NCBI GenBank assembly: GCA_012267415.1
Contig: JAAXGN010000015.1
Span: 1 to 64,000, forward strand
From: Candidatus Poribacteria bacterium
Lineage (GTDB): Bacteria; Poribacteria; WGA-4E; WGA-3G
Direction: 5' to 3'
DNA: 64,000 nucleotides
Shown: positions 1-64,000 of the stretch, piece by piece
How positions within the stretch are numbered: the stretch's first letter is position 1
Layout: each line of letters starts with the position of its first letter
The notes under the pieces: generated by a model
Told to the model about the DNA's origin: nothing
The model's input: the letters and a program-made list of their open reading frames with translations, nothing else
Database searches by the model: none
Position numbers and translations under genes: made by a program

Positions 1-55
<55 letters not shown>

Positions 56-81
56 CAAAACAGATACGAAGGTAAAGAACT

Positions 82-234
82 ATGCCAAGAGATATTGTAA
101 CATTAGCATGTGATGACTGCAAGCAACGTAATTATGTAACTACACGTAACCGACGGACACAACAAGATAGGTATGAACGAAAAAAATACTGTCGGTTCTG
201 TCGCAAACACACACTCCACAAGGAGACTCGTTAG
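82..234 (+). CDS. rpmG: 50S ribosomal protein L33
   Basis: This is a 50-residue ORF beginning [18 protein letters not shown] and ending KHTLHKETR, the expected size for L33, a small basic protein of the large ribosomal subunit. Two CxxC pairs (CDDC and CRFC) mark it as the zinc-binding form of L33. It starts 26 nt after tRNA-Thr with a GAAGGT Shine-Dalgarno and ends 13 nt before tRNA-Trp. The order tRNA, rpmG, tRNA-Trp, secE, nusG is classical and supports the call. Confidence 0.95.
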
Positions 235-247
235 ACTATATGTACAC

Positions 248-321
248 AGGCCAGTAGCTCGAACTGGTAGAGCGCCGGTCTCCAAAACCGGATGTTGGGG
301 GTTCGAATCCCTCCTGGCCTG
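248..321 (+). tRNA. tRNA-Trp (CCA)
   Basis: A complete cloverleaf can be drawn. The acceptor AGGCCAG (248-254) pairs with CTGGCCT (314-320), and the anticodon stem CCGGT/ACCGG carries the loop CTCCAAA, anticodon CCA. The T-arm with GTTCGAATC is present. The 3' CCA is not encoded (CCT follows the discriminator G), unlike the tRNA-Thr upstream. It lies between rpmG and secE, as in many bacteria. Confidence 0.95.
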
Positions 322-330
322 CCTTGAAAT

Positions 331-702
331 ATGATAGCAAGAATAAAAACTTATATTCAGAATATTCTATTAGAATGGCAAAAAGTTTCAAAACCAGACT
401 GGGAACAAGTGCGCGGTAGCACAATCGTCGTACTCATCGCAAGTGCAATGTTAGGTGTCTTCATCTGGTTAGTTGATGGAAATACCGCAAGTCCTATATG
501 GGATTGGCCCACGGAATTGTTTCTGGTTTTAATTCCAATCGGCGTCTTTTTTCTCGGTAAAGGATTAGAAAATAGACGATTGCTTGCAACCGGAATTGCT
601 CTTCTCCCCCTTGTTGTTGTCGTTGTCAACAACTATCTACTCAATCAAGATGGACTTGAAGGGTTTGGGATGTCATTTCTGAGAAACATCTTCCTACGAT
701 AG
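331..702 (+). CDS. secE: Preprotein translocase subunit SecE, enlarged form
   Basis: The 123-residue protein begins with the SecE cytoplasmic amphipathic segment (LLEWQKVSKPDWEQV, about residues 13-27) followed by a hydrophobic helix (about 31-48), the core that clamps SecY. Most bacterial SecE with a single transmembrane helix is about 60-70 residues. This one continues with two further predicted membrane helices (about 62-76 and 84-102) and a short basic tail. Its position directly before nusG is the standard synteny. It starts 9 nt after tRNA-Trp without a strong ribosome binding site. Identity is well supported by motif and position; the role of the extension is unknown. Confidence 0.9.
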   Translation: MIARIKTYIQNILLEWQKVSKPDWEQVRGSTIVVLIASAMLGVFIWLVDGNTASPIWDWPTELFLVLIPIGVFFLGKGLENRRLLATGIALLPLVVVVVNNYLLNQDGLEGFGMSFLRNIFLR

Positions 703-853
703 CGTTAAACTGGTAATCTATTTCGTGTGAGGTCCAAAGTAAACACGCCGCGTAATTTCGCGCATACAGGTAATGTAATTACTGAAAAGTTATCTTGATA
801 CAGAACTAAACCAACATCGGTTTACGTTGGTTTAAATGCAATGGGAATTGGTC

Positions 854-1426
854 ATGACAGGTTATTGGTATATTGTTCAGGTCTACACTGGACATGAAAA
901 GAAAATACAGTCTAATCTTGAAAGACGACTCGCGTCTAAATCAGATAGTGATAGAGAAATACGTGATGAGATATTAGGCGTTAACGTGCCTATGTCTACC
1001 ACTGTAAAAAATGAAGATGGAAAACGGAAGGTCAGAACCGCACCTACATATCCAGGATATGTTCTTATTAACGCTCAGCATCAGGTCGGCCCCCATGCAG
1101 ATAGTGAGATAGGAAGGAAAAGTTGGGCATTCGTTCAAGAAACGCCAGGTGTCATGAATTTCTTGGGAAACGCGAATCCTATCCCTTTAAGCGAAGAAGA
1201 TGTAGAACGCATGTTGGCTACCGCAACCGTTGAAGAGGAAGCACCTGTACCAGAAATTACTTTTTCTATCGGTGACAAAGTACGGGTTATTGAAGGTCCA
1301 TTCAGCTCATTTACCGCTGAAATCCTCGGAATTGATACACAGCGGCAACGATTAAGTCTCTCTATTACAATCTTTGGACGTTCAACACCTCTTGAATTAG
1401 GTTTCATGGGTGTTGAGAGACTCTAA
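854..1426 (+). CDS. nusG: Transcription termination/antitermination protein NusG
   Basis: A 190-residue NusG that binds RNA polymerase and couples it to Rho or ribosomes. The N-terminal NGN domain starts GYWYIVQVYTGHEKK and includes PTYPGYVLI and TPGVMNFLG. The C-terminal KOW domain contains FSIGDKVRVIEGPFSSF. The ATG at 854 is chosen over the in-frame ATG at 836 because the family usually starts right before the W-Y-V/I motif and a GGGA lies 9 nt upstream. The spacing of the YPGY motif from the N-terminus suggests a modest insertion in the NGN domain. It is followed at 30 nt by rplK. Confidence 0.96.
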   Translation: MTGYWYIVQVYTGHEKKIQSNLERRLASKSDSDREIRDEILGVNVPMSTTVKNEDGKRKVRTAPTYPGYVLINAQHQVGPHADSEIGRKSWAFVQETPGVMNFLGNANPIPLSEEDVERMLATATVEEEAPVPEITFSIGDKVRVIEGPFSSFTAEILGIDTQRQRLSLSITIFGRSTPLELGFMGVERL

Positions 1427-1455
1427 CATCTTGAATGATACGGAGAAAAAACAAA

Positions 1456-1878
1456 ATGGCTAAACAAGTCGCAGGTGAAGTTAAGTTGCAGTTGGTCTCG
1501 GGACAAGCAACACCACAACCGCCCGTGGGTCCAAGTCTTGCACCTTACATGATAAACCTGCAGGAATTTATTAAATCGTTCAACGCACAAACGCAGCAAC
1601 AGAGCGGAATGGTTGTTACCACAATCATCACCTGCTATAGTGATAGGTCTTTTACATTCACAGTCAAATCTCCCCCAGCGGCGGTCTTGCTCAAATCTGC
1701 AGCGAAAATTGCCAAGGGTTCTGGCGAACCTAATCGGAATAAGGTCGCAGCTGTAACATCTAATCAGATCCGGGAGATCGCTGAAACGAAATTACCCGAC
1801 CTTAATACGAATGATATAGAAGCAGCTGTCCGGATGATTGAAGGTACCGCACGGAGTATGGGATTAACAATTAACTAA
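1456..1878 (+). CDS. rplK: 50S ribosomal protein L11
   Basis: A 140-residue L11, part of the GTPase-associated centre that binds 23S rRNA. The flexible N-terminal domain has PPVGPSLAP (proline-rich switch region), and the rRNA-binding C-terminal domain has [12 protein letters not shown] and the terminal GTARSMGL. The ATG at 1456 ([12 protein letters not shown]) follows GGAGAAAA, and the seven-codon upstream extension from 1435 is unlikely to be translated. It forms part of the secE-nusG-rplK-rplA array. Confidence 0.97.
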
Positions 1879-1930
1879 TTCCAACAAGGTTTTATCTCTG
1901 TTGTAATTATGATTATATTTGGAGAACAGA

Positions 1931-2629
1931 ATGGCGAAAAAAGGTAAACGTTATACCGATATTCAACAGCACGTGGACAGGATGAGTTTTTACACTGTGG
2001 ACGAAGCTGTCTCACTCCTAAAACAGACTTCTACTGCAAAGTTTGACGAGACTATAGATTTAGCTTCGCGTCTGGGTGTAGATGCACGTATTGCTGAACA
2101 GAATATCCGTGGTACAGTCTCACTCCCTCACGGCACCGGGAAGTCTGTCCGTGTTGCTGTATTTGCCGAAGGTGAAAAAGCAACCGAGGCAGAAGAAGCA
2201 GGCGCAGACATCGTCGGTTCAGATGATTTGGTTGACAAAATCGTTGATGGGTGGCTTGAATTTGATGCTACAATCGCTACACCAGACCTTATGCGAGGCA
2301 TTATGCCGAAGTTAGGACGTATCCTTGGACCACGTGGATTAATGCCGAATCCAAAGGCGGGAACTGTAACGATGGACATTGCAGAAACACTTCAGAACAT
2401 CAAAGCAGGACAGATAGAATACCGAGTGGAAAGAACTTCGGGTATCGTGCATGTACCAATAGGAAAAACCTCGTTTGAAGAAAACCAAATAAAGGAAAAT
2501 CTTAATACTGTTATGGATGCACTCGTGAAAGCACGACCAGCATCAACAAAAGGGAGATATATCCGGAGTGTTGCCATCTCTTCAACAATGGGTGTCGGAA
2601 TCCGAATTGATCCACAAGAATTCCTATAA
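1931..2629 (+). CDS. rplA: 50S ribosomal protein L1
   Basis: A 232-residue L1, which forms the mobile L1 stalk of the large subunit and in many bacteria represses its own mRNA. Recognisable segments are MAKKGKRY at the start, the central GPRGLMPNPKAGTV signature (codons around 2327-2368) and the C-terminal KARPASTKGRYIRSV. The start at 1931 is set by the GGAGAA ribosome binding site at 1921. The gene ends 346 nt before rplJ, leaving room for the L10 leader. Confidence 0.97.
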   Translation: MAKKGKRYTDIQQHVDRMSFYTVDEAVSLLKQTSTAKFDETIDLASRLGVDARIAEQNIRGTVSLPHGTGKSVRVAVFAEGEKATEAEEAGADIVGSDDLVDKIVDGWLEFDATIATPDLMRGIMPKLGRILGPRGLMPNPKAGTVTMDIAETLQNIKAGQIEYRVERTSGIVHVPIGKTSFEENQIKENLNTVMDALVKARPASTKGRYIRSVAISSTMGVGIRIDPQEFL

Positions 2630-2799
2630 TTGCAGATCTGATAGGCTCTTAAAAGTAGTAGGCACACTCCGTGTGCCGTAAAAAAATCAAAATCCCACAA
2701 TGAGGTGAGCTGTCAGACAATTATGCACAACTCTCAAAAAAGGTAAAAGGTACAATCTAAAAGGAATAAAACGAAATTAGCACAAAACAGAATTGAGTT

Positions 2800-2940
2800 G
2801 AAGAAAGTAGGAGCCGCAGGCTTAATTACCTACCGAGACTCGGAAATCGTAAGAAGATGTGTTCATTCTCAGAATGAAATCACTCTTTTTACTACCGAAG
2901 TAGGTAAGCCTCCAGGACTCTGGGGGTTTTTCTATTTCTG
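2800..2940 (+). ncRNA. L10 ribosomal leader with attenuator-like hairpin
   Basis: The region upstream of rplJ contains the ACCTACCGAG element typical of the L10 leader, the mRNA structure that binds the L10(L12)4 complex and autoregulates rplJ-rplL. GGCTTAATTACCTAC (2819-2833) can pair with GTAGGTAAGCC (2900-2910). The end of that partner overlaps a 7-bp hairpin (CCTCCAG 2909-2915 with CTGGGGG 2920-2926, loop GACT) followed by a T-rich run, so the two helices compete. This suggests attenuation as well as translational control. The RNA class is inferred from position and motif and was not scored with a covariance model. Confidence 0.72.
2909..2935 (+). terminator. Attenuator-type hairpin in the rplJ leader
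   Basis: Stem CCTCCAG/CTGGGGG with a four-base loop, followed by TTTTTCTATTTCT. It lies 41 nt before the rplJ start, so it can only act as a conditional terminator. Confidence 0.5.
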
Positions 2941-2975
2941 GGGTTACGGAGTCAAAATGTGAAAGGAGTTTATAT

Positions 2976-3542
2976 ATGCCGAATGAAGCTAACCTTCAAC
3001 AAGCAGAAGAAATTCGTGAACTATTCAATAATTCAGATGTTATTCTATTGGCAGACTTTCAGGGTCTCTCCGTTGCTGAGGTGAATGTTTTGCGTCAGCA
3101 ATTAAAGGACGCAAACATAAAATACAAAGTCTACAAGAATACATTGATAAACGTGATTGCACAAGAGCGAGAGATAGAAGGTCTGACACCTTATCTTAAG
3201 GGAAATACTGCCCTGGCAGCAAGCGATGATCCTGCAGTGTCAAGTAAAATCCTTTTTGAATTCAGTGAAGAACATGAGAGTTTAAATATTAAAGGTGGTA
3301 TCCTTGGAAATCAAGTTGTTGATGAGAGCGGGGTTAAAGCACTCCAAGATATGCCTTCAAAAGAGGTACTCATTGCGAAGGCAATCGGTGGTATCGGTGC
3401 GCCACTCTATGGACTCGTCAATGTATTGCATAACGGATCGCCAATGACAGGGTTCGTTAATGTACTGAGTAATACAATAGGTCAAGTTACATCTGTGTTA
3501 ACACAGATATCCGAACAGAAGAAAAATGCCGAACAGGCATAA
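2976..3542 (+). CDS. rplJ: 50S ribosomal protein L10
   Basis: A 188-residue L10, the base of the L7/L12 stalk. The N-terminal rRNA-binding part includes LLADFQGLSVAEVNVLRQ and YKVYKNTL. The C-terminal helix, which recruits L7/L12 dimers, ends around QISEQKKNAEQA. AAAGGAG lies 8 nt before the ATG. It is followed at 28 nt by rplL, and the pair is normally co-translated under control of the upstream leader. Confidence 0.97.
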   Translation: MPNEANLQQAEEIRELFNNSDVILLADFQGLSVAEVNVLRQQLKDANIKYKVYKNTLINVIAQEREIEGLTPYLKGNTALAASDDPAVSSKILFEFSEEHESLNIKGGILGNQVVDESGVKALQDMPSKEVLIAKAIGGIGAPLYGLVNVLHNGSPMTGFVNVLSNTIGQVTSVLTQISEQKKNAEQA

Positions 3543-3570
3543 CAAATTCTATTTAAGAGAGGAATGAACA

Positions 3571-3966
3571 ATGGCAGATATAGCAAAAATGATTGATGAA
3601 ATCAGCGAAATGACTGTGTTGGAATTGTCTGAATTAGTAACTGCACTGGAAGATAAATTCGGTGTAAGTGCATCCGCAATGCCAGCGATGGCAATGCCCG
3701 GGGCAGTTCCTGCCGCTGGTGGCGCAGAAGCTGAAGAAGCCGAAGCAGCTGAGAAAACCGAATTTGATGTCCAACTCAAAGAAATCGGTGGACAGAAGAT
3801 ACCTGTTATTAAGGAAGTACGGTCTATTACAGGGCTCGGTTTGAAGGAAGCGAAAGAGAAAGTTGAATCAGCACCTGTTGCCATTCAAGAGGGTGTCAGC
3901 AAGGAAGATGCTGAGAAGATTAAAGAACAACTTGAAGCCATCGGCGCAGTCGTCGAAATTGTATAG
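3571..3966 (+). CDS. rplL: 50S ribosomal protein L7/L12
   Basis: A 131-residue L7/L12, the multimeric stalk protein that recruits translational GTPases. It has an N-terminal dimerisation domain ([12 protein letters not shown]), an Ala/Glu-rich hinge (about residues 35-62) and a C-terminal domain with [27 protein letters not shown] precedes the ATG. The gene is followed by repeats and a hairpin rather than by rpoB, which normally comes next. Confidence 0.97.
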
Positions 3967-4025
3967 CATGTGTCATGTCCATCAGGCCATAGCAATATAT
4001 AATGAATTTTCAATTTTCCAATTTT

Positions 4026-4107
4026 CCTGCAGGCTCTGAATCCGTAGGGGCGGGTCTCCCCGCCTGTTATCAACGTGCAACCTGCATATTTGATATTCAG
4101 ACTTGCT
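4026..4107 (+). repeat. Dispersed repeat family A, copy 1
   Basis: About 82 bp running from CCTGCAGGCTCTGAA through CGTAGGGGCGGGTCTCCCCGC to GTGCAACCTGCATATT and ACTTGCT. Other copies are at 29941-30011 (inverted), 35521-35604, 35616-35700 and 61367-61452 (inverted). The GGCGGG/CCCGCC core can form a hairpin. Confidence 0.85.
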
Positions 4108-4155
4108 ATGAAAAAGATTAAGTAAATAAATTGGTAAAACGATTTTGTTCCATTC

Positions 4156-4188
4156 CGGTAGGTGCGATTTCCTAATCGCACCTACCGG
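4156..4188. repeat. Palindromic repeat family B, copy 1
   Basis: Near-perfect hairpin CCGGTAGGTGCGATT-TCCT-AATCGCACCTACCGG. Related copies are near 11299, 23963, 24035, 24105 and 29833, all intergenic. Confidence 0.85.
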
Positions 4189-4199
4189 GTTTGGGATTT

Positions 4200-4241
4200 T
4201 GTAAACCCCGTTATGGTCAGGAACTGTAATGGGGTTTTACT
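4200..4241 (+). terminator. Possible terminator of the ribosomal protein array
   Basis: GTAAACCCC...TTA and TAA..GGGGTTTTAC form an inverted repeat with a loop of about 13 nt. The descending arm ends in TTTTAC. It sits after rplL, where a terminator would be expected if rpoBC does not follow. The T-tract is weak. Confidence 0.45.
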
Positions 4242-4319
4242 TACAGAAAGATGTTATACATTGAAGATCGGCAGAATGCGCGTTTGGCATTCTGCATTGA
4301 TTAGGAAATCTCACCTACC

Positions 4320-5171
4320 ATGAATTATGATGTTGATTTGGTATTAGTATTCTATCTGGTATTCAGTCAACTTGCTGTTGGCGGTATGGCTGTTATGCTA
4401 CTCATACCCAAAGGTTTAGTGGGTGCTAACTTTTATCGACTGATGGGAGGTATATACCTATTGGTAAGCGGGTTAGCACGTTGCGCGAATCTATATTGGC
4501 ATGACCAAACTATCACTTTCCTCAACTTTTTCGATTTCTGGCAAGACACAGAATCCGTATTGGTCATCAGTTTCTTCTGTATACTACTTCTCTATACACT
4601 CAGTTGGTGGTTTAAATCATCTTTCGTCACACTTATACTATTCTATGGTGGGATTCTCTGTGGTACATTTTGGCTTATCTATAGTGCTATTGCATACATA
4701 GAGATAGTACAGATTCCTGGTGTGACATTCCTGTTACCAGCACAATTTATAGTGGCAGCTGTTCTACTCGGCACTGTGCATACAGGCATGTGGTTTGGAC
4801 ATTGGTATCTGGTAACACCTGAATTACCTGTCCATTATCTAAGAAGGTTTAACACCGTTTTGCTTGGTACGTTGATAGTATTGATCGGGTTGTTCTGTCT
4901 GAATCTGTTCTTTAGATCCCAAGTAGAAGACGTAGACCCCTTTACCTTTCATAAAGAGCTCATCTTTTTTATCCGCGTAGGTCTTGGATTTGTTGGAACG
5001 TTAATTCTTTATTTTATCACTTGGGATTGCTTACGTCCGAAATCTGTTGCACTTGATGAAGTTGGAGCAACCCGAGCAGCGACAGGTTTCCTTTTCATTG
5101 CAATCATTACCGTACTCATGGGAGAATTTTGTAGTCGCTACCTGTTTATAACGATGCAATTTCTGCTATGA
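4320..5171 (+). CDS. Polytopic membrane protein of unknown function
   Basis: A 283-residue protein with about eight hydrophobic segments spread over its length. I do not recognise the family. The most distinctive stretch is HTGMWFGHWYLVTPELP at about residues 155-171, in which two histidines and aromatic residues fall at the edge of a membrane helix. That pattern could bind a metal or haem, but this is speculation. It stands alone between the ribosomal protein array and the carbamoyltransferase gene, with no obvious ribosome binding site before the ATG. The next gene has its own promoter, so the two are probably separate transcripts. Confidence 0.75.
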   Translation: MNYDVDLVLVFYLVFSQLAVGGMAVMLLIPKGLVGANFYRLMGGIYLLVSGLARCANLYWHDQTITFLNFFDFWQDTESVLVISFFCILLLYTLSWWFKSSFVTLILFYGGILCGTFWLIYSAIAYIEIVQIPGVTFLLPAQFIVAAVLLGTVHTGMWFGHWYLVTPELPVHYLRRFNTVLLGTLIVLIGLFCLNLFFRSQVEDVDPFTFHKELIFFIRVGLGFVGTLILYFITWDCLRPKSVALDEVGATRAATGFLFIAIITVLMGEFCSRYLFITMQFLL

Positions 5172-5207
5172 AAAGATGATTGGTAGGATTCAGATATACT
5201 GAAAAAT

Positions 5208-5236
5208 TTGACAACTCGTAGAATCCCTGTTATAAT
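5208..5236 (+). promoter_or_regulatory. Sigma-70-type promoter for the carbamoyltransferase gene
   Basis: TTGACA (5208-5213), a 17-nt spacer and TATAAT (5231-5236): a full consensus match 61 bp before the ATG. Confidence 0.8.
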
Positions 5237-5296
5237 TACCATTTCTTTTACTAAACCTAAGTCTATTCAGCGAATGAAACCGCAGCGGAGGTAATT

Positions 5297-6235
5297 ATGC
5301 ACTTAATTACATTAAAAGATTGGTCAGAAACAGAGATACTTGAAACTGTAGAAAATTGCATTAAGATCAAAAACCATCCTGAAAAATACAGGCACGCTGC
5401 AACTGGACTCAGTCTTGCATTACTATTCCAAAAGACCTCTACGCGAACACGATGTGCAGGAGAAATCGGAATCGTCCAGCTGGGTGGACATGCACACTAT
5501 CTGGACTGGCGGACGACGAACTTCGGTTTAGCAGACCTGAATGATGAGATCCGCGTGCTATCTGCTTATGTAGATATAATTTTAGCGCGTTTCTTGAAAC
5601 ACGAAGATATTTCTATCTCGGGAGAAGCAGCAACTGTTCCTATCATAAACGGGTGTTGCGATAGATTCCACCCAACACAAGCTCTCGGTGACCTGATGAC
5701 AATACAGGAACAGATCGGCAGATTGGAAGGTGTCAAAGTCTGTTTTATCGGCGTTCACAACAATGTATGCAATTCGCTGATTACGGCTGGGATGAAGGTC
5801 GGTTTAGAAGTTACTGTCATTGCACCAGAAATAAATCCCGCTGCAGTAGATGCGGAACTATGGAAAGAAGCTGAACGAAAAGGTTGTTACAAAGTTGTTT
5901 CAACTGATAGAATTGACGACACTTTCGCATTACAGGAAGTGATCACGCAAAACGATGTTGTCTATACAGATACATGGATAGATATGGAATTCTTCACGGA
6001 TCCTGATTTCGCAGAAGAACGGGATCGGCGCATCAAATTGATGATGCCGTATCAATTGAATACGACACTTCTTGATGGGATTGATTGTAAAGTTATGCAC
6101 TGTTTACCGGCACATCGCGGTTATGAAATCTCAGGTGAGATTCTTGATGACCCGCGTTCTGTCATCTTTGATCAATCTGAAAACCGACTACACAGCATGA
6201 AAGCGATCTTGCTGAGATTGCTTGAGTATTCCTAA
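5297..6235 (+). CDS. argF: Ornithine carbamoyltransferase-like protein
   Basis: A 312-residue member of the aspartate/ornithine transcarbamylase family, which transfers carbamoyl from carbamoyl phosphate to an amine, in OTCase the delta-amino group of ornithine (arginine synthesis). The carbamoyl-phosphate motif STRTR is at residues 48-52, HPTQ at 125-128, an NNVCNS segment at 155-160 and HCLPA at 268-272. The usual D-x-W-x-S-M-G ornithine loop reads DTWIDME here (225-231), so serine and glycine are replaced and the substrate may differ. It has its own consensus promoter and a strong terminator, and is not clustered with other arg genes. Alternatives are putrescine or acylated-ornithine carbamoyltransferase. 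Confidence 0.82.
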   Translation: MHLITLKDWSETEILETVENCIKIKNHPEKYRHAATGLSLALLFQKTSTRTRCAGEIGIVQLGGHAHYLDWRTTNFGLADLNDEIRVLSAYVDIILARFLKHEDISISGEAATVPIINGCCDRFHPTQALGDLMTIQEQIGRLEGVKVCFIGVHNNVCNSLITAGMKVGLEVTVIAPEINPAAVDAELWKEAERKGCYKVVSTDRIDDTFALQEVITQNDVVYTDTWIDMEFFTDPDFAEERDRRIKLMMPYQLNTTLLDGIDCKVMHCLPAHRGYEISGEILDDPRSVIFDQSENRLHSMKAILLRLLEYS

Positions 6236-6251
6236 AGGAATACAAATTATG

Positions 6252-6290
6252 AAAAAAGCCTATCAAAATGTCATTTTGATAGGCTTTTTA
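6252..6290. terminator. Rho-independent terminator after the carbamoyltransferase gene
   Basis: Near-perfect hairpin of AAAAAGCCTATCAAAA and its complement TTTTGATAGGCTTTTT with a short loop. The A and T tracts on both sides make it likely bidirectional, serving also the convergent gene ending at 6312. Confidence 0.92.
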
Positions 6291-6311
6291 AAACGATACA
6301 TTTTGAGGCAA

Positions 6312-8729
6312 TTATTTCACAATTACGAGTCTACGAGTAGCAGAATAACTGCCTGCAATCAATTGATAGAAGTAGACACCACTTGCCATTTTTTCACCAG
6401 AGTCATTTTTGCCATCCCAATATGCAGCCTGATTCTTATCAAGATAGAATCCGTCAGACTTGAAACCAAGGTCTAACTTCCTGACAAGGTGACCAGCTGC
6501 GTTGTAAATCCGGAACTCGACGTTTGTTCCTGTCTCCAATTGATATGGTATCCAGGTTTCAGGATTAAAGGGGTTCGGATAATTGGTTAACAGTGCTGTC
6601 TGTGTTGGTTTCATTGCATCAGGATTCAGGGTCAGATGAGCGAATGCCCTACTGATGTCTTCGGGAGTAACCGTATGATGTAATACACCAACTAAGTGTC
6701 CCGTGTCACTGTGAACTTTTATCTCTAATATATCACCTGTGACAATCACTTCACGACGGTTCAAATCAGTCCAAACAGCCTGCATATTAGTTTGTGAGTG
6801 GGTCGGGACCATACTTTGCACATTATCCGTACGTGGATTGTGAACAGACAGTGTCAAATTTCCCAGATCCGTGACGTTAGTTGAGAGGACAAATGCCCAG
6901 GCACTGCTATCCTTCTTAAGTGTAGGGGCAGCTTGTAGTGAAACGGAATTCTGCCATGCACCACCAACGAAGGACACAACCTTTGTCTTTGACACGTTTA
7001 CGATATAGCCACTACCACCTTTGATAGCAAATCCATCTCCCTGGTTCATAGCTGTAAATCCAACAAATCGTTCTGATTCCTCATCAAATTTAATAACAGT
7101 AGTCGCGCCGAGTTCATCCATTAAGGAACGGGCTGTATAGTCAACGATAGGAGCCAATGGCAAACTTATCATATTTAAACCTGCCGTTAGTTCTTTGAAG
7201 AAGACATAATCTGAATGGTGTTCAACAACGCCAGGTGCTGCACTGTCAGGATTGAAAAGTGCCACTAACTGACCACCTTGGACAAGTTCAGGATCCTCAT
7301 GATTATAGTGCGCTTGGACGTTAAGCAGAAACCATCCTGCACCTAAAACATCAGTAGCGTCAATAATACCTGAAGACTCTTCGTTGGTTGTAAATGGTGG
7401 AACTGCTTCAGAATCAAGACTGCCGAAACGCGCAGAATCGTGTTCAGCAATGATTTTGAGTGTGCTATCGCGTGTGCTATACTGCCATATTTTAGCAGTT
7501 CTCGGAGAACCCCCTGGATCTTCCTGAATAAGTACGTTTCCGTAATTATCCATGGTCATGTTGTCAAACATGACCCCCATCGTTCCATCTGTCATTTGAT
7601 GAACGACACCCCCACTTGTAGGATTCATCACATTATCAAAACGCAGTCTATATAGTCTACTACGTCCAATATTGTCCCCGAGACCGTCTTGGGTTTGATC
7701 AAATCGATCCGTTGTTACAAAGTAGAAATCAGAATGATTCTTTGGATCCCATACACCATCTTCTGGTCGTAGCCAGCGCGTTACCCCAGCAGCATCACTT
7801 GCAGCTTCCAGCTCAGCACCGGTCATTTCTGCTGCACCTTCAAAGAGGTGAAGTGAAAAACGAGTTCCAGTAACTACGCCAGGTTCCCGTTCTTCTGCTG
7901 GAATGTTTTCTGCAATGACTCCGTAAAGTTTCCCGTGGACTAAGCCAGCTTTTTCAGCCTCATTTCCCTCATCCTGTTTCATACCAACATATACATAGAC
8001 CTGACCTGGCGAAGAGTCATCAATACCTATAACAATAGTTTTATCACCGGTATCAGGATGTGCAACGACATTTTCCCATGCAGATTTACCGAAATATGCT
8101 AATTCGTAACTGACCCCTACATTCATACCATCAACAACGTGTGCGAAAGCGCGACCTTCTGCTGTTTCCTCACCATTCATATAAATGCGTCCAGGATATC
8201 CATTGCCTGTGACGGGATTGTAGAAGGCAGGCATCGCAGGTAAATCTCCAGAGCAGAGACGATTAAAAACCGCACCTGTCACGGGTTCATCAAATGTGTT
8301 TGTTGTATGATTCCAAAATGAAGTAAGTTGAATAAGATCCTCACCAGACTGGACTTCAAGCATCTTGTTTGAAATTCCATTTAGACCATTGACTACCCAC
8401 TTTGAAACAAATGCTCCACCCTCTGTTGTGCTATGCACACGTGGAACACCTTGTGTATTGCGAAGTTCATGGTTTACCAACCATGTGAAAGTTCCATCAC
8501 CGTTGCTGAACGCACCTGTCCCATCAGGAATCCCGACTAAACGATATCCGTTGACATCATCACCGACAGTCAAAATAGACCATGTTTGGACACCAGGTGC
8601 TACCGGGACAATGTATGGAGATTCTGAACTATTCACACCTTGAATCAACTGTGCTGATGCTCCAAAAACAGTTAAAACCACAATTGCAGCTGTAATAAGA
8701 AATGTAAAAGACAACTTGTAATTTAACAC
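6312..8729 (-). CDS. Exported PhoX/DUF839-like protein with C-terminal FlgD/sorting-type domain
   Basis: About 805 residues with an N-terminal signal peptide (hydrophobic LSFTFLITAAIVVLTVFG, cleavage likely near GASA). The first 500 residues resemble the PhoX/DUF839 beta-propeller family (LRPEDGVWDPKNHSDFYFVTTDR, and SRLYRLRF further on). Members of that family can be calcium-dependent phosphatases, but activity is not shown here. A second region about 520-690 follows. The last 85 residues contain NYPNPFNPETWIPYQL, the FlgD-Ig-like pattern, and end in TRRLVIVK, a type that anchors or secretes surface proteins in poribacteria and related phyla. The start is set at a GTG (8729) because GGAGG lies 5 nt before it; the TTG at 8741 is less likely. 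Confidence 0.7.
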   Translation of the reverse strand: MLNYKLSFTFLITAAIVVLTVFGASAQLIQGVNSSESPYIVPVAPGVQTWSILTVGDDVNGYRLVGIPDGTGAFSNGDGTFTWLVNHELRNTQGVPRVHSTTEGGAFVSKWVVNGLNGISNKMLEVQSGEDLIQLTSFWNHTTNTFDEPVTGAVFNRLCSGDLPAMPAFYNPVTGNGYPGRIYMNGEETAEGRAFAHVVDGMNVGVSYELAYFGKSAWENVVAHPDTGDKTIVIGIDDSSPGQVYVYVGMKQDEGNEAEKAGLVHGKLYGVIAENIPAEEREPGVVTGTRFSLHLFEGAAEMTGAELEAASDAAGVTRWLRPEDGVWDPKNHSDFYFVTTDRFDQTQDGLGDNIGRSRLYRLRFDNVMNPTSGGVVHQMTDGTMGVMFDNMTMDNYGNVLIQEDPGGSPRTAKIWQYSTRDSTLKIIAEHDSARFGSLDSEAVPPFTTNEESSGIIDATDVLGAGWFLLNVQAHYNHEDPELVQGGQLVALFNPDSAAPGVVEHHSDYVFFKELTAGLNMISLPLAPIVDYTARSLMDELGATTVIKFDEESERFVGFTAMNQGDGFAIKGGSGYIVNVSKTKVVSFVGGAWQNSVSLQAAPTLKKDSSAWAFVLSTNVTDLGNLTLSVHNPRTDNVQSMVPTHSQTNMQAVWTDLNRREVIVTGDILEIKVHSDTGHLVGVLHHTVTPEDISRAFAHLTLNPDAMKPTQTALLTNYPNPFNPETWIPYQLETGTNVEFRIYNAAGHLVRKLDLGFKSDGFYLDKNQAAYWDGKNDSGEKMASGVYFYQLIAGSYSATRRLVIVK

Positions 8730-9054
8730 TTTTTCCTCCAAGATTTATAAACAAGATTAAGTTTATTCTAAAACGAATGTTGTCATAATAACACTATTTT
8801 TCTACTCTCAAACAGTGTAACCTGGCATAGACTTCTTATTGAAATATGCTCTGTTTACGATAGAATTGTAATCTAAGAATGTTGCAGAAACTTCAAAAAT
8901 ATTTACTTTAAAGATGATTAAATTGTCAAGAATTAGCATTAACTTTGTTGAAAGTTTTGAGAGATTCTGTTATATTATTGTGTAGATCATCCTACAGTTC
9001 TTACATATTTTGTGCTATCCTTCATCATTTTATTTTATCTATCTATTTTTTAAC
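8730..9054. promoter_or_regulatory. Divergent intergenic region with the threonine synthase promoter
   Basis: Separates two divergent genes. A plus-strand promoter TTGAAA (8948-8953), 17 nt, TATATT (8971-8976) fits the downstream threonine synthase. The rest is AT-rich, with no gene or repeat seen. Confidence 0.6.
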
Positions 9055-10206
9055 ATGCACAGTTTTCTCCAACACCTTAAATGCAGTAGTTGTAACGAAA
9101 CTTTTCCACACCAAGTAGCACACAACGTCTGCCATACATGTGGGAAGCCTCTATTTGCACGTTACGCTCTTGATCAGTTAGCAGATACATGGAAGCCGAT
9201 CCAACTAAAGTCAAGACCTTATTCCATGTGGAGATATAGTGAACTTCTCCCCATTTGCGACCCAGCGAATATCGTCTCACTCGGAGAGACGGTGACACCA
9301 CTGATCCATGCAAAAAAACTTGGTGAACAGTTCGGATTACCGGAACTCTGGATAAAGGACGAATCCCGTTTGCCGACAGGCAGTTTTAAGGCTCGGGGTT
9401 TAACAATGGCAGTTTCCAAAGCAAAAGAACTAAAGATCAAGAATTTAGCCATTCCCTCAGCAGGTAATGCAGCGACCGCATTGTCTGTATACGCTGCCAG
9501 AGCAGGGATTCCTGCTTATATCTTCATGCCAGATGACACACCTATCTTTAATATTGAAACGTGTCAACTTGCCGGTGCGAACTTAACTCTTATTGACGGA
9601 TTGATTACAGATGCTGGACGTATTGTAGCAGAAAAAAAGATAGATGAAGGTTGGTTTGATGTTTCTACACTAAAAGAACCCTATCGTGTAGAGGGAAAGA
9701 AGACGATGGGGTTTGAATTGGCAGAACAGTTCGGTTGGACACTACCAGATGTGATAGTTTATCCCACAGGTGGTGGTACCGGTATCGTAGGCATGTGGAA
9801 AGGTTTCGCTGAATTGGAAGCATTAGGATGGATAAGTAAGAAAAGACCCCGTTTTATTTCCGTTCAAGCCGAGGGGTGTGCACCGATTGTGAAGGCGTGG
9901 AAAGATGGCAAAGCGTCTGCGGAACCGTGGCAAAATGCAAGAACCGTCGCCAGTGGTTTACGTGTACCACAAGCCATCGGAGACTTTCTTATTTTAGAGG
10001 CTATCCAAAAAAGTGAGGGTGCAGCAATTGCTGTAACCGATGATGCAATCGGTGATGCAATGCATCTATTACCAACAACTGAAGGTATCTTGACGTGTCC
10101 TGAAGGTGCTGCGACGGTAGCTGCCTTAGGGAAACTTATAGCAGACAACGTAATAACAGCTTCCGATCAAGTCGTTCTGTTCAACACCGGCGGCTACCAG
10201 TCGTAA
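9055..10206 (+). CDS. thrC: Threonine synthase
   Basis: A 383-residue PLP enzyme that converts O-phosphohomoserine to threonine. The N-terminus has a zinc-ribbon-like CSSC...CHTC pair (about residues 9-30), seen in many threonine synthases. The PLP lysine is in GSFKARG, the phosphate-binding glycine loop is PTGGGTGIVG, and PSAGNAATA is the usual asparagine motif. The ATG at 9055 is preferred because upstream codons from 9010 encode a non-family hydrophobic stretch; no clear Shine-Dalgarno is present. It is monocistronic, between a promoter at 8948 and a repeat region. Confidence 0.92.
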   Translation: MHSFLQHLKCSSCNETFPHQVAHNVCHTCGKPLFARYALDQLADTWKPIQLKSRPYSMWRYSELLPICDPANIVSLGETVTPLIHAKKLGEQFGLPELWIKDESRLPTGSFKARGLTMAVSKAKELKIKNLAIPSAGNAATALSVYAARAGIPAYIFMPDDTPIFNIETCQLAGANLTLIDGLITDAGRIVAEKKIDEGWFDVSTLKEPYRVEGKKTMGFELAEQFGWTLPDVIVYPTGGGTGIVGMWKGFAELEALGWISKKRPRFISVQAEGCAPIVKAWKDGKASAEPWQNARTVASGLRVPQAIGDFLILEAIQKSEGAAIAVTDDAIGDAMHLLPTTEGILTCPEGAATVAALGKLIADNVITASDQVVLFNTGGYQS

Positions 10207-10252
10207 GGAAAGTTTGGTTTTATATTCAAACCTAAAATCACTTGCATACAAT

Positions 10253-10311
10253 TGTAGCGTAAACTTTTAGTTTGCGTACACTATTACACAAACTCAAAGT
10301 TTGTGCTACAG
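10253..10311. repeat. Palindromic intergenic repeat (AAACTTTTAGTTTG type)
   Basis: TGTAGCGTAAACTTTTAGTTTG and CAAACTCAAAGTTTGTGCTACA form nested inverted repeats. The same core (ATTGTAGCATAAACTTTTAG) occurs inside the MITE-like element at 38276. Confidence 0.65.
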
Positions 10312-10380
10312 CACAGTCCAGTCTGTCGGTTTATGTCCGACGTACCAAAAGTGTGCACATATTTTTTATTGCACTACAAT

Positions 10381-10419
10381 AGAAAAACCGTGGGGACACA
10401 ATGACAGTATACCCACGGT
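10381..10419 (-). terminator. Terminator of the exported unknown gene (minus strand)
   Basis: Read on the minus strand, ACCGTGGG pairs with CCCACGGT across a loop of about 17 nt and is followed by TTTTCT. It lies just after the stop codon of the gene ending at 10430. Confidence 0.75.
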
Positions 10420-10429
10420 AAATTTCGGT

Positions 10430-11197
10430 TTATCTATCGTATTCTAAATAATCGTACTTCGGTTGTTTTCCCTCAGCAGGCATCTGACCTTCCATCGGCA
10501 TTTTTCGTTCAGGAGTTTCATTCTGTTTCACACGGGGACCTAATTTATACGTCTGCACACGCAAAATCGGATAGGGACCATCAAAACCTACAACCTTACC
10601 TTCCATTTCGATTTCCCTATTGTTATTTGCAAGATCAGTCCTTAACTGATCGAATTCTGGAGAGTGTGTAAAGACGAATTTCTGACCATCCTTTGTTGCT
10701 CTGAACGCATGATGGATTTCTGAGGTCTGGGGTCTCCAACGTGCCCATGCAGGGACATCACGTATATTACTTCGTCCATAGGCGGGATGTGCAAACATCG
10801 TTCCTCGGACTGTCGCCTCAGTTTTAAGTAAACGGACTTGGCTGATCCCGTGCCGTCCACGGTAGCGAGAATCCTTCAATTGCCGCATTATATCATACAC
10901 ATCAAAGATGTGAGATTCAGTATACTTTGAATCACCGCTCCTCGGTTTTAACTCAACGACGGTGGAGAAGAGTCTTTTTTTACCATTTTTGTCTACAGGT
11001 GTACTGAAAGTAATATCTTTCGCATCAACCCATGGAGACAACAATCTCTTTAACTTAATGGCATCGGAACCGCTAATGACGTCAGAAATCTCTACTTTTA
11101 GGGTCTTCAATTCTGCCATACTCACGGTGCAAAATCCAACTACCAATAACAACATGAGCATAACACAGAATATAGGGATGGAATTTATTGATCTCAT
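10430..11197 (-). CDS. Exported protein of unknown function
   Basis: 255 residues with a clear signal peptide (IPIFCVMLMLLLVVGFCTVSMA, cleavage near residue 28). The mature part has no domain I can name. Its C-terminal 40 residues are rich in Glu, Lys, Pro and Met, with short repeated segments (KMPMEGQMPAEGKQP). GAGGAGG precedes the ATG. It has its own promoter and terminator, so it is probably a single-gene transcript. Function unknown. Confidence 0.8.
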   Translation of the reverse strand: MRSINSIPIFCVMLMLLLVVGFCTVSMAELKTLKVEISDVISGSDAIKLKRLLSPWVDAKDITFSTPVDKNGKKRLFSTVVELKPRSGDSKYTESHIFDVYDIMRQLKDSRYRGRHGISQVRLLKTEATVRGTMFAHPAYGRSNIRDVPAWARWRPQTSEIHHAFRATKDGQKFVFTHSPEFDQLRTDLANNNREIEMEGKVVGFDGPYPILRVQTYKLGPRVKQNETPERKMPMEGQMPAEGKQPKYDYLEYDR

Positions 11198-11242
11198 AAT
11201 GTCCTCCTCACTAAATTGTTAAGCACTACATCTGTTATGACT

Positions 11243-11272
11243 ATTATACACCAATTACCTGAATAGTTGCAA
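11243..11272 (-). promoter_or_regulatory. Promoter for the exported unknown gene
   Basis: On the minus strand: TTGCAA, an 18-nt spacer and TATAAT, about 46 bp before the ATG at 11197. Confidence 0.65.
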
Positions 11273-11298
11273 GAATCATTTCAACGATGTTCCCAGGC

Positions 11299-11325
11299 CG
11301 GTAGGTGCGATTTCCGTATCGCACC
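11299..11325. repeat. Palindromic repeat family B, copy 2 (shorter)
   Basis: GGTAGGTGCGATTTCCGTATCGCACC, a truncated or diverged copy of the hairpin seen at 4156. Confidence 0.75.
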
Positions 11326-11343
11326 AGCACTATGTCTAATTTT

Positions 11344-11883
11344 TTAGGACGATGATTTTGTCTCTTCTACGAACCATAATGCATCTTCCATTCTTGCCTC
11401 AATCTCTGACGGTTCAGGTTCCCGACTCGCAAACTTAACCGTATCACAACTGGCGAAGAATTGCTGAATACGCTTAATGTCCGACTCTCCACTCTGTTTA
11501 AGCGTCAACTGCTGCAACAGATGCGTAGATGTCAACGCTAATGCGGGAATACGATAACGTAACGCTATGTATTCACGTAGAATATAGGAGATACGTATAT
11601 GATAAGTTTCCATATCACATTGTGCGTCCTTAAGGTTATTTAACTGTTCAAACGCAATTTCATGGGGAGGGTTTACAACTATTTCTTCGGTAATGGGTAT
11701 TTCATCATGCTGCCGTCGTTTTTGAAGATACACCCAGATTGCTCCAAAAACAGCGAGAAGTATCGTCAAACCGATCAGAATGAAAGGCAATGGACTTACT
11801 GGAATATCTATCGGTGGTTTAATGTCACGCAGATTCTGCAAAGTCAAGGGGCTCTGCAAATGGAATTGTGGGAAGAAGGACAT
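11344..11883 (-). CDS. Single-pass membrane protein, DUF4381-like
   Basis: 179 residues. A short periplasmic N-terminus with a PPIDIPVSPLP stretch precedes one transmembrane helix (about residues 32-53). A basic cytoplasmic segment and a helical domain with YHIRISYILREYIALRYRIPALALTS follow. This layout resembles DUF4381-type proteins that accompany MoxR/BatA VWA systems, but no MoxR or VWA gene is present here, so the family call is tentative. It starts 4 nt after the polyferredoxin stop, suggesting an operon with it. Confidence 0.7.
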   Translation of the reverse strand: MSFFPQFHLQSPLTLQNLRDIKPPIDIPVSPLPFILIGLTILLAVFGAIWVYLQKRRQHDEIPITEEIVVNPPHEIAFEQLNNLKDAQCDMETYHIRISYILREYIALRYRIPALALTSTHLLQQLTLKQSGESDIKRIQQFFASCDTVKFASREPEPSEIEARMEDALWFVEETKSSS

Positions 11884-11887
11884 GATG

Positions 11888-12481
11888 TTACGATGGATAC
11901 GTCAAGGATTTGATCACTATTGACTTTGGTGAGGTAGGACAAGCATATTGACAGACTCCACATCCTGTGCATCCTGTGTCAAGGATTTCTATTAATCCAT
12001 CTGTGGAGAGTTTAATTGCATCTTCACCAATTGGACAACTATCTACACAATAGGTGCAGTCAACAGAATTCGCGCGTAGACACGTTTCAGCATGAAAGAT
12101 CGCGATACCCATGCGAATATCTTCAGCAAAGACAGTTTGCAGTGCACCACTTGGACAGACATACATGCAAGCTAACGAATCGCAGATCACGCAAGGTTGA
12201 TAATCAGGATCAATATAGGGTGTGTTAGCGACGTCAGCGTCTCGACTCTGTATCGGTTGTATAGCATCTGCAGGACAGTTCTTGACGCAGTTGCCACAAC
12301 GGTGACAGGTCTCCAAAAATTCAGTTTCAGACAAGGCACCAGGGGGACGTAGTATTTCACCTATCGGTTCATCTTTGAAAACATCATCACCCATCCTGTC
12401 ATCAATAAAATCTGCGACAGGTTTTATGATCTGATTCAATGCTTCCTTAAAAAAGTCGCGTCTTCCTGTTTCATCAGACAT
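11888..12481 (-). CDS. Polyferredoxin, NapG/MauM-like 4Fe-4S protein
   Basis: 197 residues with four cysteine clusters: CHRCGNCVKNCP (about residue 60), CVICDSLACMYVCP (about 97), CTYCVDSCP (about 142) and CTGCGVCQYACP (about 170). This is the NapG/MauM-type arrangement of four 4Fe-4S clusters used for electron transfer to or from membrane quinol systems. Instead of a clear Tat leader the N-terminus reads MSDETGRRDFFKEALNQII, which has an RRDFF twin-arginine-like motif but a poorly hydrophobic follow-on, so export is uncertain. No nitrate reductase genes are nearby. It probably shares an operon with the SufR-like regulator and the following membrane protein. Confidence 0.83.
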   Translation of the reverse strand: MSDETGRRDFFKEALNQIIKPVADFIDDRMGDDVFKDEPIGEILRPPGALSETEFLETCHRCGNCVKNCPADAIQPIQSRDADVANTPYIDPDYQPCVICDSLACMYVCPSGALQTVFAEDIRMGIAIFHAETCLRANSVDCTYCVDSCPIGEDAIKLSTDGLIEILDTGCTGCGVCQYACPTSPKSIVIKSLTYPS

Positions 12482-12528
12482 AGATAGTTCTTTTGTGTAA
12501 ATAGATAGAGGTGCGATGTGGAAGAGAC

Positions 12529-13206
12529 TTACTTCTTCGTCTTATTTTCGTCTTTTGAGGATGTTGAAGTCTGCTGTGCAAAATTATCTTTTGGAATACG
12601 ATAGCAACATCTATGACTGTCCTGCATCAGGTGTTCTTCACGATAGACCTTGGTTCCCAAAGATTGTCTGAAAAGTGCCAACTCAATTTCACACACGTGT
12701 GGATACTCGCGTGCAATTGCGGCGATAGGACAATTATGCTCAATCAAGATATAATCCGTATCCTCTTCATCAAACCGTGCCATATATCCTTCTTCATCGC
12801 GAATTTGTGCCAATTCTTTAATACGTTCTAAAAGGTTTTTACCTGCAAGTCGCTGTTCGTAGGTTTGCAGCTGCGATTTCATGCGGCTTCGAAAAACCTT
12901 ATTGATGAATCCAGGACCGTTGAACTTTGCGACTTCTTGCATCAGGTCAACAGCAAAGTTAGCATAAGTGGTAGGGAAGAGACTATTCGCTTCATCTGTT
13001 AGGGAATAAAGGTGATGTGGACGACCCCGTTCCTGCTTTTCACTTTGATATGCAACTAAACCTTCATCCTCAAGGATAGCGAGATGTTGCCTAACCCCCA
13101 TAGCACTGATATGCAAAGCTTCTGTAAGTTGACTAACAGTCATACTGCAACGCATCTTGAGCAGTTGCAGGATTCGCATACGAGTTTCGCTCATTTCACA
13201 ATTCAC
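12529..13206 (-). CDS. SufR-like ArsR/DeoR-type transcriptional regulator
   Basis: 225 residues. An N-terminal winged helix (LQLLKMRCSMTVSQLTEALHIS, then RQHLAILEDEGLV) is followed by a C-terminal half with cysteines spaced C-x12-C, then 27 residues, then CC (HNCPIAAI..., HVCEIE, HRCCYRI). This layout resembles SufR-type repressors that sense Fe-S status. It lies upstream of a polyferredoxin, which makes redox or Fe-S control plausible. A GTG at 13206 with AAGGAA upstream is used; the ATG at 13194 is an alternative. The C-terminus is Ser/Lys-rich. Confidence 0.8.
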   Translation of the reverse strand: MNCEMSETRMRILQLLKMRCSMTVSQLTEALHISAMGVRQHLAILEDEGLVAYQSEKQERGRPHHLYSLTDEANSLFPTTYANFAVDLMQEVAKFNGPGFINKVFRSRMKSQLQTYEQRLAGKNLLERIKELAQIRDEEGYMARFDEEDTDYILIEHNCPIAAIAREYPHVCEIELALFRQSLGTKVYREEHLMQDSHRCCYRIPKDNFAQQTSTSSKDENKTKK

Positions 13207-13247
13207 GTGTCTATTCCTTTTCTTCTGGATAAAGAGTGTTAAGGTGT

Positions 13248-13276
13248 ATTATACCATGTCCTTGTGTAGATTTCAA
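13248..13276 (-). promoter_or_regulatory. Promoter for the SufR-like regulator
   Basis: On the minus strand: TTGAAA, a 17-nt spacer and TATAAT, about 42 bp before the start. Confidence 0.7.
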
Positions 13277-13331
13277 GTAATTTCTATTTTCGCTTCTGAA
13301 CCAGGATTTTCAGGAAAAGCCATCAAATTCG

Positions 13332-13360
13332 TTGATAACAGACACAAGTTGTGATATACT
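13332..13360 (+). promoter_or_regulatory. Promoter for the metzincin-TPR gene
   Basis: TTGATA (13332-13337), a 17-nt spacer and TATACT (13355-13360), 33 bp before the ATG. Confidence 0.65.
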
Positions 13361-13392
13361 TTCTCAACTATTTGTAGGAAAAGTTGGATACC

Positions 13393-15753
13393 ATGAAAAC
13401 GCCCACAATGGATACTGATTATAAAGTCAAAATACTATCAACTATTATTGTTATCTGCCTCCTCAACGTAACACAAGCCATTGCACACGATGCTGCCAAC
13501 ACAAACGCAACGACCACAACAACAGACTACTTCGACTACATCACGCTCTTCTCTGACGGCAAAATCACACGATTCTCTGAGATGCCGATTACGGTCTATA
13601 TCTCTCCAGTCATCAAAGAGAGTCCATACCTGCCAGAACTCCGATACGCAATGCACGTATGGACAACCGCATCCGATGAACTGATACAGTTTCAGGAAAC
13701 CGACTCCCCTGATAAGGCAGATATCAGAGTCAGTTGGGGATACAGTAGTTATATGAAAATCCATGATACACGACTCGGAAGTGCACAACTAAAGCGGATA
13801 CATAATAGTCAAACTAATAGACAGACAGCAGATAAGGCACAGACAAAGAATATCAAAGTAGAAATAATACTGATATTAGAGGGAGATGATAACATCACCG
13901 AACTGTCCCAAGTGGAGATGCGAACGGTCTGCTTACACGAGTTCGGACATGCTATCGGATTATGGGGACATAGCTCACACGCAGGTGATATATGCTATCC
14001 TACTGCGACTGCACAGCATCCGTCACAACGAGACCTAAACACACTACGTAAACTCTACAATACTGCAATTGACACATCACAGCACGAGGCTGCAATCAAA
14101 GCACTGAAAATTGAGATTTTGCGGGAACCGAGAGAACACTACCATCACTTTCTACTCGGAAATGTATACTTTGACAAAGGAGATATGGATTCCGCTATAG
14201 ACAGTTTTAAGGATTGCATAGAAATAAATGAACATTTCCAACCTGCTATTGAAAAACTACTGCAGGCTTATGATGCATCAGGACAACTATCAACGGCGAT
14301 CAATCTGCTTGAGCAAAAGATAATAGCAAAACCGAGAGCAGTAGACTATAACACACTTGGCATTTACTACTATAAAAAAGGTGAAGTCGGTATGGCAATA
14401 GATGCATTTCAGAAGGCAGTTGCTCTCAATCCTTTACACAAAGCATCAAAGCATAACTTACATCAACTATTCAGAGAAAAGGCACGCCACGCACTAAAAG
14501 TCAAGAACTTTGAAACAGCGAAGGAGATATTTGATAAGATAATACAGCTCAACCCGATGGATTCAAAGACATACATGTTGATGGGTGAGGGTTACGCACG
14601 TGCTGGACACTACAAGACCGCGATTGAATACTATCAGAAAGCACTTGAAATAAACCCCGTTAGCAGATTAACGAAAACCGTTCTTGCTCAAACATATAAC
14701 AACTATGGAGTCACCCTCAGAAACGGTAAGAAGTGGAATGATGCTATCACTGCATACCAAAAGGCACTGGAGATACAACCCGATTTCCACATTGCGAAAA
14801 CAAATCTAAGTGATGCGTTTTGGCAGAAAGCAAATGCTTATCGCGATTCCGGGAAAATAGATGATGCTATCAATGCCTATCTTGAATTGCGTAAATTACA
14901 ACCGAAAGACGTGCAAATATCAAGTTTACTTGGTGATCTGTATCTCAAGAAGCGGAATTATTCAGCAGCAGTTACAGAATTCAATAGAGTCTATCTGTCT
15001 GATCCCGATAATCCTCAAACACAGCATAACCTGATTGCCGCCTATCATCAATCTTCACAGTCTATGATAAAGCGAAAAGACTTCGTATCGGCAATTGACC
15101 TACTTAAGAAAGCAGTAGTCATTGCACCCACCAAGTCCAGCATTCGCGTGAGTTTGGCGCATGCATATCAGAGCATCGGTGAATACGAGCGCGCAAAAAC
15201 GGAACTTGAACAGGTACTAAAGCATGATCCGCATAATCAGCAAGCAACAACAGAACAGATAAACCTATATATCCGACGTGGTAATGCCTTGGTAAAACAG
15301 AAGAATTATCCGGCAGCACTTGCACAGTACATTGAAATACCTGAAACTGAAAGGGATGTTGTGATCAACAACATCATCGGTTACTTATATCTTGTTCAGA
15401 AGAAATACAGTGAGGCATTGACACTATTTGAGAAGGTAATTTCCGAAGACCCGACCAATTACTCATGCTATCAGAATCTCATGGCACTTGAGACACAAGT
15501 CGCAAAAAGATTATTGGGTCGTAACAAAACGAATATACTAACTCGTGCGCGATGCTTACTCGCTATCTGCTTGTTAAACCAAAATAAATTTGATGATGCT
15601 CTTACAAAATACAAGCAAGCGAAAGACAATAAATCCGATAAACATCAGAAACTCTTATATGATACTGGATTAAAATTGGAAAGTGGGTTCAAAACGCACA
15701 ACGATTTTGAACGAAGTGCTACAGTGCGAAAGTGGATGCGTGAACTCAAATAG
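13393..15753 (+). CDS. Exported metzincin-type metalloprotease fused to TPR repeats
   Basis: 786 residues. A signal peptide (ILSTIIVICLLNVTQAIA) leads into a protease-like domain (about residues 40-230) with the zinc motif HEFGHAIGLWGH at residues 182-193. That fits the HExxHxxGxxxH variant seen in matrixin-like bacterial proteins. The turn that usually carries a methionine reads ICYPTA here. From about residue 235 to the end there are more than ten TPR-like units (for example YHHFLLGNVYFDKGDMDSAIDSF), suggesting a protein-binding superhelix. The ATG at 13393 replaces a TTG at 13384. It is probably secreted or periplasmic; the substrate is unknown. Confidence 0.85.
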   Translation: MKTPTMDTDYKVKILSTIIVICLLNVTQAIAHDAANTNATTTTTDYFDYITLFSDGKITRFSEMPITVYISPVIKESPYLPELRYAMHVWTTASDELIQFQETDSPDKADIRVSWGYSSYMKIHDTRLGSAQLKRIHNSQTNRQTADKAQTKNIKVEIILILEGDDNITELSQVEMRTVCLHEFGHAIGLWGHSSHAGDICYPTATAQHPSQRDLNTLRKLYNTAIDTSQHEAAIKALKIEILREPREHYHHFLLGNVYFDKGDMDSAIDSFKDCIEINEHFQPAIEKLLQAYDASGQLSTAINLLEQKIIAKPRAVDYNTLGIYYYKKGEVGMAIDAFQKAVALNPLHKASKHNLHQLFREKARHALKVKNFETAKEIFDKIIQLNPMDSKTYMLMGEGYARAGHYKTAIEYYQKALEINPVSRLTKTVLAQTYNNYGVTLRNGKKWNDAITAYQKALEIQPDFHIAKTNLSDAFWQKANAYRDSGKIDDAINAYLELRKLQPKDVQISSLLGDLYLKKRNYSAAVTEFNRVYLSDPDNPQTQHNLIAAYHQSSQSMIKRKDFVSAIDLLKKAVVIAPTKSSIRVSLAHAYQSIGEYERAKTELEQVLKHDPHNQQATTEQINLYIRRGNALVKQKNYPAALAQYIEIPETERDVVINNIIGYLYLVQKKYSEALTLFEKVISEDPTNYSCYQNLMALETQVAKRLLGRNKTNILTRARCLLAICLLNQNKFDDALTKYKQAKDNKSDKHQKLLYDTGLKLESGFKTHNDFERSATVRKWMRELK

Positions 15754-15780
15754 AATATGGAATTAACTATAGATATTCAT

Positions 15781-15852
15781 TTCTGTAGGAGGGAACTCCG
15801 ATTCCCGACTATCAAACCGTTCAGTCGGGAATCGGAGTTCCCTCCTACAGAA
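15781..15852. repeat. Perfect hairpin repeat family C, copy 1
   Basis: Two 30-bp arms, starting TTCTGTAGGAGGGAACTCC and ending GGAGTTCCCTCCTACAGAA, form a perfect inverted repeat around a 12-nt loop. Related copies are at 42788-42855 and 59415-59490. It may also act as a terminator for the metzincin-TPR gene. Confidence 0.9.
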
Positions 15853-15947
15853 GACGACAGTTCGAAAGAAGTAATTGATGATCGTTAGAGATTGTCTTTT
15901 GGTGAGAAGGTTTCAACTCTGAAGTCATTGTTATGTCAACATGCTAT

Positions 15948-15982
15948 TGTAGGTCGCGATTCGGAGATCGCTCCTACAGAAT
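15948..15982. repeat. Hairpin repeat family C, variant arm
   Basis: TGTAGGTCGCGATTCGGAG followed by ATCGCTCCTACAG forms a hairpin. The same sequence occurs in reverse orientation at 59455-59488, with shared flanks (GTCAACATGCTATTG). Confidence 0.8.
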
Positions 15983-15993
15983 CCTTTGTATTG

Positions 15994-16026
15994 AAAAAGG
16001 GTCGGGTGAAAACACCCAACCCTTTT
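15994..16026 (-). terminator. Terminator of the Gly/Arg-rich exported protein gene
   Basis: On the minus strand, AAAAGGGTTGGGTG pairs with CACCCGACCCTTTTT across a TTTT loop, just after the stop at 16046. Confidence 0.88.
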
Positions 16027-16045
16027 ATTTTCTATGTTTCGTATA

Positions 16046-16597
16046 CTAACGCGTGCCACGTTGACCACCTTGACCGCCGCCACCACGTTGGGAACCTTCG
16101 CCTCCGCCACGGAATCTGTTACGCGCTTGTTCTTGCGCAAGTAACCGCTGTTTCGTCAATTCAGTGAGTTTTGCCATATCCTCTTTAGACAGGATCTCTT
16201 TTAGGCTTTTCTGGAACTCTGTACTCGTAGTAGCGGTAAAAGTCGTTATCTGTTCTCTTGCATTGCGAAAATCACCCGACTCACGTATCTCATTCCATTT
16301 TTTCTGAAATTTTTCGCGTGTTGCCTGATACACTGGACGCGCTTTCACGAGGGTTTCGTCGTCAACCTTCACGTTAAAAGTCAAATCCAACCAAGAATTA
16401 TCAACTAATGATAGCGGATTACCCATCATACTCATACCTCTATTAGCGCGTTCACCACCTTGGCGTTGACCACGTTCACCTTGTCCGGGTTGAGCATTCC
16501 TATCAGGACGTTGTGCTGAAGTTGCATGTTCAAAAATCAAAAGACCGACTATCGTAAATAGTGCGATTGTGCTGAGTACAAAAAACTTATGTTTCAT
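16046..16597 (-). CDS. Exported Gly/Arg/Gln-rich protein, possibly Spy/CpxP-like
   Basis: 183 residues with a signal peptide (FFVLSTIALFTIVGLLIFEHATS). A low-complexity Arg/Gln/Gly segment (about 28-56) is followed by a helical region, about 70-155, with FQKSLKEILSKEDMAKLTELTKQ, and a Gly/Arg tail (GGGGQGGQRGTR). The helical part loosely resembles periplasmic LTxxQ-type (Spy/CpxP) proteins, but the diagnostic motif is not clear. The ATG at 16597 is chosen because AAGGAG precedes it and the signal peptide starts there. Function unknown. Confidence 0.75.
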   Translation of the reverse strand: MKHKFFVLSTIALFTIVGLLIFEHATSAQRPDRNAQPGQGERGQRQGGERANRGMSMMGNPLSLVDNSWLDLTFNVKVDDETLVKARPVYQATREKFQKKWNEIRESGDFRNAREQITTFTATTSTEFQKSLKEILSKEDMAKLTELTKQRLLAQEQARNRFRGGGEGSQRGGGGQGGQRGTR

Positions 16598-16776
16598 TGT
16601 TTTCTCCTTAGTAGAACGATAAACCGTATTTGTCATACAAGGTTATCATTCCGATTTTAAATTAGAACCAAGATATAGATTCTGCATCGAACATCAGTAA
16701 TTCGTAAATGTATGAATGTCCTTAACGATTTATTATCTTTAGTCAAGTCAACATACAAAAGGTTCGGTTAAATATC

Positions 16777-16894
16777 TAATACCATTTCCAATTGACAATG
16801 CTTCTTTATTGTAGCACAATCTGCCAGATTGTGCCGTTCTCCGTTTTATTTCTAAAAGTCGGTAATGATGGAAAATCTAATAGAAATGGTATAA
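16777..16894. mobile_element. MITE-like element, TIR AATACCATTTC, copy 1
   Basis: About 118 bp with termini TAATACCATTTCCAATTGACA and (reverse complement) TTATACCATTTCTATTAG. It has the same termini and internal TTGTAGCA as the element at 38276-38390. No ORF inside. Confidence 0.7.
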
Positions 16895-16921
16895 GATAGA
16901 TTAAATACATAACGCTGAAAT

Positions 16922-16951
16922 TTGATAAGTCTGCATATTTCATGCTATAAT
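16922..16951 (+). promoter_or_regulatory. murB promoter
   Basis: TTGATA, an 18-nt spacer and TATAAT, followed by the ribosome binding site AAGGAGA before the ATG at 16971. Confidence 0.7.
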
Positions 16952-16970
16952 TGCGTAAGGAGAAGATATT

Positions 16971-17885
16971 ATGGATTGGAAAAAAGAACTGAAGAAACTA
17001 ATCACCGAACCAAAAACCAAACTCAGATTTGATGAACCACTCGCAAAACACACATACTTCGGTATCGGTGGTGAAACAACTGCTTATTTAGAGATTAGTT
17101 CCTTTACAGAATTAGCAGCATTAGCACGTTTTCATCGCGAATGGCAAATTCCCATCGTAGTCATCGGACGTGGATCAAATCTACTGGTAAGTGATAGCGG
17201 ATTCAAAGGTATCAGTATTAGGTTGATCGGTGAGCTTGCTGAACTGGAAGTAAATGATAACGTTGTTTCCATCGGAGCTGGACTGGCACTACCAAAACTA
17301 TCAAAACTCATGTCACAAGGTGGGTTAAGTGGCGTTGAATTTGCTTTCGGTATACCAGGTTCTGTCGGTGGTGCATTGATAATGAATGCAGGGGCATGGG
17401 GAAGTAGTTTCGGTGATGTTGTCACCGATGTAACTGTTATGCATGAGACAGGAGAAGTTGACAAACTAACCCACGATGAAGCAAGGTTTGAATATAGACA
17501 CAGTTCACTTGATACCTATTTTTGTGTTACAGGCGCGACACTTAAGCTGGAAAGCGGTGATGTGGACACGATTACGAAACAGATGAAAGACTTCTACAAA
17601 CAGAAAACGGCAACACAACCCTTCGCCGAAGAGAACGCAGGATGTATCTTCAAAAACCCATCGGGTGATTCCGCTGGTCGCCTAATTGATATCAGTGGTC
17701 TGAAAGGATACCGTATCGGTGGTGCAGAGGTGTCAAAAGTTCATGGCAATTTTATTCTGAACGTTGATAACGCCACGGCAGAGGATGTTCTGGAATTAGT
17801 TGCTTATATCCAAGAACAGGTGCGCGAGAAAACAGGGATATCACTTCAAACCGAAGTCAAACGTTTGGGTTTTGATAATACATGA
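16971..17885 (+). CDS. murB: UDP-N-acetylenolpyruvoylglucosamine reductase
   Basis: A 304-residue FAD enzyme that reduces UDP-GlcNAc-enolpyruvate to UDP-MurNAc, the second committed step of peptidoglycan precursor synthesis. FAD-binding motifs are GRGSNLLVSD (about 65-74) and GSVGGALIMNAGAWG (about 129-143). NAGCIFKNP and SAGRLID hold the active-site serine region, and the C-terminal TEVKRLG supplies the conserved glutamate. AAGGAG precedes the ATG. Its presence indicates a peptidoglycan pathway. It is followed directly by a TPR gene; other mur genes are not adjacent. Confidence 0.95.
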   Translation: MDWKKELKKLITEPKTKLRFDEPLAKHTYFGIGGETTAYLEISSFTELAALARFHREWQIPIVVIGRGSNLLVSDSGFKGISIRLIGELAELEVNDNVVSIGAGLALPKLSKLMSQGGLSGVEFAFGIPGSVGGALIMNAGAWGSSFGDVVTDVTVMHETGEVDKLTHDEARFEYRHSSLDTYFCVTGATLKLESGDVDTITKQMKDFYKQKTATQPFAEENAGCIFKNPSGDSAGRLIDISGLKGYRIGGAEVSKVHGNFILNVDNATAEDVLELVAYIQEQVREKTGISLQTEVKRLGFDNT

Positions 17886-17902
17886 TCTTGAATAAAAACA
17901 TC

Positions 17903-17937
17903 AAGACGGGCAATGAATTGCCCTACTACAAACGGCA
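17903..17937. repeat. Repeat family E fragment at the murB/TPR junction
   Basis: GACGGGCAATGAATTGCCCTACTACAAACG matches one arm of the perfect hairpin at 52403-52472. It explains the in-frame codons upstream of the TPR gene's real start. Confidence 0.8.
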
Positions 17938-17941
17938 CAAA

Positions 17942-19369
17942 ATGAAAAAAAAACACCTTTGGCAAATCATTGCATTATGTCTCTTTTTGGGAAGTGTTCA
18001 GTGTGTCCATTCCCAAGATGCCTATCAGTTAGGAGAGGAGGCACTACAATACGGTAATTATGAACAAGCAATCCGATATTTGAAGAACACGACACCGACC
18101 AGAAAGTCACGCATACGTATTGGATTTGCGTATTCACAACTTGGTCGTTACAAAGAAGCAACAGACACATATCAGGAGGTACTTCGTTTAGTTAGATCCG
18201 GAAAATTGGGTCAACAAACCCACGTTGTGAAAGCACAAGCATATATCGGATTAGGGTTCATTGCTTACCAACAAGGTAAGTTTGATGATGCAATTCAGTA
18301 CTATACAAATGTAGTGGAACAAGACACAGTAGGTGTCTCTAAGGCACAACATAACCTTGGTAAAATCTATGCTGGACGGGGAGAGATAGAAAAAGCGATT
18401 GTTGCACAGCAGGACGCAATTTCACGAGAACCCAATTTTGCTGAGGCATACTTTCATCTCGGTGTGCTGTATAGTCGTAAGCAGGATTGGCAGGCAGCAA
18501 TCACTGCTTTAGAGAAAACAGTAGCGATATCCCCAACGATGTCAAACACACACTATCAACTTGCTCGGTGCTACAAACAGATCGGAGAAGTACAAAAAGC
18601 AGAAAAGGCAATGGCACGGTTTCGTTCTCTTAAGAAAGTAGAAACTGACATTCAGGAACACCTTGAAGCCGTTTTCAGCGCGGATACTGACAGCAAAGTA
18701 ACGGTTTTAGTCCAACTCGCGTATACCTACCTCAAATATGAAAGATACGAGGAAGCAGCCCGTGAATTTCAACGGATCAGTATGTATAGCACATCAGATG
18801 TTGATACCGCACAGATACATGCTGGTTTTGGTAGGATCGCTCTGGAACAGGGAAACATTTCAGAGGCACTCAAACATTACAACCGTGCCATTCAACTCGG
18901 TTTGAAATCGGCTGAAACATACCACTATCTCGGTATCGCCTATATGCAGGACCGCGATGCCAAGCGTGCAATCAAGCAGTTCAAACGTGCTCTCACATTA
19001 AACTCGGATTATGCTGATTCGCATCTGATGTTAGGGACACTCTACACAACAGATAGTAAATTTGAGACCGCAGAAAAACACTATAAACAGGCTATCTCAC
19101 TTGTACCAGAAATGGCAGCTGCTCACCATGGACTTGCATATCTATATGGGAAACACAATCGCGATTTAGATCAAGCAATTACATCTGCACGTAAAGCGAC
19201 AGAACTATCACCATCCTCCGCACTGTATCACAATACCCTTTCATGGTTGTGCTTTAAGCACGGGAAATATGATACGGCAGAAGCAGCACTATTGAAAGCA
19301 ATTGAACTTGCACCCGATAATCCGGTCTATCAAGAAGGATTAAAAGAGATACGTGAAAAGCGCAAGTAG
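17942..19369 (+). CDS. Exported TPR-repeat protein
   Basis: 475 residues with a signal peptide (LWQIIALCLFLGSVQCVHS). About eleven TPR-like units follow, such as AEAYFHLGVLYSRKQDWQAAITAL and AETYHYLGIAYMQDRDAKRAIKQF. TPR arrays are scaffolds for protein contacts; no catalytic domain is visible. The in-frame start at 17882 overlaps the murB stop, but its first 20 codons are repeat DNA, so the ATG at 17942, right at a signal peptide, is preferred. It may be co-transcribed with murB. Confidence 0.85.
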   Translation: MKKKHLWQIIALCLFLGSVQCVHSQDAYQLGEEALQYGNYEQAIRYLKNTTPTRKSRIRIGFAYSQLGRYKEATDTYQEVLRLVRSGKLGQQTHVVKAQAYIGLGFIAYQQGKFDDAIQYYTNVVEQDTVGVSKAQHNLGKIYAGRGEIEKAIVAQQDAISREPNFAEAYFHLGVLYSRKQDWQAAITALEKTVAISPTMSNTHYQLARCYKQIGEVQKAEKAMARFRSLKKVETDIQEHLEAVFSADTDSKVTVLVQLAYTYLKYERYEEAAREFQRISMYSTSDVDTAQIHAGFGRIALEQGNISEALKHYNRAIQLGLKSAETYHYLGIAYMQDRDAKRAIKQFKRALTLNSDYADSHLMLGTLYTTDSKFETAEKHYKQAISLVPEMAAAHHGLAYLYGKHNRDLDQAITSARKATELSPSSALYHNTLSWLCFKHGKYDTAEAALLKAIELAPDNPVYQEGLKEIREKRK

Positions 19370-19371
19370 TT

Positions 19372-19501
19372 TATAGTAAAGTTAATAATTAATGAGGCAT
19401 TTTCATCGTCTACGCCATGTTATATTTAACTGGCACCCAGCGTAGGGGCGAGGTCACCTCGCCCGTTGTAGCATGTTTCATTAATTCTAAAGTTCACTAT
19501 A
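19372..19501. mobile_element. TIR-bounded small element family D, copy 1
   Basis: 130 bp bounded by TATAGTAAAGTTAATAATTA and the imperfect reverse complement TAATTCTAAAGTTCACTATA, with an internal GTAGGGGCGAGGTCACCTCG hairpin. Copies are at 62203-62325 and 63791-63904. It overlaps the 3' end of the LamG gene, supplying its last codons and stop. Confidence 0.8.
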
Positions 19502-20289
19502 TAGACCAGTTTTCAGCTTACCCCAAGTTGTTGTCAACTTACTTTCAGGTTCAACAGCGAGGAATCCAGTCGCTCTTTCAAGACCGTCATTCATAATACC
19601 CTTGATGTCATCCTGTGATAGTGGGACGTTGAATAACCCAACTTCGTCCAGTAAACCATCACATTGGTGTCCACCGTTAGAACCATCACCGATTCGCATA
19701 CGTGAGGGGTTAGCATTAAGACTCGGTTTTGCATAATTTTGTCTGCCGACTTCTTCTCCATCCGTATATATGACGAAACCATCCTCCCCAAATACACCAG
19801 CAAGATGGTGCCAGTCACCATCTGTAATTGCGGGACCTCCTATGGGTCCACCAAAACCACCGTCTGCTGCCCTCGTCATGCTTATTTGAAGCCTTTGTGT
19901 GTCTTTATCAACAGCCAATAGATAGTTTCTTGGATTCTGTCCACGCATCATAATAGATTGCCAGCGCGTACCTTGTGAAGGTTTTAGATTTGCCCATGCC
20001 ACAATTGTTAGTTCTTCAAGAATGATGCTGTCATTGCCTCCACCTCAACATAGACATCACTACCGTTGAATTCCAACGCTCTACCAAATTTGCCTTGTTG
20101 CCATTTCTTTGGTCCCGCAATAGTACCGTGGTTTCCAGCATCGGAACTATCTGTTGCGATATTTCCACCACCTTCTTCAAAAAGCCAGAGACCAGCCACG
20201 GTAGCAGGATCAATTTTTCCAATCGCATGCGGACCCACGGTAAGAATGAGAACTGCTACGATGCTAAACAGATACAATCTCGTATTCAC
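19487..20289 (-). pseudogene. Frameshifted LamG-domain exported protein
   Basis: Two reading frames together form one LamG/concanavalin-like protein. The 5' part (from GTG 20289, GGAGG 8 nt upstream) has a signal peptide and the LamG start (AGLWLFEEGGGNIATDSS...). It runs out of frame near 20010. In the next frame the domain continues (ILEELTIVAWANLKPSQG, DGDWHHLAGVF, CDGLLDEVGLFN) to 19487. A one-nucleotide shift near 20010-20030 would restore a protein of about 265 residues. The last residues (YSEL) and stop come from a repeat element. Either a decayed gene or a sequencing error. Confidence 0.8.
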
Positions 20290-20314
20290 TTGATTCACCT
20301 CCTATGTAATAATA

Positions 20315-21979
20315 CTAATGTTTAACCGAAATAATACCATCTTCTTCTCTGATTGTCAAATGCTGATTTGATTGAACATCTTCCACCACATCTTGAACAC
20401 CATTTTGCCAATTTACGATTATCTGGTCAACTTTTTTGGCTGTACCCAATCCAACCTGAGAACGAAACTGATTTTGAGAAAGATAACTTCCACCGCTTTT
20501 CACCTCTATAAGTTTTGATGTTTCACCGAATTTCAGTTTTACCTTTGCACCAATTGCATCCCGGTTTGACTTCTTGCCAATCATCTTGATACTTATCCAG
20601 TTGTTAATTGGAGGAGTATCGTTCCGTAGAAGATCCGGCGCATCACCTATATTCGTAACCAGAATGTCCATATCACCATCATTATCATAATCTCCAAAGA
20701 TGGCTCCCCGACTGGATTTTTCAATCCGTAATCCATCGCCAGATTTATCCGTAATGTCGCCATAAGTTCCATTTCCGACATTGTGGAAAAGTTGATTCTG
20801 TTGTTTGTAAACCCCCACCTCCTGTAAGTCCTCAACATTGTCGTGTAGGTGACCATTAGCAAAAAATAGGTCAAGCCATCCATCGTTGTCAAAATCAACG
20901 AACCCTGTCCCCCATGCTAATGGTAAATGTGTCGGTTCACCTATACGGGTTTGTGCTGTAACATCCCAAAAGATTCCGCTTCCATCATTCTGATAAAGTG
21001 TATTGGTTTCAGCTTGGTAATGTGTGAGAATAATATCAAGGTCGCCATCATTATCATAGTCGGCAGTATCAATTCCCATGCTACTTTCGTTATCACCGTG
21101 TTCGTTTCGTGCTGTTCCGTGTAATTCACCTGCTTCAGTAAATGTGCCATCTCCGTTATTGATGTAGAGAAAGTTCGCCTCTCTGTCGTTTGCGATGTAA
21201 AGATCCAGCCAACCGTTGTTGTCAACATCTGTCCAGACGACTCCAAGTCCCCTGCCGTGCAGGTTTATACCCGCTTCCTGTGTGATGTTGGTGAAACTTC
21301 CATCACCGTTATTACGGTAAAGGTGATCAGGAGTAGGGGCAAATTCTTCTGGTCGGCAATAGGCGGGAATTCCTTCTTGCGAACAATCCGGAGCATCTTT
21401 TAAATCAAGCAACACATAGTTTACAACGATCAGGTCCAGCCATCCGTCATTGTCATAGTCCGCGAAAGCACATCCAGCAGAAAAAAGCGATGTATCTGTT
21501 ATGCCTACCTGCTGTGATACATCAGAAAACGTCCCATCACCATTACTGCGATAGAGAACATTTTTACCAAAGTTTGTAACAAAAAGATCGCGGTTGCCAT
21601 CATTATCGTAATCTGCAACACAACACCCGATGCCGTAACCTGTATCCTCTACACCTGCGTGTAGTGTCACGTCGGTGAAAGTGCCATTGCCATTGTTCTT
21701 ATAGAGCTGATTTGTAGGTGGAACATCAGGTGTGTTCTCTGTGAGAGGTGCGCCGTTTACAAGATATATGTCCAAGTAGCCATCATTGTTGTAATCAAAG
21801 AAAGCAGTGCCACCTCCCATCGTTTCAACGAGATATTTCTGACCTGTAGCACCATTAAAATGCTGAAACTGGATACCTGCTTCTTTAGTGACCGGCGTCA
21901 ATTTTATAACAGCCTGAGGTATATCAACGTAGGCAAAATTAATCCAGAGTGTCAATACAATGATTATAAACAATTTCAT
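20315..21979 (-). CDS. Exported FG-GAP/VCBS repeat protein with ASPIC/UnbV domain
   Basis: 554 residues with a signal peptide (LFIIIVLTLWINFAYVDIPQA). Multiple FG-GAP/VCBS-type calcium-binding repeats of the form DYDNDGxxDLxV (for example FFDYNNDGYLDIYLVNG and FVDFDNDGWLDLFFANG) build a beta-propeller over about residues 35-440. An ASPIC/UnbV domain is at about 455-540 (IGAKVKLKF, GGSYLSQNQFRSQVGLG, VNWQNGVQDVV). This architecture (CRTAC1-like) is common in poribacteria and planctomycetes; its biochemical role is unclear, with adhesion or carbohydrate binding proposed. It lies 25 nt upstream of the LamG pseudogene and may form a unit with it. Confidence 0.88.
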   Translation of the reverse strand: MKLFIIIVLTLWINFAYVDIPQAVIKLTPVTKEAGIQFQHFNGATGQKYLVETMGGGTAFFDYNNDGYLDIYLVNGAPLTENTPDVPPTNQLYKNNGNGTFTDVTLHAGVEDTGYGIGCCVADYDNDGNRDLFVTNFGKNVLYRSNGDGTFSDVSQQVGITDTSLFSAGCAFADYDNDGWLDLIVVNYVLLDLKDAPDCSQEGIPAYCRPEEFAPTPDHLYRNNGDGSFTNITQEAGINLHGRGLGVVWTDVDNNGWLDLYIANDREANFLYINNGDGTFTEAGELHGTARNEHGDNESSMGIDTADYDNDGDLDIILTHYQAETNTLYQNDGSGIFWDVTAQTRIGEPTHLPLAWGTGFVDFDNDGWLDLFFANGHLHDNVEDLQEVGVYKQQNQLFHNVGNGTYGDITDKSGDGLRIEKSSRGAIFGDYDNDGDMDILVTNIGDAPDLLRNDTPPINNWISIKMIGKKSNRDAIGAKVKLKFGETSKLIEVKSGGSYLSQNQFRSQVGLGTAKKVDQIIVNWQNGVQDVVEDVQSNQHLTIREEDGIISVKH

Positions 21980-23920
<1,941 letters not shown>

Positions 23921-23962
23921 TCTAAAGTGCAGGTTTTATGCCAGATTAACGCTATTCATTGC

Positions 23963-23991
23963 GGTAGGTGCGATTTCCTAATCGCACCTAT
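23963..23991. repeat. Palindromic repeat family B, copy 3
   Basis: GGTAGGTGCGATTTCCTAATCGCACCTATC, downstream of groEL, where it may also act as a terminator hairpin. Confidence 0.8.
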
Positions 23992-24034
23992 CAACGCCGA
24001 TTTAAGGAAAATACGAAACCCATAATACATAGGA

Positions 24035-24132
24035 CGGTAGGTGCGATTTCCCAATCGCACCGGATCGTGCGCGGAACCTCCCGATAGACCGTATTGGGCA
24101 AAATCGGTGCGATTGGGAAATCGCACCTACCG
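24035..24132. repeat. Composite of two inverted family B copies
   Basis: Copies at 24035-24062 and 24105-24132 are each partial palindromes and are also exact 28-bp reverse complements of one another, so either two small hairpins or one long hairpin can form. Confidence 0.85.
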
Positions 24133-24165
24133 GCACATGGGGGTATTACGAGTTCTGTATTCTCC

Positions 24166-24633
24166 TTACACACGATAACGTGCAACCATACCACTATCCC
24201 AATCGCAATCTAAGCAGAACATCTCTGTAGGACCCAGGTATTGTATATTATGACGATGACATTTTGGACATTCGGTGATTTTTTGCTTCGTCTCTGCGTT
24301 TTCTGAACGTTGGAATATATTTAGATGATATACTTTCAAAATACCCGAATAACGGTGTCCCAGTGGACATCTAATCAGATTTGACTCCTCATTCTCAAAT
24401 CGCTCAATTAATTCTCTAAGAAACTTTAACGGATGATGGCAAATCGGACAAGGATTTGGCACCAGTTCCTTCACAACAACAATATCTGTATCATCTGATC
24501 GGACAGAAACAGGTAAACCAAGTTGTTGCTCAAGTGTTGATGTCTTTTCACTCTCATCCTGCAGAGATTCAAGATATTCCACCTCAACAACGGTGTAACT
24601 CTTGGGACTCAATATTACGGATGTTGGTACCAT
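24166..24633 (-). CDS. Zinc-ribbon protein of unknown function
   Basis: About 155 residues from the ATG at 24633 (GGTGG upstream); a longer start at 24699 is possible. An N-terminal beta-rich region is followed by two zinc-ribbon-like modules: CPICHHP...RCPLGHRY (about 84-118) and CPKCHRH...CLDCDW (about 130-150). I do not recognise the family. Zinc ribbons of this kind bind nucleic acid or proteins. It lies 145 nt downstream of the following minus-strand unknown gene, which has its own promoter. Confidence 0.75.
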   Translation of the reverse strand: MVPTSVILSPKSYTVVEVEYLESLQDESEKTSTLEQQLGLPVSVRSDDTDIVVVKELVPNPCPICHHPLKFLRELIERFENEESNLIRCPLGHRYSGILKVYHLNIFQRSENAETKQKITECPKCHRHNIQYLGPTEMFCLDCDWDSGMVARYRV

Positions 24634-24778
24634 AGTACCACCTTTCAAACTGGAGATAAGTCTGTGGATGCGTTCTAAAATGGTATGATACCTCCTCACA
24701 TAGAATAACTAAATAAGACATTATCAGCGATGACTTACATTATCTATCTGTTCCGATACTGTTTCTTACTAAAGTCTT

Positions 24779-25162
24779 CTAATCTGGAACTGCTTGTCTA
24801 CCAATCTGACTTTCTGCAGATAGCAATTCTTCGCGTGTTCGTGCTAAAGATGTAGTACCTCTCTGGGTTTTATATGCCTCTGCGGGTTGATTCCTGATAA
24901 TAACAATATTGTCATCATCACGTTCAATAATATCACCCGCCATCAAAGGTGTTTCTAATTTTCTCATACTGGTAATGAAGTTTACTATCACACGTCCCGA
25001 ACCGAGTATATTGATAGTCCAACCATTTTCTGTATTGACACGATCAAACGCCTGTGGAATATCTATGGATTGAACTTGCTGGAAGTTCAAAACCACACCA
25101 CTTTCAGGAGTATCTTGTTCTGTTTCTTCAGTAGTTTCTTCCATTAAATTTTCTTCTGTCAT
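24779..25162 (-). CDS. Small soluble protein of unknown function
   Basis: 127 residues without signal peptide or membrane helix. The first 20 residues are very rich in Glu/Thr. The middle (VVLNFQQVQSIDIPQAFDRVNTENGWTINILG in segments) looks like an alpha/beta fold, reminiscent in outline of short STAS-like domains, but not convincingly so. A strong GGAGGGAC ribbon site precedes the ATG, supporting translation. Function unknown. Confidence 0.7.
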   Translation of the reverse strand: MTEENLMEETTEETEQDTPESGVVLNFQQVQSIDIPQAFDRVNTENGWTINILGSGRVIVNFITSMRKLETPLMAGDIIERDDDNIVIIRNQPAEAYKTQRGTTSLARTREELLSAESQIGRQAVPD

Positions 25163-25196
25163 TTTGTCCCTCCGAAGGAAAATAGACTATTATGTA

Positions 25197-25226
25197 ATTT
25201 TACCTAAGCAAAGCGATGTTTGTCAA
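25197..25226 (-). promoter_or_regulatory. Promoter for the small unknown gene
   Basis: On the minus strand: TTGACA, an 18-nt spacer and TAAAAT, about 35 bp before the ATG at 25162. It ends 8 bp before the left target duplication of the MITE-like element. Confidence 0.6.
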
Positions 25227-25242
25227 CCTATTTTACGCAATT

Positions 25243-25685
25243 GGGTGTGTAAAGTTTTTGTCACTGGAATCCCTCTGGCATGTAGAAGTATTGTTGTCTT
25301 TTGATTGTGCTTAACACCCTTCAGCCACCATTACACCTTTCCGTGAGTTAAACATCGTCATACAGTCCGTAGCACATTCATCTTGATTGTGCTTCTTTCT
25401 AATACATTCCTCCATCATTACGTCTCTCTTCACAACATTGATAAGACCCAATGCTGAGCAGATACTTTATCGCGGGGGATGACGTGCTTCGTTGCACAAT
25501 CAAGATGAATGTGCTACAACTTGATAACACCAAATGCTGAACAGATACTTTATCGCATGGGGGACGGGATACGTTGCACAATCAAGATGAATGTGCTACG
25601 ACTTGATAACGCCAAATTATGAGCAGATACTTTTTTGTGCAGTATGCCATTCATCATGACATCATGACAAAAACTTTACACACCC
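25243..25685. mobile_element. MITE-like element with 9-bp target duplication, copy 1
   Basis: 443 bp with inverted termini GGGTGTGTAAAGTTTTTGTCA and its reverse complement, flanked by a perfect 9-bp direct repeat TACGCAATT (25234-25242 and 25686-25694). No transposase ORF inside. The interior holds about 2.4 tandem copies of an 82-bp unit. A sister element with the same termini is at 46715-47032. The 9-bp duplication fits IS256/Mutator-like transposases (inference). Confidence 0.9.
25438..25634. repeat. Tandem repeat of about 82 bp inside the MITE-like element
   Basis: Units begin TTGATAA(G/C)A(C/G)CC at 25438, 25521 and 25603 (the last partial) and contain GCACAATCAAGATGAATGTG. An inverted piece of the unit lies at about 25368-25391. 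Confidence 0.8.
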
Positions 25686-25701
25686 TACGCAATTCCTATA
25701 T

Positions 25702-25730
25702 TTGACTTAAACCCTAAATCATGATATAAT
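25702..25730 (+). promoter_or_regulatory. hemA promoter
   Basis: TTGACT, a 17-nt spacer and TATAAT, 50 bp before the hemA ATG and starting 16 bp beyond the MITE-like element. Confidence 0.75.
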
Positions 25731-25779
25731 ATTTTATCAATGATCCGTAGAAAGCATTAGATTCCGTTGGAAGAGAATT

Positions 25780-27081
25780 ATGAATCAGATTGTATCTATT
25801 GGTACAAGTCACCATGTTGCACCTGTAGAATTCAGGGAAAAGTTGGCTTTTTCCGATGAACAACTCGTTGAATCCCTCCATCACCTTCGTGATTCTTACA
25901 GACTTCAAGAAGCAGTGATCCTCTCCACCTGTAACCGGGTTGAGGTATACGCCGTAGCGAACCCACAACAGATAACGGAATCACCTGTCAAAAGCCTCCT
26001 TGATTTTCTCACCTATTACCACAGAATCGGGTCAGATACCATAAAAAAGTGGAGTTATCAACATCATAACCTTGACACTATTTTGCACCTTTTCAGAGTC
26101 ACATCAAGCCTTGACTCAATGGTAGTTGGAGAGTCCCAAATACTTGGACAAGTTAAAGAGGCTTATGATCTTTCACGTACTGCTGGGGGTGCTGGTACTA
26201 TCCTGAATAGATTATTTAGCAAGGCATTCAGTGTTGGTAAACGTATCCGGTCAGAAACGACTATTGCTTCTGGAGCTGTATCAATCAGTTATGCAGCAGT
26301 TGAGTTGGCAAAGAAGATATTTAATACATTAGAAGATAAAACTGTCGCTATCATTGGAGCAGGTGAGATGAGCGAACTGACAGCGAAACATCTCGTCTCA
26401 AACGGTGTTTCTAAGGTCATTGTTGCAAATCGCACTTATGAACGCGCTGTCAAAATAGCCGAAAAATTCAAAGGAACTCCTGTATCCTTCGAGAATGATC
26501 TCGGTTTTCTCATTGATGCTGATATAGTCATCAGTTCTACGGATGCACCACATTACCTAATTGAACGCCAACCGTTGGCAGAAATCATGCGAAAACGGAA
26601 ACACCGGTATATGTTTCTGATTGACATTTCCGTACCCCGAGATATTGAACCCGATGTCAGCAAAATAAATCACGCATTCCTCTATAACATAGATGATTTA
26701 GAGGCAGTCGTTGCTTCAAATCTAAAAGAACGGGAACAGGAAGCTGTCCGGGCAGAACAGATCGTAATCGAAGAGGCAAAAAGGTTCCACGACCAATTAC
26801 AAGTTCTTGAGGTTAATCCTACCATAAAATCACTACATCAGCAGTTCCAACAGATCGCTGAGACCGAACTTCAAACATACCTTAAACAGGCATCCTTATC
26901 TGATACACAAGAAACTGCTATAAAGTCCATGACACAAGCAATTGTCAAAAAATTATTGCATCAACCCGTTGATAATCTCCGTCAGGCTGTTAATGATGGT
27001 GATGCTGACCACGGGAAATATGTACAAGCGATACAAGAACTGTTCGCGTTGGATCAGGTTGACAAGAAGGAACAGGAATGA
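25780..27081 (+). CDS. hemA: Glutamyl-tRNA reductase
   Basis: 433 residues. It reduces glutamyl-tRNA to glutamate-1-semialdehyde, the first step of the C5 pathway to haem. The N-terminal catalytic domain has GTSHHVAPVEFREK and LSTCNRVEVYAV with the nucleophilic cysteine, then SLDSMVVGESQILGQVKEAY. The NADPH-binding domain has IGAGEMSELTAKHL and NRTYERA, followed by a helical dimerisation tail. GGAAGAG precedes the ATG. The stop overlaps the hemC start by 4 nt (ATGA), so the genes are translationally coupled. Confidence 0.96.
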   Translation: MNQIVSIGTSHHVAPVEFREKLAFSDEQLVESLHHLRDSYRLQEAVILSTCNRVEVYAVANPQQITESPVKSLLDFLTYYHRIGSDTIKKWSYQHHNLDTILHLFRVTSSLDSMVVGESQILGQVKEAYDLSRTAGGAGTILNRLFSKAFSVGKRIRSETTIASGAVSISYAAVELAKKIFNTLEDKTVAIIGAGEMSELTAKHLVSNGVSKVIVANRTYERAVKIAEKFKGTPVSFENDLGFLIDADIVISSTDAPHYLIERQPLAEIMRKRKHRYMFLIDISVPRDIEPDVSKINHAFLYNIDDLEAVVASNLKEREQEAVRAEQIVIEEAKRFHDQLQVLEVNPTIKSLHQQFQQIAETELQTYLKQASLSDTQETAIKSMTQAIVKKLLHQPVDNLRQAVNDGDADHGKYVQAIQELFALDQVDKKEQE

Positions 27082-27989
27082 AGAATACCGTTACGGTCGG
27101 AACACGTGGCAGTCAACTTGCACTTTGGCAAGCTTCTTATGTCCAACAGCAGATCCTACACTACCATCCGGATATTAAAATTGAGTTAAAGATCATTAAA
27201 ACAACTGGTGACACAATCCAGAATAGAACATTAGTTGGACTGGGGAAAGGTGTGTTTACCAAAGAGATTGAGATTGCCTTGCTGAATGAAGATATTGACC
27301 TTGCCGTTCATAGTCTTAAAGACCTGCCAACAGAATTGCCAGATGGATTATGTATCGCTGCTATCCCGACCCGTGAAGATCCGCGTGATGTATTGATTTC
27401 ATCTACACGTCTCCCATTACATGACCTTACCAACGAGGCAAAAATTGGAACGACAAGTCCGCGTAGAAAAGCGCAACTCCTACACATCCGACCAGATTTG
27501 CATGTGGTTGATGTTAGAGGAAATGTTGATACACGCCTAAGAAAACTTCAAGAAACGGAGCTTGATGGGATAATTCTTGCTGCTGCTGGACTAAAACGTC
27601 TACAAAAGGAAGATATAATAACAGAGTATTTTGAACCTGATAAGTTCATACCAGCAGTAGGACAAGGTGCCTTGGCAATTCAAACTCGCGAGAAAGATAG
27701 TCGCACACAGCATCTGCTTTCTCCACTAAACGATAGCATCACAACAACCGAGATTACTGCTGAGAGAACCCTACTGGAATCCCTCGGTGGTGGTTGTCAA
27801 CTGCCGATTGGTGCTTATGCCAGACAGCACAACGAAAAACTCTCTCTCATTGGAACTGTATGTCATCCACTTGGCAAACAACGTATAGTAGAACAAGCGA
27901 CAGGTGATATTGATAAACCCCAAGAATTAGGAAGACTCGTTGCTGAGACACTACGAAAAAACGGTGCACACGAATTGATGCATACATAA
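27078..27989 (+). CDS. hemC: Hydroxymethylbilane synthase (porphobilinogen deaminase)
   Basis: 303 residues. It polymerises four porphobilinogens into hydroxymethylbilane on a dipyrromethane cofactor. Motifs are VGTRGSQLALWQA at the start, DLAVHSLKDLPTELP, GTTSPRRKAQL, and LGGGCQLPIGAYA with the cofactor-bearing cysteine. It lies between hemA (4-nt overlap) and the fused cobA/hemD gene, completing the conversion toward uroporphyrinogen III. Confidence 0.96.
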   Translation: MKNTVTVGTRGSQLALWQASYVQQQILHYHPDIKIELKIIKTTGDTIQNRTLVGLGKGVFTKEIEIALLNEDIDLAVHSLKDLPTELPDGLCIAAIPTREDPRDVLISSTRLPLHDLTNEAKIGTTSPRRKAQLLHIRPDLHVVDVRGNVDTRLRKLQETELDGIILAAAGLKRLQKEDIITEYFEPDKFIPAVGQGALAIQTREKDSRTQHLLSPLNDSITTTEITAERTLLESLGGGCQLPIGAYARQHNEKLSLIGTVCHPLGKQRIVEQATGDIDKPQELGRLVAETLRKNGAHELMHT

Positions 27990-28007
27990 TTGAGCAAGGT
28001 ATCCTAC

Positions 28008-29531
28008 ATGAGCACAGAGAAAAATGGAATCGTCTACATAGTCGGTGCAGGACCGGGAGATAAGAAACTCATTACCATCAAAGGCATGGAGTGTCTACAG
28101 AAAGCTGATGTTGTGATATATGATCTGCTTTTGAATGACTCTCTGCTTGATTATTGTCCTGAACACACCCTAAAAATCAAAGCACCAGATCCGAGAATAC
28201 GGGCAACTCGTCAGGATGAACTAAACCGATTGCTGCTACAACATGCAAAAGCAGGTAAAGTTGTTGTGCGTCTTAAAGGGGGTGATCCGTTCGTATTTGG
28301 TCGCGGTGGTGAGGAAGCAACGGTTCTTGTGCAAGAAGGAATACCATTTGAAATTGTGCCCGGTGTCACCGCTGGCATTGCTGCATCTGCTTATGCTGGC
28401 ATCCCTGTTACACATCGTGATTATGCATCATCAGTTGCATTTGTCACTGGACATTCAGCTGCGATGCATGCTGACTCCAATATCAATTGGGCACAACTCG
28501 CCACTGCGGTAGACACGCTTATTGTTTATATGGGAGTCGCACATCTATCAGAAATTGTGAATCGTTTGATCTCGAATGGTAGGGATAGACACACACCTGT
28601 GAGTTTAGTCAGAGTGGGAACGACACCACAACAGACTGTCGTGCAAGGCACACTTGAGAACATAGTTGAAAAAGTGGAAGCAGTTCAGATGAGCAGTCCA
28701 GCAATAATTATAGTGGGACAAGTGAACAACTTACGAGAACACCTCAGATGGTTTGATACGAAACCGCTTTTCGGTAAACGTATACTTATCACCCGTGCCC
28801 GCGCACAAGCAAGTGAATTTGCAGAACTCTTGGAGGAGAATGGTGCTGAAGTCATACAGTTCCCTACAATAGAGATCCATCCCATTAAGTTAAGAGACGA
28901 ACAGATACCAACCCCTGACAAGTATAATTGGGTCATCTTCACAAGTGTCAATGCAGTTGAGATATATTATAGTTTGCTAAATAGTATTGGATTAGACACA
29001 AGAGCATTTTTGACGTGCCAAGTCTGCGCTGTAGGTCCCAAGACGATTGAAGCACTTAATGGTATTGGCATAAAGCCTGACTTTGTTCCAACGCATGCTA
29101 GCGGTAACGTTATAGCAAAAGAATTGAAAAACGTGCAAGACAAGAACATACTGCTGCCAAGAGCGAAAATCGCTACTGCTGATTTACCTCAAGGGTTGCG
29201 AAAAAGAGGTGCACATGTCCAGGACGTAGCGATCTATGATACCCTCAAAGTTGAGAGTGAATGCGGGGATGTGGTCCTTAAAGATCTGTTGGAAGGAAAA
29301 ATAGACATCGTTACCTTTACAAGCTCTTCTACTGTAAGAAACTTCCTTGAAATGTTTCCCGAACAAAATCCTAAGGAATTATTGTCTAAAGTCCGTGTAG
29401 CAGTCATCGGTCCAACGACTGAAGCGACTGCAAGAAGGCATGGCGTAAAGGTCAATATTATATCTAAGGATGCAACTATAGAAAGCCTTACGCAAGCCAT
29501 TCTCTCAGCATTGACAACCAGAATAGATTAA
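28008..29531 (+). CDS. cobA-hemD: Fused uroporphyrinogen-III C-methyltransferase / uroporphyrinogen-III synthase
   Basis: About 507 residues in two domains. Residues about 5-240 are SUMT, which makes precorrin-2 for sirohaem or cobalamin: YIVGAGPGDKKLITIKG, VVRLKGGDPFVFGRGGEEA, VTAGIAASAYAGIPVTHRD. Residues about 250-500 are HemD, which closes hydroxymethylbilane to uroporphyrinogen III: GKRILITRARAQASEFAELL, TSVNAVEIYY, TFTSSSTVRNF. This fusion is common in clostridia, planctomycetes and relatives. The ATG at 28008 is preferred over the TTG at 27990. hemB and hemL are not in the window. Confidence 0.94.
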   Translation: MSTEKNGIVYIVGAGPGDKKLITIKGMECLQKADVVIYDLLLNDSLLDYCPEHTLKIKAPDPRIRATRQDELNRLLLQHAKAGKVVVRLKGGDPFVFGRGGEEATVLVQEGIPFEIVPGVTAGIAASAYAGIPVTHRDYASSVAFVTGHSAAMHADSNINWAQLATAVDTLIVYMGVAHLSEIVNRLISNGRDRHTPVSLVRVGTTPQQTVVQGTLENIVEKVEAVQMSSPAIIIVGQVNNLREHLRWFDTKPLFGKRILITRARAQASEFAELLEENGAEVIQFPTIEIHPIKLRDEQIPTPDKYNWVIFTSVNAVEIYYSLLNSIGLDTRAFLTCQVCAVGPKTIEALNGIGIKPDFVPTHASGNVIAKELKNVQDKNILLPRAKIATADLPQGLRKRGAHVQDVAIYDTLKVESECGDVVLKDLLEGKIDIVTFTSSSTVRNFLEMFPEQNPKELLSKVRVAVIGPTTEATARRHGVKVNIISKDATIESLTQAILSALTTRID

Positions 29532-29673
29532 TCTGTCTAATTTAATCAATACCTTCACCGAAAATAGATTTACTGTTAAATTGCGTGTTGTAGCAAAATA
29601 AGCGTCAAATTAAGGAAATTAATCTGTTATTGGTGTGTCTTTAGTCCCGTATGAAGATAGATTTTTGAACTTA

Positions 29674-29811
29674 TCAACATCCAATAATTTGTAATAGTAT
29701 GGCTGCCAAATTAATAAGTATTACAGCTATTAGAAACCTGCTAAACTTATTTTTTATTACAAATATCCAAATTGCAAAAATAAATATCATTATTATTAAT
29801 TCTAAAAGCAT
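29674..29811 (-). CDS. Possible small hydrophobic protein (45 residues)
   Basis: The ORF starts at ATG 29811 with GAGGAAA 9 nt upstream. It encodes two hydrophobic stretches (MLLELIIMIFIFAIWIFVI and FLIAVILINLAAILLQIIG) separated by a basic KNKFSR turn, a helical hairpin shape. The region is very AT-rich, so a chance ORF is possible. No family recognised. Confidence 0.3.
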   Translation of the reverse strand: MLLELIIMIFIFAIWIFVIKNKFSRFLIAVILINLAAILLQIIGC

Positions 29812-29832
29812 ATAAAGGTTTCCTCGTAGGAT

Positions 29833-29860
29833 CCGGTGCGATTAGGAAATCGCACCCGAC
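29833..29860. repeat. Palindromic repeat family B, copy 6
   Basis: CCGGTGCGATTAGGAAATCG followed by CACCCG, matching the hairpins at 4156 and 24035. Confidence 0.75.
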
Positions 29861-29909
29861 GAATGCCAAACGCGCATTTGGCGTTGATTCACCGGCCTGG
29901 GGCAATCTA

Positions 29910-30070
29910 AATTACCTGATTATTTATTTAATCTTCATTAAGCAAGTTTGAATATTAAATATGCAGGTTGCACAATGATGACAGGCGGGGAGACCCCGCC
30001 CCTACGAAGCCTTACTCCTACGATGAGTCTTATTCGTAGAATTACCTGATTATTTATTTAATCTTCATTA
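29910..30070. repeat. 31-bp direct repeat flanking a family A copy
   Basis: The same 31 bp (starting AATTACCTGATTATTTATTT) is found at 29910-29940 and 30040-30070. Between them lies an inverted family A repeat (29941-30011). Confidence 0.85.
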
Positions 30071-30146
30071 GGGACGATATGTTTATAGATGAAGTATCAA
30101 AAAATGGAGAAGGTATTGATTTAATGCAACGATTTACAAATTATCC

Positions 30147-31649
30147 TCATCCAACAAATAACGGAATTATGTAAGGCACAATTACTTTTTGAATGACTGT
30201 GATAGTGCCGAAAATTGTGTAGAATCCCGCACACATGAGCAAACCAATCTGTTTCCAAATCGGTGGTTGTATCTCTTTCGGCAAGAACTTTCGGTTCACA
30301 TAAAGCGTATGTATTGCGGTAATCACGAGTTGATATCCACCTATCGTCGCAGAGACAAGTATCATAAACAAGGGTCTTGCAAAATACATAGCGATCACAC
30401 CCCATAACACATAGACCAACAGGATTGGATAATAGATCCATTTTGCGTTCTGTTCATCCATTCTCCGTGCACTTCTAAATCCTGTCCATATAATATCCGT
30501 AAATCTCCGCGGCACACCATCCACTTGACCGAGTTGTGTGGAGAAAAGCACCCAGAAACCGCATAGGAGTGTCAGATGCCACATGATAGGTATTCCTGAC
30601 CTTTCTGCAAGACCCTCTGCTTGAAATGCAGCTGCTGACCAATCAGCAACTTTCTTTCCTTCTTCCACAGAGGCTATTGTCAACATTGCGGGGAGTGCTA
30701 AACCGATAAAACACCCAATGAGCCAGATATAGTATTGTTCAAATCGGACATATTTCCACCATTCTTTAAAACGTTGAATACTATCTGGTGTAATTCTAAA
30801 GACTTTGCCAAAGTGCGACAGTGTTACTTTCTGTCCCCCGATGATTGAAGGGATCGCACCGACCAAACTACTCATGCCCCAGCCTTTATCCCTGACATAG
30901 TTTGATATTGTAATGTTCCCTAATCCTCCACTCCCAGCATAAGCTGCGAATGCACCAAGGAGTAGCCAATCAAAGTCACCTGTTGAGACATCATCTGGTA
31001 ATGCGCCAAAGCTGAAAAACCCCTTAATGACAGTCCACCAGTTTTCAAAGGGGACAAAGAACACATTAACAACAACCAAGTAACTGATAATCCAAACGAC
31101 CATGAACAGCAGCACTTTTTCAAGCGCATTGTATATCTTTCCGCCAAACATAACAATTGCCAAACAGGCAAAGAATATCAAGAAGGCAAAGATTCTCACT
31201 GTATTCTGGTCTGTATCCATAGGCATTCGTCCTAACCATGCGGCACCGAGTGCAGTTGCCGCAGTCATTGCCCAGGCAGGCCATATACTAAAAAAGTCAG
31301 TCCCAGAATAGAATATTGCCCAAAATCGGGGTCCGGGTTTACATCGCATATACCCACTCAGCATCGGTTCACCAGAATAAACAGTGTACCTTATTGCCTC
31401 TGTGTTAAGGAAAGATTGAAGTATAATTGCTATTGTTGCGATCCATAGAAGAGTCCCGCCATATTGTGCAGTGATTGCTGGACCTAACAGCCATTCTCCA
31501 CTCCCAATTGATGCCCCCAGTGCGATTATACCGGGTCCTAAGATTCCTCTAAAAGCCTTACCAAATTGATATTTTGGCGGTTCAGGTAATTCCGCCACCT
31601 CCCAATCTGGCAGTGTACCACCATCAACGCGTTCATTAGTTTCTGTCAT
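30147..31649 (-). CDS. Nramp-related multi-pass membrane transporter
   Basis: 500 residues with about eleven or twelve transmembrane segments. The first helix region reads LGPGIIALGASIGSGEWLLG, at the place where Nramp metal transporters carry DPGN. A later AGSGGLGN with ITISNYVRDKGWGM sits where the second Nramp metal motif occurs. The fold family (Nramp/APC) is likely, but the classical metal ligands are missing, so the substrate may not be Mn/Fe. GGGAGTGG precedes the ATG. No neighbouring gene suggests a substrate. Confidence 0.75.
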   Translation of the reverse strand: MTETNERVDGGTLPDWEVAELPEPPKYQFGKAFRGILGPGIIALGASIGSGEWLLGPAITAQYGGTLLWIATIAIILQSFLNTEAIRYTVYSGEPMLSGYMRCKPGPRFWAIFYSGTDFFSIWPAWAMTAATALGAAWLGRMPMDTDQNTVRIFAFLIFFACLAIVMFGGKIYNALEKVLLFMVVWIISYLVVVNVFFVPFENWWTVIKGFFSFGALPDDVSTGDFDWLLLGAFAAYAGSGGLGNITISNYVRDKGWGMSSLVGAIPSIIGGQKVTLSHFGKVFRITPDSIQRFKEWWKYVRFEQYYIWLIGCFIGLALPAMLTIASVEEGKKVADWSAAAFQAEGLAERSGIPIMWHLTLLCGFWVLFSTQLGQVDGVPRRFTDIIWTGFRSARRMDEQNAKWIYYPILLVYVLWGVIAMYFARPLFMILVSATIGGYQLVITAIHTLYVNRKFLPKEIQPPIWKQIGLLMCAGFYTIFGTITVIQKVIVPYIIPLFVG

Positions 31650-31902
31650 ATTACCACTCCCACAATATATCTATATCTAACTTCTCCTACCATGTTTGCC
31701 AACTTTCGTAATTTTAATACAGCTACGACAATCTCTTGAATATCCCATTCACATTTAGGATTACTGTGTAGGCATTCTAACAGAGATTTTATTCTCAATC
31801 AAGTACTAATTATGGGTTGATATAATCATACCTTGACATATCGTCTTTTTAAATGTTAAACTTTACCTAAATATGTTACGTAACTAAGGGGAAAACTACA
31901 AA
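31650..31902. promoter_or_regulatory. Divergent intergenic region with a possible promoter for the lipoprotein genes
   Basis: TTGACA at 31833-31838 with a 17-nt spacer to TTAAAC gives a weak promoter for the lipoprotein at 31903. Nothing else was recognised. Confidence 0.35.
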
Positions 31903-32481
31903 ATGAAAACGCTGAACTATACTCACAAATATCATCAAGTTATAATACCAAATAGATGTGTACTGTTTTCAATCCATTTTCTCATTCTACTGTCTTGTCT
32001 ATTTCTTGCTTCATGCAGTAATCCCTTAGAACCAGTAGATAGTGCAGAGGAAGAGAAAGTAAAAGCAGAATTGAATGACCGTTCTTTTCGTCAATTTGAT
32101 CCTGAGAAAGATACTGCTAAACGGAAGGCAGTCATTATTGATTTTTATGATGATACAGAAGGTAATATAATAAGAATGTGGGCGCAATATGCTGAAGGTG
32201 AATACGCATTGAAAGAATGGGAAATTTTCGCAAAAGACTATAAAGTTGAGAAAGGCGGATCAGAACATAGGTTATATTTTGTAGATCCCCATTCACATCA
32301 GAACATACCTTCAGAATGTGATGATTGTATTGAAACCAAAGGTGTCTCTATCTCTATACGAAATCTATACGATAAAGACAAAATACAATTCAAGATAAAT
32401 GACGAGAACGGTAGTCTACCCACTCCTTTTCCCGTGTTCAAATCTTGGACAAACTTCAATGAAGACGAATATTTTGATTGA
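31903..32481 (+). CDS. Lipoprotein of unknown function
   Basis: 192 residues with an N-terminal hydrophobic stretch and a lipobox (CLFLASCSN, cysteine at about residue 38). The mature part is acidic and contains two vicinal cysteines (ECDDCIE, about 142-146). No known domain recognised. It ends 19 nt before the leucine-rich-repeat lipoprotein, so the two probably form an operon. Confidence 0.75.
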   Translation: MKTLNYTHKYHQVIIPNRCVLFSIHFLILLSCLFLASCSNPLEPVDSAEEEKVKAELNDRSFRQFDPEKDTAKRKAVIIDFYDDTEGNIIRMWAQYAEGEYALKEWEIFAKDYKVEKGGSEHRLYFVDPHSHQNIPSECDDCIETKGVSISIRNLYDKDKIQFKINDENGSLPTPFPVFKSWTNFNEDEYFD

Positions 32482-32500
32482 AATATCACCAGACATTTCA

Positions 32501-34624
32501 ATGAAAACCCTTATTCCGCTATCAATCCTTTTCATCCTACTGATCGGTTGTTCACCACCCGAACCAGTGGAGTTTACAGATCCGAACTTAGCTGCTGCTG
32601 TTAGGGCAAGACTGAATCTTAGTCCACTCGATCCAATCAAGGAGAAAGATCTCAAGGAATTGGACTACTTACGTGTATATGATCAGACCGTTCGCAACTT
32701 GACAGGTTTAGAGACTGCATCAAATCTAAAAACTTTTGTATGTAAAAAGAGTTTCATTGCAGATATTTCACCATTGACTAAGTTAACTAAACTAACAACA
32801 CTTGAATTGGGTTACACTCGTATCACTGATATCAGTCCTGTCAAAACCTTAACAAAACTCACAACGCTTGAAATAGAGCACAGTAGAATCACTGATATCA
32901 GTCCCATCAATGCCTTAAAAGAACTTGAAAATTTGAATCTATACAGTAATTTGATTTCTGACATAACACCTCTTGCTGATTTAAAGCAACTGCGTTATAT
33001 CAATCTTGGCATGAATAGAATTCGCGATATTACCCCTCTCAGCGAATTATCCCAACTCAATAGGTTAGATCTGTATAATAATCAGATAAGTGACATAACG
33101 CCATTAACCAATTTAGAGAGTTTAACTGAACTTTACCTCAGAAACAATGAAATACACGATATTACCCCGCTTTCTGGATTGAGAGACCTTAAGACCTTAC
33201 ACATTGAACATAACCATATCAAAGACATGAGTCCGATTGGTGGATTACAGCACCTAAAGGATTTAAAATATGAAGATAATCTTATCATAGATAGGACTGC
33301 TGTAGATAAATATAGTTTCCTCCGTTCTCCTCGTCCTCCGAGAACAACGGAAGCAACAGAAGAAGTAAACAATAAAGAGGATGTTAAGACAACAAAGGCA
33401 GTCCATTCTCCATTGGTACCTGACCCTAACCTTGCAGCAGCTGTTCGCGAGGAGATTGGTATAAATTCCGATGAACCCATTTTGCCGGAAAAACTATCTG
33501 AGATATATACTCTCAACCTTGGGAAACAAGGTATAAAAGACTTAACAGGTTTAGAAAAAATGACAAGTCTGGTGTTCCTGATAATTGAGGATAATGAAAT
33601 TGAAGATATTTCACCCTTATCCAATCTGATAGAGTTGAGGTCCTTACAACTTGGTGGTAATAGAATCACTGATATTTCACCACTTAGTGCTTTGACAAAT
33701 CTAACCACATTAGAACTAAGATCCCAATTTAGCGATCCAGAAAACAACATAAAGGACTTGACACCCCTGAAGGATATGATACATTTACAAACGTTATCAA
33801 TTACTGGAGAAGAAATAGATGATATAAGTCCACTAAAAGAATTAAAAAAGTTAACATGGTTATCAATTAGAAATACACGAGTAAGTGATATTTCACCGTT
33901 AGCAGAAATGGTGCATCTCAGTCATCTATATCTCAGAAATTGTCAAATTCGTGATATCTCACCATTGGCAGACTTAAAACAACTTGATATACTATGGCTT
34001 TACGTTAATAATATCTCAGACGTTAAACCATTATCAGGACTGTTACATCTTAAAGATTTGGGACTTGAGGACAATGAAATAAGTGACATAACACCACTTG
34101 CCGGATTGATAAGGTTGACAGATTTAAGCATCGGTGTGAATAGAATCCGTGACCTTAAACAGACCGGGAATATCCTCTCTAAACTGAAGCGACTGACAGA
34201 TCTGACACTTAACGACAATGAAATCCAGGATATTACTCCCTTAGCTGAATTAAGAAACCTGACCATCTTAAGACTCATCAACAACCAGATTAGCAATATA
34301 GAACCACTGGCAAATTTGACTGATTTGCATTATTTGATGCTTACGAACAATAAAATCAATGATGTGTCTCCTCTTGCTGATTTAAAGAGATTGAGGCTGC
34401 TTAGACTTGGTCAGAATCATATCCAAGACATAACACCCCTTGCAGACTTGAAAGAGATGACATATCTTGAACTACATGAAAACCAGATAAGGGATTTCAG
34501 TGTTGTTGAAAGTTATCCACATATCAGAACTTTAAGCATTAAGGATAACCCAATTCAGGACATGACACCGATTACAAACCTCCGTACCCGTTTTCCTGAT
34601 TTACAGCTGGATAGTAAACGATAA
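32501..34624 (+). CDS. Leucine-rich-repeat lipoprotein
   Basis: 707 residues with a lipoprotein signal (LSILFILLIGCSPPE). Leucine-rich repeats of about 22 residues, close to the internalin/SDS22 pattern (ITDISPLSxLTxLTxLxLxxN), form two arrays. Each array is preceded by a near-identical cap: DPNLAAAVRARLNL near residue 26 and DPNLAAAVREEIGI near 307. An acidic Thr/Lys-rich linker (about 285-305) separates them. It is probably a surface-anchored binding protein. The ATG at 32501 is at the lipoprotein signal; the upstream in-frame extension overlaps the previous gene and is unlikely. Confidence 0.88.
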   Translation: MKTLIPLSILFILLIGCSPPEPVEFTDPNLAAAVRARLNLSPLDPIKEKDLKELDYLRVYDQTVRNLTGLETASNLKTFVCKKSFIADISPLTKLTKLTTLELGYTRITDISPVKTLTKLTTLEIEHSRITDISPINALKELENLNLYSNLISDITPLADLKQLRYINLGMNRIRDITPLSELSQLNRLDLYNNQISDITPLTNLESLTELYLRNNEIHDITPLSGLRDLKTLHIEHNHIKDMSPIGGLQHLKDLKYEDNLIIDRTAVDKYSFLRSPRPPRTTEATEEVNNKEDVKTTKAVHSPLVPDPNLAAAVREEIGINSDEPILPEKLSEIYTLNLGKQGIKDLTGLEKMTSLVFLIIEDNEIEDISPLSNLIELRSLQLGGNRITDISPLSALTNLTTLELRSQFSDPENNIKDLTPLKDMIHLQTLSITGEEIDDISPLKELKKLTWLSIRNTRVSDISPLAEMVHLSHLYLRNCQIRDISPLADLKQLDILWLYVNNISDVKPLSGLLHLKDLGLEDNEISDITPLAGLIRLTDLSIGVNRIRDLKQTGNILSKLKRLTDLTLNDNEIQDITPLAELRNLTILRLINNQISNIEPLANLTDLHYLMLTNNKINDVSPLADLKRLRLLRLGQNHIQDITPLADLKEMTYLELHENQIRDFSVVESYPHIRTLSIKDNPIQDMTPITNLRTRFPDLQLDSKR

Positions 34625-34653
34625 AGAACTCGTCAAAAACCGAATTAAATACC

Positions 34654-34683
34654 TTGACAAAACATCAGATTTTAACGTAAAAT
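34654..34683 (+). promoter_or_regulatory. Promoter for the phytanoyl-CoA dioxygenase gene
   Basis: TTGACA, an 18-nt spacer and TAAAAT, about 48 bp before the ATG at 34732. Confidence 0.6.
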
Positions 34684-34731
34684 TTTGGAAGAGTCACAAA
34701 CCCAACTTCATTCTATAGTAAGGAGTATAAT

Positions 34732-35514
34732 ATGCTCACGCAAGATCAGGTAGACTTTTATAATGAGAATGGCTATCTCAAAGTTGATCAGCTTTTCACG
34801 TCAGAAGAAACGGAAGAACTTGCATCAGATATGGTGAAGATCATAAACAATTGGGGACAGGAAACAATCGGGTGGCCCGGTCCGTGGCGGACAAAATACT
34901 TAAAGGAGGAAGACCAGCAAACCACTAAGGCAGTCTTCATGCATAATCCGCACTTCTATTCTGCCGCGTGGGGACGGGTGATTTTCCATGAACGGTTAAC
35001 AGGTGCTGTCCAATCGCTTATTGGCGATAGAGTCCAGTGGCACCATACGGTCCTACACGCAAAACCCCCAGAAAAAGGCACACCATTTCCAATGCATCAG
35101 GACTATCCATTTTACCCGCACGATGGACTCGATTTCGTTGATTGTCTTGTTCATCTTGATGATGCACCCTATGAAAGCGGTGCACTTAGAGTTGTTCCCG
35201 GCAGTCATAAAGAGGGACCAAGAGAACATATTACCGGTGAAGGAACCGCACCGCACTTACCAACTGATAAGTTCCATCCAGACTTCATCGACTCAATACC
35301 AATTCCAGCAAAAGCCGGAGATGTTATTTTTTTCAGTTACTGTCTCATACACTGGTCTGAAGTCAATAGAACTGAAGAGTGGCGAAAAGCAGTACGATTC
35401 GGTTATCATACACCAGAGATGCGTCCAGTTGGCAGAGACCCTAATGAACCTTACAACAACATAATAGCAGGCGGCTTCAAACAGAATCCATCTGCAGGAG
35501 AAATACTCGCTTAA
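34732..35514 (+). CDS. Phytanoyl-CoA dioxygenase family protein (PhyH)
   Basis: 260 residues of the Fe(II)/2-oxoglutarate dioxygenase superfamily. The metal triad is visible as HQD (about residue 122) plus a distal His in LIHWSEVNR (about 203). A downstream arginine suits 2-oxoglutarate binding. GALRVVPGSHKEGP is the usual PhyH stretch. Such genes are greatly expanded in poribacteria and act on diverse substrates, so the substrate cannot be named. AAGGAG precedes the ATG. Two tandem family A repeats follow. Confidence 0.88.
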   Translation: MLTQDQVDFYNENGYLKVDQLFTSEETEELASDMVKIINNWGQETIGWPGPWRTKYLKEEDQQTTKAVFMHNPHFYSAAWGRVIFHERLTGAVQSLIGDRVQWHHTVLHAKPPEKGTPFPMHQDYPFYPHDGLDFVDCLVHLDDAPYESGALRVVPGSHKEGPREHITGEGTAPHLPTDKFHPDFIDSIPIPAKAGDVIFFSYCLIHWSEVNRTEEWRKAVRFGYHTPEMRPVGRDPNEPYNNIIAGGFKQNPSAGEILA

Positions 35515-35520
35515 GATTTT

Positions 35521-35700
35521 CCTGCAGGCTCCGAACCCGTAGGGACGAGGTCTCCTCGCCCGTCATCATCGTGCAACCTGCGTATTTAATATTCAAATTT
35601 GCTTAATCTGTGATTCTGCAGGCTCCGAACCCGTAGGGGCGGGTCTCCCTGCCCGTCATCATCGTGCAACCTGCATATTTAATATTTAAACTTGTTTAAT
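35521..35700 (+). repeat. Two tandem copies of repeat family A
   Basis: Copies at 35521-35604 and 35616-35700 lie head to tail between the dioxygenase gene and the cohesin gene. Each has CTGCAGGCTCCGAACCCGTA and a TGCAACCTGC element. Confidence 0.88.
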
Positions 35701-35722
35701 CCCTGATTTAGGAGAAATTGTT

Positions 35723-37060
35723 ATGTATTCACACCATCAAACCAAGAAAATTATCTCTCTACCTAAACTCCTGTTAACAGTCATCTTTCTATCTACGCTT
35801 CTTTCATATTCATTTCTGGCATTCAATTCAAATAGTCAGGAAGAGACCCCTTCACTGGCAGAGAAGGTCTTTGAAAAATATCAAACTTTTCTTCAACGAG
35901 AAGACATTAAAGCATTACTACCTGTAGTCTTGGTTGAGATCAAAAGACCTGAAAATCAGAGGTTTTTAACACCTGAAACAATAAATCTTGTCGTTGATAA
36001 TCCAGACATACTCAAAACTATTGCTCCTGACATAGGTGATGAATTTATCACGCTGCTAAAGGAAGATGAAGAGATACAAACGTTCCTGAGAGATTCTGAT
36101 GTTCAGTCTTTACTTCAGGACATTGATGCCATTGACGAACTTACAGAATTACTCAGACTTGCTGAGCTTTCTCTCGCTGCACGAGTTGTTGAAACACATG
36201 CTGCGCTGTTTGAAAGAGAGGATATCAAGGAACTTCTTCCGATAATCCTTGCTACACTGAGAAAACCAGATATTCAAGAACAAATCACGCCTGAACTCCT
36301 CAAATCGGTGGAAACTGATCCGGACACATTGAAAACAATCTTACCTAATATTGATGATAGATTCATTACGCTCTTGAAGGATGATATGGATGTAATGACA
36401 TTTTATAGCGATCCAAATCTTCAACTCCTACTTCAAGACCCTGAAGCAATTGATGAACTGGCAACTATTCTTAATATAAATTTAGTTCTTCCCGTTACAG
36501 TCAAGGTTTCACCGGCATCTATAGAGTCTCCAAGGAGAGGGGAACAACTCACTATTACTGTTGATATTGTTGATGGACAGGACGTACAGGGATATGAAGG
36601 TGTTCTAAGTTTTGATTCAACAGCACTCCGCTTTGTATCCTTAGAACATGGTACATACTTACAAGGTGAACTTCTAGCCGTACCAACTACTGAAGAGACA
36701 GGTATGGTCAGATTTGCACAGATATCTGTAGATACACCAGCAAGCACAGCAGATGGCACGCTTGTCACCATCATATTTGAAGTTCTTTCTGCCAAAGCAT
36801 CAGAACTTCTGTTGACTGACGTGATAATTTCACAGGCTGCAGGTGTTGAGTTACCAGTGATTATTGAAAACGCTGAAATAACTGAACCTCCAATTGGACC
36901 GTGGGACACAAATAGAGATGGGAATGTGAATATCTTAGACTTGACCTCTGTCGCGTCTCATATCGGTAATGACAACGCACCACCTGAAGCTGATGTTAAT
37001 GGGGACGGAACCGTAAATATCTTGGATCTGACCTTAGTAGCAGGTCATTTCGGTGAGTAA
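35723..37060 (+). CDS. Exported protein with duplicated helical module, cohesin-like domain and dockerin
   Basis: 445 residues with a signal peptide (LLLTVIFLSTLLSYSFLAFNS). Residues about 40-245 hold two related modules of about 95 residues (REDIKALLPVVL...FITLLKEDEE and REDIKELLPIIL...FITLLKDDMD). A cohesin-like beta-sandwich covers about 255-390 (VKVSPASIESPRRGEQLTI, FDSTALRFVS). The C-terminus is a two-repeat dockerin (DTNRDGNVNILDL and DVNGDGTVNILDL) with calcium-binding loops. Cohesin and dockerin in one chain could allow self-assembly or chain formation on the cell surface. AGGAGA precedes the ATG. Confidence 0.85.
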   Translation: MYSHHQTKKIISLPKLLLTVIFLSTLLSYSFLAFNSNSQEETPSLAEKVFEKYQTFLQREDIKALLPVVLVEIKRPENQRFLTPETINLVVDNPDILKTIAPDIGDEFITLLKEDEEIQTFLRDSDVQSLLQDIDAIDELTELLRLAELSLAARVVETHAALFEREDIKELLPIILATLRKPDIQEQITPELLKSVETDPDTLKTILPNIDDRFITLLKDDMDVMTFYSDPNLQLLLQDPEAIDELATILNINLVLPVTVKVSPASIESPRRGEQLTITVDIVDGQDVQGYEGVLSFDSTALRFVSLEHGTYLQGELLAVPTTEETGMVRFAQISVDTPASTADGTLVTIIFEVLSAKASELLLTDVIISQAAGVELPVIIENAEITEPPIGPWDTNRDGNVNILDLTSVASHIGNDNAPPEADVNGDGTVNILDLTLVAGHFGE

Positions 37061-37091
37061 AGTATTGCATGAAGAATAGGTGAGAGAACTG

Positions 37092-37132
37092 AGATATACG
37101 GACAGGTAACCGTCAGTTTCCTGTCCCTATAT
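37092..37132. terminator. Possible bidirectional terminator between convergent genes
   Basis: GATATACGGACAGG pairs with CCTGTCCCTATATC around a loop of about 13 nt. There is no strong T-tract, so support is structural only. Confidence 0.45.
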
Positions 37133-37146
37133 CATTCATCACACTA

Positions 37147-38139
37147 TTAAGCCTTATAGAACTCGACGGTTGTTCCCGCCATGTCAGCAACTTTGTCTAT
37201 AAGTTTCTTCTTCTCTTCCTCATCCATACCTATAAACTTCTTTGCAATATCAATTTTCTCTTGCATCTGGGCAGCGTCATCAGGTCCTGTAACGAGTGTA
37301 CTGACAGGAAACGACCAAACAAAACGAATTGCTTCTTGGATACTTACACGATTTGGTACTACTCTTGGGTTCGTACCGTGTTTTCCATGTCTTGATCCCC
37401 CGAAGAAACCACCATTTGCCAAGGACTTCATCCCTATAACACCGATGTTTTTTTCAACAAGCGTTGGTATTACACCTTCAATGAAACTTTCATAACTGAT
37501 GTCCGCAATGTTAACCGGCAATTGACAAGCATCAAAGATATCTGATTTTTCTAAGACCCGTTTATGTGCGGATGGACTGGTATGACCCGTGAATCCGATA
37601 AAACGTGCTTTTCCGGATTCCTTTGCTTCCGTCATGACATCAAAAACACCGTTGTTGATCCTTTCATCAACATCTTCGGGGTTACGGACAGCGTGTACCT
37701 GCCACAGGTCAAGATGATCCGTATTGAGGCGTTTGAGTGAACCTTCCAGATGTTTTCTGGCACCGTCTGCATCGCGAGCGGTTGACTTACTCATTATAAA
37801 GACATCATCTCGATATTTTGGCACAAGGAGTTTCCCTAAACGTTTTTCACTACCACCCGCTTGGTATGATTCTGCGGAGTCAAAGAAACGGACGCCTCCT
37901 GCCAATGCGGCTTCAATAGTTTTCTGCGCTTCAACCTCTGACATTTCACCGATATGCCACCCACCGACACCCAGCATTGTTACGTTTTCTCCTGTCCTCC
38001 CAAACTTTCTTAACGGTAATAATGTCCCAAGACGATCGTTAGTAGTCTTTACTTCCTGACCTTCTACATTTGATGACGATATCATAATACCGGCAGTTAA
38101 TCCTGCCAATGATTTTAAGAACGAGCGTCGATCAATCAT
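37147..38139 (-). CDS. Aldo/keto reductase with Tat-type leader
   Basis: 330 residues. The N-terminus MIDRRSFLKSLAGLTAGIMISSS is a twin-arginine leader, so it is likely exported folded. The body is an AKR barrel: KFGRTGENVTMLGVGG, FFDSAESYQAGGSEKRLG with the active-site Asp and Tyr, FIMSKS with the lysine, and WQVHAV with the histidine. These enzymes reduce aldehydes or ketones with NADPH. Tat-exported AKRs are frequent in planctomycetes and poribacteria. The strand is opposite to both neighbours. Confidence 0.88.
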   Translation of the reverse strand: MIDRRSFLKSLAGLTAGIMISSSNVEGQEVKTTNDRLGTLLPLRKFGRTGENVTMLGVGGWHIGEMSEVEAQKTIEAALAGGVRFFDSAESYQAGGSEKRLGKLLVPKYRDDVFIMSKSTARDADGARKHLEGSLKRLNTDHLDLWQVHAVRNPEDVDERINNGVFDVMTEAKESGKARFIGFTGHTSPSAHKRVLEKSDIFDACQLPVNIADISYESFIEGVIPTLVEKNIGVIGMKSLANGGFFGGSRHGKHGTNPRVVPNRVSIQEAIRFVWSFPVSTLVTGPDDAAQMQEKIDIAKKFIGMDEEEKKKLIDKVADMAGTTVEFYKA

Positions 38140-38275
38140 CTTTTTTACCTCCTTTATGTATCTTACACCTGTAATAATTTTGTGTCAAGTGTTTTGTATC
38201 TCAAGCATATTTTCACTTGACCATCATAGAATGCAGATATATAATTACCCGAAGTTTTTGTAACTGTTCTACATA

Positions 38276-38390
38276 TAATACCATTTCAAATTGACATGTT
38301 TCATTATTGTAGCATAAACTTTTAGTTTGTGCTGTTATTACTTTCATTTCTAACAGCAGATAATGAGAGGAATTAATAGAAATGGTATTA
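38276..38390. mobile_element. MITE-like element, TIR AATACCATTTC, copy 2
   Basis: 115 bp with perfect 12-bp termini TAATACCATTTC and GAAATGGTATTA. It shares termini and the TTGTAGCA core with 16777-16894. Its right end supplies an in-frame ATG (38382) upstream of the deacetylase gene. Confidence 0.8.
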
Positions 38391-38411
38391 CCTATCCAAA
38401 ATGGAAGCTTA

Positions 38412-39134
38412 ATGATGCAACAAATTGATTCGAGATCAATACCTGAAAAACTTGTTGTCCTCACATTTGATGATGGCTGTAAGTCGCAAGCAACTTTTGT
38501 CGCTCCCTTACTTACCAAGTACGGTTTTGGAGCAACATTTTACATTACAGAAGGACTGAATTTCCTCACGAATAAAGATGCTTATATGACCTGGGAAGAG
38601 ATACGTGGACTGCATGATACTGGGTTTGAGATTGGGAATCACACCCGCCATCATAGAAATGTCACACAACAATCAGAACAAGAACTATTAGATGATTTGG
38701 AACATATAGATAGACGTTGTGAGGTTTATGGAATTAGCAAACCGACAACTTTCTGTTATCCTGGATATAGTAACAATGCTGTTTCTGTAGAAGTGGTTGC
38801 AAGACACGGTTTTCGGTTCGCACGACGTGGCGTATATCCAGAATACCAATATGATTCTGAAGGAGGACGCGGTCCTGCTTACGATCCAGCTGCACATCAC
38901 CCACTTCTCGTGCCCACTACTGGAGCATCTGGTCCGAATTGGGATTTTGATGACTTCACGTGGGCTCTTCAACAAGCGAAAGATGGCAAAATAGCAGTAT
39001 TGACATTTCATGGCGTTCCTGATTTAGAACATCCTTGGGTACATACTGAACCTGATGATTTTGAGAATTATCTGCTATTTCTTGCTGAAAATAACTATAC
39101 AGTCATAGCATTACGAGACCTTAGTGACTATTAG
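38412..39134 (+). CDS. Polysaccharide deacetylase (NodB homology)
   Basis: 240 residues of the carbohydrate esterase 4 type. The catalytic Asp and metal Asp are in VVLTFDDGCKSQ, the metal histidines in EIGNHTRHHRN, and the later motif in FCYPGYSN. It likely removes N-acetyl groups from a polysaccharide; the substrate is unknown. No signal peptide is seen. The ATG at 38412 is chosen because GGAAGC precedes it; the ATG at 38382 lies in the MITE-like element and would add ten foreign residues. Confidence 0.85.
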   Translation: MMQQIDSRSIPEKLVVLTFDDGCKSQATFVAPLLTKYGFGATFYITEGLNFLTNKDAYMTWEEIRGLHDTGFEIGNHTRHHRNVTQQSEQELLDDLEHIDRRCEVYGISKPTTFCYPGYSNNAVSVEVVARHGFRFARRGVYPEYQYDSEGGRGPAYDPAAHHPLLVPTTGASGPNWDFDDFTWALQQAKDGKIAVLTFHGVPDLEHPWVHTEPDDFENYLLFLAENNYTVIALRDLSDY

Positions 39135-39161
39135 TACCTTAACACTCACTTTGGAATTTTC

Positions 39162-39190
39162 TTGAAATATCCCTCTTTTTGGTGTATACT
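39162..39190 (+). promoter_or_regulatory. Promoter for the PAP2 gene
   Basis: TTGAAA, a 17-nt spacer and TATACT, about 74 bp before the ATG at 39264. Confidence 0.6.
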
Positions 39191-39263
39191 AATATGGTAT
39201 TTTTATTACTTTTATCACATTTTTAATTATAGCAATTTTTTCAGATACAAGACTATTTTACCA

Positions 39264-39803
39264 ATGTTAAAACAACTGACCAATAACGTAACTCGATGGG
39301 ATACCCTGTTATTCCACCGCATCTTTGGCTGGGGTGACAGAAGATTTCTCAGCCGCTTTTTTCGTATTACCTCATGGAGTGCCAATGGTTATTTATATCC
39401 ATTGATTACACTATACATATATATCTACTATGATGCATCAATCAGCAAACCCTTCTTGTATGCAGCCCTAATTGCTTTTCCGATTGAAAGACTGCTCTAT
39501 CATTTTTTGAAACAAGCAATGAAACGTGATAGACCTTTTGAAAAGATTGATGATATTGAATTCCGTGTAAGACCCCCAGATGAATTCAGTTTTCCATCCG
39601 GACATACGACATCTGCCTTTCTAATGATGACTCTTCTTACAAGTTTTTTTCATAGTCCGAGTATACAGATTGGTGTATTTTGTTGGGCATCAACAGTGGG
39701 TATAGCACGTGTGTATCTTGGTGTACACTATCCTACAGATGTTCTTGCTGGTGCTCTGATCGGTATTTCAACAGCGCACATAGGTATGTGGTTTGTTTTG
39801 TAG
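39264..39803 (+). CDS. PAP2-family membrane phosphatase
   Basis: About 179 residues with several transmembrane helices. The phosphatase motifs are KQAMKRDRPF, PSGHTTSAF and ARVYLGVHYPTDVLAG (the canonical SR of the third motif reads AR). Members dephosphorylate lipid phosphates such as undecaprenyl pyrophosphate or phosphatidylglycerol phosphate; which one is unknown. The ATG at 39264 starts the first helix, and the codons before it are AT-rich leader. Confidence 0.85.
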   Translation: MLKQLTNNVTRWDTLLFHRIFGWGDRRFLSRFFRITSWSANGYLYPLITLYIYIYYDASISKPFLYAALIAFPIERLLYHFLKQAMKRDRPFEKIDDIEFRVRPPDEFSFPSGHTTSAFLMMTLLTSFFHSPSIQIGVFCWASTVGIARVYLGVHYPTDVLAGALIGISTAHIGMWFVL

Positions 39804-40023
39804 ACAAACGCGTTTTCCTCACTCAACCCAGTTAGTTAGTCAATCCTACTCACGCTTAATAGAACTATTGCTTTCTATTAGAATATTGCTGTCCATACTG
39901 CTCTGCTTGTACATAAAAGGCAAGAAAACATTGCAATTCCACAATATTCATACCGATATGCAACCTTTTCTCTCACAATACGCGTCTTTATAATTAGATG
40001 TATATGTTTTTAAGAGGACTTAG

Positions 40024-42768
40024 ATGCATAATAACGATGTTGAATTAATCAATAGTATTTTATCTGGCGACGAAGCAGCCTTCACAGCATTAGTTATAAA
40101 ATACCACAAGTGGGTTCATGCGCTGGCATGGCGGAAAATAGGGGACTTCCATATTGCTGAGGAGATCACACAGGATATATTCCTACATGTCTACAAAAAG
40201 TTACCAACCCTAAAAAATCCGAATCAGTTTCCAGGTTGGTTGTATGTGATTGTCAATAGACAATGCATTGCTTGGCTTCGCAAGAAAAAACCGGTAATGC
40301 AATCGCTTGAAACCACTAATGAAGAAACATTAGAGGAAACTGCTTATGAATGTTATGTTGCAGAACAACTTCAAGAAAAGGCAATTGAACATCAGCGTGA
40401 AATCGTTCAAGATTTATTGGAGAAACTCCCAGAAAGTCAACGCACCGTTGTAATACTCCACTATCTCGGAGATATGACATGTCAAGAGATAAGCAAATAT
40501 TTAGGCGTGTCTCCTAACACCGTCAAAAGTAGACTAAGCCGCGCACGAAATCGCTTAAGAGAAGAAGAACCGCTGATTCGCGAAACACTCGGCAGTGTTC
40601 CAATTTCAAGAAACTTAATAGAAAACATCATCCAAGACATATCCGATGTTAATCCGAGTGCAGCTCCTATGGGTAAACCTTTGTTCCCGTTTGCTGCTTT
40701 TGGTTCAGCCATTGTTTTGACTATTCTACTGATTGGTGCAAGTAATAAATACCTGAGTAATCCTCAATTACCTTATAGTTTTGACGCACAATCAGAAACT
40801 GCAATTGAAATAGTTGAAGTTCCTGTTTTTCATAACAAACAATTAGAACCCACTATGCAAAATCGTGTAAAGACTAATGATACACCTGATCAGACCAGCA
40901 AGGGTGGTCTACATGAAGGAAAATCTACTATGCAAAACAAGCTTGGTCATGATTCAACAAAATGGAAATTACCTGAAGGTGCCAAAACGCGTCTTGGTAA
41001 AGGTTATATCTTTGATATGACATATTCACCAGATGGTGCACTGCTTGCAGCATCCACTACAATCGGTATATGGATTTATGATGCGCGCACAGGTGAAGAA
41101 CGCAACCTGTTAACAGAACACATGGAGGGTTCTTCTACAGTGGCATTCAGTCCCGATAATCAAATATTCGCAAGTGATGGCGAGGATAACACAATACTAC
41201 TGTGGGAAACACAAACCGGCCAACTTATAAGATCACTTAGTGGACACATTGACGGAGTAGGTTCAATTGCTTTCAGTCCAGACGGTCAAACTATCGTGAG
41301 TGGTAGTCACGATGCTACAATTCGTTTATGGGATGTGTCTACTGGTGAAGAACTTCTGACGTTTGCTGGTCATGCAGATGGGGTTTCAGATGTGATGTTT
41401 TCACCTGATGGTAAAACGATTGCAAGTCACGGGTATAGAGATGCTTTGATACATCTGTGGAATGCATCTACAGGTGAATTCCTAAGATCGTTATCGGGGC
41501 ACACAGCAGATGTTAATTCCATAGCCTATTCTCCTGACGGTCAGTTATTGGTATGCAGTAGCGAGGATGGAACAGTTCGGTTGTGGGAACCTGACACAGG
41601 ACATCTCAAGAATACTATAACAACAAAAATAGAATCCGACAAAGTAGGTCATGGTGTTAAATCCGTTCTGTTTCATCCAGATGGAAGAAAACTCGTGTGC
41701 AATAACTACGGGGATGATATGATTCAGTTCTGGGATGTAGATACAGGGGAACATCTTAAGACCATTAAGGGACCACCAGATACGACAGATCATATAACGT
41801 TTTCTCCCGATGGGAATACACTGGTATATACAGGTGATGATGGCAAAATTAGGTTTTGGGATTTAGCTAACAATACATCCATACGAACAGTGAACGGTTA
41901 CGCACAAATGTTTCGTGATATGACCTATTCACCAGATGGGAGCAAAATTGTTACGGTGACCTCCGGTCCGAGGATCTATTTCTGGGATACACATTCAAGT
42001 AGACTGACAAAAACCTATTACAACCCTGAAGGTGTCAGTATCAGTAGTGTCGCCTATTCACCTGATGGTGAAACACTTGCTTGTGCTGGTGGGCCAAATG
42101 ATTATAATACAGTCTTCCTTTTGGATACAAACACGTTTGAACACAAACGTGTTTTCACAGGACACAAGGCAGGTATTGAGTCTGTAGCCTTTAGTCATGA
42201 CGGAATGACACTTGCCGCCGGTGACAACAATGGTTGGATCTACTTATGGGATGTGAATACAGGTAAGACATTAAGAGAATTTGACTGGAACGGTGATATC
42301 ATCAGAAATTTAGCGTTTTCTCCTGATGGAAAAATGCTAATGAGCACAAGTGATTCAGGAACGTGTTTTTGGGATATCACTTCTGAAGAAACAATACAGG
42401 AACTCCGAGCTTATGAAGTCGTCGTCTCACCAGATTGGAAAACGTTCTTAGGTATTGGTGGTGATGAGAATATTGGATCCATCTGTTTTTGGAATTTTAG
42501 TAAGGATAAACCACAGAAATCAATCAGTTCTCTACCAAAAGCACACTATTTGGAATATTCTCCTAATGGACAGTCCTTTGTTAGCAAACATGCGGATGGA
42601 AAATTCCGTTTTTGGGATACGAAAACTGGAGATTTAATGCAAACTTATTCTGGACATATACAGGGAATTTGGTTCTTGTCGTATTCACCTGATGGTAACA
42701 CCCTCGCGACAGCTGGATGGGACAGCACAGTATTGCTATGGGATGTGCCTAAATATATTGAACATTGA
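40024..42768 (+). CDS. ECF sigma factor fused via a transmembrane helix to 14 WD40 repeats
   Basis: 914 residues. Residues about 10-90 are sigma region 2 (AEEITQDIFLHVYKKL, FPGWLYVIVNRQCIAWLRKKKP). Residues about 130-180 are region 4 with its helix-turn-helix (LPESQRTVVILHYLGDMTCQEI, SPNTVKSRLSRARNRL). One transmembrane helix follows at about 219-241 and a linker to about 312. The rest is WD40: I count 14 repeats (FSPDGQTIVSGSHDATIRLWD type), enough for two seven-bladed propellers. The topology predicts cytoplasmic sigma and outward propellers. AGAGGA precedes the ATG. It leads a three-gene WD40 cluster. No anti-sigma gene is adjacent. Confidence 0.88.
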   Translation: MHNNDVELINSILSGDEAAFTALVIKYHKWVHALAWRKIGDFHIAEEITQDIFLHVYKKLPTLKNPNQFPGWLYVIVNRQCIAWLRKKKPVMQSLETTNEETLEETAYECYVAEQLQEKAIEHQREIVQDLLEKLPESQRTVVILHYLGDMTCQEISKYLGVSPNTVKSRLSRARNRLREEEPLIRETLGSVPISRNLIENIIQDISDVNPSAAPMGKPLFPFAAFGSAIVLTILLIGASNKYLSNPQLPYSFDAQSETAIEIVEVPVFHNKQLEPTMQNRVKTNDTPDQTSKGGLHEGKSTMQNKLGHDSTKWKLPEGAKTRLGKGYIFDMTYSPDGALLAASTTIGIWIYDARTGEERNLLTEHMEGSSTVAFSPDNQIFASDGEDNTILLWETQTGQLIRSLSGHIDGVGSIAFSPDGQTIVSGSHDATIRLWDVSTGEELLTFAGHADGVSDVMFSPDGKTIASHGYRDALIHLWNASTGEFLRSLSGHTADVNSIAYSPDGQLLVCSSEDGTVRLWEPDTGHLKNTITTKIESDKVGHGVKSVLFHPDGRKLVCNNYGDDMIQFWDVDTGEHLKTIKGPPDTTDHITFSPDGNTLVYTGDDGKIRFWDLANNTSIRTVNGYAQMFRDMTYSPDGSKIVTVTSGPRIYFWDTHSSRLTKTYYNPEGVSISSVAYSPDGETLACAGGPNDYNTVFLLDTNTFEHKRVFTGHKAGIESVAFSHDGMTLAAGDNNGWIYLWDVNTGKTLREFDWNGDIIRNLAFSPDGKMLMSTSDSGTCFWDITSEETIQELRAYEVVVSPDWKTFLGIGGDENIGSICFWNFSKDKPQKSISSLPKAHYLEYSPNGQSFVSKHADGKFRFWDTKTGDLMQTYSGHIQGIWFLSYSPDGNTLATAGWDSTVLLWDVPKYIEH

Positions 42769-42787
42769 AAATAATGATACAAAATCC

Positions 42788-42855
42788 CTGTAGGAGCGAT
42801 CTCCGAATCGCGACTTAACGCAGTTGTAGTCGGGAATCGGAGTTCCCTCCTACAT
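42788..42855. repeat. Hairpin repeat family C, copy 2
   Basis: CTGTAGGAGCGATCTCCGAA with a CGCGACT arm, followed by AGTCGGGAATCGGAGTTCCC. It sits between the first two WD40 genes. Confidence 0.85.
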
Positions 42856-42917
42856 CTGAAAATGTTCCATATTCTACAATAGACAATAGACAATAGTCTC
42901 AAGGAGTTTAAATCGTT

Positions 42918-44894
42918 ATGAAAATATTGAACCTTATCCTGACTTTTTTACCGATAATCTCTACATACTATCTATTTGCGGCTATGCTTAATACCGCATT
43001 CTCACAAGAACATTTTCAATTAAGTCTACCCGCCGGTGCGAAATCTCGTATTGGAAAAGGTGAAATACATCAACTGAAATACTTTCCTAATAGCAAACGT
43101 ATAGCTGTCGCAACATCCATCGGTATTTGGGTCTATGATATCAAAACTGGAGACGCACTTGATCTTCTTACAGGTCATACAAGTCCCGTGAAGTCAATGG
43201 CATTTAGTCCTGATGGAGAAACCATCGTCACAGGAAGTGAAAACGGAACTATCATATTGTGGGAAACGAACTCAGGAAAACATAAAGCAACCTTAAAGGG
43301 GCACAAAGACCATGTCGAAACAGTCGTTTTTAGTCCTTCTGGAAAAATGCTTGCCAGCTGCAACGTAAGTAGTAAGGTTTTTATTTGGGATTTGACATCA
43401 GGAGAAGTAAAACACACCATCCAATCTGATGCTTATACCATCTTTGCAGTTGTATTCTCTCCAGATGAAAAAGTCCTCAAAACTATCGGTGACTGGGGCG
43501 ATAACGAATTCTATATTGAATATTGGGATGTACAAACAGGTGAAAGTATCAAAGATGTTCTATTAGACGATGAAGACTATACAGTTGCGTCACTTTCACC
43601 CGATGGAAAAACGTTAGCATGTGCAGGAGATTCACCACTCCAATTTTGGAACATAGAAACAACGGAACAACTTTCTATTGATACAGAGTCGGAGGGACAA
43701 TTTGATTATTTAGAGTTTTCAACCGATGGAAGTCATCTCGTTGCTGCAGACGCCTGGGACAATCTCAGTTTATGGCAAGTTAGTCCGATGCAACATCTGA
43801 AGAACTTGGCACATGGGGAAGATTATAATTCAATAGCTTATGCTCCTGATGGAAAGACAGTTGCCAGTGGAAATAATAAAGGTTCAGTGAAGATTTGGGA
43901 TGTTACCACAGGAGAGCTTACACAAACAATCTCAGGACATCCGTCTAAGCAGATGCACACCGCAGCTTTTTCTACCGATAGTTCAACTGTCACAATTGGA
44001 ACAAAGTCTGAGCTCCAAATATGGAATTGGCAATCGGGTGAACTTGATAAAACTATTCCTGAACCTCGTTGTGATGTCTATTCAGTTGCGTATTCTCAAG
44101 ATAAGAACTTTATTGCTACAGGTGGCAGTTCTAAGAAAGCGCGAATTTGGTATGCACACACAGGACGGTTCCTTGGAAGCTTTGTGGGGCACAAAGACAA
44201 TATCTATGCTGTTGACTTTTCTCCTGATGGGCGTTTGCTTGCTACCGGAGGAGGACAAAAAAGACCAAGACCCGAACTTAAAAACGGAAGTAATCGGGAC
44301 AATTCAGTCTGTCTCTGGGACATTCGTAAAGGTGAATTATATCTGATTGGTGAACGTCTGGCAGCCTTTACCGAACATACCGACTGGATCAATGCTGTTG
44401 CATTTTCACCTGATGGTAAAACGCTTGCAAGTGGTAGTCAAGACAAGACCATTCAACTATGGGATGTGAAGTCATTCAAACATCTAAGAACGTTAGCAGG
44501 ACATGAAGATGGTGTCAACGCAATCGCATTTTCACCTGATGGAAAAACGCTTGCGAGCGGAAGCACTGATGGAACTATTCTATTATGGGACTATAATATA
44601 GGTGAGTTGATTATTCCTCCAATTGCAGTAACAGGACAAGTAACCTCTTTGCGTTATTCACCTGATGGTAGTTTTCTTGCATGCAGCACCTATTCTGACC
44701 ATGTGGTTCACGTATTGGACGCTAAGACAGGTGAAAAACTGCACGCTTATACAGGACACACAGGTCGTATAAATGCAGTTGTGTTTTCTCCTGATGGTAA
44801 AACACTTGCAAGTGTCAGTAATGACTGTACTGTTCTGATGTGGGACATACAAAACATCATTCCAAAGATGAGGAATACTTACAATGGAAATTAA
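42918..44894 (+). CDS. Exported 14-repeat WD40 protein
   Basis: 658 residues with a signal peptide (LNLILTFLPIISTYYLFAAMLNTAFS). Fourteen WD40-type repeats can be counted. The head segment (LPAGAKSRIGKGEIHQLKYFPNSKRIAVATSIGIWVYD, in parts) matches those of the preceding sigma fusion and the following gene. No catalytic motif. It is probably a periplasmic or surface double propeller that binds a partner. AAGGAG precedes the ATG, and the stop overlaps the next gene's start by 11 nt. Confidence 0.88.
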   Translation: MKILNLILTFLPIISTYYLFAAMLNTAFSQEHFQLSLPAGAKSRIGKGEIHQLKYFPNSKRIAVATSIGIWVYDIKTGDALDLLTGHTSPVKSMAFSPDGETIVTGSENGTIILWETNSGKHKATLKGHKDHVETVVFSPSGKMLASCNVSSKVFIWDLTSGEVKHTIQSDAYTIFAVVFSPDEKVLKTIGDWGDNEFYIEYWDVQTGESIKDVLLDDEDYTVASLSPDGKTLACAGDSPLQFWNIETTEQLSIDTESEGQFDYLEFSTDGSHLVAADAWDNLSLWQVSPMQHLKNLAHGEDYNSIAYAPDGKTVASGNNKGSVKIWDVTTGELTQTISGHPSKQMHTAAFSTDSSTVTIGTKSELQIWNWQSGELDKTIPEPRCDVYSVAYSQDKNFIATGGSSKKARIWYAHTGRFLGSFVGHKDNIYAVDFSPDGRLLATGGGQKRPRPELKNGSNRDNSVCLWDIRKGELYLIGERLAAFTEHTDWINAVAFSPDGKTLASGSQDKTIQLWDVKSFKHLRTLAGHEDGVNAIAFSPDGKTLASGSTDGTILLWDYNIGELIIPPIAVTGQVTSLRYSPDGSFLACSTYSDHVVHVLDAKTGEKLHAYTGHTGRINAVVFSPDGKTLASVSNDCTVLMWDIQNIIPKMRNTYNGN

Positions 44895-46668
44895 AGAGCA
44901 TTCTCTAGAACAATATAAAGCACGCTATCTGCCAAACGGTGCAATTACCCGTTTCGGTAAAGGTTGGGTTTATGATTTTGATTATTCTCCAGACGGTACT
45001 GTGCTTGCAGTAGCGAGTACAATCGGTATATGGATTTATGATGTCAATACGGGTAAAGAGCTAAACCTACTCACTGGACATACAGGTTTTCTAAAATCTG
45101 TTGACTTTAGTCCTGATGGACAAACGCTTGCCAGTGGTAGTGATGATACTTCTATCCGACTATGGGATGTTGCTACTGGAGAATGTAAGTTAGTACTCAA
45201 TGACCATAAGGATGAAATTTATTCGGTTAAGTTTAGTCCTGATGGACAAACGCTTGCAAGTGGTTCACGCGATGAATTAATCCATTTTTGGGATGTGAAC
45301 ACTGGAAAACTCTTGCGAACAGTTGCCGGACATGCTGATGCTGTTACGAATGTAGTCTATGCGCCAAATGGAGAGTTGTTCGCAAGTTGTGGTAGAGAGG
45401 ACCGTAATGTCTCTTTAAGGAACGCTCAAACCGGGGAATTTCTTCAGATGCTAACTGGACACACAGATGGAGTTATACATATCGCATTTTCACCAGATAG
45501 TCAATTGTTAGCGAGTGGAAGTCGGGATAAGACCATTGTGTGGGATATTCAGACAGGTGAACAAATTGGAACCTACAAAGGAGATGTAGTTACATTTTCA
45601 CCAGATGGATTCACACTTGCTACAGGGAGTGAAGACGGATCAATACGTACCTGGAATGCCAAAGACGGTGCGCTGCATAACACGTTCAATACAACATGGG
45701 AAGACATCTATATTCTGAAATACTCTCCAGATGGAGACAGGTTGACAAGTTCAAATGGCGTTGAGATTCAATTTTGGGATATCCAGACAAAAAAACTTGT
45801 GAAAACTATGTCTGGCTTTTCTCAGGTCGTAGATTCTATTTCATTTTCACCTGATGGTGAGACATTAGCAAGTAAAGATGACATAATCAGATTTTGGGAT
45901 ATATCTACTGGCAAATTAAAACAGACACTTATACCCGAGAAGTCAGTCACAGAAATTGTTTATGCACCAGATGGCAATACATTTGCTTATGGGACTCATG
46001 AAAATACAATTCTAATCTGTGATGTTAACACACTTGAGGAGAGATTCACACTCAAAGGACATACGAATGGTATAGCTTCATTAGAATTCAGTTCTGATGG
46101 AGAAACTCTGGCAAGTGGAAGTTGGGATAACACTATTCGCTTGTGGAACACTAACACTGGAGAACACCTGAGAACATTAAGAAATGAATTTGAAGGTCAA
46201 CGGTCGATATCGTTTTCTGCAGATGGACAATTGCTGGTGTGTGTTGGTTCTAACAGAGAAATACATCTGATAGATGTCGCGACTGGAGAAATTCAAGAGT
46301 CTATTGACACGGAACCGCATCATATATATTTTGTCGTAATTTCTCCAGAGGGAAAAACACTTGCTACTGTAAATGAAACTGAAGTAATTCATTTATGGGA
46401 TGTTGCCACAGGTGAGGTGATACGGACAATTCAAAGAGATTGGGGATCAGAGAACTTAGTATTTTCAGCAGATAGTCAGACCCTTGCAAGCTGCGGATGG
46501 GATGTATACCTGTGGGATACTAATACTGGAAAACAAATAAAAACATTCAATGGCCATATTGATAGTGTCTTTGATTTCGCTTTTTCACCTGATGGACGAA
46601 CACTCGCAAGTTGTGGTCGTGATAGCACTGTTATACTTTGGGAGCTTCAGAACCTTGGTAACAATTGA
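44884..46668 (+). CDS. Cytoplasmic 14-repeat WD40 protein
   Basis: 594 residues without signal peptide or membrane helix. Fourteen WD40 repeats are visible (FSPDGQTLASGSDDTSIRLWD and others), with the shared head (LPNGAITRFGKGWVYDFDYSPDG). The start lies inside the end of the exported WD40 gene (11-nt overlap), implying translational coupling. It may be the cytoplasmic counterpart of the exported and sigma-linked propellers. Confidence 0.88.
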   Translation: MEIKEHSLEQYKARYLPNGAITRFGKGWVYDFDYSPDGTVLAVASTIGIWIYDVNTGKELNLLTGHTGFLKSVDFSPDGQTLASGSDDTSIRLWDVATGECKLVLNDHKDEIYSVKFSPDGQTLASGSRDELIHFWDVNTGKLLRTVAGHADAVTNVVYAPNGELFASCGREDRNVSLRNAQTGEFLQMLTGHTDGVIHIAFSPDSQLLASGSRDKTIVWDIQTGEQIGTYKGDVVTFSPDGFTLATGSEDGSIRTWNAKDGALHNTFNTTWEDIYILKYSPDGDRLTSSNGVEIQFWDIQTKKLVKTMSGFSQVVDSISFSPDGETLASKDDIIRFWDISTGKLKQTLIPEKSVTEIVYAPDGNTFAYGTHENTILICDVNTLEERFTLKGHTNGIASLEFSSDGETLASGSWDNTIRLWNTNTGEHLRTLRNEFEGQRSISFSADGQLLVCVGSNREIHLIDVATGEIQESIDTEPHHIYFVVISPEGKTLATVNETEVIHLWDVATGEVIRTIQRDWGSENLVFSADSQTLASCGWDVYLWDTNTGKQIKTFNGHIDSVFDFAFSPDGRTLASCGRDSTVILWELQNLGNN

Positions 46669-46714
46669 GAGCAGACTAATTTTGAGAAATATCTGTCTAA
46701 TTCGCCCAAGTTGC

Positions 46715-47032
46715 GGGTGTGTAAATATTTTGTCACCATAGGTGTCATTTTAAGAAGATAAATCCAATCAATTAGTATCCTCAGTCCCGTAGGGACGATA
46801 TGTTTATAGATCATGGTTGAACACTCGTTCTTTAGTCCCGACAAATGCCAAACGCGCATTTGGCGTTGACTTGGTAGGGACGATATGTGCATAAAAAGGT
46901 AATAACATAAACATATCGTCCCTACGGGACTAAAGACATATTCATACCAGATTAATCCCTGTAAATTGACACATAAGGTAATAGGAACTTTACGTGCCAG
47001 AGAGCATCCAGTGACAAAATCTTTACGCACCC
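46715..47032. mobile_element. MITE-like element with 9-bp target duplication, copy 2
   Basis: 318 bp with termini GGGTGTGTAAATATTTTGTC and (reverse complement) GGGTGCGTAAAGATTTTGTC, flanked by a perfect 9-bp direct repeat CCAAGTTGC (46706-46714 and 47033-47041). The interior differs from copy 1 and holds an inverted repeat TAGGGACGATATGTTTA / TAAACATATCGTCCCTA. No ORF. It fills most of the 46669-47061 gap. Confidence 0.9.
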
Positions 47033-47061
47033 CCAAGTTGCTACCTATGTGGCAACTTGGG

Positions 47062-48528
47062 TTATTGTAGCGTGATGTTTCCTGATAAGGAATAGAAGAT
47101 ATTTAACAAACCGATGAAAATCGTGGGGATAACAAATACAGTCAGCAGCGCAAATGTACTCTTTGTAGAGTAGAAACTCTCCGTATCCTCAGCAGATTCA
47201 AAATACATCGCTTTGATAATGCGAGCATAGTAATAGAGTGAGATGACACTGTTCAGCAGTCCGACAAACGCTAACCAATAGAAACCCTTGTCAATGACTG
47301 CCTTGAACAGAAAGAACTTACCAAAGAAACCTGCAAAAGGTGGGATGCCAGTTAGCGATACAAGGAAAATCATCATCGCAGCAGCGACTAACGGGGATCG
47401 GGATGAGAGACCTCTGTATCCCTCAATCATTTCACTCCCTGAATCGTTTGCAACAAGGATTACCACATAAAATGCCCCTAAGTTCATAAAGAGATAGACG
47501 ATAAGGTAGAAAAGGATTGCACTGAGTCCGTCAGAAGTCAGTAGCACACCCCCCATCAACAGATAACCCCCGTGTGCTATGCTTGAATACGCTAAGAGAC
47601 GTTTTACATTACGTTGCGGAAGCGCAGCGAGGTTCCCAACAGTCATTGTGAGTGCCGAAACAACCGCCAACAATAAACCCCAATCAACTGAATCCAGAAG
47701 TCCTTGACTAAATCCTGAATAAAAGAATCTGAGGAACAGTGCGAATCCAGCGGCTTTTGAAGCAACAGATAGGAATGCTGTTATAGGGATAGGCGCGCCT
47801 TCATAAACATCAGGAGACCACATGTGAAATGGCACTGAAGCGATTTTGTAACCGACACCTGCGAGTATGAAGGTTATCGCGATGAGAAGACCGAGTGCAG
47901 TTACTTGACCTGTAGCGAGGACATCTGGTAGTCGTGTACTAATCTCTGCAAGATCCCCTGTTCCTGTCATACCGAATATTAAGGAGAGTCCAAATAACAT
48001 CGTTCCGGATGCTACAGCACCAAAAGTGATGTATTTGAACGCTGCTTCACTCGAACGTGGACTATGTGTTAGGAATCCAGCGAGGATGTAGGAGGTCAGA
48101 CTCACCGTTTCTAAAGAGATGAATATCATCAACAGATTGGTGGACGATGCCATCAGGAACATGCCCAAGGTAACTGCTAACAACAACGCGTAGTACTCAC
48201 CTTTTAGTTTTACATCAAGTTCTTCCGAGCGGAGAGAGAAAAGAATGGTTGCGGAGGTTGCTAATATCAGGAGAATCTTGAAGAATATGGCGAATCCATC
48301 CAACCGAATCATCCCAAAGAAAAGGGATTTATCAGTGCCGATAATAGAATCTGAGATGAGGATGGCTAATAAGGCGCATCCGAGTCCTACAAGTGCCAGA
48401 TAGGCGACTATATCACTTTCACGGTCTCTAACGATAAGATCAAGGATAATAACAGCTGTAGCGAAAACGACGAGAAGTATCTCTGGAATGAAATAGAGAA
48501 GGCTTTCGATGTTGTTTAGACTATCCAC
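47062..48528 (-). CDS. nuoN: NADH-quinone oxidoreductase subunit N
   Basis: 488 residues, one of the three antiporter-like proton-pumping membrane subunits of complex I. Proton_antipo_M-type stretches include ASVPFHMWSPDVYEGAPIPITAFLSVASKAAGFALF and KRLLAYSSIAHGGYLL. A GTG start at 48528 follows AGGAG. It is the last gene of the nuo locus. Confidence 0.94.
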   Translation of the reverse strand: MDSLNNIESLLYFIPEILLVVFATAVIILDLIVRDRESDIVAYLALVGLGCALLAILISDSIIGTDKSLFFGMIRLDGFAIFFKILLILATSATILFSLRSEELDVKLKGEYYALLLAVTLGMFLMASSTNLLMIFISLETVSLTSYILAGFLTHSPRSSEAAFKYITFGAVASGTMLFGLSLIFGMTGTGDLAEISTRLPDVLATGQVTALGLLIAITFILAGVGYKIASVPFHMWSPDVYEGAPIPITAFLSVASKAAGFALFLRFFYSGFSQGLLDSVDWGLLLAVVSALTMTVGNLAALPQRNVKRLLAYSSIAHGGYLLMGGVLLTSDGLSAILFYLIVYLFMNLGAFYVVILVANDSGSEMIEGYRGLSSRSPLVAAAMMIFLVSLTGIPPFAGFFGKFFLFKAVIDKGFYWLAFVGLLNSVISLYYYARIIKAMYFESAEDTESFYSTKSTFALLTVFVIPTIFIGLLNIFYSLSGNITLQ

Positions 48529-48537
48529 ACATTTCTC

Positions 48538-50094
48538 CTATAGACCTGCCTGTAGTTGATCCAGTATACCCGAAATCTTCGTGGACAGGTTTACGACAGA
48601 ATCACTAAACATGTCAATTGCAAAATGGGGCCAAATACCGAGGACAATGACTAATATTCCAAGTGGTACCAGAGTCATGATCTCACGTCCGTTGATTTCT
48701 GGGAGCTCTTCATATTTTGGATTAAGCGTTCCTAAGAAAACCCTTTGGAGTGTCCAGAGGAAATATGCTGCACCAACGACAATCCCTATCGTAGATAGAA
48801 CGGTCAACAACCAGAATCTTTCAAAAGCACCTACCAACGAAAACGCTTCGCCTATGAATCCACTTAAGCCGGGTAATCCCAAGGATGCCATGAAGGCGAG
48901 TGTAGTAATACCGGTATAAACAGGCATTCTATTTCCTAATCCACCGAAACCATTGATTTCTCTGTGGTGTGCGCGGTCATAGAGTACACCGACAAGCAGG
49001 AATAGCATTGCACTGATGACACCGTGATTAAACATCTGTAATATTGCACCAGTAATACCCATTTCATTTCCTGCAGCAAGTCCCAAGATAACAAATCCCA
49101 TGTGTCCAATACTGGAATATGCGACCAGTTTCTTGAAGTCCGTCTGTGCCAATGCACAGAATGATCCGTAAACGATATTTACAAAACCGAGAATAGCCAG
49201 ACTATTACCCACTAAACCTTTTCCATTCGTGAAGATCGCCATGCCTTCAGGGAACATATCCATATTAATACGGACTATTCCATAAGTTCCCATTTTTAGA
49301 AGGACACCTGCAAGGATAACACTAATCGCCGTTGGTGCTTCAACGTGTGCATCAGGTAGCCATGTATGAAATGGAAAGATCGGTACTTTGACAGCAAACC
49401 CGATAAAGAAACCAAGGAATACCCACATTTGGAAGTTTGAATTAGCGAGCGCGTGTCCTGGTTCACTTGCCAATCTTATAAGTTCGGGAATGTCAAAAGT
49501 TCGGTCACCAACGACAGCACCATCAAGGATATTGCTGTTGAGATAGACTGCGATCAATGCGACCAGCATCAACACACTACCGAATAAGGTGTAGAGAAAG
49601 AACTTGATTGCTGCATATTCTCTACGTGGTCCACCCCACACACCGATAAGGAAATACATCGGTAGCAGTGTCAACTCAAAAAAGACAAAGAATAGGAAGA
49701 GGTCCAACGCAGCAAAAAAGCCTAACATCCCTGTTTCAAGCAACAGGAACAACGCCATATACGCCTTTATACCCTTCTCTATGTTTCTCCATGAGGCAAG
49801 GACGCAGATTGGACCTAAGAGTGCTGTTAACAGTAAGAGTGTTACACTTAAACCGTCGATCCCAACGTGGTATCTTATATTAAATGTCTCAATCCAGTTA
49901 ATGTTAACATCGAATTGTGTTTCTGCAGAACGGACATAAGATATGAATAAGTACACTGCTAATACAAGTGGAATGAGTGTGAAGAGCAATGTAACGCGCT
50001 TTATGAGTTCGTCTGACTCGCGCGGTAGAAGTAAAACAACGATCATCCCAAGCAGTGGGACAAAAATCATTAGGGATAATAATATCTCTTGCAT
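48538..50094 (-). CDS. nuoM: NADH-quinone oxidoreductase subunit M
   Basis: About 518 residues, antiporter-like subunit. Motifs: FFVFFELTLLPMYFLIGVWG, FHTWLPDAHVEAPTAISVILAGVLLKMGTYG and KKLVAYSSIGHMGFV. The ATG at 50094 is preferred over the frame extension to 50115. It ends 9 nt before nuoN. Confidence 0.94.
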   Translation of the reverse strand: MQEILLSLMIFVPLLGMIVVLLLPRESDELIKRVTLLFTLIPLVLAVYLFISYVRSAETQFDVNINWIETFNIRYHVGIDGLSVTLLLLTALLGPICVLASWRNIEKGIKAYMALFLLLETGMLGFFAALDLFLFFVFFELTLLPMYFLIGVWGGPRREYAAIKFFLYTLFGSVLMLVALIAVYLNSNILDGAVVGDRTFDIPELIRLASEPGHALANSNFQMWVFLGFFIGFAVKVPIFPFHTWLPDAHVEAPTAISVILAGVLLKMGTYGIVRINMDMFPEGMAIFTNGKGLVGNSLAILGFVNIVYGSFCALAQTDFKKLVAYSSIGHMGFVILGLAAGNEMGITGAILQMFNHGVISAMLFLLVGVLYDRAHHREINGFGGLGNRMPVYTGITTLAFMASLGLPGLSGFIGEAFSLVGAFERFWLLTVLSTIGIVVGAAYFLWTLQRVFLGTLNPKYEELPEINGREIMTLVPLGILVIVLGIWPHFAIDMFSDSVVNLSTKISGILDQLQAGL

Positions 50095-50146
50095 TCTCTT
50101 AGGGATCCTCCTCATCCCATCGTGTCTGTATTTTTATGTATTTCAA

Positions 50147-52366
50147 CTACAATGCCCTGAAAATCAATATTATCAACACTATCCCACCAATAACGACAAA
50201 GAGATAGGTTTGAATTGCGCCTGTTTGTATCCTTCGTATTCTGCCACCGGCTGCCCAGGTAACCTCTGCAACTCGGTTGACGATTCCATCAACGACGCTA
50301 TTATCAAAGAAACCGATAAAGGCAGCGAAAACCCGTCGTGTCACTGTGCTAACACCGTTGACGATACCATCAATGACAGACAGATCAAAGCGTGCAAAGA
50401 GTCGAGATTTCCAAACCGTGAGTGCAACCAATACGCCGTCGTAGAATTCATCAAAATAGTACTTATGCCAGAATAGGTTATAGACAGGACGGAAAGTCGT
50501 TGCGACAGATTCGGCAGAGAACCTTCGTCTATGGTAAAACAACCAAGATAGCAATATACCTAAACCCGCAACAATGATGGATAACGCCATAGCGATATTA
50601 TGTGCTCGTTTGTAAATGCGATATGCTGCATCTGCCTTTTCACCGTTTTTTCCACCCTCTTCATCAGCTGCTTGTGCATCGGAAACGCCGAAGAATGAAA
50701 AACCGAAATTCGCATCACCTATTTTGGTATCAGGGGAAATGTAAGCATGTTGCGGTGCAGCAAGATGGTGTTGTTCAGGTGGTATTACATAGTCTTTGTT
50801 AAACCAGAGGTGATTAACAACCGGAAAACTCAATACTGCCAATATAATTAGCGGTGCTGTCATCACCCACGGTGATTCGTGTGCCATGTTGTGCATCTCT
50901 TGATTACGCGGTTCACCGAAAAAGGTCATAAAGATGAGTCGGAACATGTAGAATGCCGTGATACACGCTGCCAAGAGTGCAATACCAAACAGTATGTAGT
51001 GATGTATAGAATTCCATTCCATTGCACGTCCAAGTACACCTGCTAAAATCTTATCCTTACTCCAAAAACCTGAAAAGACGAACGGTACACCAGAGATAGA
51101 TAACGTTGCGATGAGCATTGTGATAAAGGTGATCGGCATTTTCCGTCTGAGTCCCCCCATATTCCGCATATCTTGATCAGGTGGGATTTCGGAACCGTGT
51201 TCGTGAACTAAGCTGGAGTCGTCGTGTTCATGTGCTTCGTCATCCGCATGCGATTCATCATGACTGTGTGAATGCATTGCGTGGAAGGCGTGGATAACAC
51301 TACCAGAACCGAGGAACAGCAACGCTTTGAAGAAAGCGTGCGTTGTAAGGTGGAATAGTCCTGCAACATAACTCCCCGCACCAATTGCTAACATCATATA
51401 TCCGAGTTGACTCACCGTAGAATATGCCAACACCCGCTTAATGTCAAAACGAACGATGGCAATAGTAGCGGCGACGATGGCAGTAATGCCGCCAACATAC
51501 GCGATAACCAAAGATGAAGAAACTGTCAAAATCGGGAACATCCGAGCAGTGAGATATACACCCGCAGCAACCATAGTCGCTGCATGGATTAACGCACTGA
51601 CGGGAGTCGGACCCTCCATAGCGTCTGGTAGCCATGTATGTAACGGTACTTGTGCGGATTTACCAATTGCACCACAAAAGATGAGAATTCCAGCTATTGA
51701 AAGCCACACAATATCAGAGGTATCTCCTGTAAACTCTGCAGGATTGGAAATCAACGTAAAGATACCATCTGTTCCGTGAAGGGAAAAGGTCTCAAATTCT
51801 TTAAACAGCATCATCATGCCGATAAACATGCCGATGTCCCCGACACGTGTTGTCAGGAATGCTTTCTTACACGCATTCGCAGCGGAGTCCTTTTCAAACC
51901 AGAAACCGATGAGAAGATAGGAGCAGAGACCGACAAGTTCCCAACCGATATAGATACCGAGTAGGTTATCAGATACTACTAAGAACAGCATTGAAAAGGA
52001 AAAGAGCGAAAGATAGGCGAAGAATCTTGGATACCGTGGGTCCCCATGCATATAGCCTATTGAGAAGATATGCACAAGACTGCTAACCAGAGTGACAACG
52101 ATGAGCATTATCACAGTTACACTGTCAAGGTAAAATCCCATTGAGATGGTGATTTCACCGATAGATATCCAATCAACTGCCAACGGTTCTGGTTCAGGAA
52201 CTACGTCCCGTAAGAGAAAAAAGGAGCACACAAGTGCAATTAACATCGCTGCTGTTGACAGCAGGTCTTGACGCGGGAAACTCCGTTTTGCTAAACCTGA
52301 TAGCGCAAAGATTGCAAAGGCAACAAGTGGGGAAAGTAGGATGATGCTAATTAAGGGAACGACCAT
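50147..52366 (-). CDS. nuoL: NADH-quinone oxidoreductase subunit L
   Basis: About 739 residues, the distal antiporter-like subunit with the long lateral helix. Motifs: GWELVGLCSYLLIGFWFEK, HTWLPDAMEGPTPVSALIHAATMVAAGVYL, KRVLAYSTVSQLGYMM. It contains a His/Glu/Asp-rich loop (HSHDESHADDEAHEHDDSS, about residues 371-389), an insertion that could bind metal. The ATG at 52366 starts MVVPLISI. Confidence 0.94.
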   Translation of the reverse strand: MVVPLISIILLSPLVAFAIFALSGLAKRSFPRQDLLSTAAMLIALVCSFFLLRDVVPEPEPLAVDWISIGEITISMGFYLDSVTVIMLIVVTLVSSLVHIFSIGYMHGDPRYPRFFAYLSLFSFSMLFLVVSDNLLGIYIGWELVGLCSYLLIGFWFEKDSAANACKKAFLTTRVGDIGMFIGMMMLFKEFETFSLHGTDGIFTLISNPAEFTGDTSDIVWLSIAGILIFCGAIGKSAQVPLHTWLPDAMEGPTPVSALIHAATMVAAGVYLTARMFPILTVSSSLVIAYVGGITAIVAATIAIVRFDIKRVLAYSTVSQLGYMMLAIGAGSYVAGLFHLTTHAFFKALLFLGSGSVIHAFHAMHSHSHDESHADDEAHEHDDSSLVHEHGSEIPPDQDMRNMGGLRRKMPITFITMLIATLSISGVPFVFSGFWSKDKILAGVLGRAMEWNSIHHYILFGIALLAACITAFYMFRLIFMTFFGEPRNQEMHNMAHESPWVMTAPLIILAVLSFPVVNHLWFNKDYVIPPEQHHLAAPQHAYISPDTKIGDANFGFSFFGVSDAQAADEEGGKNGEKADAAYRIYKRAHNIAMALSIIVAGLGILLSWLFYHRRRFSAESVATTFRPVYNLFWHKYYFDEFYDGVLVALTVWKSRLFARFDLSVIDGIVNGVSTVTRRVFAAFIGFFDNSVVDGIVNRVAEVTWAAGGRIRRIQTGAIQTYLFVVIGGIVLIILIFRAL

Positions 52367-52402
52367 ACTATTGCTATGTCCAATCAAAAAATAGGGTGCC
52401 TC

Positions 52403-52472
52403 CGTTTGTAGTAGGGCAATTCATTGCCCGTTTCTACGGGAGAACGGGCAATGAATTGCCCTACTACAAACG
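52403..52472. repeat. Perfect hairpin repeat family E
   Basis: Two exact 30-bp inverted arms (CGTTTGTAGTAGGGCAATTC... and its complement) around a 10-nt loop, between nuoL and nuoK. One arm also occurs at 17903-17937. Confidence 0.9.
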
Positions 52473-52515
52473 CATTCACTTGTAATTCAAAGGTAGACAG
52501 TCTACTATTACGATA

Positions 52516-52833
52516 TTAACCTTTCAAGGTATCCACTTCATCTGGACGTATGCTACCGAATTCACGGTAGATTGCGAGAATAATTGCAAGAAAAACTGCT
52601 GCTTCGGCTGCAGCAAGCACAATACCAAAGATGGCGATTATCTGACCATCAATGTTTTCTGGGTTTACTGGTATTGAAACAAAGCGTGAAAATGCAACGA
52701 AATTCAGATTACAAGAATTAAGAATAAGTTCAATTCCCATCAAAATGCTGATGGCGTTTTTGCGGGTTAGTACTGCGAATATACCGAGTGAGAATAATAT
52801 CGCACTGATGACCAAATAGTGTTGTAACGTCAT
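52516..52833 (-). CDS. nuoK: NADH-quinone oxidoreductase subunit K
   Basis: 105 residues with three transmembrane helices. LTRKNAISILMGIELILNSCNLNFVAF carries the conserved membrane glutamate used for proton transfer. The ATG at 52833 (MTLQHYLVISA) fits the family; the longer frame overlaps nuoJ and is rejected. Confidence 0.95.
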   Translation of the reverse strand: MTLQHYLVISAILFSLGIFAVLTRKNAISILMGIELILNSCNLNFVAFSRFVSIPVNPENIDGQIIAIFGIVLAAAEAAVFLAIILAIYREFGSIRPDEVDTLKG

Positions 52834-52861
52834 ATTGTGTTTTCCTGAAGATACAATAGAA

Positions 52862-53383
52862 TTAATCCCGAATCTCCTTACGAGAAATGAGCGCAGCACC
52901 GATTAACGCAACTAACAACAATACAGAAGCCACCTCAAACGGCAGCAAAAACTTATCTTCCAGAATTAACTTACCGATACGTTCCGTTGTTGGTTCAAGT
53001 GTCAAGCCATCATCAGTCAGGTTCTCCCATTTGGGTGTATTTGCAATGACCGTCAATAGCAACATCAGCAGTGCCAGCGAAATACCACCTCCTAATAGGA
53101 GTTGACCGCGTTGTATGTGGATACGCATCTCTAATCGTCCGCTTGTCATCATAACACCAAAGAGGATAAGCACCAGTATGCCGCCGACATATACAATCAC
53201 CTGTGTTGCTGCGAGGAAGTCTGCTTGCAGAAATACATAAAGACCAGCAACACCGAAAAGCGTGACCATTAACGCAAACGCTGCATGTACAATATTTCGG
53301 ACACTGACCACAGCAAATGCGGAGGCAATTGTTATCAGTGCAAATCCGTAGAAAACAAATGTTTTTAGCAATAATTCTTCCAT
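52862..53383 (-). CDS. nuoJ: NADH-quinone oxidoreductase subunit J
   Basis: 173 residues with five membrane helices. RNIVHAAFALMVTLFGVAGLYVFLQADFLAATQVIVYVGGILVLILFGVMMT is typical of NuoJ. It lies between nuoI and nuoK as usual. Confidence 0.94.
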   Translation of the reverse strand: MEELLLKTFVFYGFALITIASAFAVVSVRNIVHAAFALMVTLFGVAGLYVFLQADFLAATQVIVYVGGILVLILFGVMMTSGRLEMRIHIQRGQLLLGGGISLALLMLLLTVIANTPKWENLTDDGLTLEPTTERIGKLILEDKFLLPFEVASVLLLVALIGAALISRKEIRD

Positions 53384-53403
53384 GTAAACTAACCTCGTAC
53401 CCT

Positions 53404-54126
53404 TTACTCTTCAGAAACATCTGAGTCTTCTGCCTCGTCTTTTTTGTACATCTCCTGCTTGTCAAAATGGAAGATTAAGTCTGTCCGATCAAAACTTGAG
53501 TACTCAATACCATCCAAAGAGTCTTTCATCACGAGACATTGCGTGGGACAGACCTCTGTGCAGAGACCACAATACATGCAGATGGACATATCAATATCAA
53601 ACTGGTCAAGATAGAACACAACGGGATTGCGGGTAACGACGCGAGACACTTCGTCTACATTGATTGTCTCTGTTCTGCTATCATCTCCCGAAGGTTCCAA
53701 ACGATCAATGACTTCCTGTGATCCTAATCGGGTCGTGATATTTGTGATTGTCATTGCGTCTTCTGACATTATTTTCTTGTCATCACCTTCAATGATACCG
53801 ATGATTTCACGTCCATCCTTGAGATGCACCACGTTCATGCTGTCCCATAGTTGTTCCCCTTTAGGAAGTTTGTCACCTGTAATTGTTATACAATCCACAG
53901 GACAGATCAACTCACACTTTTTGCATCCGATGCAATCCTCGATTCTGTTGTAGAGTTGACCGCGATACCCTTTCGGTATTTCTCGGACGTTCTGCTTCTT
54001 CTCAAAATCGTGTTGATATGGGTATTGGTGTGTCACGTTCGGCTCAAAGAACTGCCGAATTGTGATACGCATACCAACGAGGACGGTATAAACACCTTTG
54101 TATATGTTACGTATATATTTATCCAT
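53404..54126 (-). CDS. nuoI: NADH-quinone oxidoreductase subunit I, with large internal insertion
   Basis: 240 residues. It carries two 4Fe-4S clusters that pass electrons toward NuoB. Cluster motif 1 is CIGCKKCELICP at about residues 65-76, motif 2 CMYCGLCTEVCP at about 183-194. In E. coli NuoI the motifs are about 39 residues apart; here about 118, so roughly 79 residues are inserted (acidic/polar, including DGREIIGIIEGDDKK). The C-terminus is acidic (KDEAEDSDVSEE). ATG 54126 is preferred over TTG 54132. Confidence 0.92.
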   Translation of the reverse strand: MDKYIRNIYKGVYTVLVGMRITIRQFFEPNVTHQYPYQHDFEKKQNVREIPKGYRGQLYNRIEDCIGCKKCELICPVDCITITGDKLPKGEQLWDSMNVVHLKDGREIIGIIEGDDKKIMSEDAMTITNITTRLGSQEVIDRLEPSGDDSRTETINVDEVSRVVTRNPVVFYLDQFDIDMSICMYCGLCTEVCPTQCLVMKDSLDGIEYSSFDRTDLIFHFDKQEMYKKDEAEDSDVSEE

Positions 54127-54140
54127 AATCAATGTTCCCT

Positions 54141-55379
54141 TTAAAGTGAACTCGGTTGTAGTGTTGGTTTCTGCACGAGATTTCTACCAGCAATAGCATA
54201 AGCACTGACGAGACCCACGTAGATAATCGCACAACTAATTCCAATACTCCATACATCGTCCTGTCCAAAGATCAGCACCCAAATTCCAGTACCTAAGATG
54301 TTAAAGAATGAGATCGGTATAAAATATTTCCAGCAGAGATTCATCAGTTGGTCAACTCGCAGACGTGGCAGTGTCCATCTCAACCACATCATGACGAAGA
54401 CAAGTCCTAAGGTCTTAAGAACGAATCCGGGTAGTCCACCGAGAAAATCGTAACCCGGTAAGATACCCTCGTATCCGCCGAGGAAGAGCGTCACGCCAAT
54501 GGCACTGACTGCAAACATATTCGCATATTCGGCAATGAAGAACAGCGCAAAACGCATACCACTATATTCGGTATGGAACCCCGCGACGATTTCAGATTCC
54601 GCTTCCGGCAGATCAAATGGTGTTCGATTGACTTCAGCAATAGCAGAAATAAAAAAGATGAAAAATGCAATAAAGGTAAAAGGTGTACGAAAGATTAGCC
54701 ATGTGAAGATACCACCAGATTGATTTTCAACAATCTCACGCATTCCCAAACTTTCAACCAACATGATCACTGTTAATATAGATAAACCGAGTGGAATTTC
54801 GTAACTTACAATCTGTGCCGCGGAACGTAAAGAACCCAAAAGTGACCATTTACTATTTGAGGACCAACCCGCCATAATCACACCCATGACTATCACGGAG
54901 GAGATCGCCATGACATAAAATATACCGATATTGAGGTCACTCACCAAGATGCGTTGTGTGAATGGAATTGCCGCGAAGACTGCGAAAGAACAAGCAAACA
55001 TGATATAGGGTGCAAGTCGGAAGAGCAGTTTATCCCCTTGCTGTGGTATAAAATCCTCTTTGAAGATCAGTTTTATACCGTCTGCTAACGTTTGGAGGGT
55101 CCCCCAAGGACCGACACGCATAGGACCTGTCCGGTTTTGAAAACGAGCAGCGACCTTTCGCTCTGCAAGCACAAGCACCAGTGGAAACAGTGGCACAACA
55201 GCAACAAAAATACCTGCACAGCCTAACATCACGAGGACAGTTCCTAACTCCACAGGAAACTCCGGAAATCTTGTGCTGATATACTTAACAATATATGACA
55301 CCAAATTCCCGGTTTCTTCTTGTATATTTTCTTGTATATTAAAATTGTTAAAGAAACTTTCAGACAAAAAACCTGACAT
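54141..55379 (-). CDS. nuoH: NADH-quinone oxidoreductase subunit H
   Basis: 412 residues, the membrane subunit at the quinone entry site. Characteristic segments: VLAERKVAARFQNRTGPMRVGPWGTLQTLADGIKLIFKEDF, AEVNRTPFDLPEAESEIVAGFHTEYSGM, and LRWTLPRLRVDQLMNLCWK. About eight helices plus an N-terminal segment. Confidence 0.96.
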   Translation of the reverse strand: MSGFLSESFFNNFNIQENIQEETGNLVSYIVKYISTRFPEFPVELGTVLVMLGCAGIFVAVVPLFPLVLVLAERKVAARFQNRTGPMRVGPWGTLQTLADGIKLIFKEDFIPQQGDKLLFRLAPYIMFACSFAVFAAIPFTQRILVSDLNIGIFYVMAISSVIVMGVIMAGWSSNSKWSLLGSLRSAAQIVSYEIPLGLSILTVIMLVESLGMREIVENQSGGIFTWLIFRTPFTFIAFFIFFISAIAEVNRTPFDLPEAESEIVAGFHTEYSGMRFALFFIAEYANMFAVSAIGVTLFLGGYEGILPGYDFLGGLPGFVLKTLGLVFVMMWLRWTLPRLRVDQLMNLCWKYFIPISFFNILGTGIWVLIFGQDDVWSIGISCAIIYVGLVSAYAIAGRNLVQKPTLQPSSL

Positions 55380-55544
55380 TTAACATCCTTATATGGTAAA
55401 TCTCCTATAACTGGAATGAAGATTAAGTTATTAATCGGGTAATATGCGGAAGAGGAAACCGGTAACATGCGGTCTGGGAAACCCAGCCCCTACGATGGTT
55501 CTGATGCCTTGGATTACCCAAATATTTTTTTATCTTCATATCAG
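55380..55544. other. Gap between nuoD and nuoH where nuoEFG would lie
   Basis: 165 bp only, with a short hairpin-like repeat (GGTCTGGGAAACCCAGCC, about 55470-55487) related to repeat family A. No gene, so no room for nuoE, nuoF or nuoG. Confidence 0.85.
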
Positions 55545-56750
55545 TTATCGGTCTACCTCTCCCATGACGATATCAATACTACCGATAATTGCAATAATAT
55601 CTGCAACCATTAAACCTCTGCTCAATTCTTGTAAGGCACTCAATGCGCTGAAACACGGAGAACGTCCTTTGACACGTACCGGCTTCGGTGTGCCATCACT
55701 GACGATGTAAAATCCCAGTTCTCCCCGTGGTGCTTCACTTCTAAAATAGATTTCCCCTTTAGGTGGACGTACTGCTTTCATATCAGCCATGACAGGTCCA
55801 TCAGGTAGACCTTCTGCTAAGATCTGCCTGACGATTCGCACGGATTGTTTCATTTCATCCATGCGCACTTTATAGCGACTCCAGCAATCTCCAACAACAG
55901 CACCTAACTCAGGAATATCTTGTGCTACAGGCACATCGTAGTCGAACCGATCATAGATAGAATAGGGTTCGTCTCGTCTTAAATCCCAGTCAACACCAGA
56001 ACCGCGTAAATTTGGACCGGTAGCACCATAACTCAGTGCCATCTCTGCTGACATAACAGCGACTCCCATAGTCCGTTCCGAGAAAATACTGTTTGATGTC
56101 AGTAGATCGTTATATTCGTCAATTTTTGGTTCGAAATAATCCAGAAATTCTTCTATTTCGTCTAAAAAGTTTTGTTCATCAATTGAACCAGGTTCCATTG
56201 GAATGATCTCCGAGACACCACCGATACGGATGTAGTTATAGGTCAGACGTGCCCCACATACCTTCTCAAAAAGCAGGAGTAGTCTTTCACGATCTCGAAA
56301 TGCATAGAGAAACGGTGTAAATGCTCCAAGGTCCATCCCGTACGTGCCGAAAGAGAGTAGATGACTGGCGATGCGATTCAATTCACAGATAAGCACACGC
56401 AGATATTCTGCGCGTTCGGGGACAGCAAAATCCTTTTTTTCATCTGCTGCCATGAGTTTTTCAACAGCAAGACAGAATCCCCAATTCTGGTTCATCGCTG
56501 CTACATAATCCATTCTATCGGTAAACGGTATAATTTGGGGATAAGAGAGATTCTCTGAATGTTTCTCAAAACAACGGTGTAGGTACCCGATATGTGGAAT
56601 TGCCTCCCGCACAACTTCTCCATCCAATCGTAACTCAAGACGTAACACGCCGTGGGTGCTGGGGTGCTGGGGCCCCATATTCACAACCATCTCGTCTGTG
56701 AACGGCTTAAGCTCTATCATCTTTGATTCTGTCTGTTGTGTTGTTTCCAT
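55545..56750 (-). CDS. nuoD: NADH-quinone oxidoreductase subunit D
   Basis: 401 residues, the 49-kDa subunit that forms the quinone pocket with NuoB. Motifs: MGPQHPSTHGVLRLELRLDGE, PHIGYLHRCFEKHSE and YPQIIPFTDRMDYVAA near the N-terminus, EAPRGELGFYIVSDG later, and the C-terminal IGSIDIVMGEVDR. ATG 56750 begins METTQQTE. Confidence 0.96.
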   Translation of the reverse strand: METTQQTESKMIELKPFTDEMVVNMGPQHPSTHGVLRLELRLDGEVVREAIPHIGYLHRCFEKHSENLSYPQIIPFTDRMDYVAAMNQNWGFCLAVEKLMAADEKKDFAVPERAEYLRVLICELNRIASHLLSFGTYGMDLGAFTPFLYAFRDRERLLLLFEKVCGARLTYNYIRIGGVSEIIPMEPGSIDEQNFLDEIEEFLDYFEPKIDEYNDLLTSNSIFSERTMGVAVMSAEMALSYGATGPNLRGSGVDWDLRRDEPYSIYDRFDYDVPVAQDIPELGAVVGDCWSRYKVRMDEMKQSVRIVRQILAEGLPDGPVMADMKAVRPPKGEIYFRSEAPRGELGFYIVSDGTPKPVRVKGRSPCFSALSALQELSRGLMVADIIAIIGSIDIVMGEVDR

Positions 56751-56801
56751 AGTGTGATTTGAGATATGTATTATTTATATAATGTATTTTGGTGTTATTA
56801 G

Positions 56802-57287
56802 CTAATACGGCACACGCATCCCACGGTAAAAATCGGGTTCCTTGTAGTCCTTTCGTAGCGGGTATCCTTCCCAATCATCTGGGAGTAAGATGCGGCGAAG
56901 ATCAGTATGTCCTTCAAAGACGATGCCATATAGGTCATAGGTTTCGCGTTCGTGCCAGTCCGCAGTTTTCCAGATGTGCGCAACGGTTGGAAGGTGTGGG
57001 TCTGTTTTCGGTATGGATGTTTTCAACACAACACTATGGCGATGTTGCATAGCATATAAGTGATAGACAACCGAGAATTCCTCTTCCTTCACACCCAAAT
57101 CAAGTCCGCTGAGACACATGAGAGAATCAAAAGCAAGGGAGCCATTTTCTGAAAGATATTGACAGACTTCAGCAATTGCAGACGGTGAAATATTGATGCT
57201 TGCGTCTCCAGCCAGTTCTGTGTCAAGACCGAGTATTGAGTCCCCAAACTTATCGGATAGGTTTTTGTAAATTTCTTCTGGTGTCAC
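56802..57287 (-). CDS. nuoC: NADH-quinone oxidoreductase subunit C
   Basis: 161 residues, the 30-kDa subunit. [38 protein letters not shown] is the family signature. Its start overlaps the nuoB stop by 4 nt. Confidence 0.95.
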
Positions 57288-57943
57288 GTAGTTTCACTCC
57301 GGACTGTTTGTTCTGTAGTCTCAACGTTAGCGTCTGCAGCAATCAGCACTTCTTCATCGGTTGCAGATGTTTCTGCACTTTCATTGCTGGCTTTTTCATT
57401 TTTCTCGTGTTCGTACCATTCTGTCTTTGTAAATAGCCGTTTTAAGAATGGGACCTGTGTCCGCTTTGCGACGGTTTGGGTTTTTATTTTTTCTTGCAGT
57501 TTCAAAAGACCTTCGATTAGAGCTTCTGGTCGGGGGGGACATCCCGGCACGTAAACGTCAACGGGTATGATTCTGTCAACACCTTTTAGGACGTGGTATC
57601 CGTGTTGCCAATAGGGACCTCCGCTCGTTGCGCAGCTGCCCATTGAGATGACATATTTCGGTTCAGGCATCTGTTCGTAGAGCCGTCTAATACGTGTTGC
57701 CATTTTGAGCGTGACTGTCCCGGAGATAACCATCAGATCAGACTGACGTGGCGTTGCCCGAGGCACACCTGCTCCGAACCTATCTAAGTCATAGTTTGAA
57801 GCGGCTGCAGCCATAAACTCAATTGCACAGCATGCAAGTCCGAAAGTCATTGGCCAAAGTGCGGAAGATCGTGCCCAGTTTGCTACGGCATCAACGGATG
57901 TAACTATTAGGTTCTTGTCTAATTTGTCATCAATTATCATCAC
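57284..57943 (-). CDS. nuoB: NADH-quinone oxidoreductase subunit B
   Basis: 219 residues; binds the terminal 4Fe-4S cluster N2. The cysteines are visible in [17 protein letters not shown] and [13 protein letters not shown]-terminal extension of about 50 polar/acidic residues is longer than usual. It overlaps nuoA by 14 nt. Confidence 0.95.
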
Positions 57944-58340
57944 TTTCCTCCCTTTGGAAGGACTGTACTTCTAACTGTGTAGAACGTATCCACTCCAGGT
58001 CACCTTTTGCCCATACATAAGCGAGACCGACTAACAAAATAGATATGAATACGAGCATTTCTACGAAAGCCAAAACACCAATGTCACGAAAAACGACCGC
58101 CCACGGGAGCAGGAATACGACCTCTACATCAAAAATGAGGAAAATCAGAGCGATGACGTAAAAACGTGAGTTGAACTTTATCCTGGTATCGCCTATCGGG
58201 TCTTCCCCACATTCGTAGGGAATATATTTTTCACCAGAGAACAACTTTGTATGTAGGAGGCGTGAGATAGTAAGATTGAGAACGACGAATAGACAACCGA
58301 CAATCAAAAAAATCAGTACATTCCCAAAATTAAAATGCAT
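57930..58340 (-). CDS. nuoA: NADH-quinone oxidoreductase subunit A
   Basis: 136 residues with three membrane helices. [44 protein letters not shown] is the family signature. The ATG at 58340 starts MHFNFGNVL; the longer frame to 58412 runs into the promoter region. First gene of the nuo operon. Confidence 0.94.
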
Positions 58341-58425
58341 CTTATTCTCACCTATCTCGTAAACAACGTTTCTTACAATAGTTTTTGGCAGTATGCGTCT
58401 GTTTTTCCTCACGTAAAGTCTATAA

Positions 58426-58455
58426 AGTATATCTTAAATGAGAATGAATTTGCAA
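58426..58455 (-). promoter_or_regulatory. Promoter of the nuo operon
   Basis: On the minus strand: TTGCAA, an 18-nt spacer and TATACT, about 86 bp before the nuoA start. Confidence 0.6.
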
Positions 58456-58602
58456 GGAAAAAAAGTGTTACTCACGTATTTCCGTTATCTATGGTAGAAT
58501 ACAGAATGTACGGGTTTGCCATTAAGCACAGAATTTTGTTGCAATACATCTAAAAGTCTGCAATAATTTCATTAGGAATCAAACAGCGTAAAGGAGTTTG
58601 AA

Positions 58603-59373
58603 ATGATTAGGTGTGATTATCATATCCATACACAACTTTCTGGATGTGCTAACAACGACTTGAGCATAGAAAAAATAATTCAGATTCAGCAACAGAATGA
58701 TATGAAAGTCATTGGTATCACTGACCATGATTATAGTTATCAGTCAAAAGTGGAAAAGATACAAGCCGCACAACAGACCCTAAAAGAGGTTGACCCATCA
58801 ATTGAGGTGCACTTTGGTGTAGAGTCACAGATGCTGGAGTATCAAGTGACTTCAATCTCAATTCGACTGGCATCCTATTTTGATTACGTCTTGATGGCAC
58901 CTAATCATTATCATCTCCGAGGCGTTGCACAACCCAGAAGTTTTCGTGATCCGCGCCGAGTAGCACTGCACGAAATCTATATGTTTGAGGCAGCAATTGC
59001 ATGTCCAATTACAGATGCAGTCGTCCATCCATTTCTGCTGTCTCCAGATGTTTTCCAGTTTTCCCCAGAGGAACTGGCTGCCTTTGGTCAGGAGATGATG
59101 CACAACATTGAACAGAAACGATTGATATATCAACTTGATCTGGCATCTCAACGCGGCATCGGCATAGAAATCAGTCCGAAGATGGTTCGATACAATCAAC
59201 GCCACCTCGTTGCGTTCTATCAACTCTGTTTAGAGCGGGATGTGAAGTTGCTTATCGGGAGTGATGCACATAACCTAAAGCAGTTGGATGAGATTTCGCT
59301 GCTTATACCAATTTTGGAAGAATTGGGTGTTGTAGATGGACAACTTTGGCATCCAAAGGACAGAATGCTTTAA
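58603..59373 (+). CDS. PHP-domain phosphoesterase
   Basis: 256 residues. Metal-binding motifs are CDYHIHTQLS, GITDHDYSY, VESQ (Glu), NHYH and GSDAHNLKQL at the expected positions for a PHP domain. Such proteins include histidinol-phosphatases and other phosphoesterases. The N-terminus and GSDAH are close to that group, but the substrate is not certain. AAAGGAG precedes the ATG. It is divergent from the nuo operon. Confidence 0.85.
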   Translation: MIRCDYHIHTQLSGCANNDLSIEKIIQIQQQNDMKVIGITDHDYSYQSKVEKIQAAQQTLKEVDPSIEVHFGVESQMLEYQVTSISIRLASYFDYVLMAPNHYHLRGVAQPRSFRDPRRVALHEIYMFEAAIACPITDAVVHPFLLSPDVFQFSPEELAAFGQEMMHNIEQKRLIYQLDLASQRGIGIEISPKMVRYNQRHLVAFYQLCLERDVKLLIGSDAHNLKQLDEISLLIPILEELGVVDGQLWHPKDRML

Positions 59374-59414
59374 ATTATATTAGTGCTTAGTCAAGTGTTA
59401 TTTGATGGCATAAA

Positions 59415-59490
59415 AAGTCGGGAATCGGAATTCCCTCCTACAATACAAACGATTCTGTAGGAGCGATCTCCGAATCGCGACCTACAATAG
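59415..59490. repeat. Hairpin repeat family C, copy 3
   Basis: AGTCGGGAATCGGAATTCCC with CTCCTACA, then TGTAGGAGCGATCTCCGAAT with CGCGACCTACA. The two halves match the arms at 15781 and 15948 in inverted order. Confidence 0.85.
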
Positions 59491-59505
59491 TATGTTGACT
59501 GAGCA

Positions 59506-60252
59506 TTAGTCTATGGTTATAGAAATGACATTAGATTCAAGAGTCGCTTTGCCTCTACGTGATTTGAGTGGTAAATAGATATCCTGTAATTCGTCCTTAT
59601 ATTTCTCCTTTATAATATCAATTTGTCCTTGCGTATATTCAATTGCGGTCTTTTTTACTTCAGGTGTAAACTGTGGATTCGTGCTATTCTGATATTTCAT
59701 TATTTCGCGTTCCAATTCTATGATTTCTGGATGCTGATCTTGCATGAATTCCTTGTATACCTCTAATTCCAACGTCAACTTTACTGTATATGTACCAGCA
59801 CCGAGTTGATAATATGTCTGCAAATCGTCTAAAGAAGTCTTCTGAGATGTCTCAGCTTTCATCTCCAACCCCTTAATACATCTGACAGTTTTTCCATCCT
59901 TATAGAGTGTTTTGAGCGTATTTCCTAACGGCATAGTTTTTTTTGCCTTTATCACGTCACCGTTGCTATCTGTAACAGTCAACTGTTTGAAAGCTCTTAG
60001 CGATGTTACGGTGGAAATTGGTACAAGCAGATCGAACTTTCCATTTTGGACAGTGAGTTCAAGCGGGATCGCCTCTTGTGCTGAATATGTTTCTTTGGTT
60101 GTTGATAGTTCAAGGGATGCAATTCCCTGAGACGTATTTGTTTCAGCAGTAGCTGTTTCTGGCTCAATAGTTTGTGTTGCAGATTTTTGACTCCCTAAAC
60201 AGCCATAGATAAACGTCGTGAATAGTATTGAAAAAATAGCCATGTATCTCAT
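59506..60252 (-). CDS. Lipoprotein of unknown function
   Basis: 248 residues with a lipobox (TTFIYGCLGS, cysteine at residue 18). A Thr/Glu-rich linker is followed by a beta-rich domain (ELSTTKETYSAQEAIPLELTVQNG) of the kind seen in Ig-like folds (BsuPI or intracellular proteinase-inhibitor-like in shape), then a charged helical tail. GAGGAG precedes the ATG. Function unknown. Confidence 0.75.
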   Translation of the reverse strand: MRYMAIFSILFTTFIYGCLGSQKSATQTIEPETATAETNTSQGIASLELSTTKETYSAQEAIPLELTVQNGKFDLLVPISTVTSLRAFKQLTVTDSNGDVIKAKKTMPLGNTLKTLYKDGKTVRCIKGLEMKAETSQKTSLDDLQTYYQLGAGTYTVKLTLELEVYKEFMQDQHPEIIELEREIMKYQNSTNPQFTPEVKKTAIEYTQGQIDIIKEKYKDELQDIYLPLKSRRGKATLESNVISITID

Positions 60253-60276
60253 AAGTCTTGCTCCTCAATAGATTAT

Positions 60277-61365
60277 CTACAAAGAACTACGTGCTATTCC
60301 CAAACCGGTTCTTGTAGTAAGTTCAATGAAACCTTCGGTAATTTTCTCAGGTGGGTCAACCAATTGACTTCGCCAATCGACTTCACCCCATGCGTATTCA
60401 AGGATACCGAAGTTCTGTATACTTGCCATACATTGGACACTTGCAGCCGTGGCGACAGGACCGCTTGGATTATGCGGTGTTACTTTAACATGCGTAGTTT
60501 CTGCGATCGTTGCGATCTTCTTCAAACCCAACAACCCACCTACATGTTTGACATCTGGCAATATGTAGTCAACATGTCCGTGCTTTAGTAATCTCTCAAA
60601 ATCCGCCAGTGTCCGAAGCCGTTCACCTGTTGCAATCGGCATAGATGTTGACTGACTCACATGTGCAACTGCATCAAGGTCAGTCAACGGTACAGGGTCT
60701 TCAATCCAGAACAGATTCAGGTCATCTAACGCCTTTGCTGTCTGGATGATAAGTCCAGCGTTAAACCGACTATGACAATCAACCATAAGGTCAACATTTG
60801 GACCAATTGCGGTGCGGATCGCACGAATTCTGTCAACACCGAGGTTGATAGCAGTATTAAGGGATCCTTTTGAAATATCTGATGCCGAGACACCATCAAA
60901 TGGTGCACACTTTATCGCGCTAAAACCTTCTGATACCGCTTTCTCAGCATTAATAGCGAAACCTTGAGGACTACGATCTACCGTAGCACGGTTTATGTTC
61001 GCATATAGCCGAATCCGATTACGACATTTCCCTCCCAACAATTGATAAGTCGGAACACCTATAGACTTGCCAGCAATATCCCACAATGCGTGTTCAATAC
61101 CACTAATAGCAGTATGATAGGTGTGTCCTTCACTTTCCCGGAAAAATCGGTGTCGGTATGATTCTAAGTCAAACACGTTTAATCCGATGAGTGATGGTTT
61201 TAGGTATTCAATAAGCTCCGTTATGCGTGCATCATCTCTACCGTGTGATGCTTCACCGATACCGGTTGTTCCATCTTCTGCAAGTACGTTAACGAAAAGC
61301 CAGTTGCCACGGTGATTTACATGAACGGTCTCGGTTTCTATAGATTTTATTTTTAATGTGTGCAT
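60277..61365 (-). CDS. Mandelate racemase/muconate lactonizing enzyme family protein
   Basis: 362 residues of the enolase superfamily, which abstract a proton next to a carboxylate using a divalent metal. Metal ligands are visible in LMVDCHSRF (Asp), WIEDPVP (Glu) and TGERL (Glu). The Asp-His dyad is in LPDVKHVGG and VTPHNPSGP. The usual KxK acid/base motif reads AIKCAPF, so the second lysine is an alanine. Probable sugar-acid dehydratase or epimerase. The ATG at 61365 lies immediately beside a family A repeat. Neighbours suggest carbohydrate metabolism. Confidence 0.85.
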   Translation of the reverse strand: MHTLKIKSIETETVHVNHRGNWLFVNVLAEDGTTGIGEASHGRDDARITELIEYLKPSLIGLNVFDLESYRHRFFRESEGHTYHTAISGIEHALWDIAGKSIGVPTYQLLGGKCRNRIRLYANINRATVDRSPQGFAINAEKAVSEGFSAIKCAPFDGVSASDISKGSLNTAINLGVDRIRAIRTAIGPNVDLMVDCHSRFNAGLIIQTAKALDDLNLFWIEDPVPLTDLDAVAHVSQSTSMPIATGERLRTLADFERLLKHGHVDYILPDVKHVGGLLGLKKIATIAETTHVKVTPHNPSGPVATAASVQCMASIQNFGILEYAWGEVDWRSQLVDPPEKITEGFIELTTRTGLGIARSSL

Positions 61366-61366
61366 A

Positions 61367-61452
61367 AGCAAGTTTGAATATTAAATATGCAGGCTGCACG
61401 TTGATGGCGGGCGGGGAGACCCCGCCCCTACGGGTTCAGCGTCTGCAGGAGA
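61367..61452 (-). repeat. Repeat family A, copy 5, abutting a start codon
   Basis: Same element as at 4026, inverted. Its end (GCAAGTTTGAATATTAAATA on the plus strand) is directly before the ATG of the enolase-superfamily gene, so the repeat forms the gene's 5' leader. Confidence 0.85.
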
Positions 61453-61507
61453 ATCTGAAAATTGATAATTCATTATTTAATATTGCTTATCTGACATGAT
61501 ACTTTTG

Positions 61508-62155
61508 TTAGGAATTCGCTGCCCATCTCACACCTTGTGTAAGGAATTTCTGCATCCCAGATCGTTCAAAGGTCCCTGGTCCATGTCCTAACGTAGTATA
61601 AAAGACGCGTCCTGAACCGTAAGTTTTAACCCAAGCCATAGGATGTGCTCTTCCGAACCATTCTGCTGATGCCAAGATATGTATATATGGGTCATAAGCG
61701 GAGATGTATATTTCATCTTCAACGTCAAAGTCAGAGACACCTTGTGTTGTCGGGTGTTCTGTATCTTCAATGCGCACAGTGAAGGTAGAACCAGGAGGGT
61801 GCCAGTTTGAATGTCCACCGATGAGATCAACTGCTCTGCCGCCAATCCACCACGCTGTCCCGTGTATACCCACCAATCCTTTACCATTCTCGACGAATTT
61901 AAACAGACCGTCTTCTTGGGATGGTGTTAAATCCGGTACCCGCTTGGAAGTGCCATCTTCTTGTCGCTCGGTGCGGGTGAAACCGGTACCAAACACACAT
62001 GCATCATAAGAATTGAGATCATTCGAAGCTAATATATCTTTGTCATCCGTTAGGGTTGCGGTTATCTCAGCGTCCTCATCAAGAAAGCTGTGGATAACAC
62101 TTGCACTTGCATTGAAACGATGGTTTTCACCTGATAGTACGAGTACTCTTGACAT
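61508..62155 (-). CDS. ThuA-like domain protein
   Basis: 215 residues with the ThuA/glutamine-amidotransferase-like fold: VLVLSGENHRFNASASVIHSFL at the start, GLVGIHGTAWWIGG, and WVKTYGSGRVFYTTLGHGPGTF near the end. ThuA-like proteins are linked to sugar utilisation in several bacteria, with the reaction unclear. GAGGAG precedes the ATG. It is close to the sugar-acid and Gfo/Idh genes. Confidence 0.85.
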   Translation of the reverse strand: MSRVLVLSGENHRFNASASVIHSFLDEDAEITATLTDDKDILASNDLNSYDACVFGTGFTRTERQEDGTSKRVPDLTPSQEDGLFKFVENGKGLVGIHGTAWWIGGRAVDLIGGHSNWHPPGSTFTVRIEDTEHPTTQGVSDFDVEDEIYISAYDPYIHILASAEWFGRAHPMAWVKTYGSGRVFYTTLGHGPGTFERSGMQKFLTQGVRWAANS

Positions 62156-62582
62156 TGTTATCTCCTCGCGTACTGTTGGTTGTTAACTGCGGTAACCACA
62201 TTTATAGTAAAGTTAATAATTAATGAGACATTTCACCCATACAACGATGACGAAGACCACACAACGTAGGGGCGAGGTCACCTCGTCCGTTGTGGAGTGT
62301 TTCATAAATTCTAATGTTCACTATACACCAATGTTAGTGTTCCATGGGTATAGTTTAATTGAAAATAGTATTTGTGTCAATACAATTGGATGTTTCTGGA
62401 GAATGATATGAAAACAGTTGACATCCGAACAAAAATTCTATACAATTCACGTTTAGATTATCTCACAATATTAATCTAACATTGGATTAGGTATATATTG
62501 GTGTTTAGAGATATACTAATAAGAGTGACTTGAAGATGCATACCTTCTTCAAATGTATGTACAATTGCCTAAGGAGGCATTT
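62156..62582. other. Divergent intergenic region with a family D element
   Basis: Contains the TIR-bounded element at 62203-62325. The remainder is AT-rich, with no other gene or repeat seen. Confidence 0.7.
62203..62325. mobile_element. TIR-bounded small element family D, copy 2
   Basis: 123 bp from TATAGTAAAGTTAATAATTA to ATTCTAATGTTCACTATA with an internal GTAGGGGCGAGGTCACCTCG hairpin. Confidence 0.8.
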
Positions 62583-63755
62583 ATGGGAAACAGAATAAAA
62601 ATGGGACTGGTCGGATGCGGTGGTATGTCCGGTGCCCACATGAACGGTTACAAAGAATTGTGGTCAAAAGAGGTTAGAGATTTTGATATTATCGCTGCAT
62701 GTGATATAGACAAAGGTAGAGCTGAGGCACGGGCAAATCAGGCGCACGAATTTCAAGGTGGAACGAAACCAGCAGTTTACACCGAAATTGACGAGATGCT
62801 TGATAAGCACCCTGATTTAGATTGTGTAGACATCTGTGCGCTCCATAGTGCACACCATGTACTTGCAGTACCGGCACTTGAGGCAGGTAAACATGTCATC
62901 ATTGAAAAACCTTTCGGGATCACGATGCGCGCCTGCAAACTGATGATGGAAGCAGCTGAAAAGAACAATAAAATCATTTCTGTTGCAGAGAATTATCGCT
63001 TGAGTCGCATGGAACGGACACGTAGTTGGGTCATTGCCCAAGGTCGCATCGGCGAACCCCGCATGTTTTTCTGGATAGAAGTCAGCGAGGCGATGGGGAA
63101 ATGGGGATGGCGCAACTTCAAAATGGATGCTGGCGGTGGTTGGGCATTAGATGGCGGTGTGCATTTTACCGACCTGATGCGTTATATCCTCGGTTTGGAA
63201 GCTGAGGAAGTTTATGCTATTAATAAAGCGTATGAACCCTATCGTTACGATAACCCTGGTGCCCGTGAAGGTGGATATTCTGTTGATGTAGAAGACGCAT
63301 TGATCGCAACGATCAAGTTTGAACAAGGTGTTACAGCACAGTGGACATGGGTCGGTTCCGCACCTGCTCACGGTTTCGGCACGAAGACCATCTACGGTAG
63401 TGAAGGTGCACTTGATTGGGGTAGAGGCTTGGTACCACGCGGCGGTGAACCAATTTCAAACGATGACCTACAGAAGGAATTCACCGATAGCCTAAGTGAT
63501 GATGAGAAGGAGTATTTCTTTCCATCAGGAATCGGTAATACCGTAGCAATAGAGCTGAAATACTTTGCAGACGCGATCAGAACGGGTGGAAAACCAGAGG
63601 TAGATGCCGTGGAAGGTTTGAGATCTCAAGCTATCTGTATGGCAGCCTACGAATCCGGCTACTTTGGTCGCCCCGTAACTATAGCAGAGATTGAGAACTG
63701 CGAATTGGAAGGTTATCAGAAAGAAATAAATGATCACTTGGGGATCGACTCTTAA
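62583..63755 (+). CDS. Gfo/Idh/MocA-family oxidoreductase
   Basis: 390 residues. An N-terminal Rossmann fold binds NAD(P) (MGLVGCGGMSGAHMNGY). The EKPFGI motif holds the conserved lysine, and the C-terminal alpha/beta domain has GGGWALDGGVHFTDLMRYILG with the catalytic histidine region. It oxidises or reduces a sugar or cyclitol; the substrate is unknown. AAGGAGG sits 7 nt before the ATG at 62583, so the upstream in-frame start at 62553 is rejected. Confidence 0.9.
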   Translation: MGNRIKMGLVGCGGMSGAHMNGYKELWSKEVRDFDIIAACDIDKGRAEARANQAHEFQGGTKPAVYTEIDEMLDKHPDLDCVDICALHSAHHVLAVPALEAGKHVIIEKPFGITMRACKLMMEAAEKNNKIISVAENYRLSRMERTRSWVIAQGRIGEPRMFFWIEVSEAMGKWGWRNFKMDAGGGWALDGGVHFTDLMRYILGLEAEEVYAINKAYEPYRYDNPGAREGGYSVDVEDALIATIKFEQGVTAQWTWVGSAPAHGFGTKTIYGSEGALDWGRGLVPRGGEPISNDDLQKEFTDSLSDDEKEYFFPSGIGNTVAIELKYFADAIRTGGKPEVDAVEGLRSQAICMAAYESGYFGRPVTIAEIENCELEGYQKEINDHLGIDS

Positions 63756-64000
63756 CTTAAAATAGATTGTGGGTTAGGTAGAATACTGTGTATAGTAAAG
63801 TTAAAGATTAAAGAGACATTTCAACTTTTACGATATCCACCCTGCGTAGGGACGAGGTTTCCTCGTCCGTAGTGGAGTGTTTCATTAATTCTGAAGTCAC
63901 TATAAAGGACTGCATGACGCATTGAGTTTGCTGCTTTACACATTGCCTGACCTACGATCTTTCACTTATTATCTGGAAGAAATAAAATAAAATGCCAAAA
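63756..64000. other. Window end: family D element and start of a further gene
   Basis: A third family D element spans 63791-63904. The last bases include ATGCCAAAA at 63992, a possible start codon, but too little is present to identify a gene. Confidence 0.6.
63791..63904. mobile_element. TIR-bounded small element family D, copy 3
   Basis: 114 bp, TATAGTAAAGTTAAAGATTA to TTAATTCTGAAGTCACTATA, with a GTAGGGACGAGGTTTCCTCG hairpin core. Confidence 0.78.

Follow-up and report, generated by a model that had tools for sequence, protein, structure and literature searches.

An ECF sigma factor joined through a membrane helix to a double WD40 propeller in Poribacteria, a probable one-protein system controlling its own operon

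We analysed a 64,000-nucleotide stretch of a Candidatus Poribacteria contig (the window) and found that it encodes a membrane-tethered ECF sigma factor fused in one chain to a double WD40 propeller, one of a large family in which a fixed sigma–linker–membrane–stalk module (the chassis) carries many different sensor domains. The architecture, the transmembrane (TM) helix, the family, the promoter, the covariation of promoter and sigma domain, and the adjacent look-alike genes were all computed; the outside location of the propeller, ligand sensing, a tethered off state, transcription of the operon, and the mode of activation are what we infer. Taken together, the protein is probably an anti-sigma-free, autoregulated, one-protein transmembrane ECF system that controls its own operon (Table 1).

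In the mechanism we propose, the sigma2–sigma4 domain would lie in the cytoplasm, held by the conserved linker and a single TM helix, with the stalk and the double propeller on the far side of the membrane. When there is no signal, tether and linker would stop the sigma domain from working productively; once a ligand or partner reaches the outer propeller, the sigma domain would become available to core RNA polymerase, via either regulated intramembrane proteolysis or a conformational change at the membrane. The sigma domain would then transcribe its own operon (its own gene and two sigma-less WD40 genes) from 39955-39992. The ORF is one member of a Poribacteria-expanded family with one fixed chassis and many sensors, the rare ones of which appear to resemble the product of an adjacent gene.

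Table 1. Features of the sigma–propeller locus, in window positions
Feature	Position	Strand	Basis
Predicted ECF-type promoter GATATGCAACCTTTT-N11-CGCGTCTTTATA, 31 bp before start codon	39955..39992	+	Matrix, whole-genome pattern, fit to promoter code
Membrane-tethered ECF sigma factor with double WD40 propeller, 914 aa	40024..42768	+	ORF and domain matches
ECF sigma domain, residues 1-186	40024..40581	+	Sigma70_r2, TIGR02937, structure sequence matches
Conserved cytoplasmic linker, residues 187-218	40582..40677	+	Conservation among relatives
Transmembrane helix, residues 219-240	40678..40743	+	Hydropathy and aligned relatives
Conserved stalk directly beyond membrane, residues 244-271	40753..40836	+	Conservation among relatives
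14 WD40 blades in two propellers, residues 320-908	40981..42747	+	Domain families, AF2, fold matches, motifs
Sigma-less WD40 protein, N-terminal hydrophobic signal-peptide-like segment; probable operon member	42918..44894	+	ORF, domain, signal look
Sigma-less WD40 protein, no evident signal peptide; probable operon member	44884..46668	+	ORF, domain

Architecture of the protein

The initial annotation, made from the letters alone, had described a single 914-residue ORF with sigma regions 2 and 4, a hydrophobic helix at about residues 219-241, and WD40 repeats running to the end as a double propeller, and every one of these elements was recovered. The ORF is intact, with exact ends in the open reading frame listing. 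A profile search placed Sigma70_r2 at 40090-40290 (52.9 bits), and TIGR02937 (sigma70-ECF) matched residues 19-181 at 96 bits against a cut-off of 42.9. Regions 2 and 4 fill residues 1-186, starting from residue 1, and regions 1.1 and 3 are absent, which is the composition of an ECF (group IV) sigma-70 factor. By sequence, the nearest solved structures to this domain are SigW and sigma-E.

WD40 families matched from about residue 327 up to the C terminus, and 14 SPDG-type blade motifs recur between residues 334 and 887 at a spacing of ∼42 aa, indicating two seven-blade propellers whose mutual boundary lies at approximately residue 613. In the AF2 model, strands across 320-907 were mostly confident, and double propellers were among its top fold matches. 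Linker and stalk were of low confidence in both AF2 models; the model of the sigma–linker–TM part came from a shallow alignment (pLDDT 46) and was left out of our conclusions. Conservation among relatives drops near residue 285. The linker, TM, and stalk gave no convincing Pfam match to a zinc finger or other known domain and only chance-level PDB matches, and none of 29 chassis sequences contained a Pfam zinc finger. The stalk may resemble the periplasmic region of RsgI, a likeness that we do not claim.

Mode of sigma control

Judging from the analogous IutY, ECF52, and RsgI, a tether-imposed off state followed by proteolytic release would be the likeliest route, as opposed to activity while tethered. 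In the latter case the sigma domain would work in the one-component manner of ToxR and CadC, and the operon would be transcribed at the membrane with no proteolysis. The linker is conserved nearly as well as the sigma domain itself, which would suit a part that keeps this domain positioned, and no cleavage site was identifiable, release being something we infer. However, in the membrane-fused or membrane-held sigma systems known in most detail, IutY and RsgI, control runs through intramembrane proteolysis (PMC8999054; PMC12203970). Sigma factors normally leave or move with the polymerase, and a tether would be expected to hinder this. We regard transcription at the membrane as a serious alternative but a distinctly less likely one than the mechanism we propose. 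The genome from which the window derives (hereafter, the source genome) encodes an M50 site-2 protease; as a control, such proteases were present in 14 of 14 other genomes, so this near-universal enzyme is uninformative about cleavage.

Membrane topology

Hydropathy along the protein peaks at residues 220-238. In an alignment of 123 tethered relatives, the 20-column windows from 219-238 to 221-240 contained zero charged and zero N/Q/H residues. These members had been picked by the hydropathy of the TM region, which builds in some apolar bias, but such picking would not give a total lack of polar residues at one fixed place. The 15 residues before the TM helix carry 2.8 K/R per protein versus 1.5 after it. 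The sigma domain can act only in the cytoplasm, and with a single TM helix the sensor is expected outside; together with this positive-inside bias and the signal-peptide look of neighboring look-alikes, the topology suggests that the propeller lies outside the cell.

WD40 propellers are frequently cytoplasmic, and the whole protein might instead be cytoplasmic or peripheral, with the apolar segment a buried helix and the propeller an intracellular platform for protein interaction, as suggested for ECF57. One of the downstream WD40 genes lacks an evident signal peptide, and sigma–WD40 relatives without a TM helix exist (L013:7100-9655 and L020). We nevertheless think an intracellular propeller improbable, given the polar-free columns, the fixed place of the TM helix in 29 members from the source genome, and the fact that sensors and look-alikes (lectin, M16, LRR) are of kinds that are typically exported and in many cases carry signal sequences. 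Some relatives that have the same promoter lack the TM helix (the WD40 protein at L013:7100-9655 and two Asp-box proteins in L005), which means that tethering is not essential to the family.

Promoter and its covariation with the sigma domain

The upstream regions of 44 family members in the source genome share a motif, TGCAMC..TTT, gap, CGCGTCACTATA. An unseeded dyad occurred in 13 of these 44 versus at most 7 in shuffles, and with a matrix trained on this genome, 30 of the 44 outscored even the best among 220 shuffles. For 13-14 of the 44 members the search yielded no motif; operons explain only some of these, as with the fusion genes in L012 and L024, which lack their own motif because it precedes the operon. 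In a held-out test on 96 members in other Poribacteria genomes, 90 upstreams scored above all 288 shuffles (median 29.8 versus a shuffle mean of -3.4). A strict pattern run over the whole genome gave 11 matches, 8 of them preceding ECF-fusion genes, versus 1 in a reversed control. Our search for a regulon relied on such patterns and on individual loci. Scans for sigma-70-type promoters and for terminators did no better than shuffles.

The predicted promoter of the window gene scored 31.3 with the matrix, whereas shuffled upstreams reached 14.4 at most, and it was also matched by the strict pattern. Its -35 core is GCAAC (39960-39964) and its -10 core CGTC (39983-39986). AAC/CGT, with autoregulation, is a hallmark of ECF promoters (PMC8103513), and GCAAC-N18-CGTC agrees with it; by this predicted promoter, the gene would behave as an autoregulated ECF sigma factor. 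Separately, two near-identical copies of the motif (TGCACCTTTTTGRGTAAAAAAATACGTCTTTA; C68:174790-174821 and C92:25158-25189, in L099 and L101) have no fusion gene downstream; they may belong to a repeat element or drive a small RNA.

Among all residue–base pairs, residue 169 with the -34 base ranked first (S-C, N-A, I/L/T-T) and residue 86 with a -10-box base second; residue 168 with -31 and residue 83 with a -10-box base also stood out, and residue 169 covaries with -33 as well as -34. Some other high-ranking pairs rest on few close relatives and were left out. The ranking preceded our reading of the sigma-E structure paper, according to which S172 and R171 of sigma-E contact -34 and -31 in the crystal (PMC6713349). 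These are the residues that align with 169 and 168, and these two covarying residues match base-contacting residues of the solved sigma-E/SigW structures. When the tree was built with the recognition helix left out, 6 of 6 changes of residue 86 fell on branches with a base change. The -33 base changed 5 times, each time on a branch that also changes residue 169, and did so in both directions. Common ancestry by itself does not easily explain this. The contact residues of the window protein and its promoter fit this code. These patterns suggest that every sigma recognizes the promoter of its own gene, and the sigma domains look functional and self-directed.

The chassis family in Poribacteria

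Sigma70_r2 has 65 match places in the source genome, many within long ORFs. We based the family on a profile limited to residues 186-284 (linker, TM, and stalk, no sigma), which no Pfam family covers. This profile found ∼31 full copies plus fragments in the source genome and matched 68 of 85 Poribacteria genomes, spread over 8 of 22 genera, these 8 all within a single order. Counts reach at least 59 matches per genome, and at least ∼1,580 when the table is summed over the genomes. Among the matches listed, the chassis lies in frames without stops. All relatives with named records are Poribacteria. Homologues keep the domain order, and their number in and beyond the source genome rules out an assembly error or pseudogene; single-contig genomes are among those with matches.

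C-terminal modules on the chassis include WD40, sortilin/Asp-box propellers, C-type lectin with CarboxypepD, LRR with GHL15, transglutaminase, redoxin, and M16. That the copies are mostly decaying products of a runaway duplication, with sigma function lost, might be read from the very high copy number and from the gene fragments and a bare-sigma copy in the source genome, but is scarcely credible given ≥97% conservation of core sigma positions in 123 members, contact residues and promoter bases that change together, and the stop-free frames of the matches listed.

Four propeller proteins carry the chassis linker and TM helix without a sigma domain (L018:6635-8371, L067:2642-3322, L013:9645-10565, and L069:981-4553) and are possibly decoys, co-sensors, or decay products. 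Untethered relatives within the same sigma clade include WD40, Asp-box, and tubulin/FtsZ fusions. A divergent sigma–propeller subclade (L020:1522-7173) has tandem copies and a different upstream motif (TTTTTTAAACCTTT) and faces an exported WD40-like gene. In the tubulin/FtsZ group (L014:18060-19283 and L025:2535-4349; in the source genome, C27:88059-89282 and C127:33125-34291), an ECF sigma domain is fused to a tubulin/FtsZ GTPase domain that retains the GGGTG[TA]G motif. Full-length orthologues of this fusion occur in most genomes of the same Poribacteria family, with another conserved upstream motif (TTTTTTTAAACC).

Operon and look-alike neighbors

The first downstream WD40 gene begins 149 bp after the sigma gene, and the second overlaps the first by 11 bp. 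Elsewhere, the neighbor of a rare sensor is often a sigma-less relative of that sensor, several having signal sequences. An M16 sensor and its sigma-less neighbor share 64% identity over 405 aa; CarboxypepD–lectin sensors have a look-alike neighbor in two loci; a 247-aa look-alike is 58% identical to its sensor over 224 aa; and an LRR sensor also has a sigma-less look-alike beside it. In six loci, L012-type sensors adjoin a 260-280-aa look-alike with no clear signal sequence, which by eye we take to be a putative thioredoxin-like protein. The same promoter motif stands before several look-alike operons, as well as upstream of a lipoprotein gene that adjoins a fusion gene; as a control, shuffled loci (717 kb) contained 0 motifs. 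We dropped this mirror-neighbor pattern for WD40 sensors, WD40 genes being too common for a local match to count, and for Asp-box sensors, which mostly have no local look-alike.

We suggest tentatively, at somewhat less than even chances, that Poribacteria mass-produce a one-protein sensing system: time and again the chassis would acquire its sensor by copying a neighboring and often exported protein, whose operon it would share. Its promoter code would diverge meanwhile (residues 83, 86, 168, and 169 versus -10-box, -31, and -34/-33 bases), giving several specificity classes per cell.

Two other genes in the window drew our attention: 35723-37060 encodes cohesin-like and dockerin type I domains within one chain, and 32399-34624 encodes a 741-aa protein of largely internalin-like leucine-rich repeats with, by eye, a lipoprotein-like N terminus.

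Discussion

The interpretation in the initial annotation, that the sigma domain is controlled without an anti-sigma partner, is partly supported: the membrane tether and the lack of any known anti-sigma domain in the chassis speak for it. Each of the three observations that it had named as fatal turned out otherwise, as a TM helix is present, the promoter-recognition residues are retained and covary with the promoter, and the fusion is no assembly error. Beyond its view was that the protein has dozens of paralogues, among which the sensors are interchangeable.

ECF57 of Planctomycetes (e.g., Singulisphaera acidiphila WP_015250107.1) combines an ECF sigma factor with a WD40-like C-terminal extension and has no separate anti-sigma partner described (PMC8999054), and WD40-bearing ECFs occur in detergent-soluble fractions of Tuwongella (PMC8567305). 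Our protein likewise has WD40-like repeats in its C-terminal extension, but the two conserved cysteines said to mark ECF57, a potential sigma2–sigma4 link, are not conserved in its family, where Cys81 is the only conserved cysteine (96% of 123 members, the next-best cysteine column, 153, reaching 32%). We made this comparison by description; planctomycete plasmid records yielded no ECF57, the matches being WD40 proteins of other architectures.

ECF52 (SCO4117, Streptomyces), described as exclusive to Actinobacteria, has a single chain that runs from sigma through a TM to an outer carbohydrate-binding domain, with autoregulation suggested and proteolytic release proposed (PMC5826349). The TM helix follows the sigma domain in both, but the zinc-finger anti-sigma domain that ECF52 has in between was not found in the 29 chassis sequences. 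In IutY (ECF243) of Pseudomonas putida, sigma is fused to a membrane-bound regulator, from which Prc and RseP free it (PMC8999054); IutY shares the one-chain arrangement with a membrane-bound part, but is a cell-surface siderophore-signaling protein with an anti-sigma-like extension and another sensor, described as single copy. SigI/RsgI of Clostridium thermocellum form eight to nine autoregulated paralogues with one TM, RseP cleavage, and swappable outer sensor domains related to exported enzymes under SigI/RsgI control (PMC4711584; PMC12203970). The Poribacteria family resembles them in its paralogue set, predicted autoregulation, one TM, and swappable sensors, the rare ones of which are akin to neighboring, often exported, proteins. 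It differs in joining an ECF sigma in one chain, where SigI/RsgI are two proteins and sigma-I is non-ECF, and in its far higher copy number per genome.

WD40-tailed ECFs (ECF57) and ECFs fused to membrane sensors (ECF52 and IutY) are thus already known. New to us are the use of one constant chassis for many sensors, the extent of this in Poribacteria, a promoter code that can be read, and operon partners that look like the sensors; we found no paper on the family in a literature search covering a minority of the subscription journals. To our knowledge, this would be the largest per-genome set of membrane-tethered sigma factors, and it belongs to an uncultured phylum.

If our reading is true, a single protein may accomplish what commonly requires two or three. 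It is one of ∼30 relatives in the source genome, each apparently tuned to its own operon. Because sensor, promoter, and target are linked in one gene, target promoters would be predictable from sequence, and the family holds a naturally occurring set of shifts in promoter specificity, which could help both to understand orthogonal sigma factors and to build them. The sigma–tubulin/FtsZ fusion merits separate study. For Poribacteria, the family suggests that new sensory pathways may arise quickly via capture of a neighboring gene.
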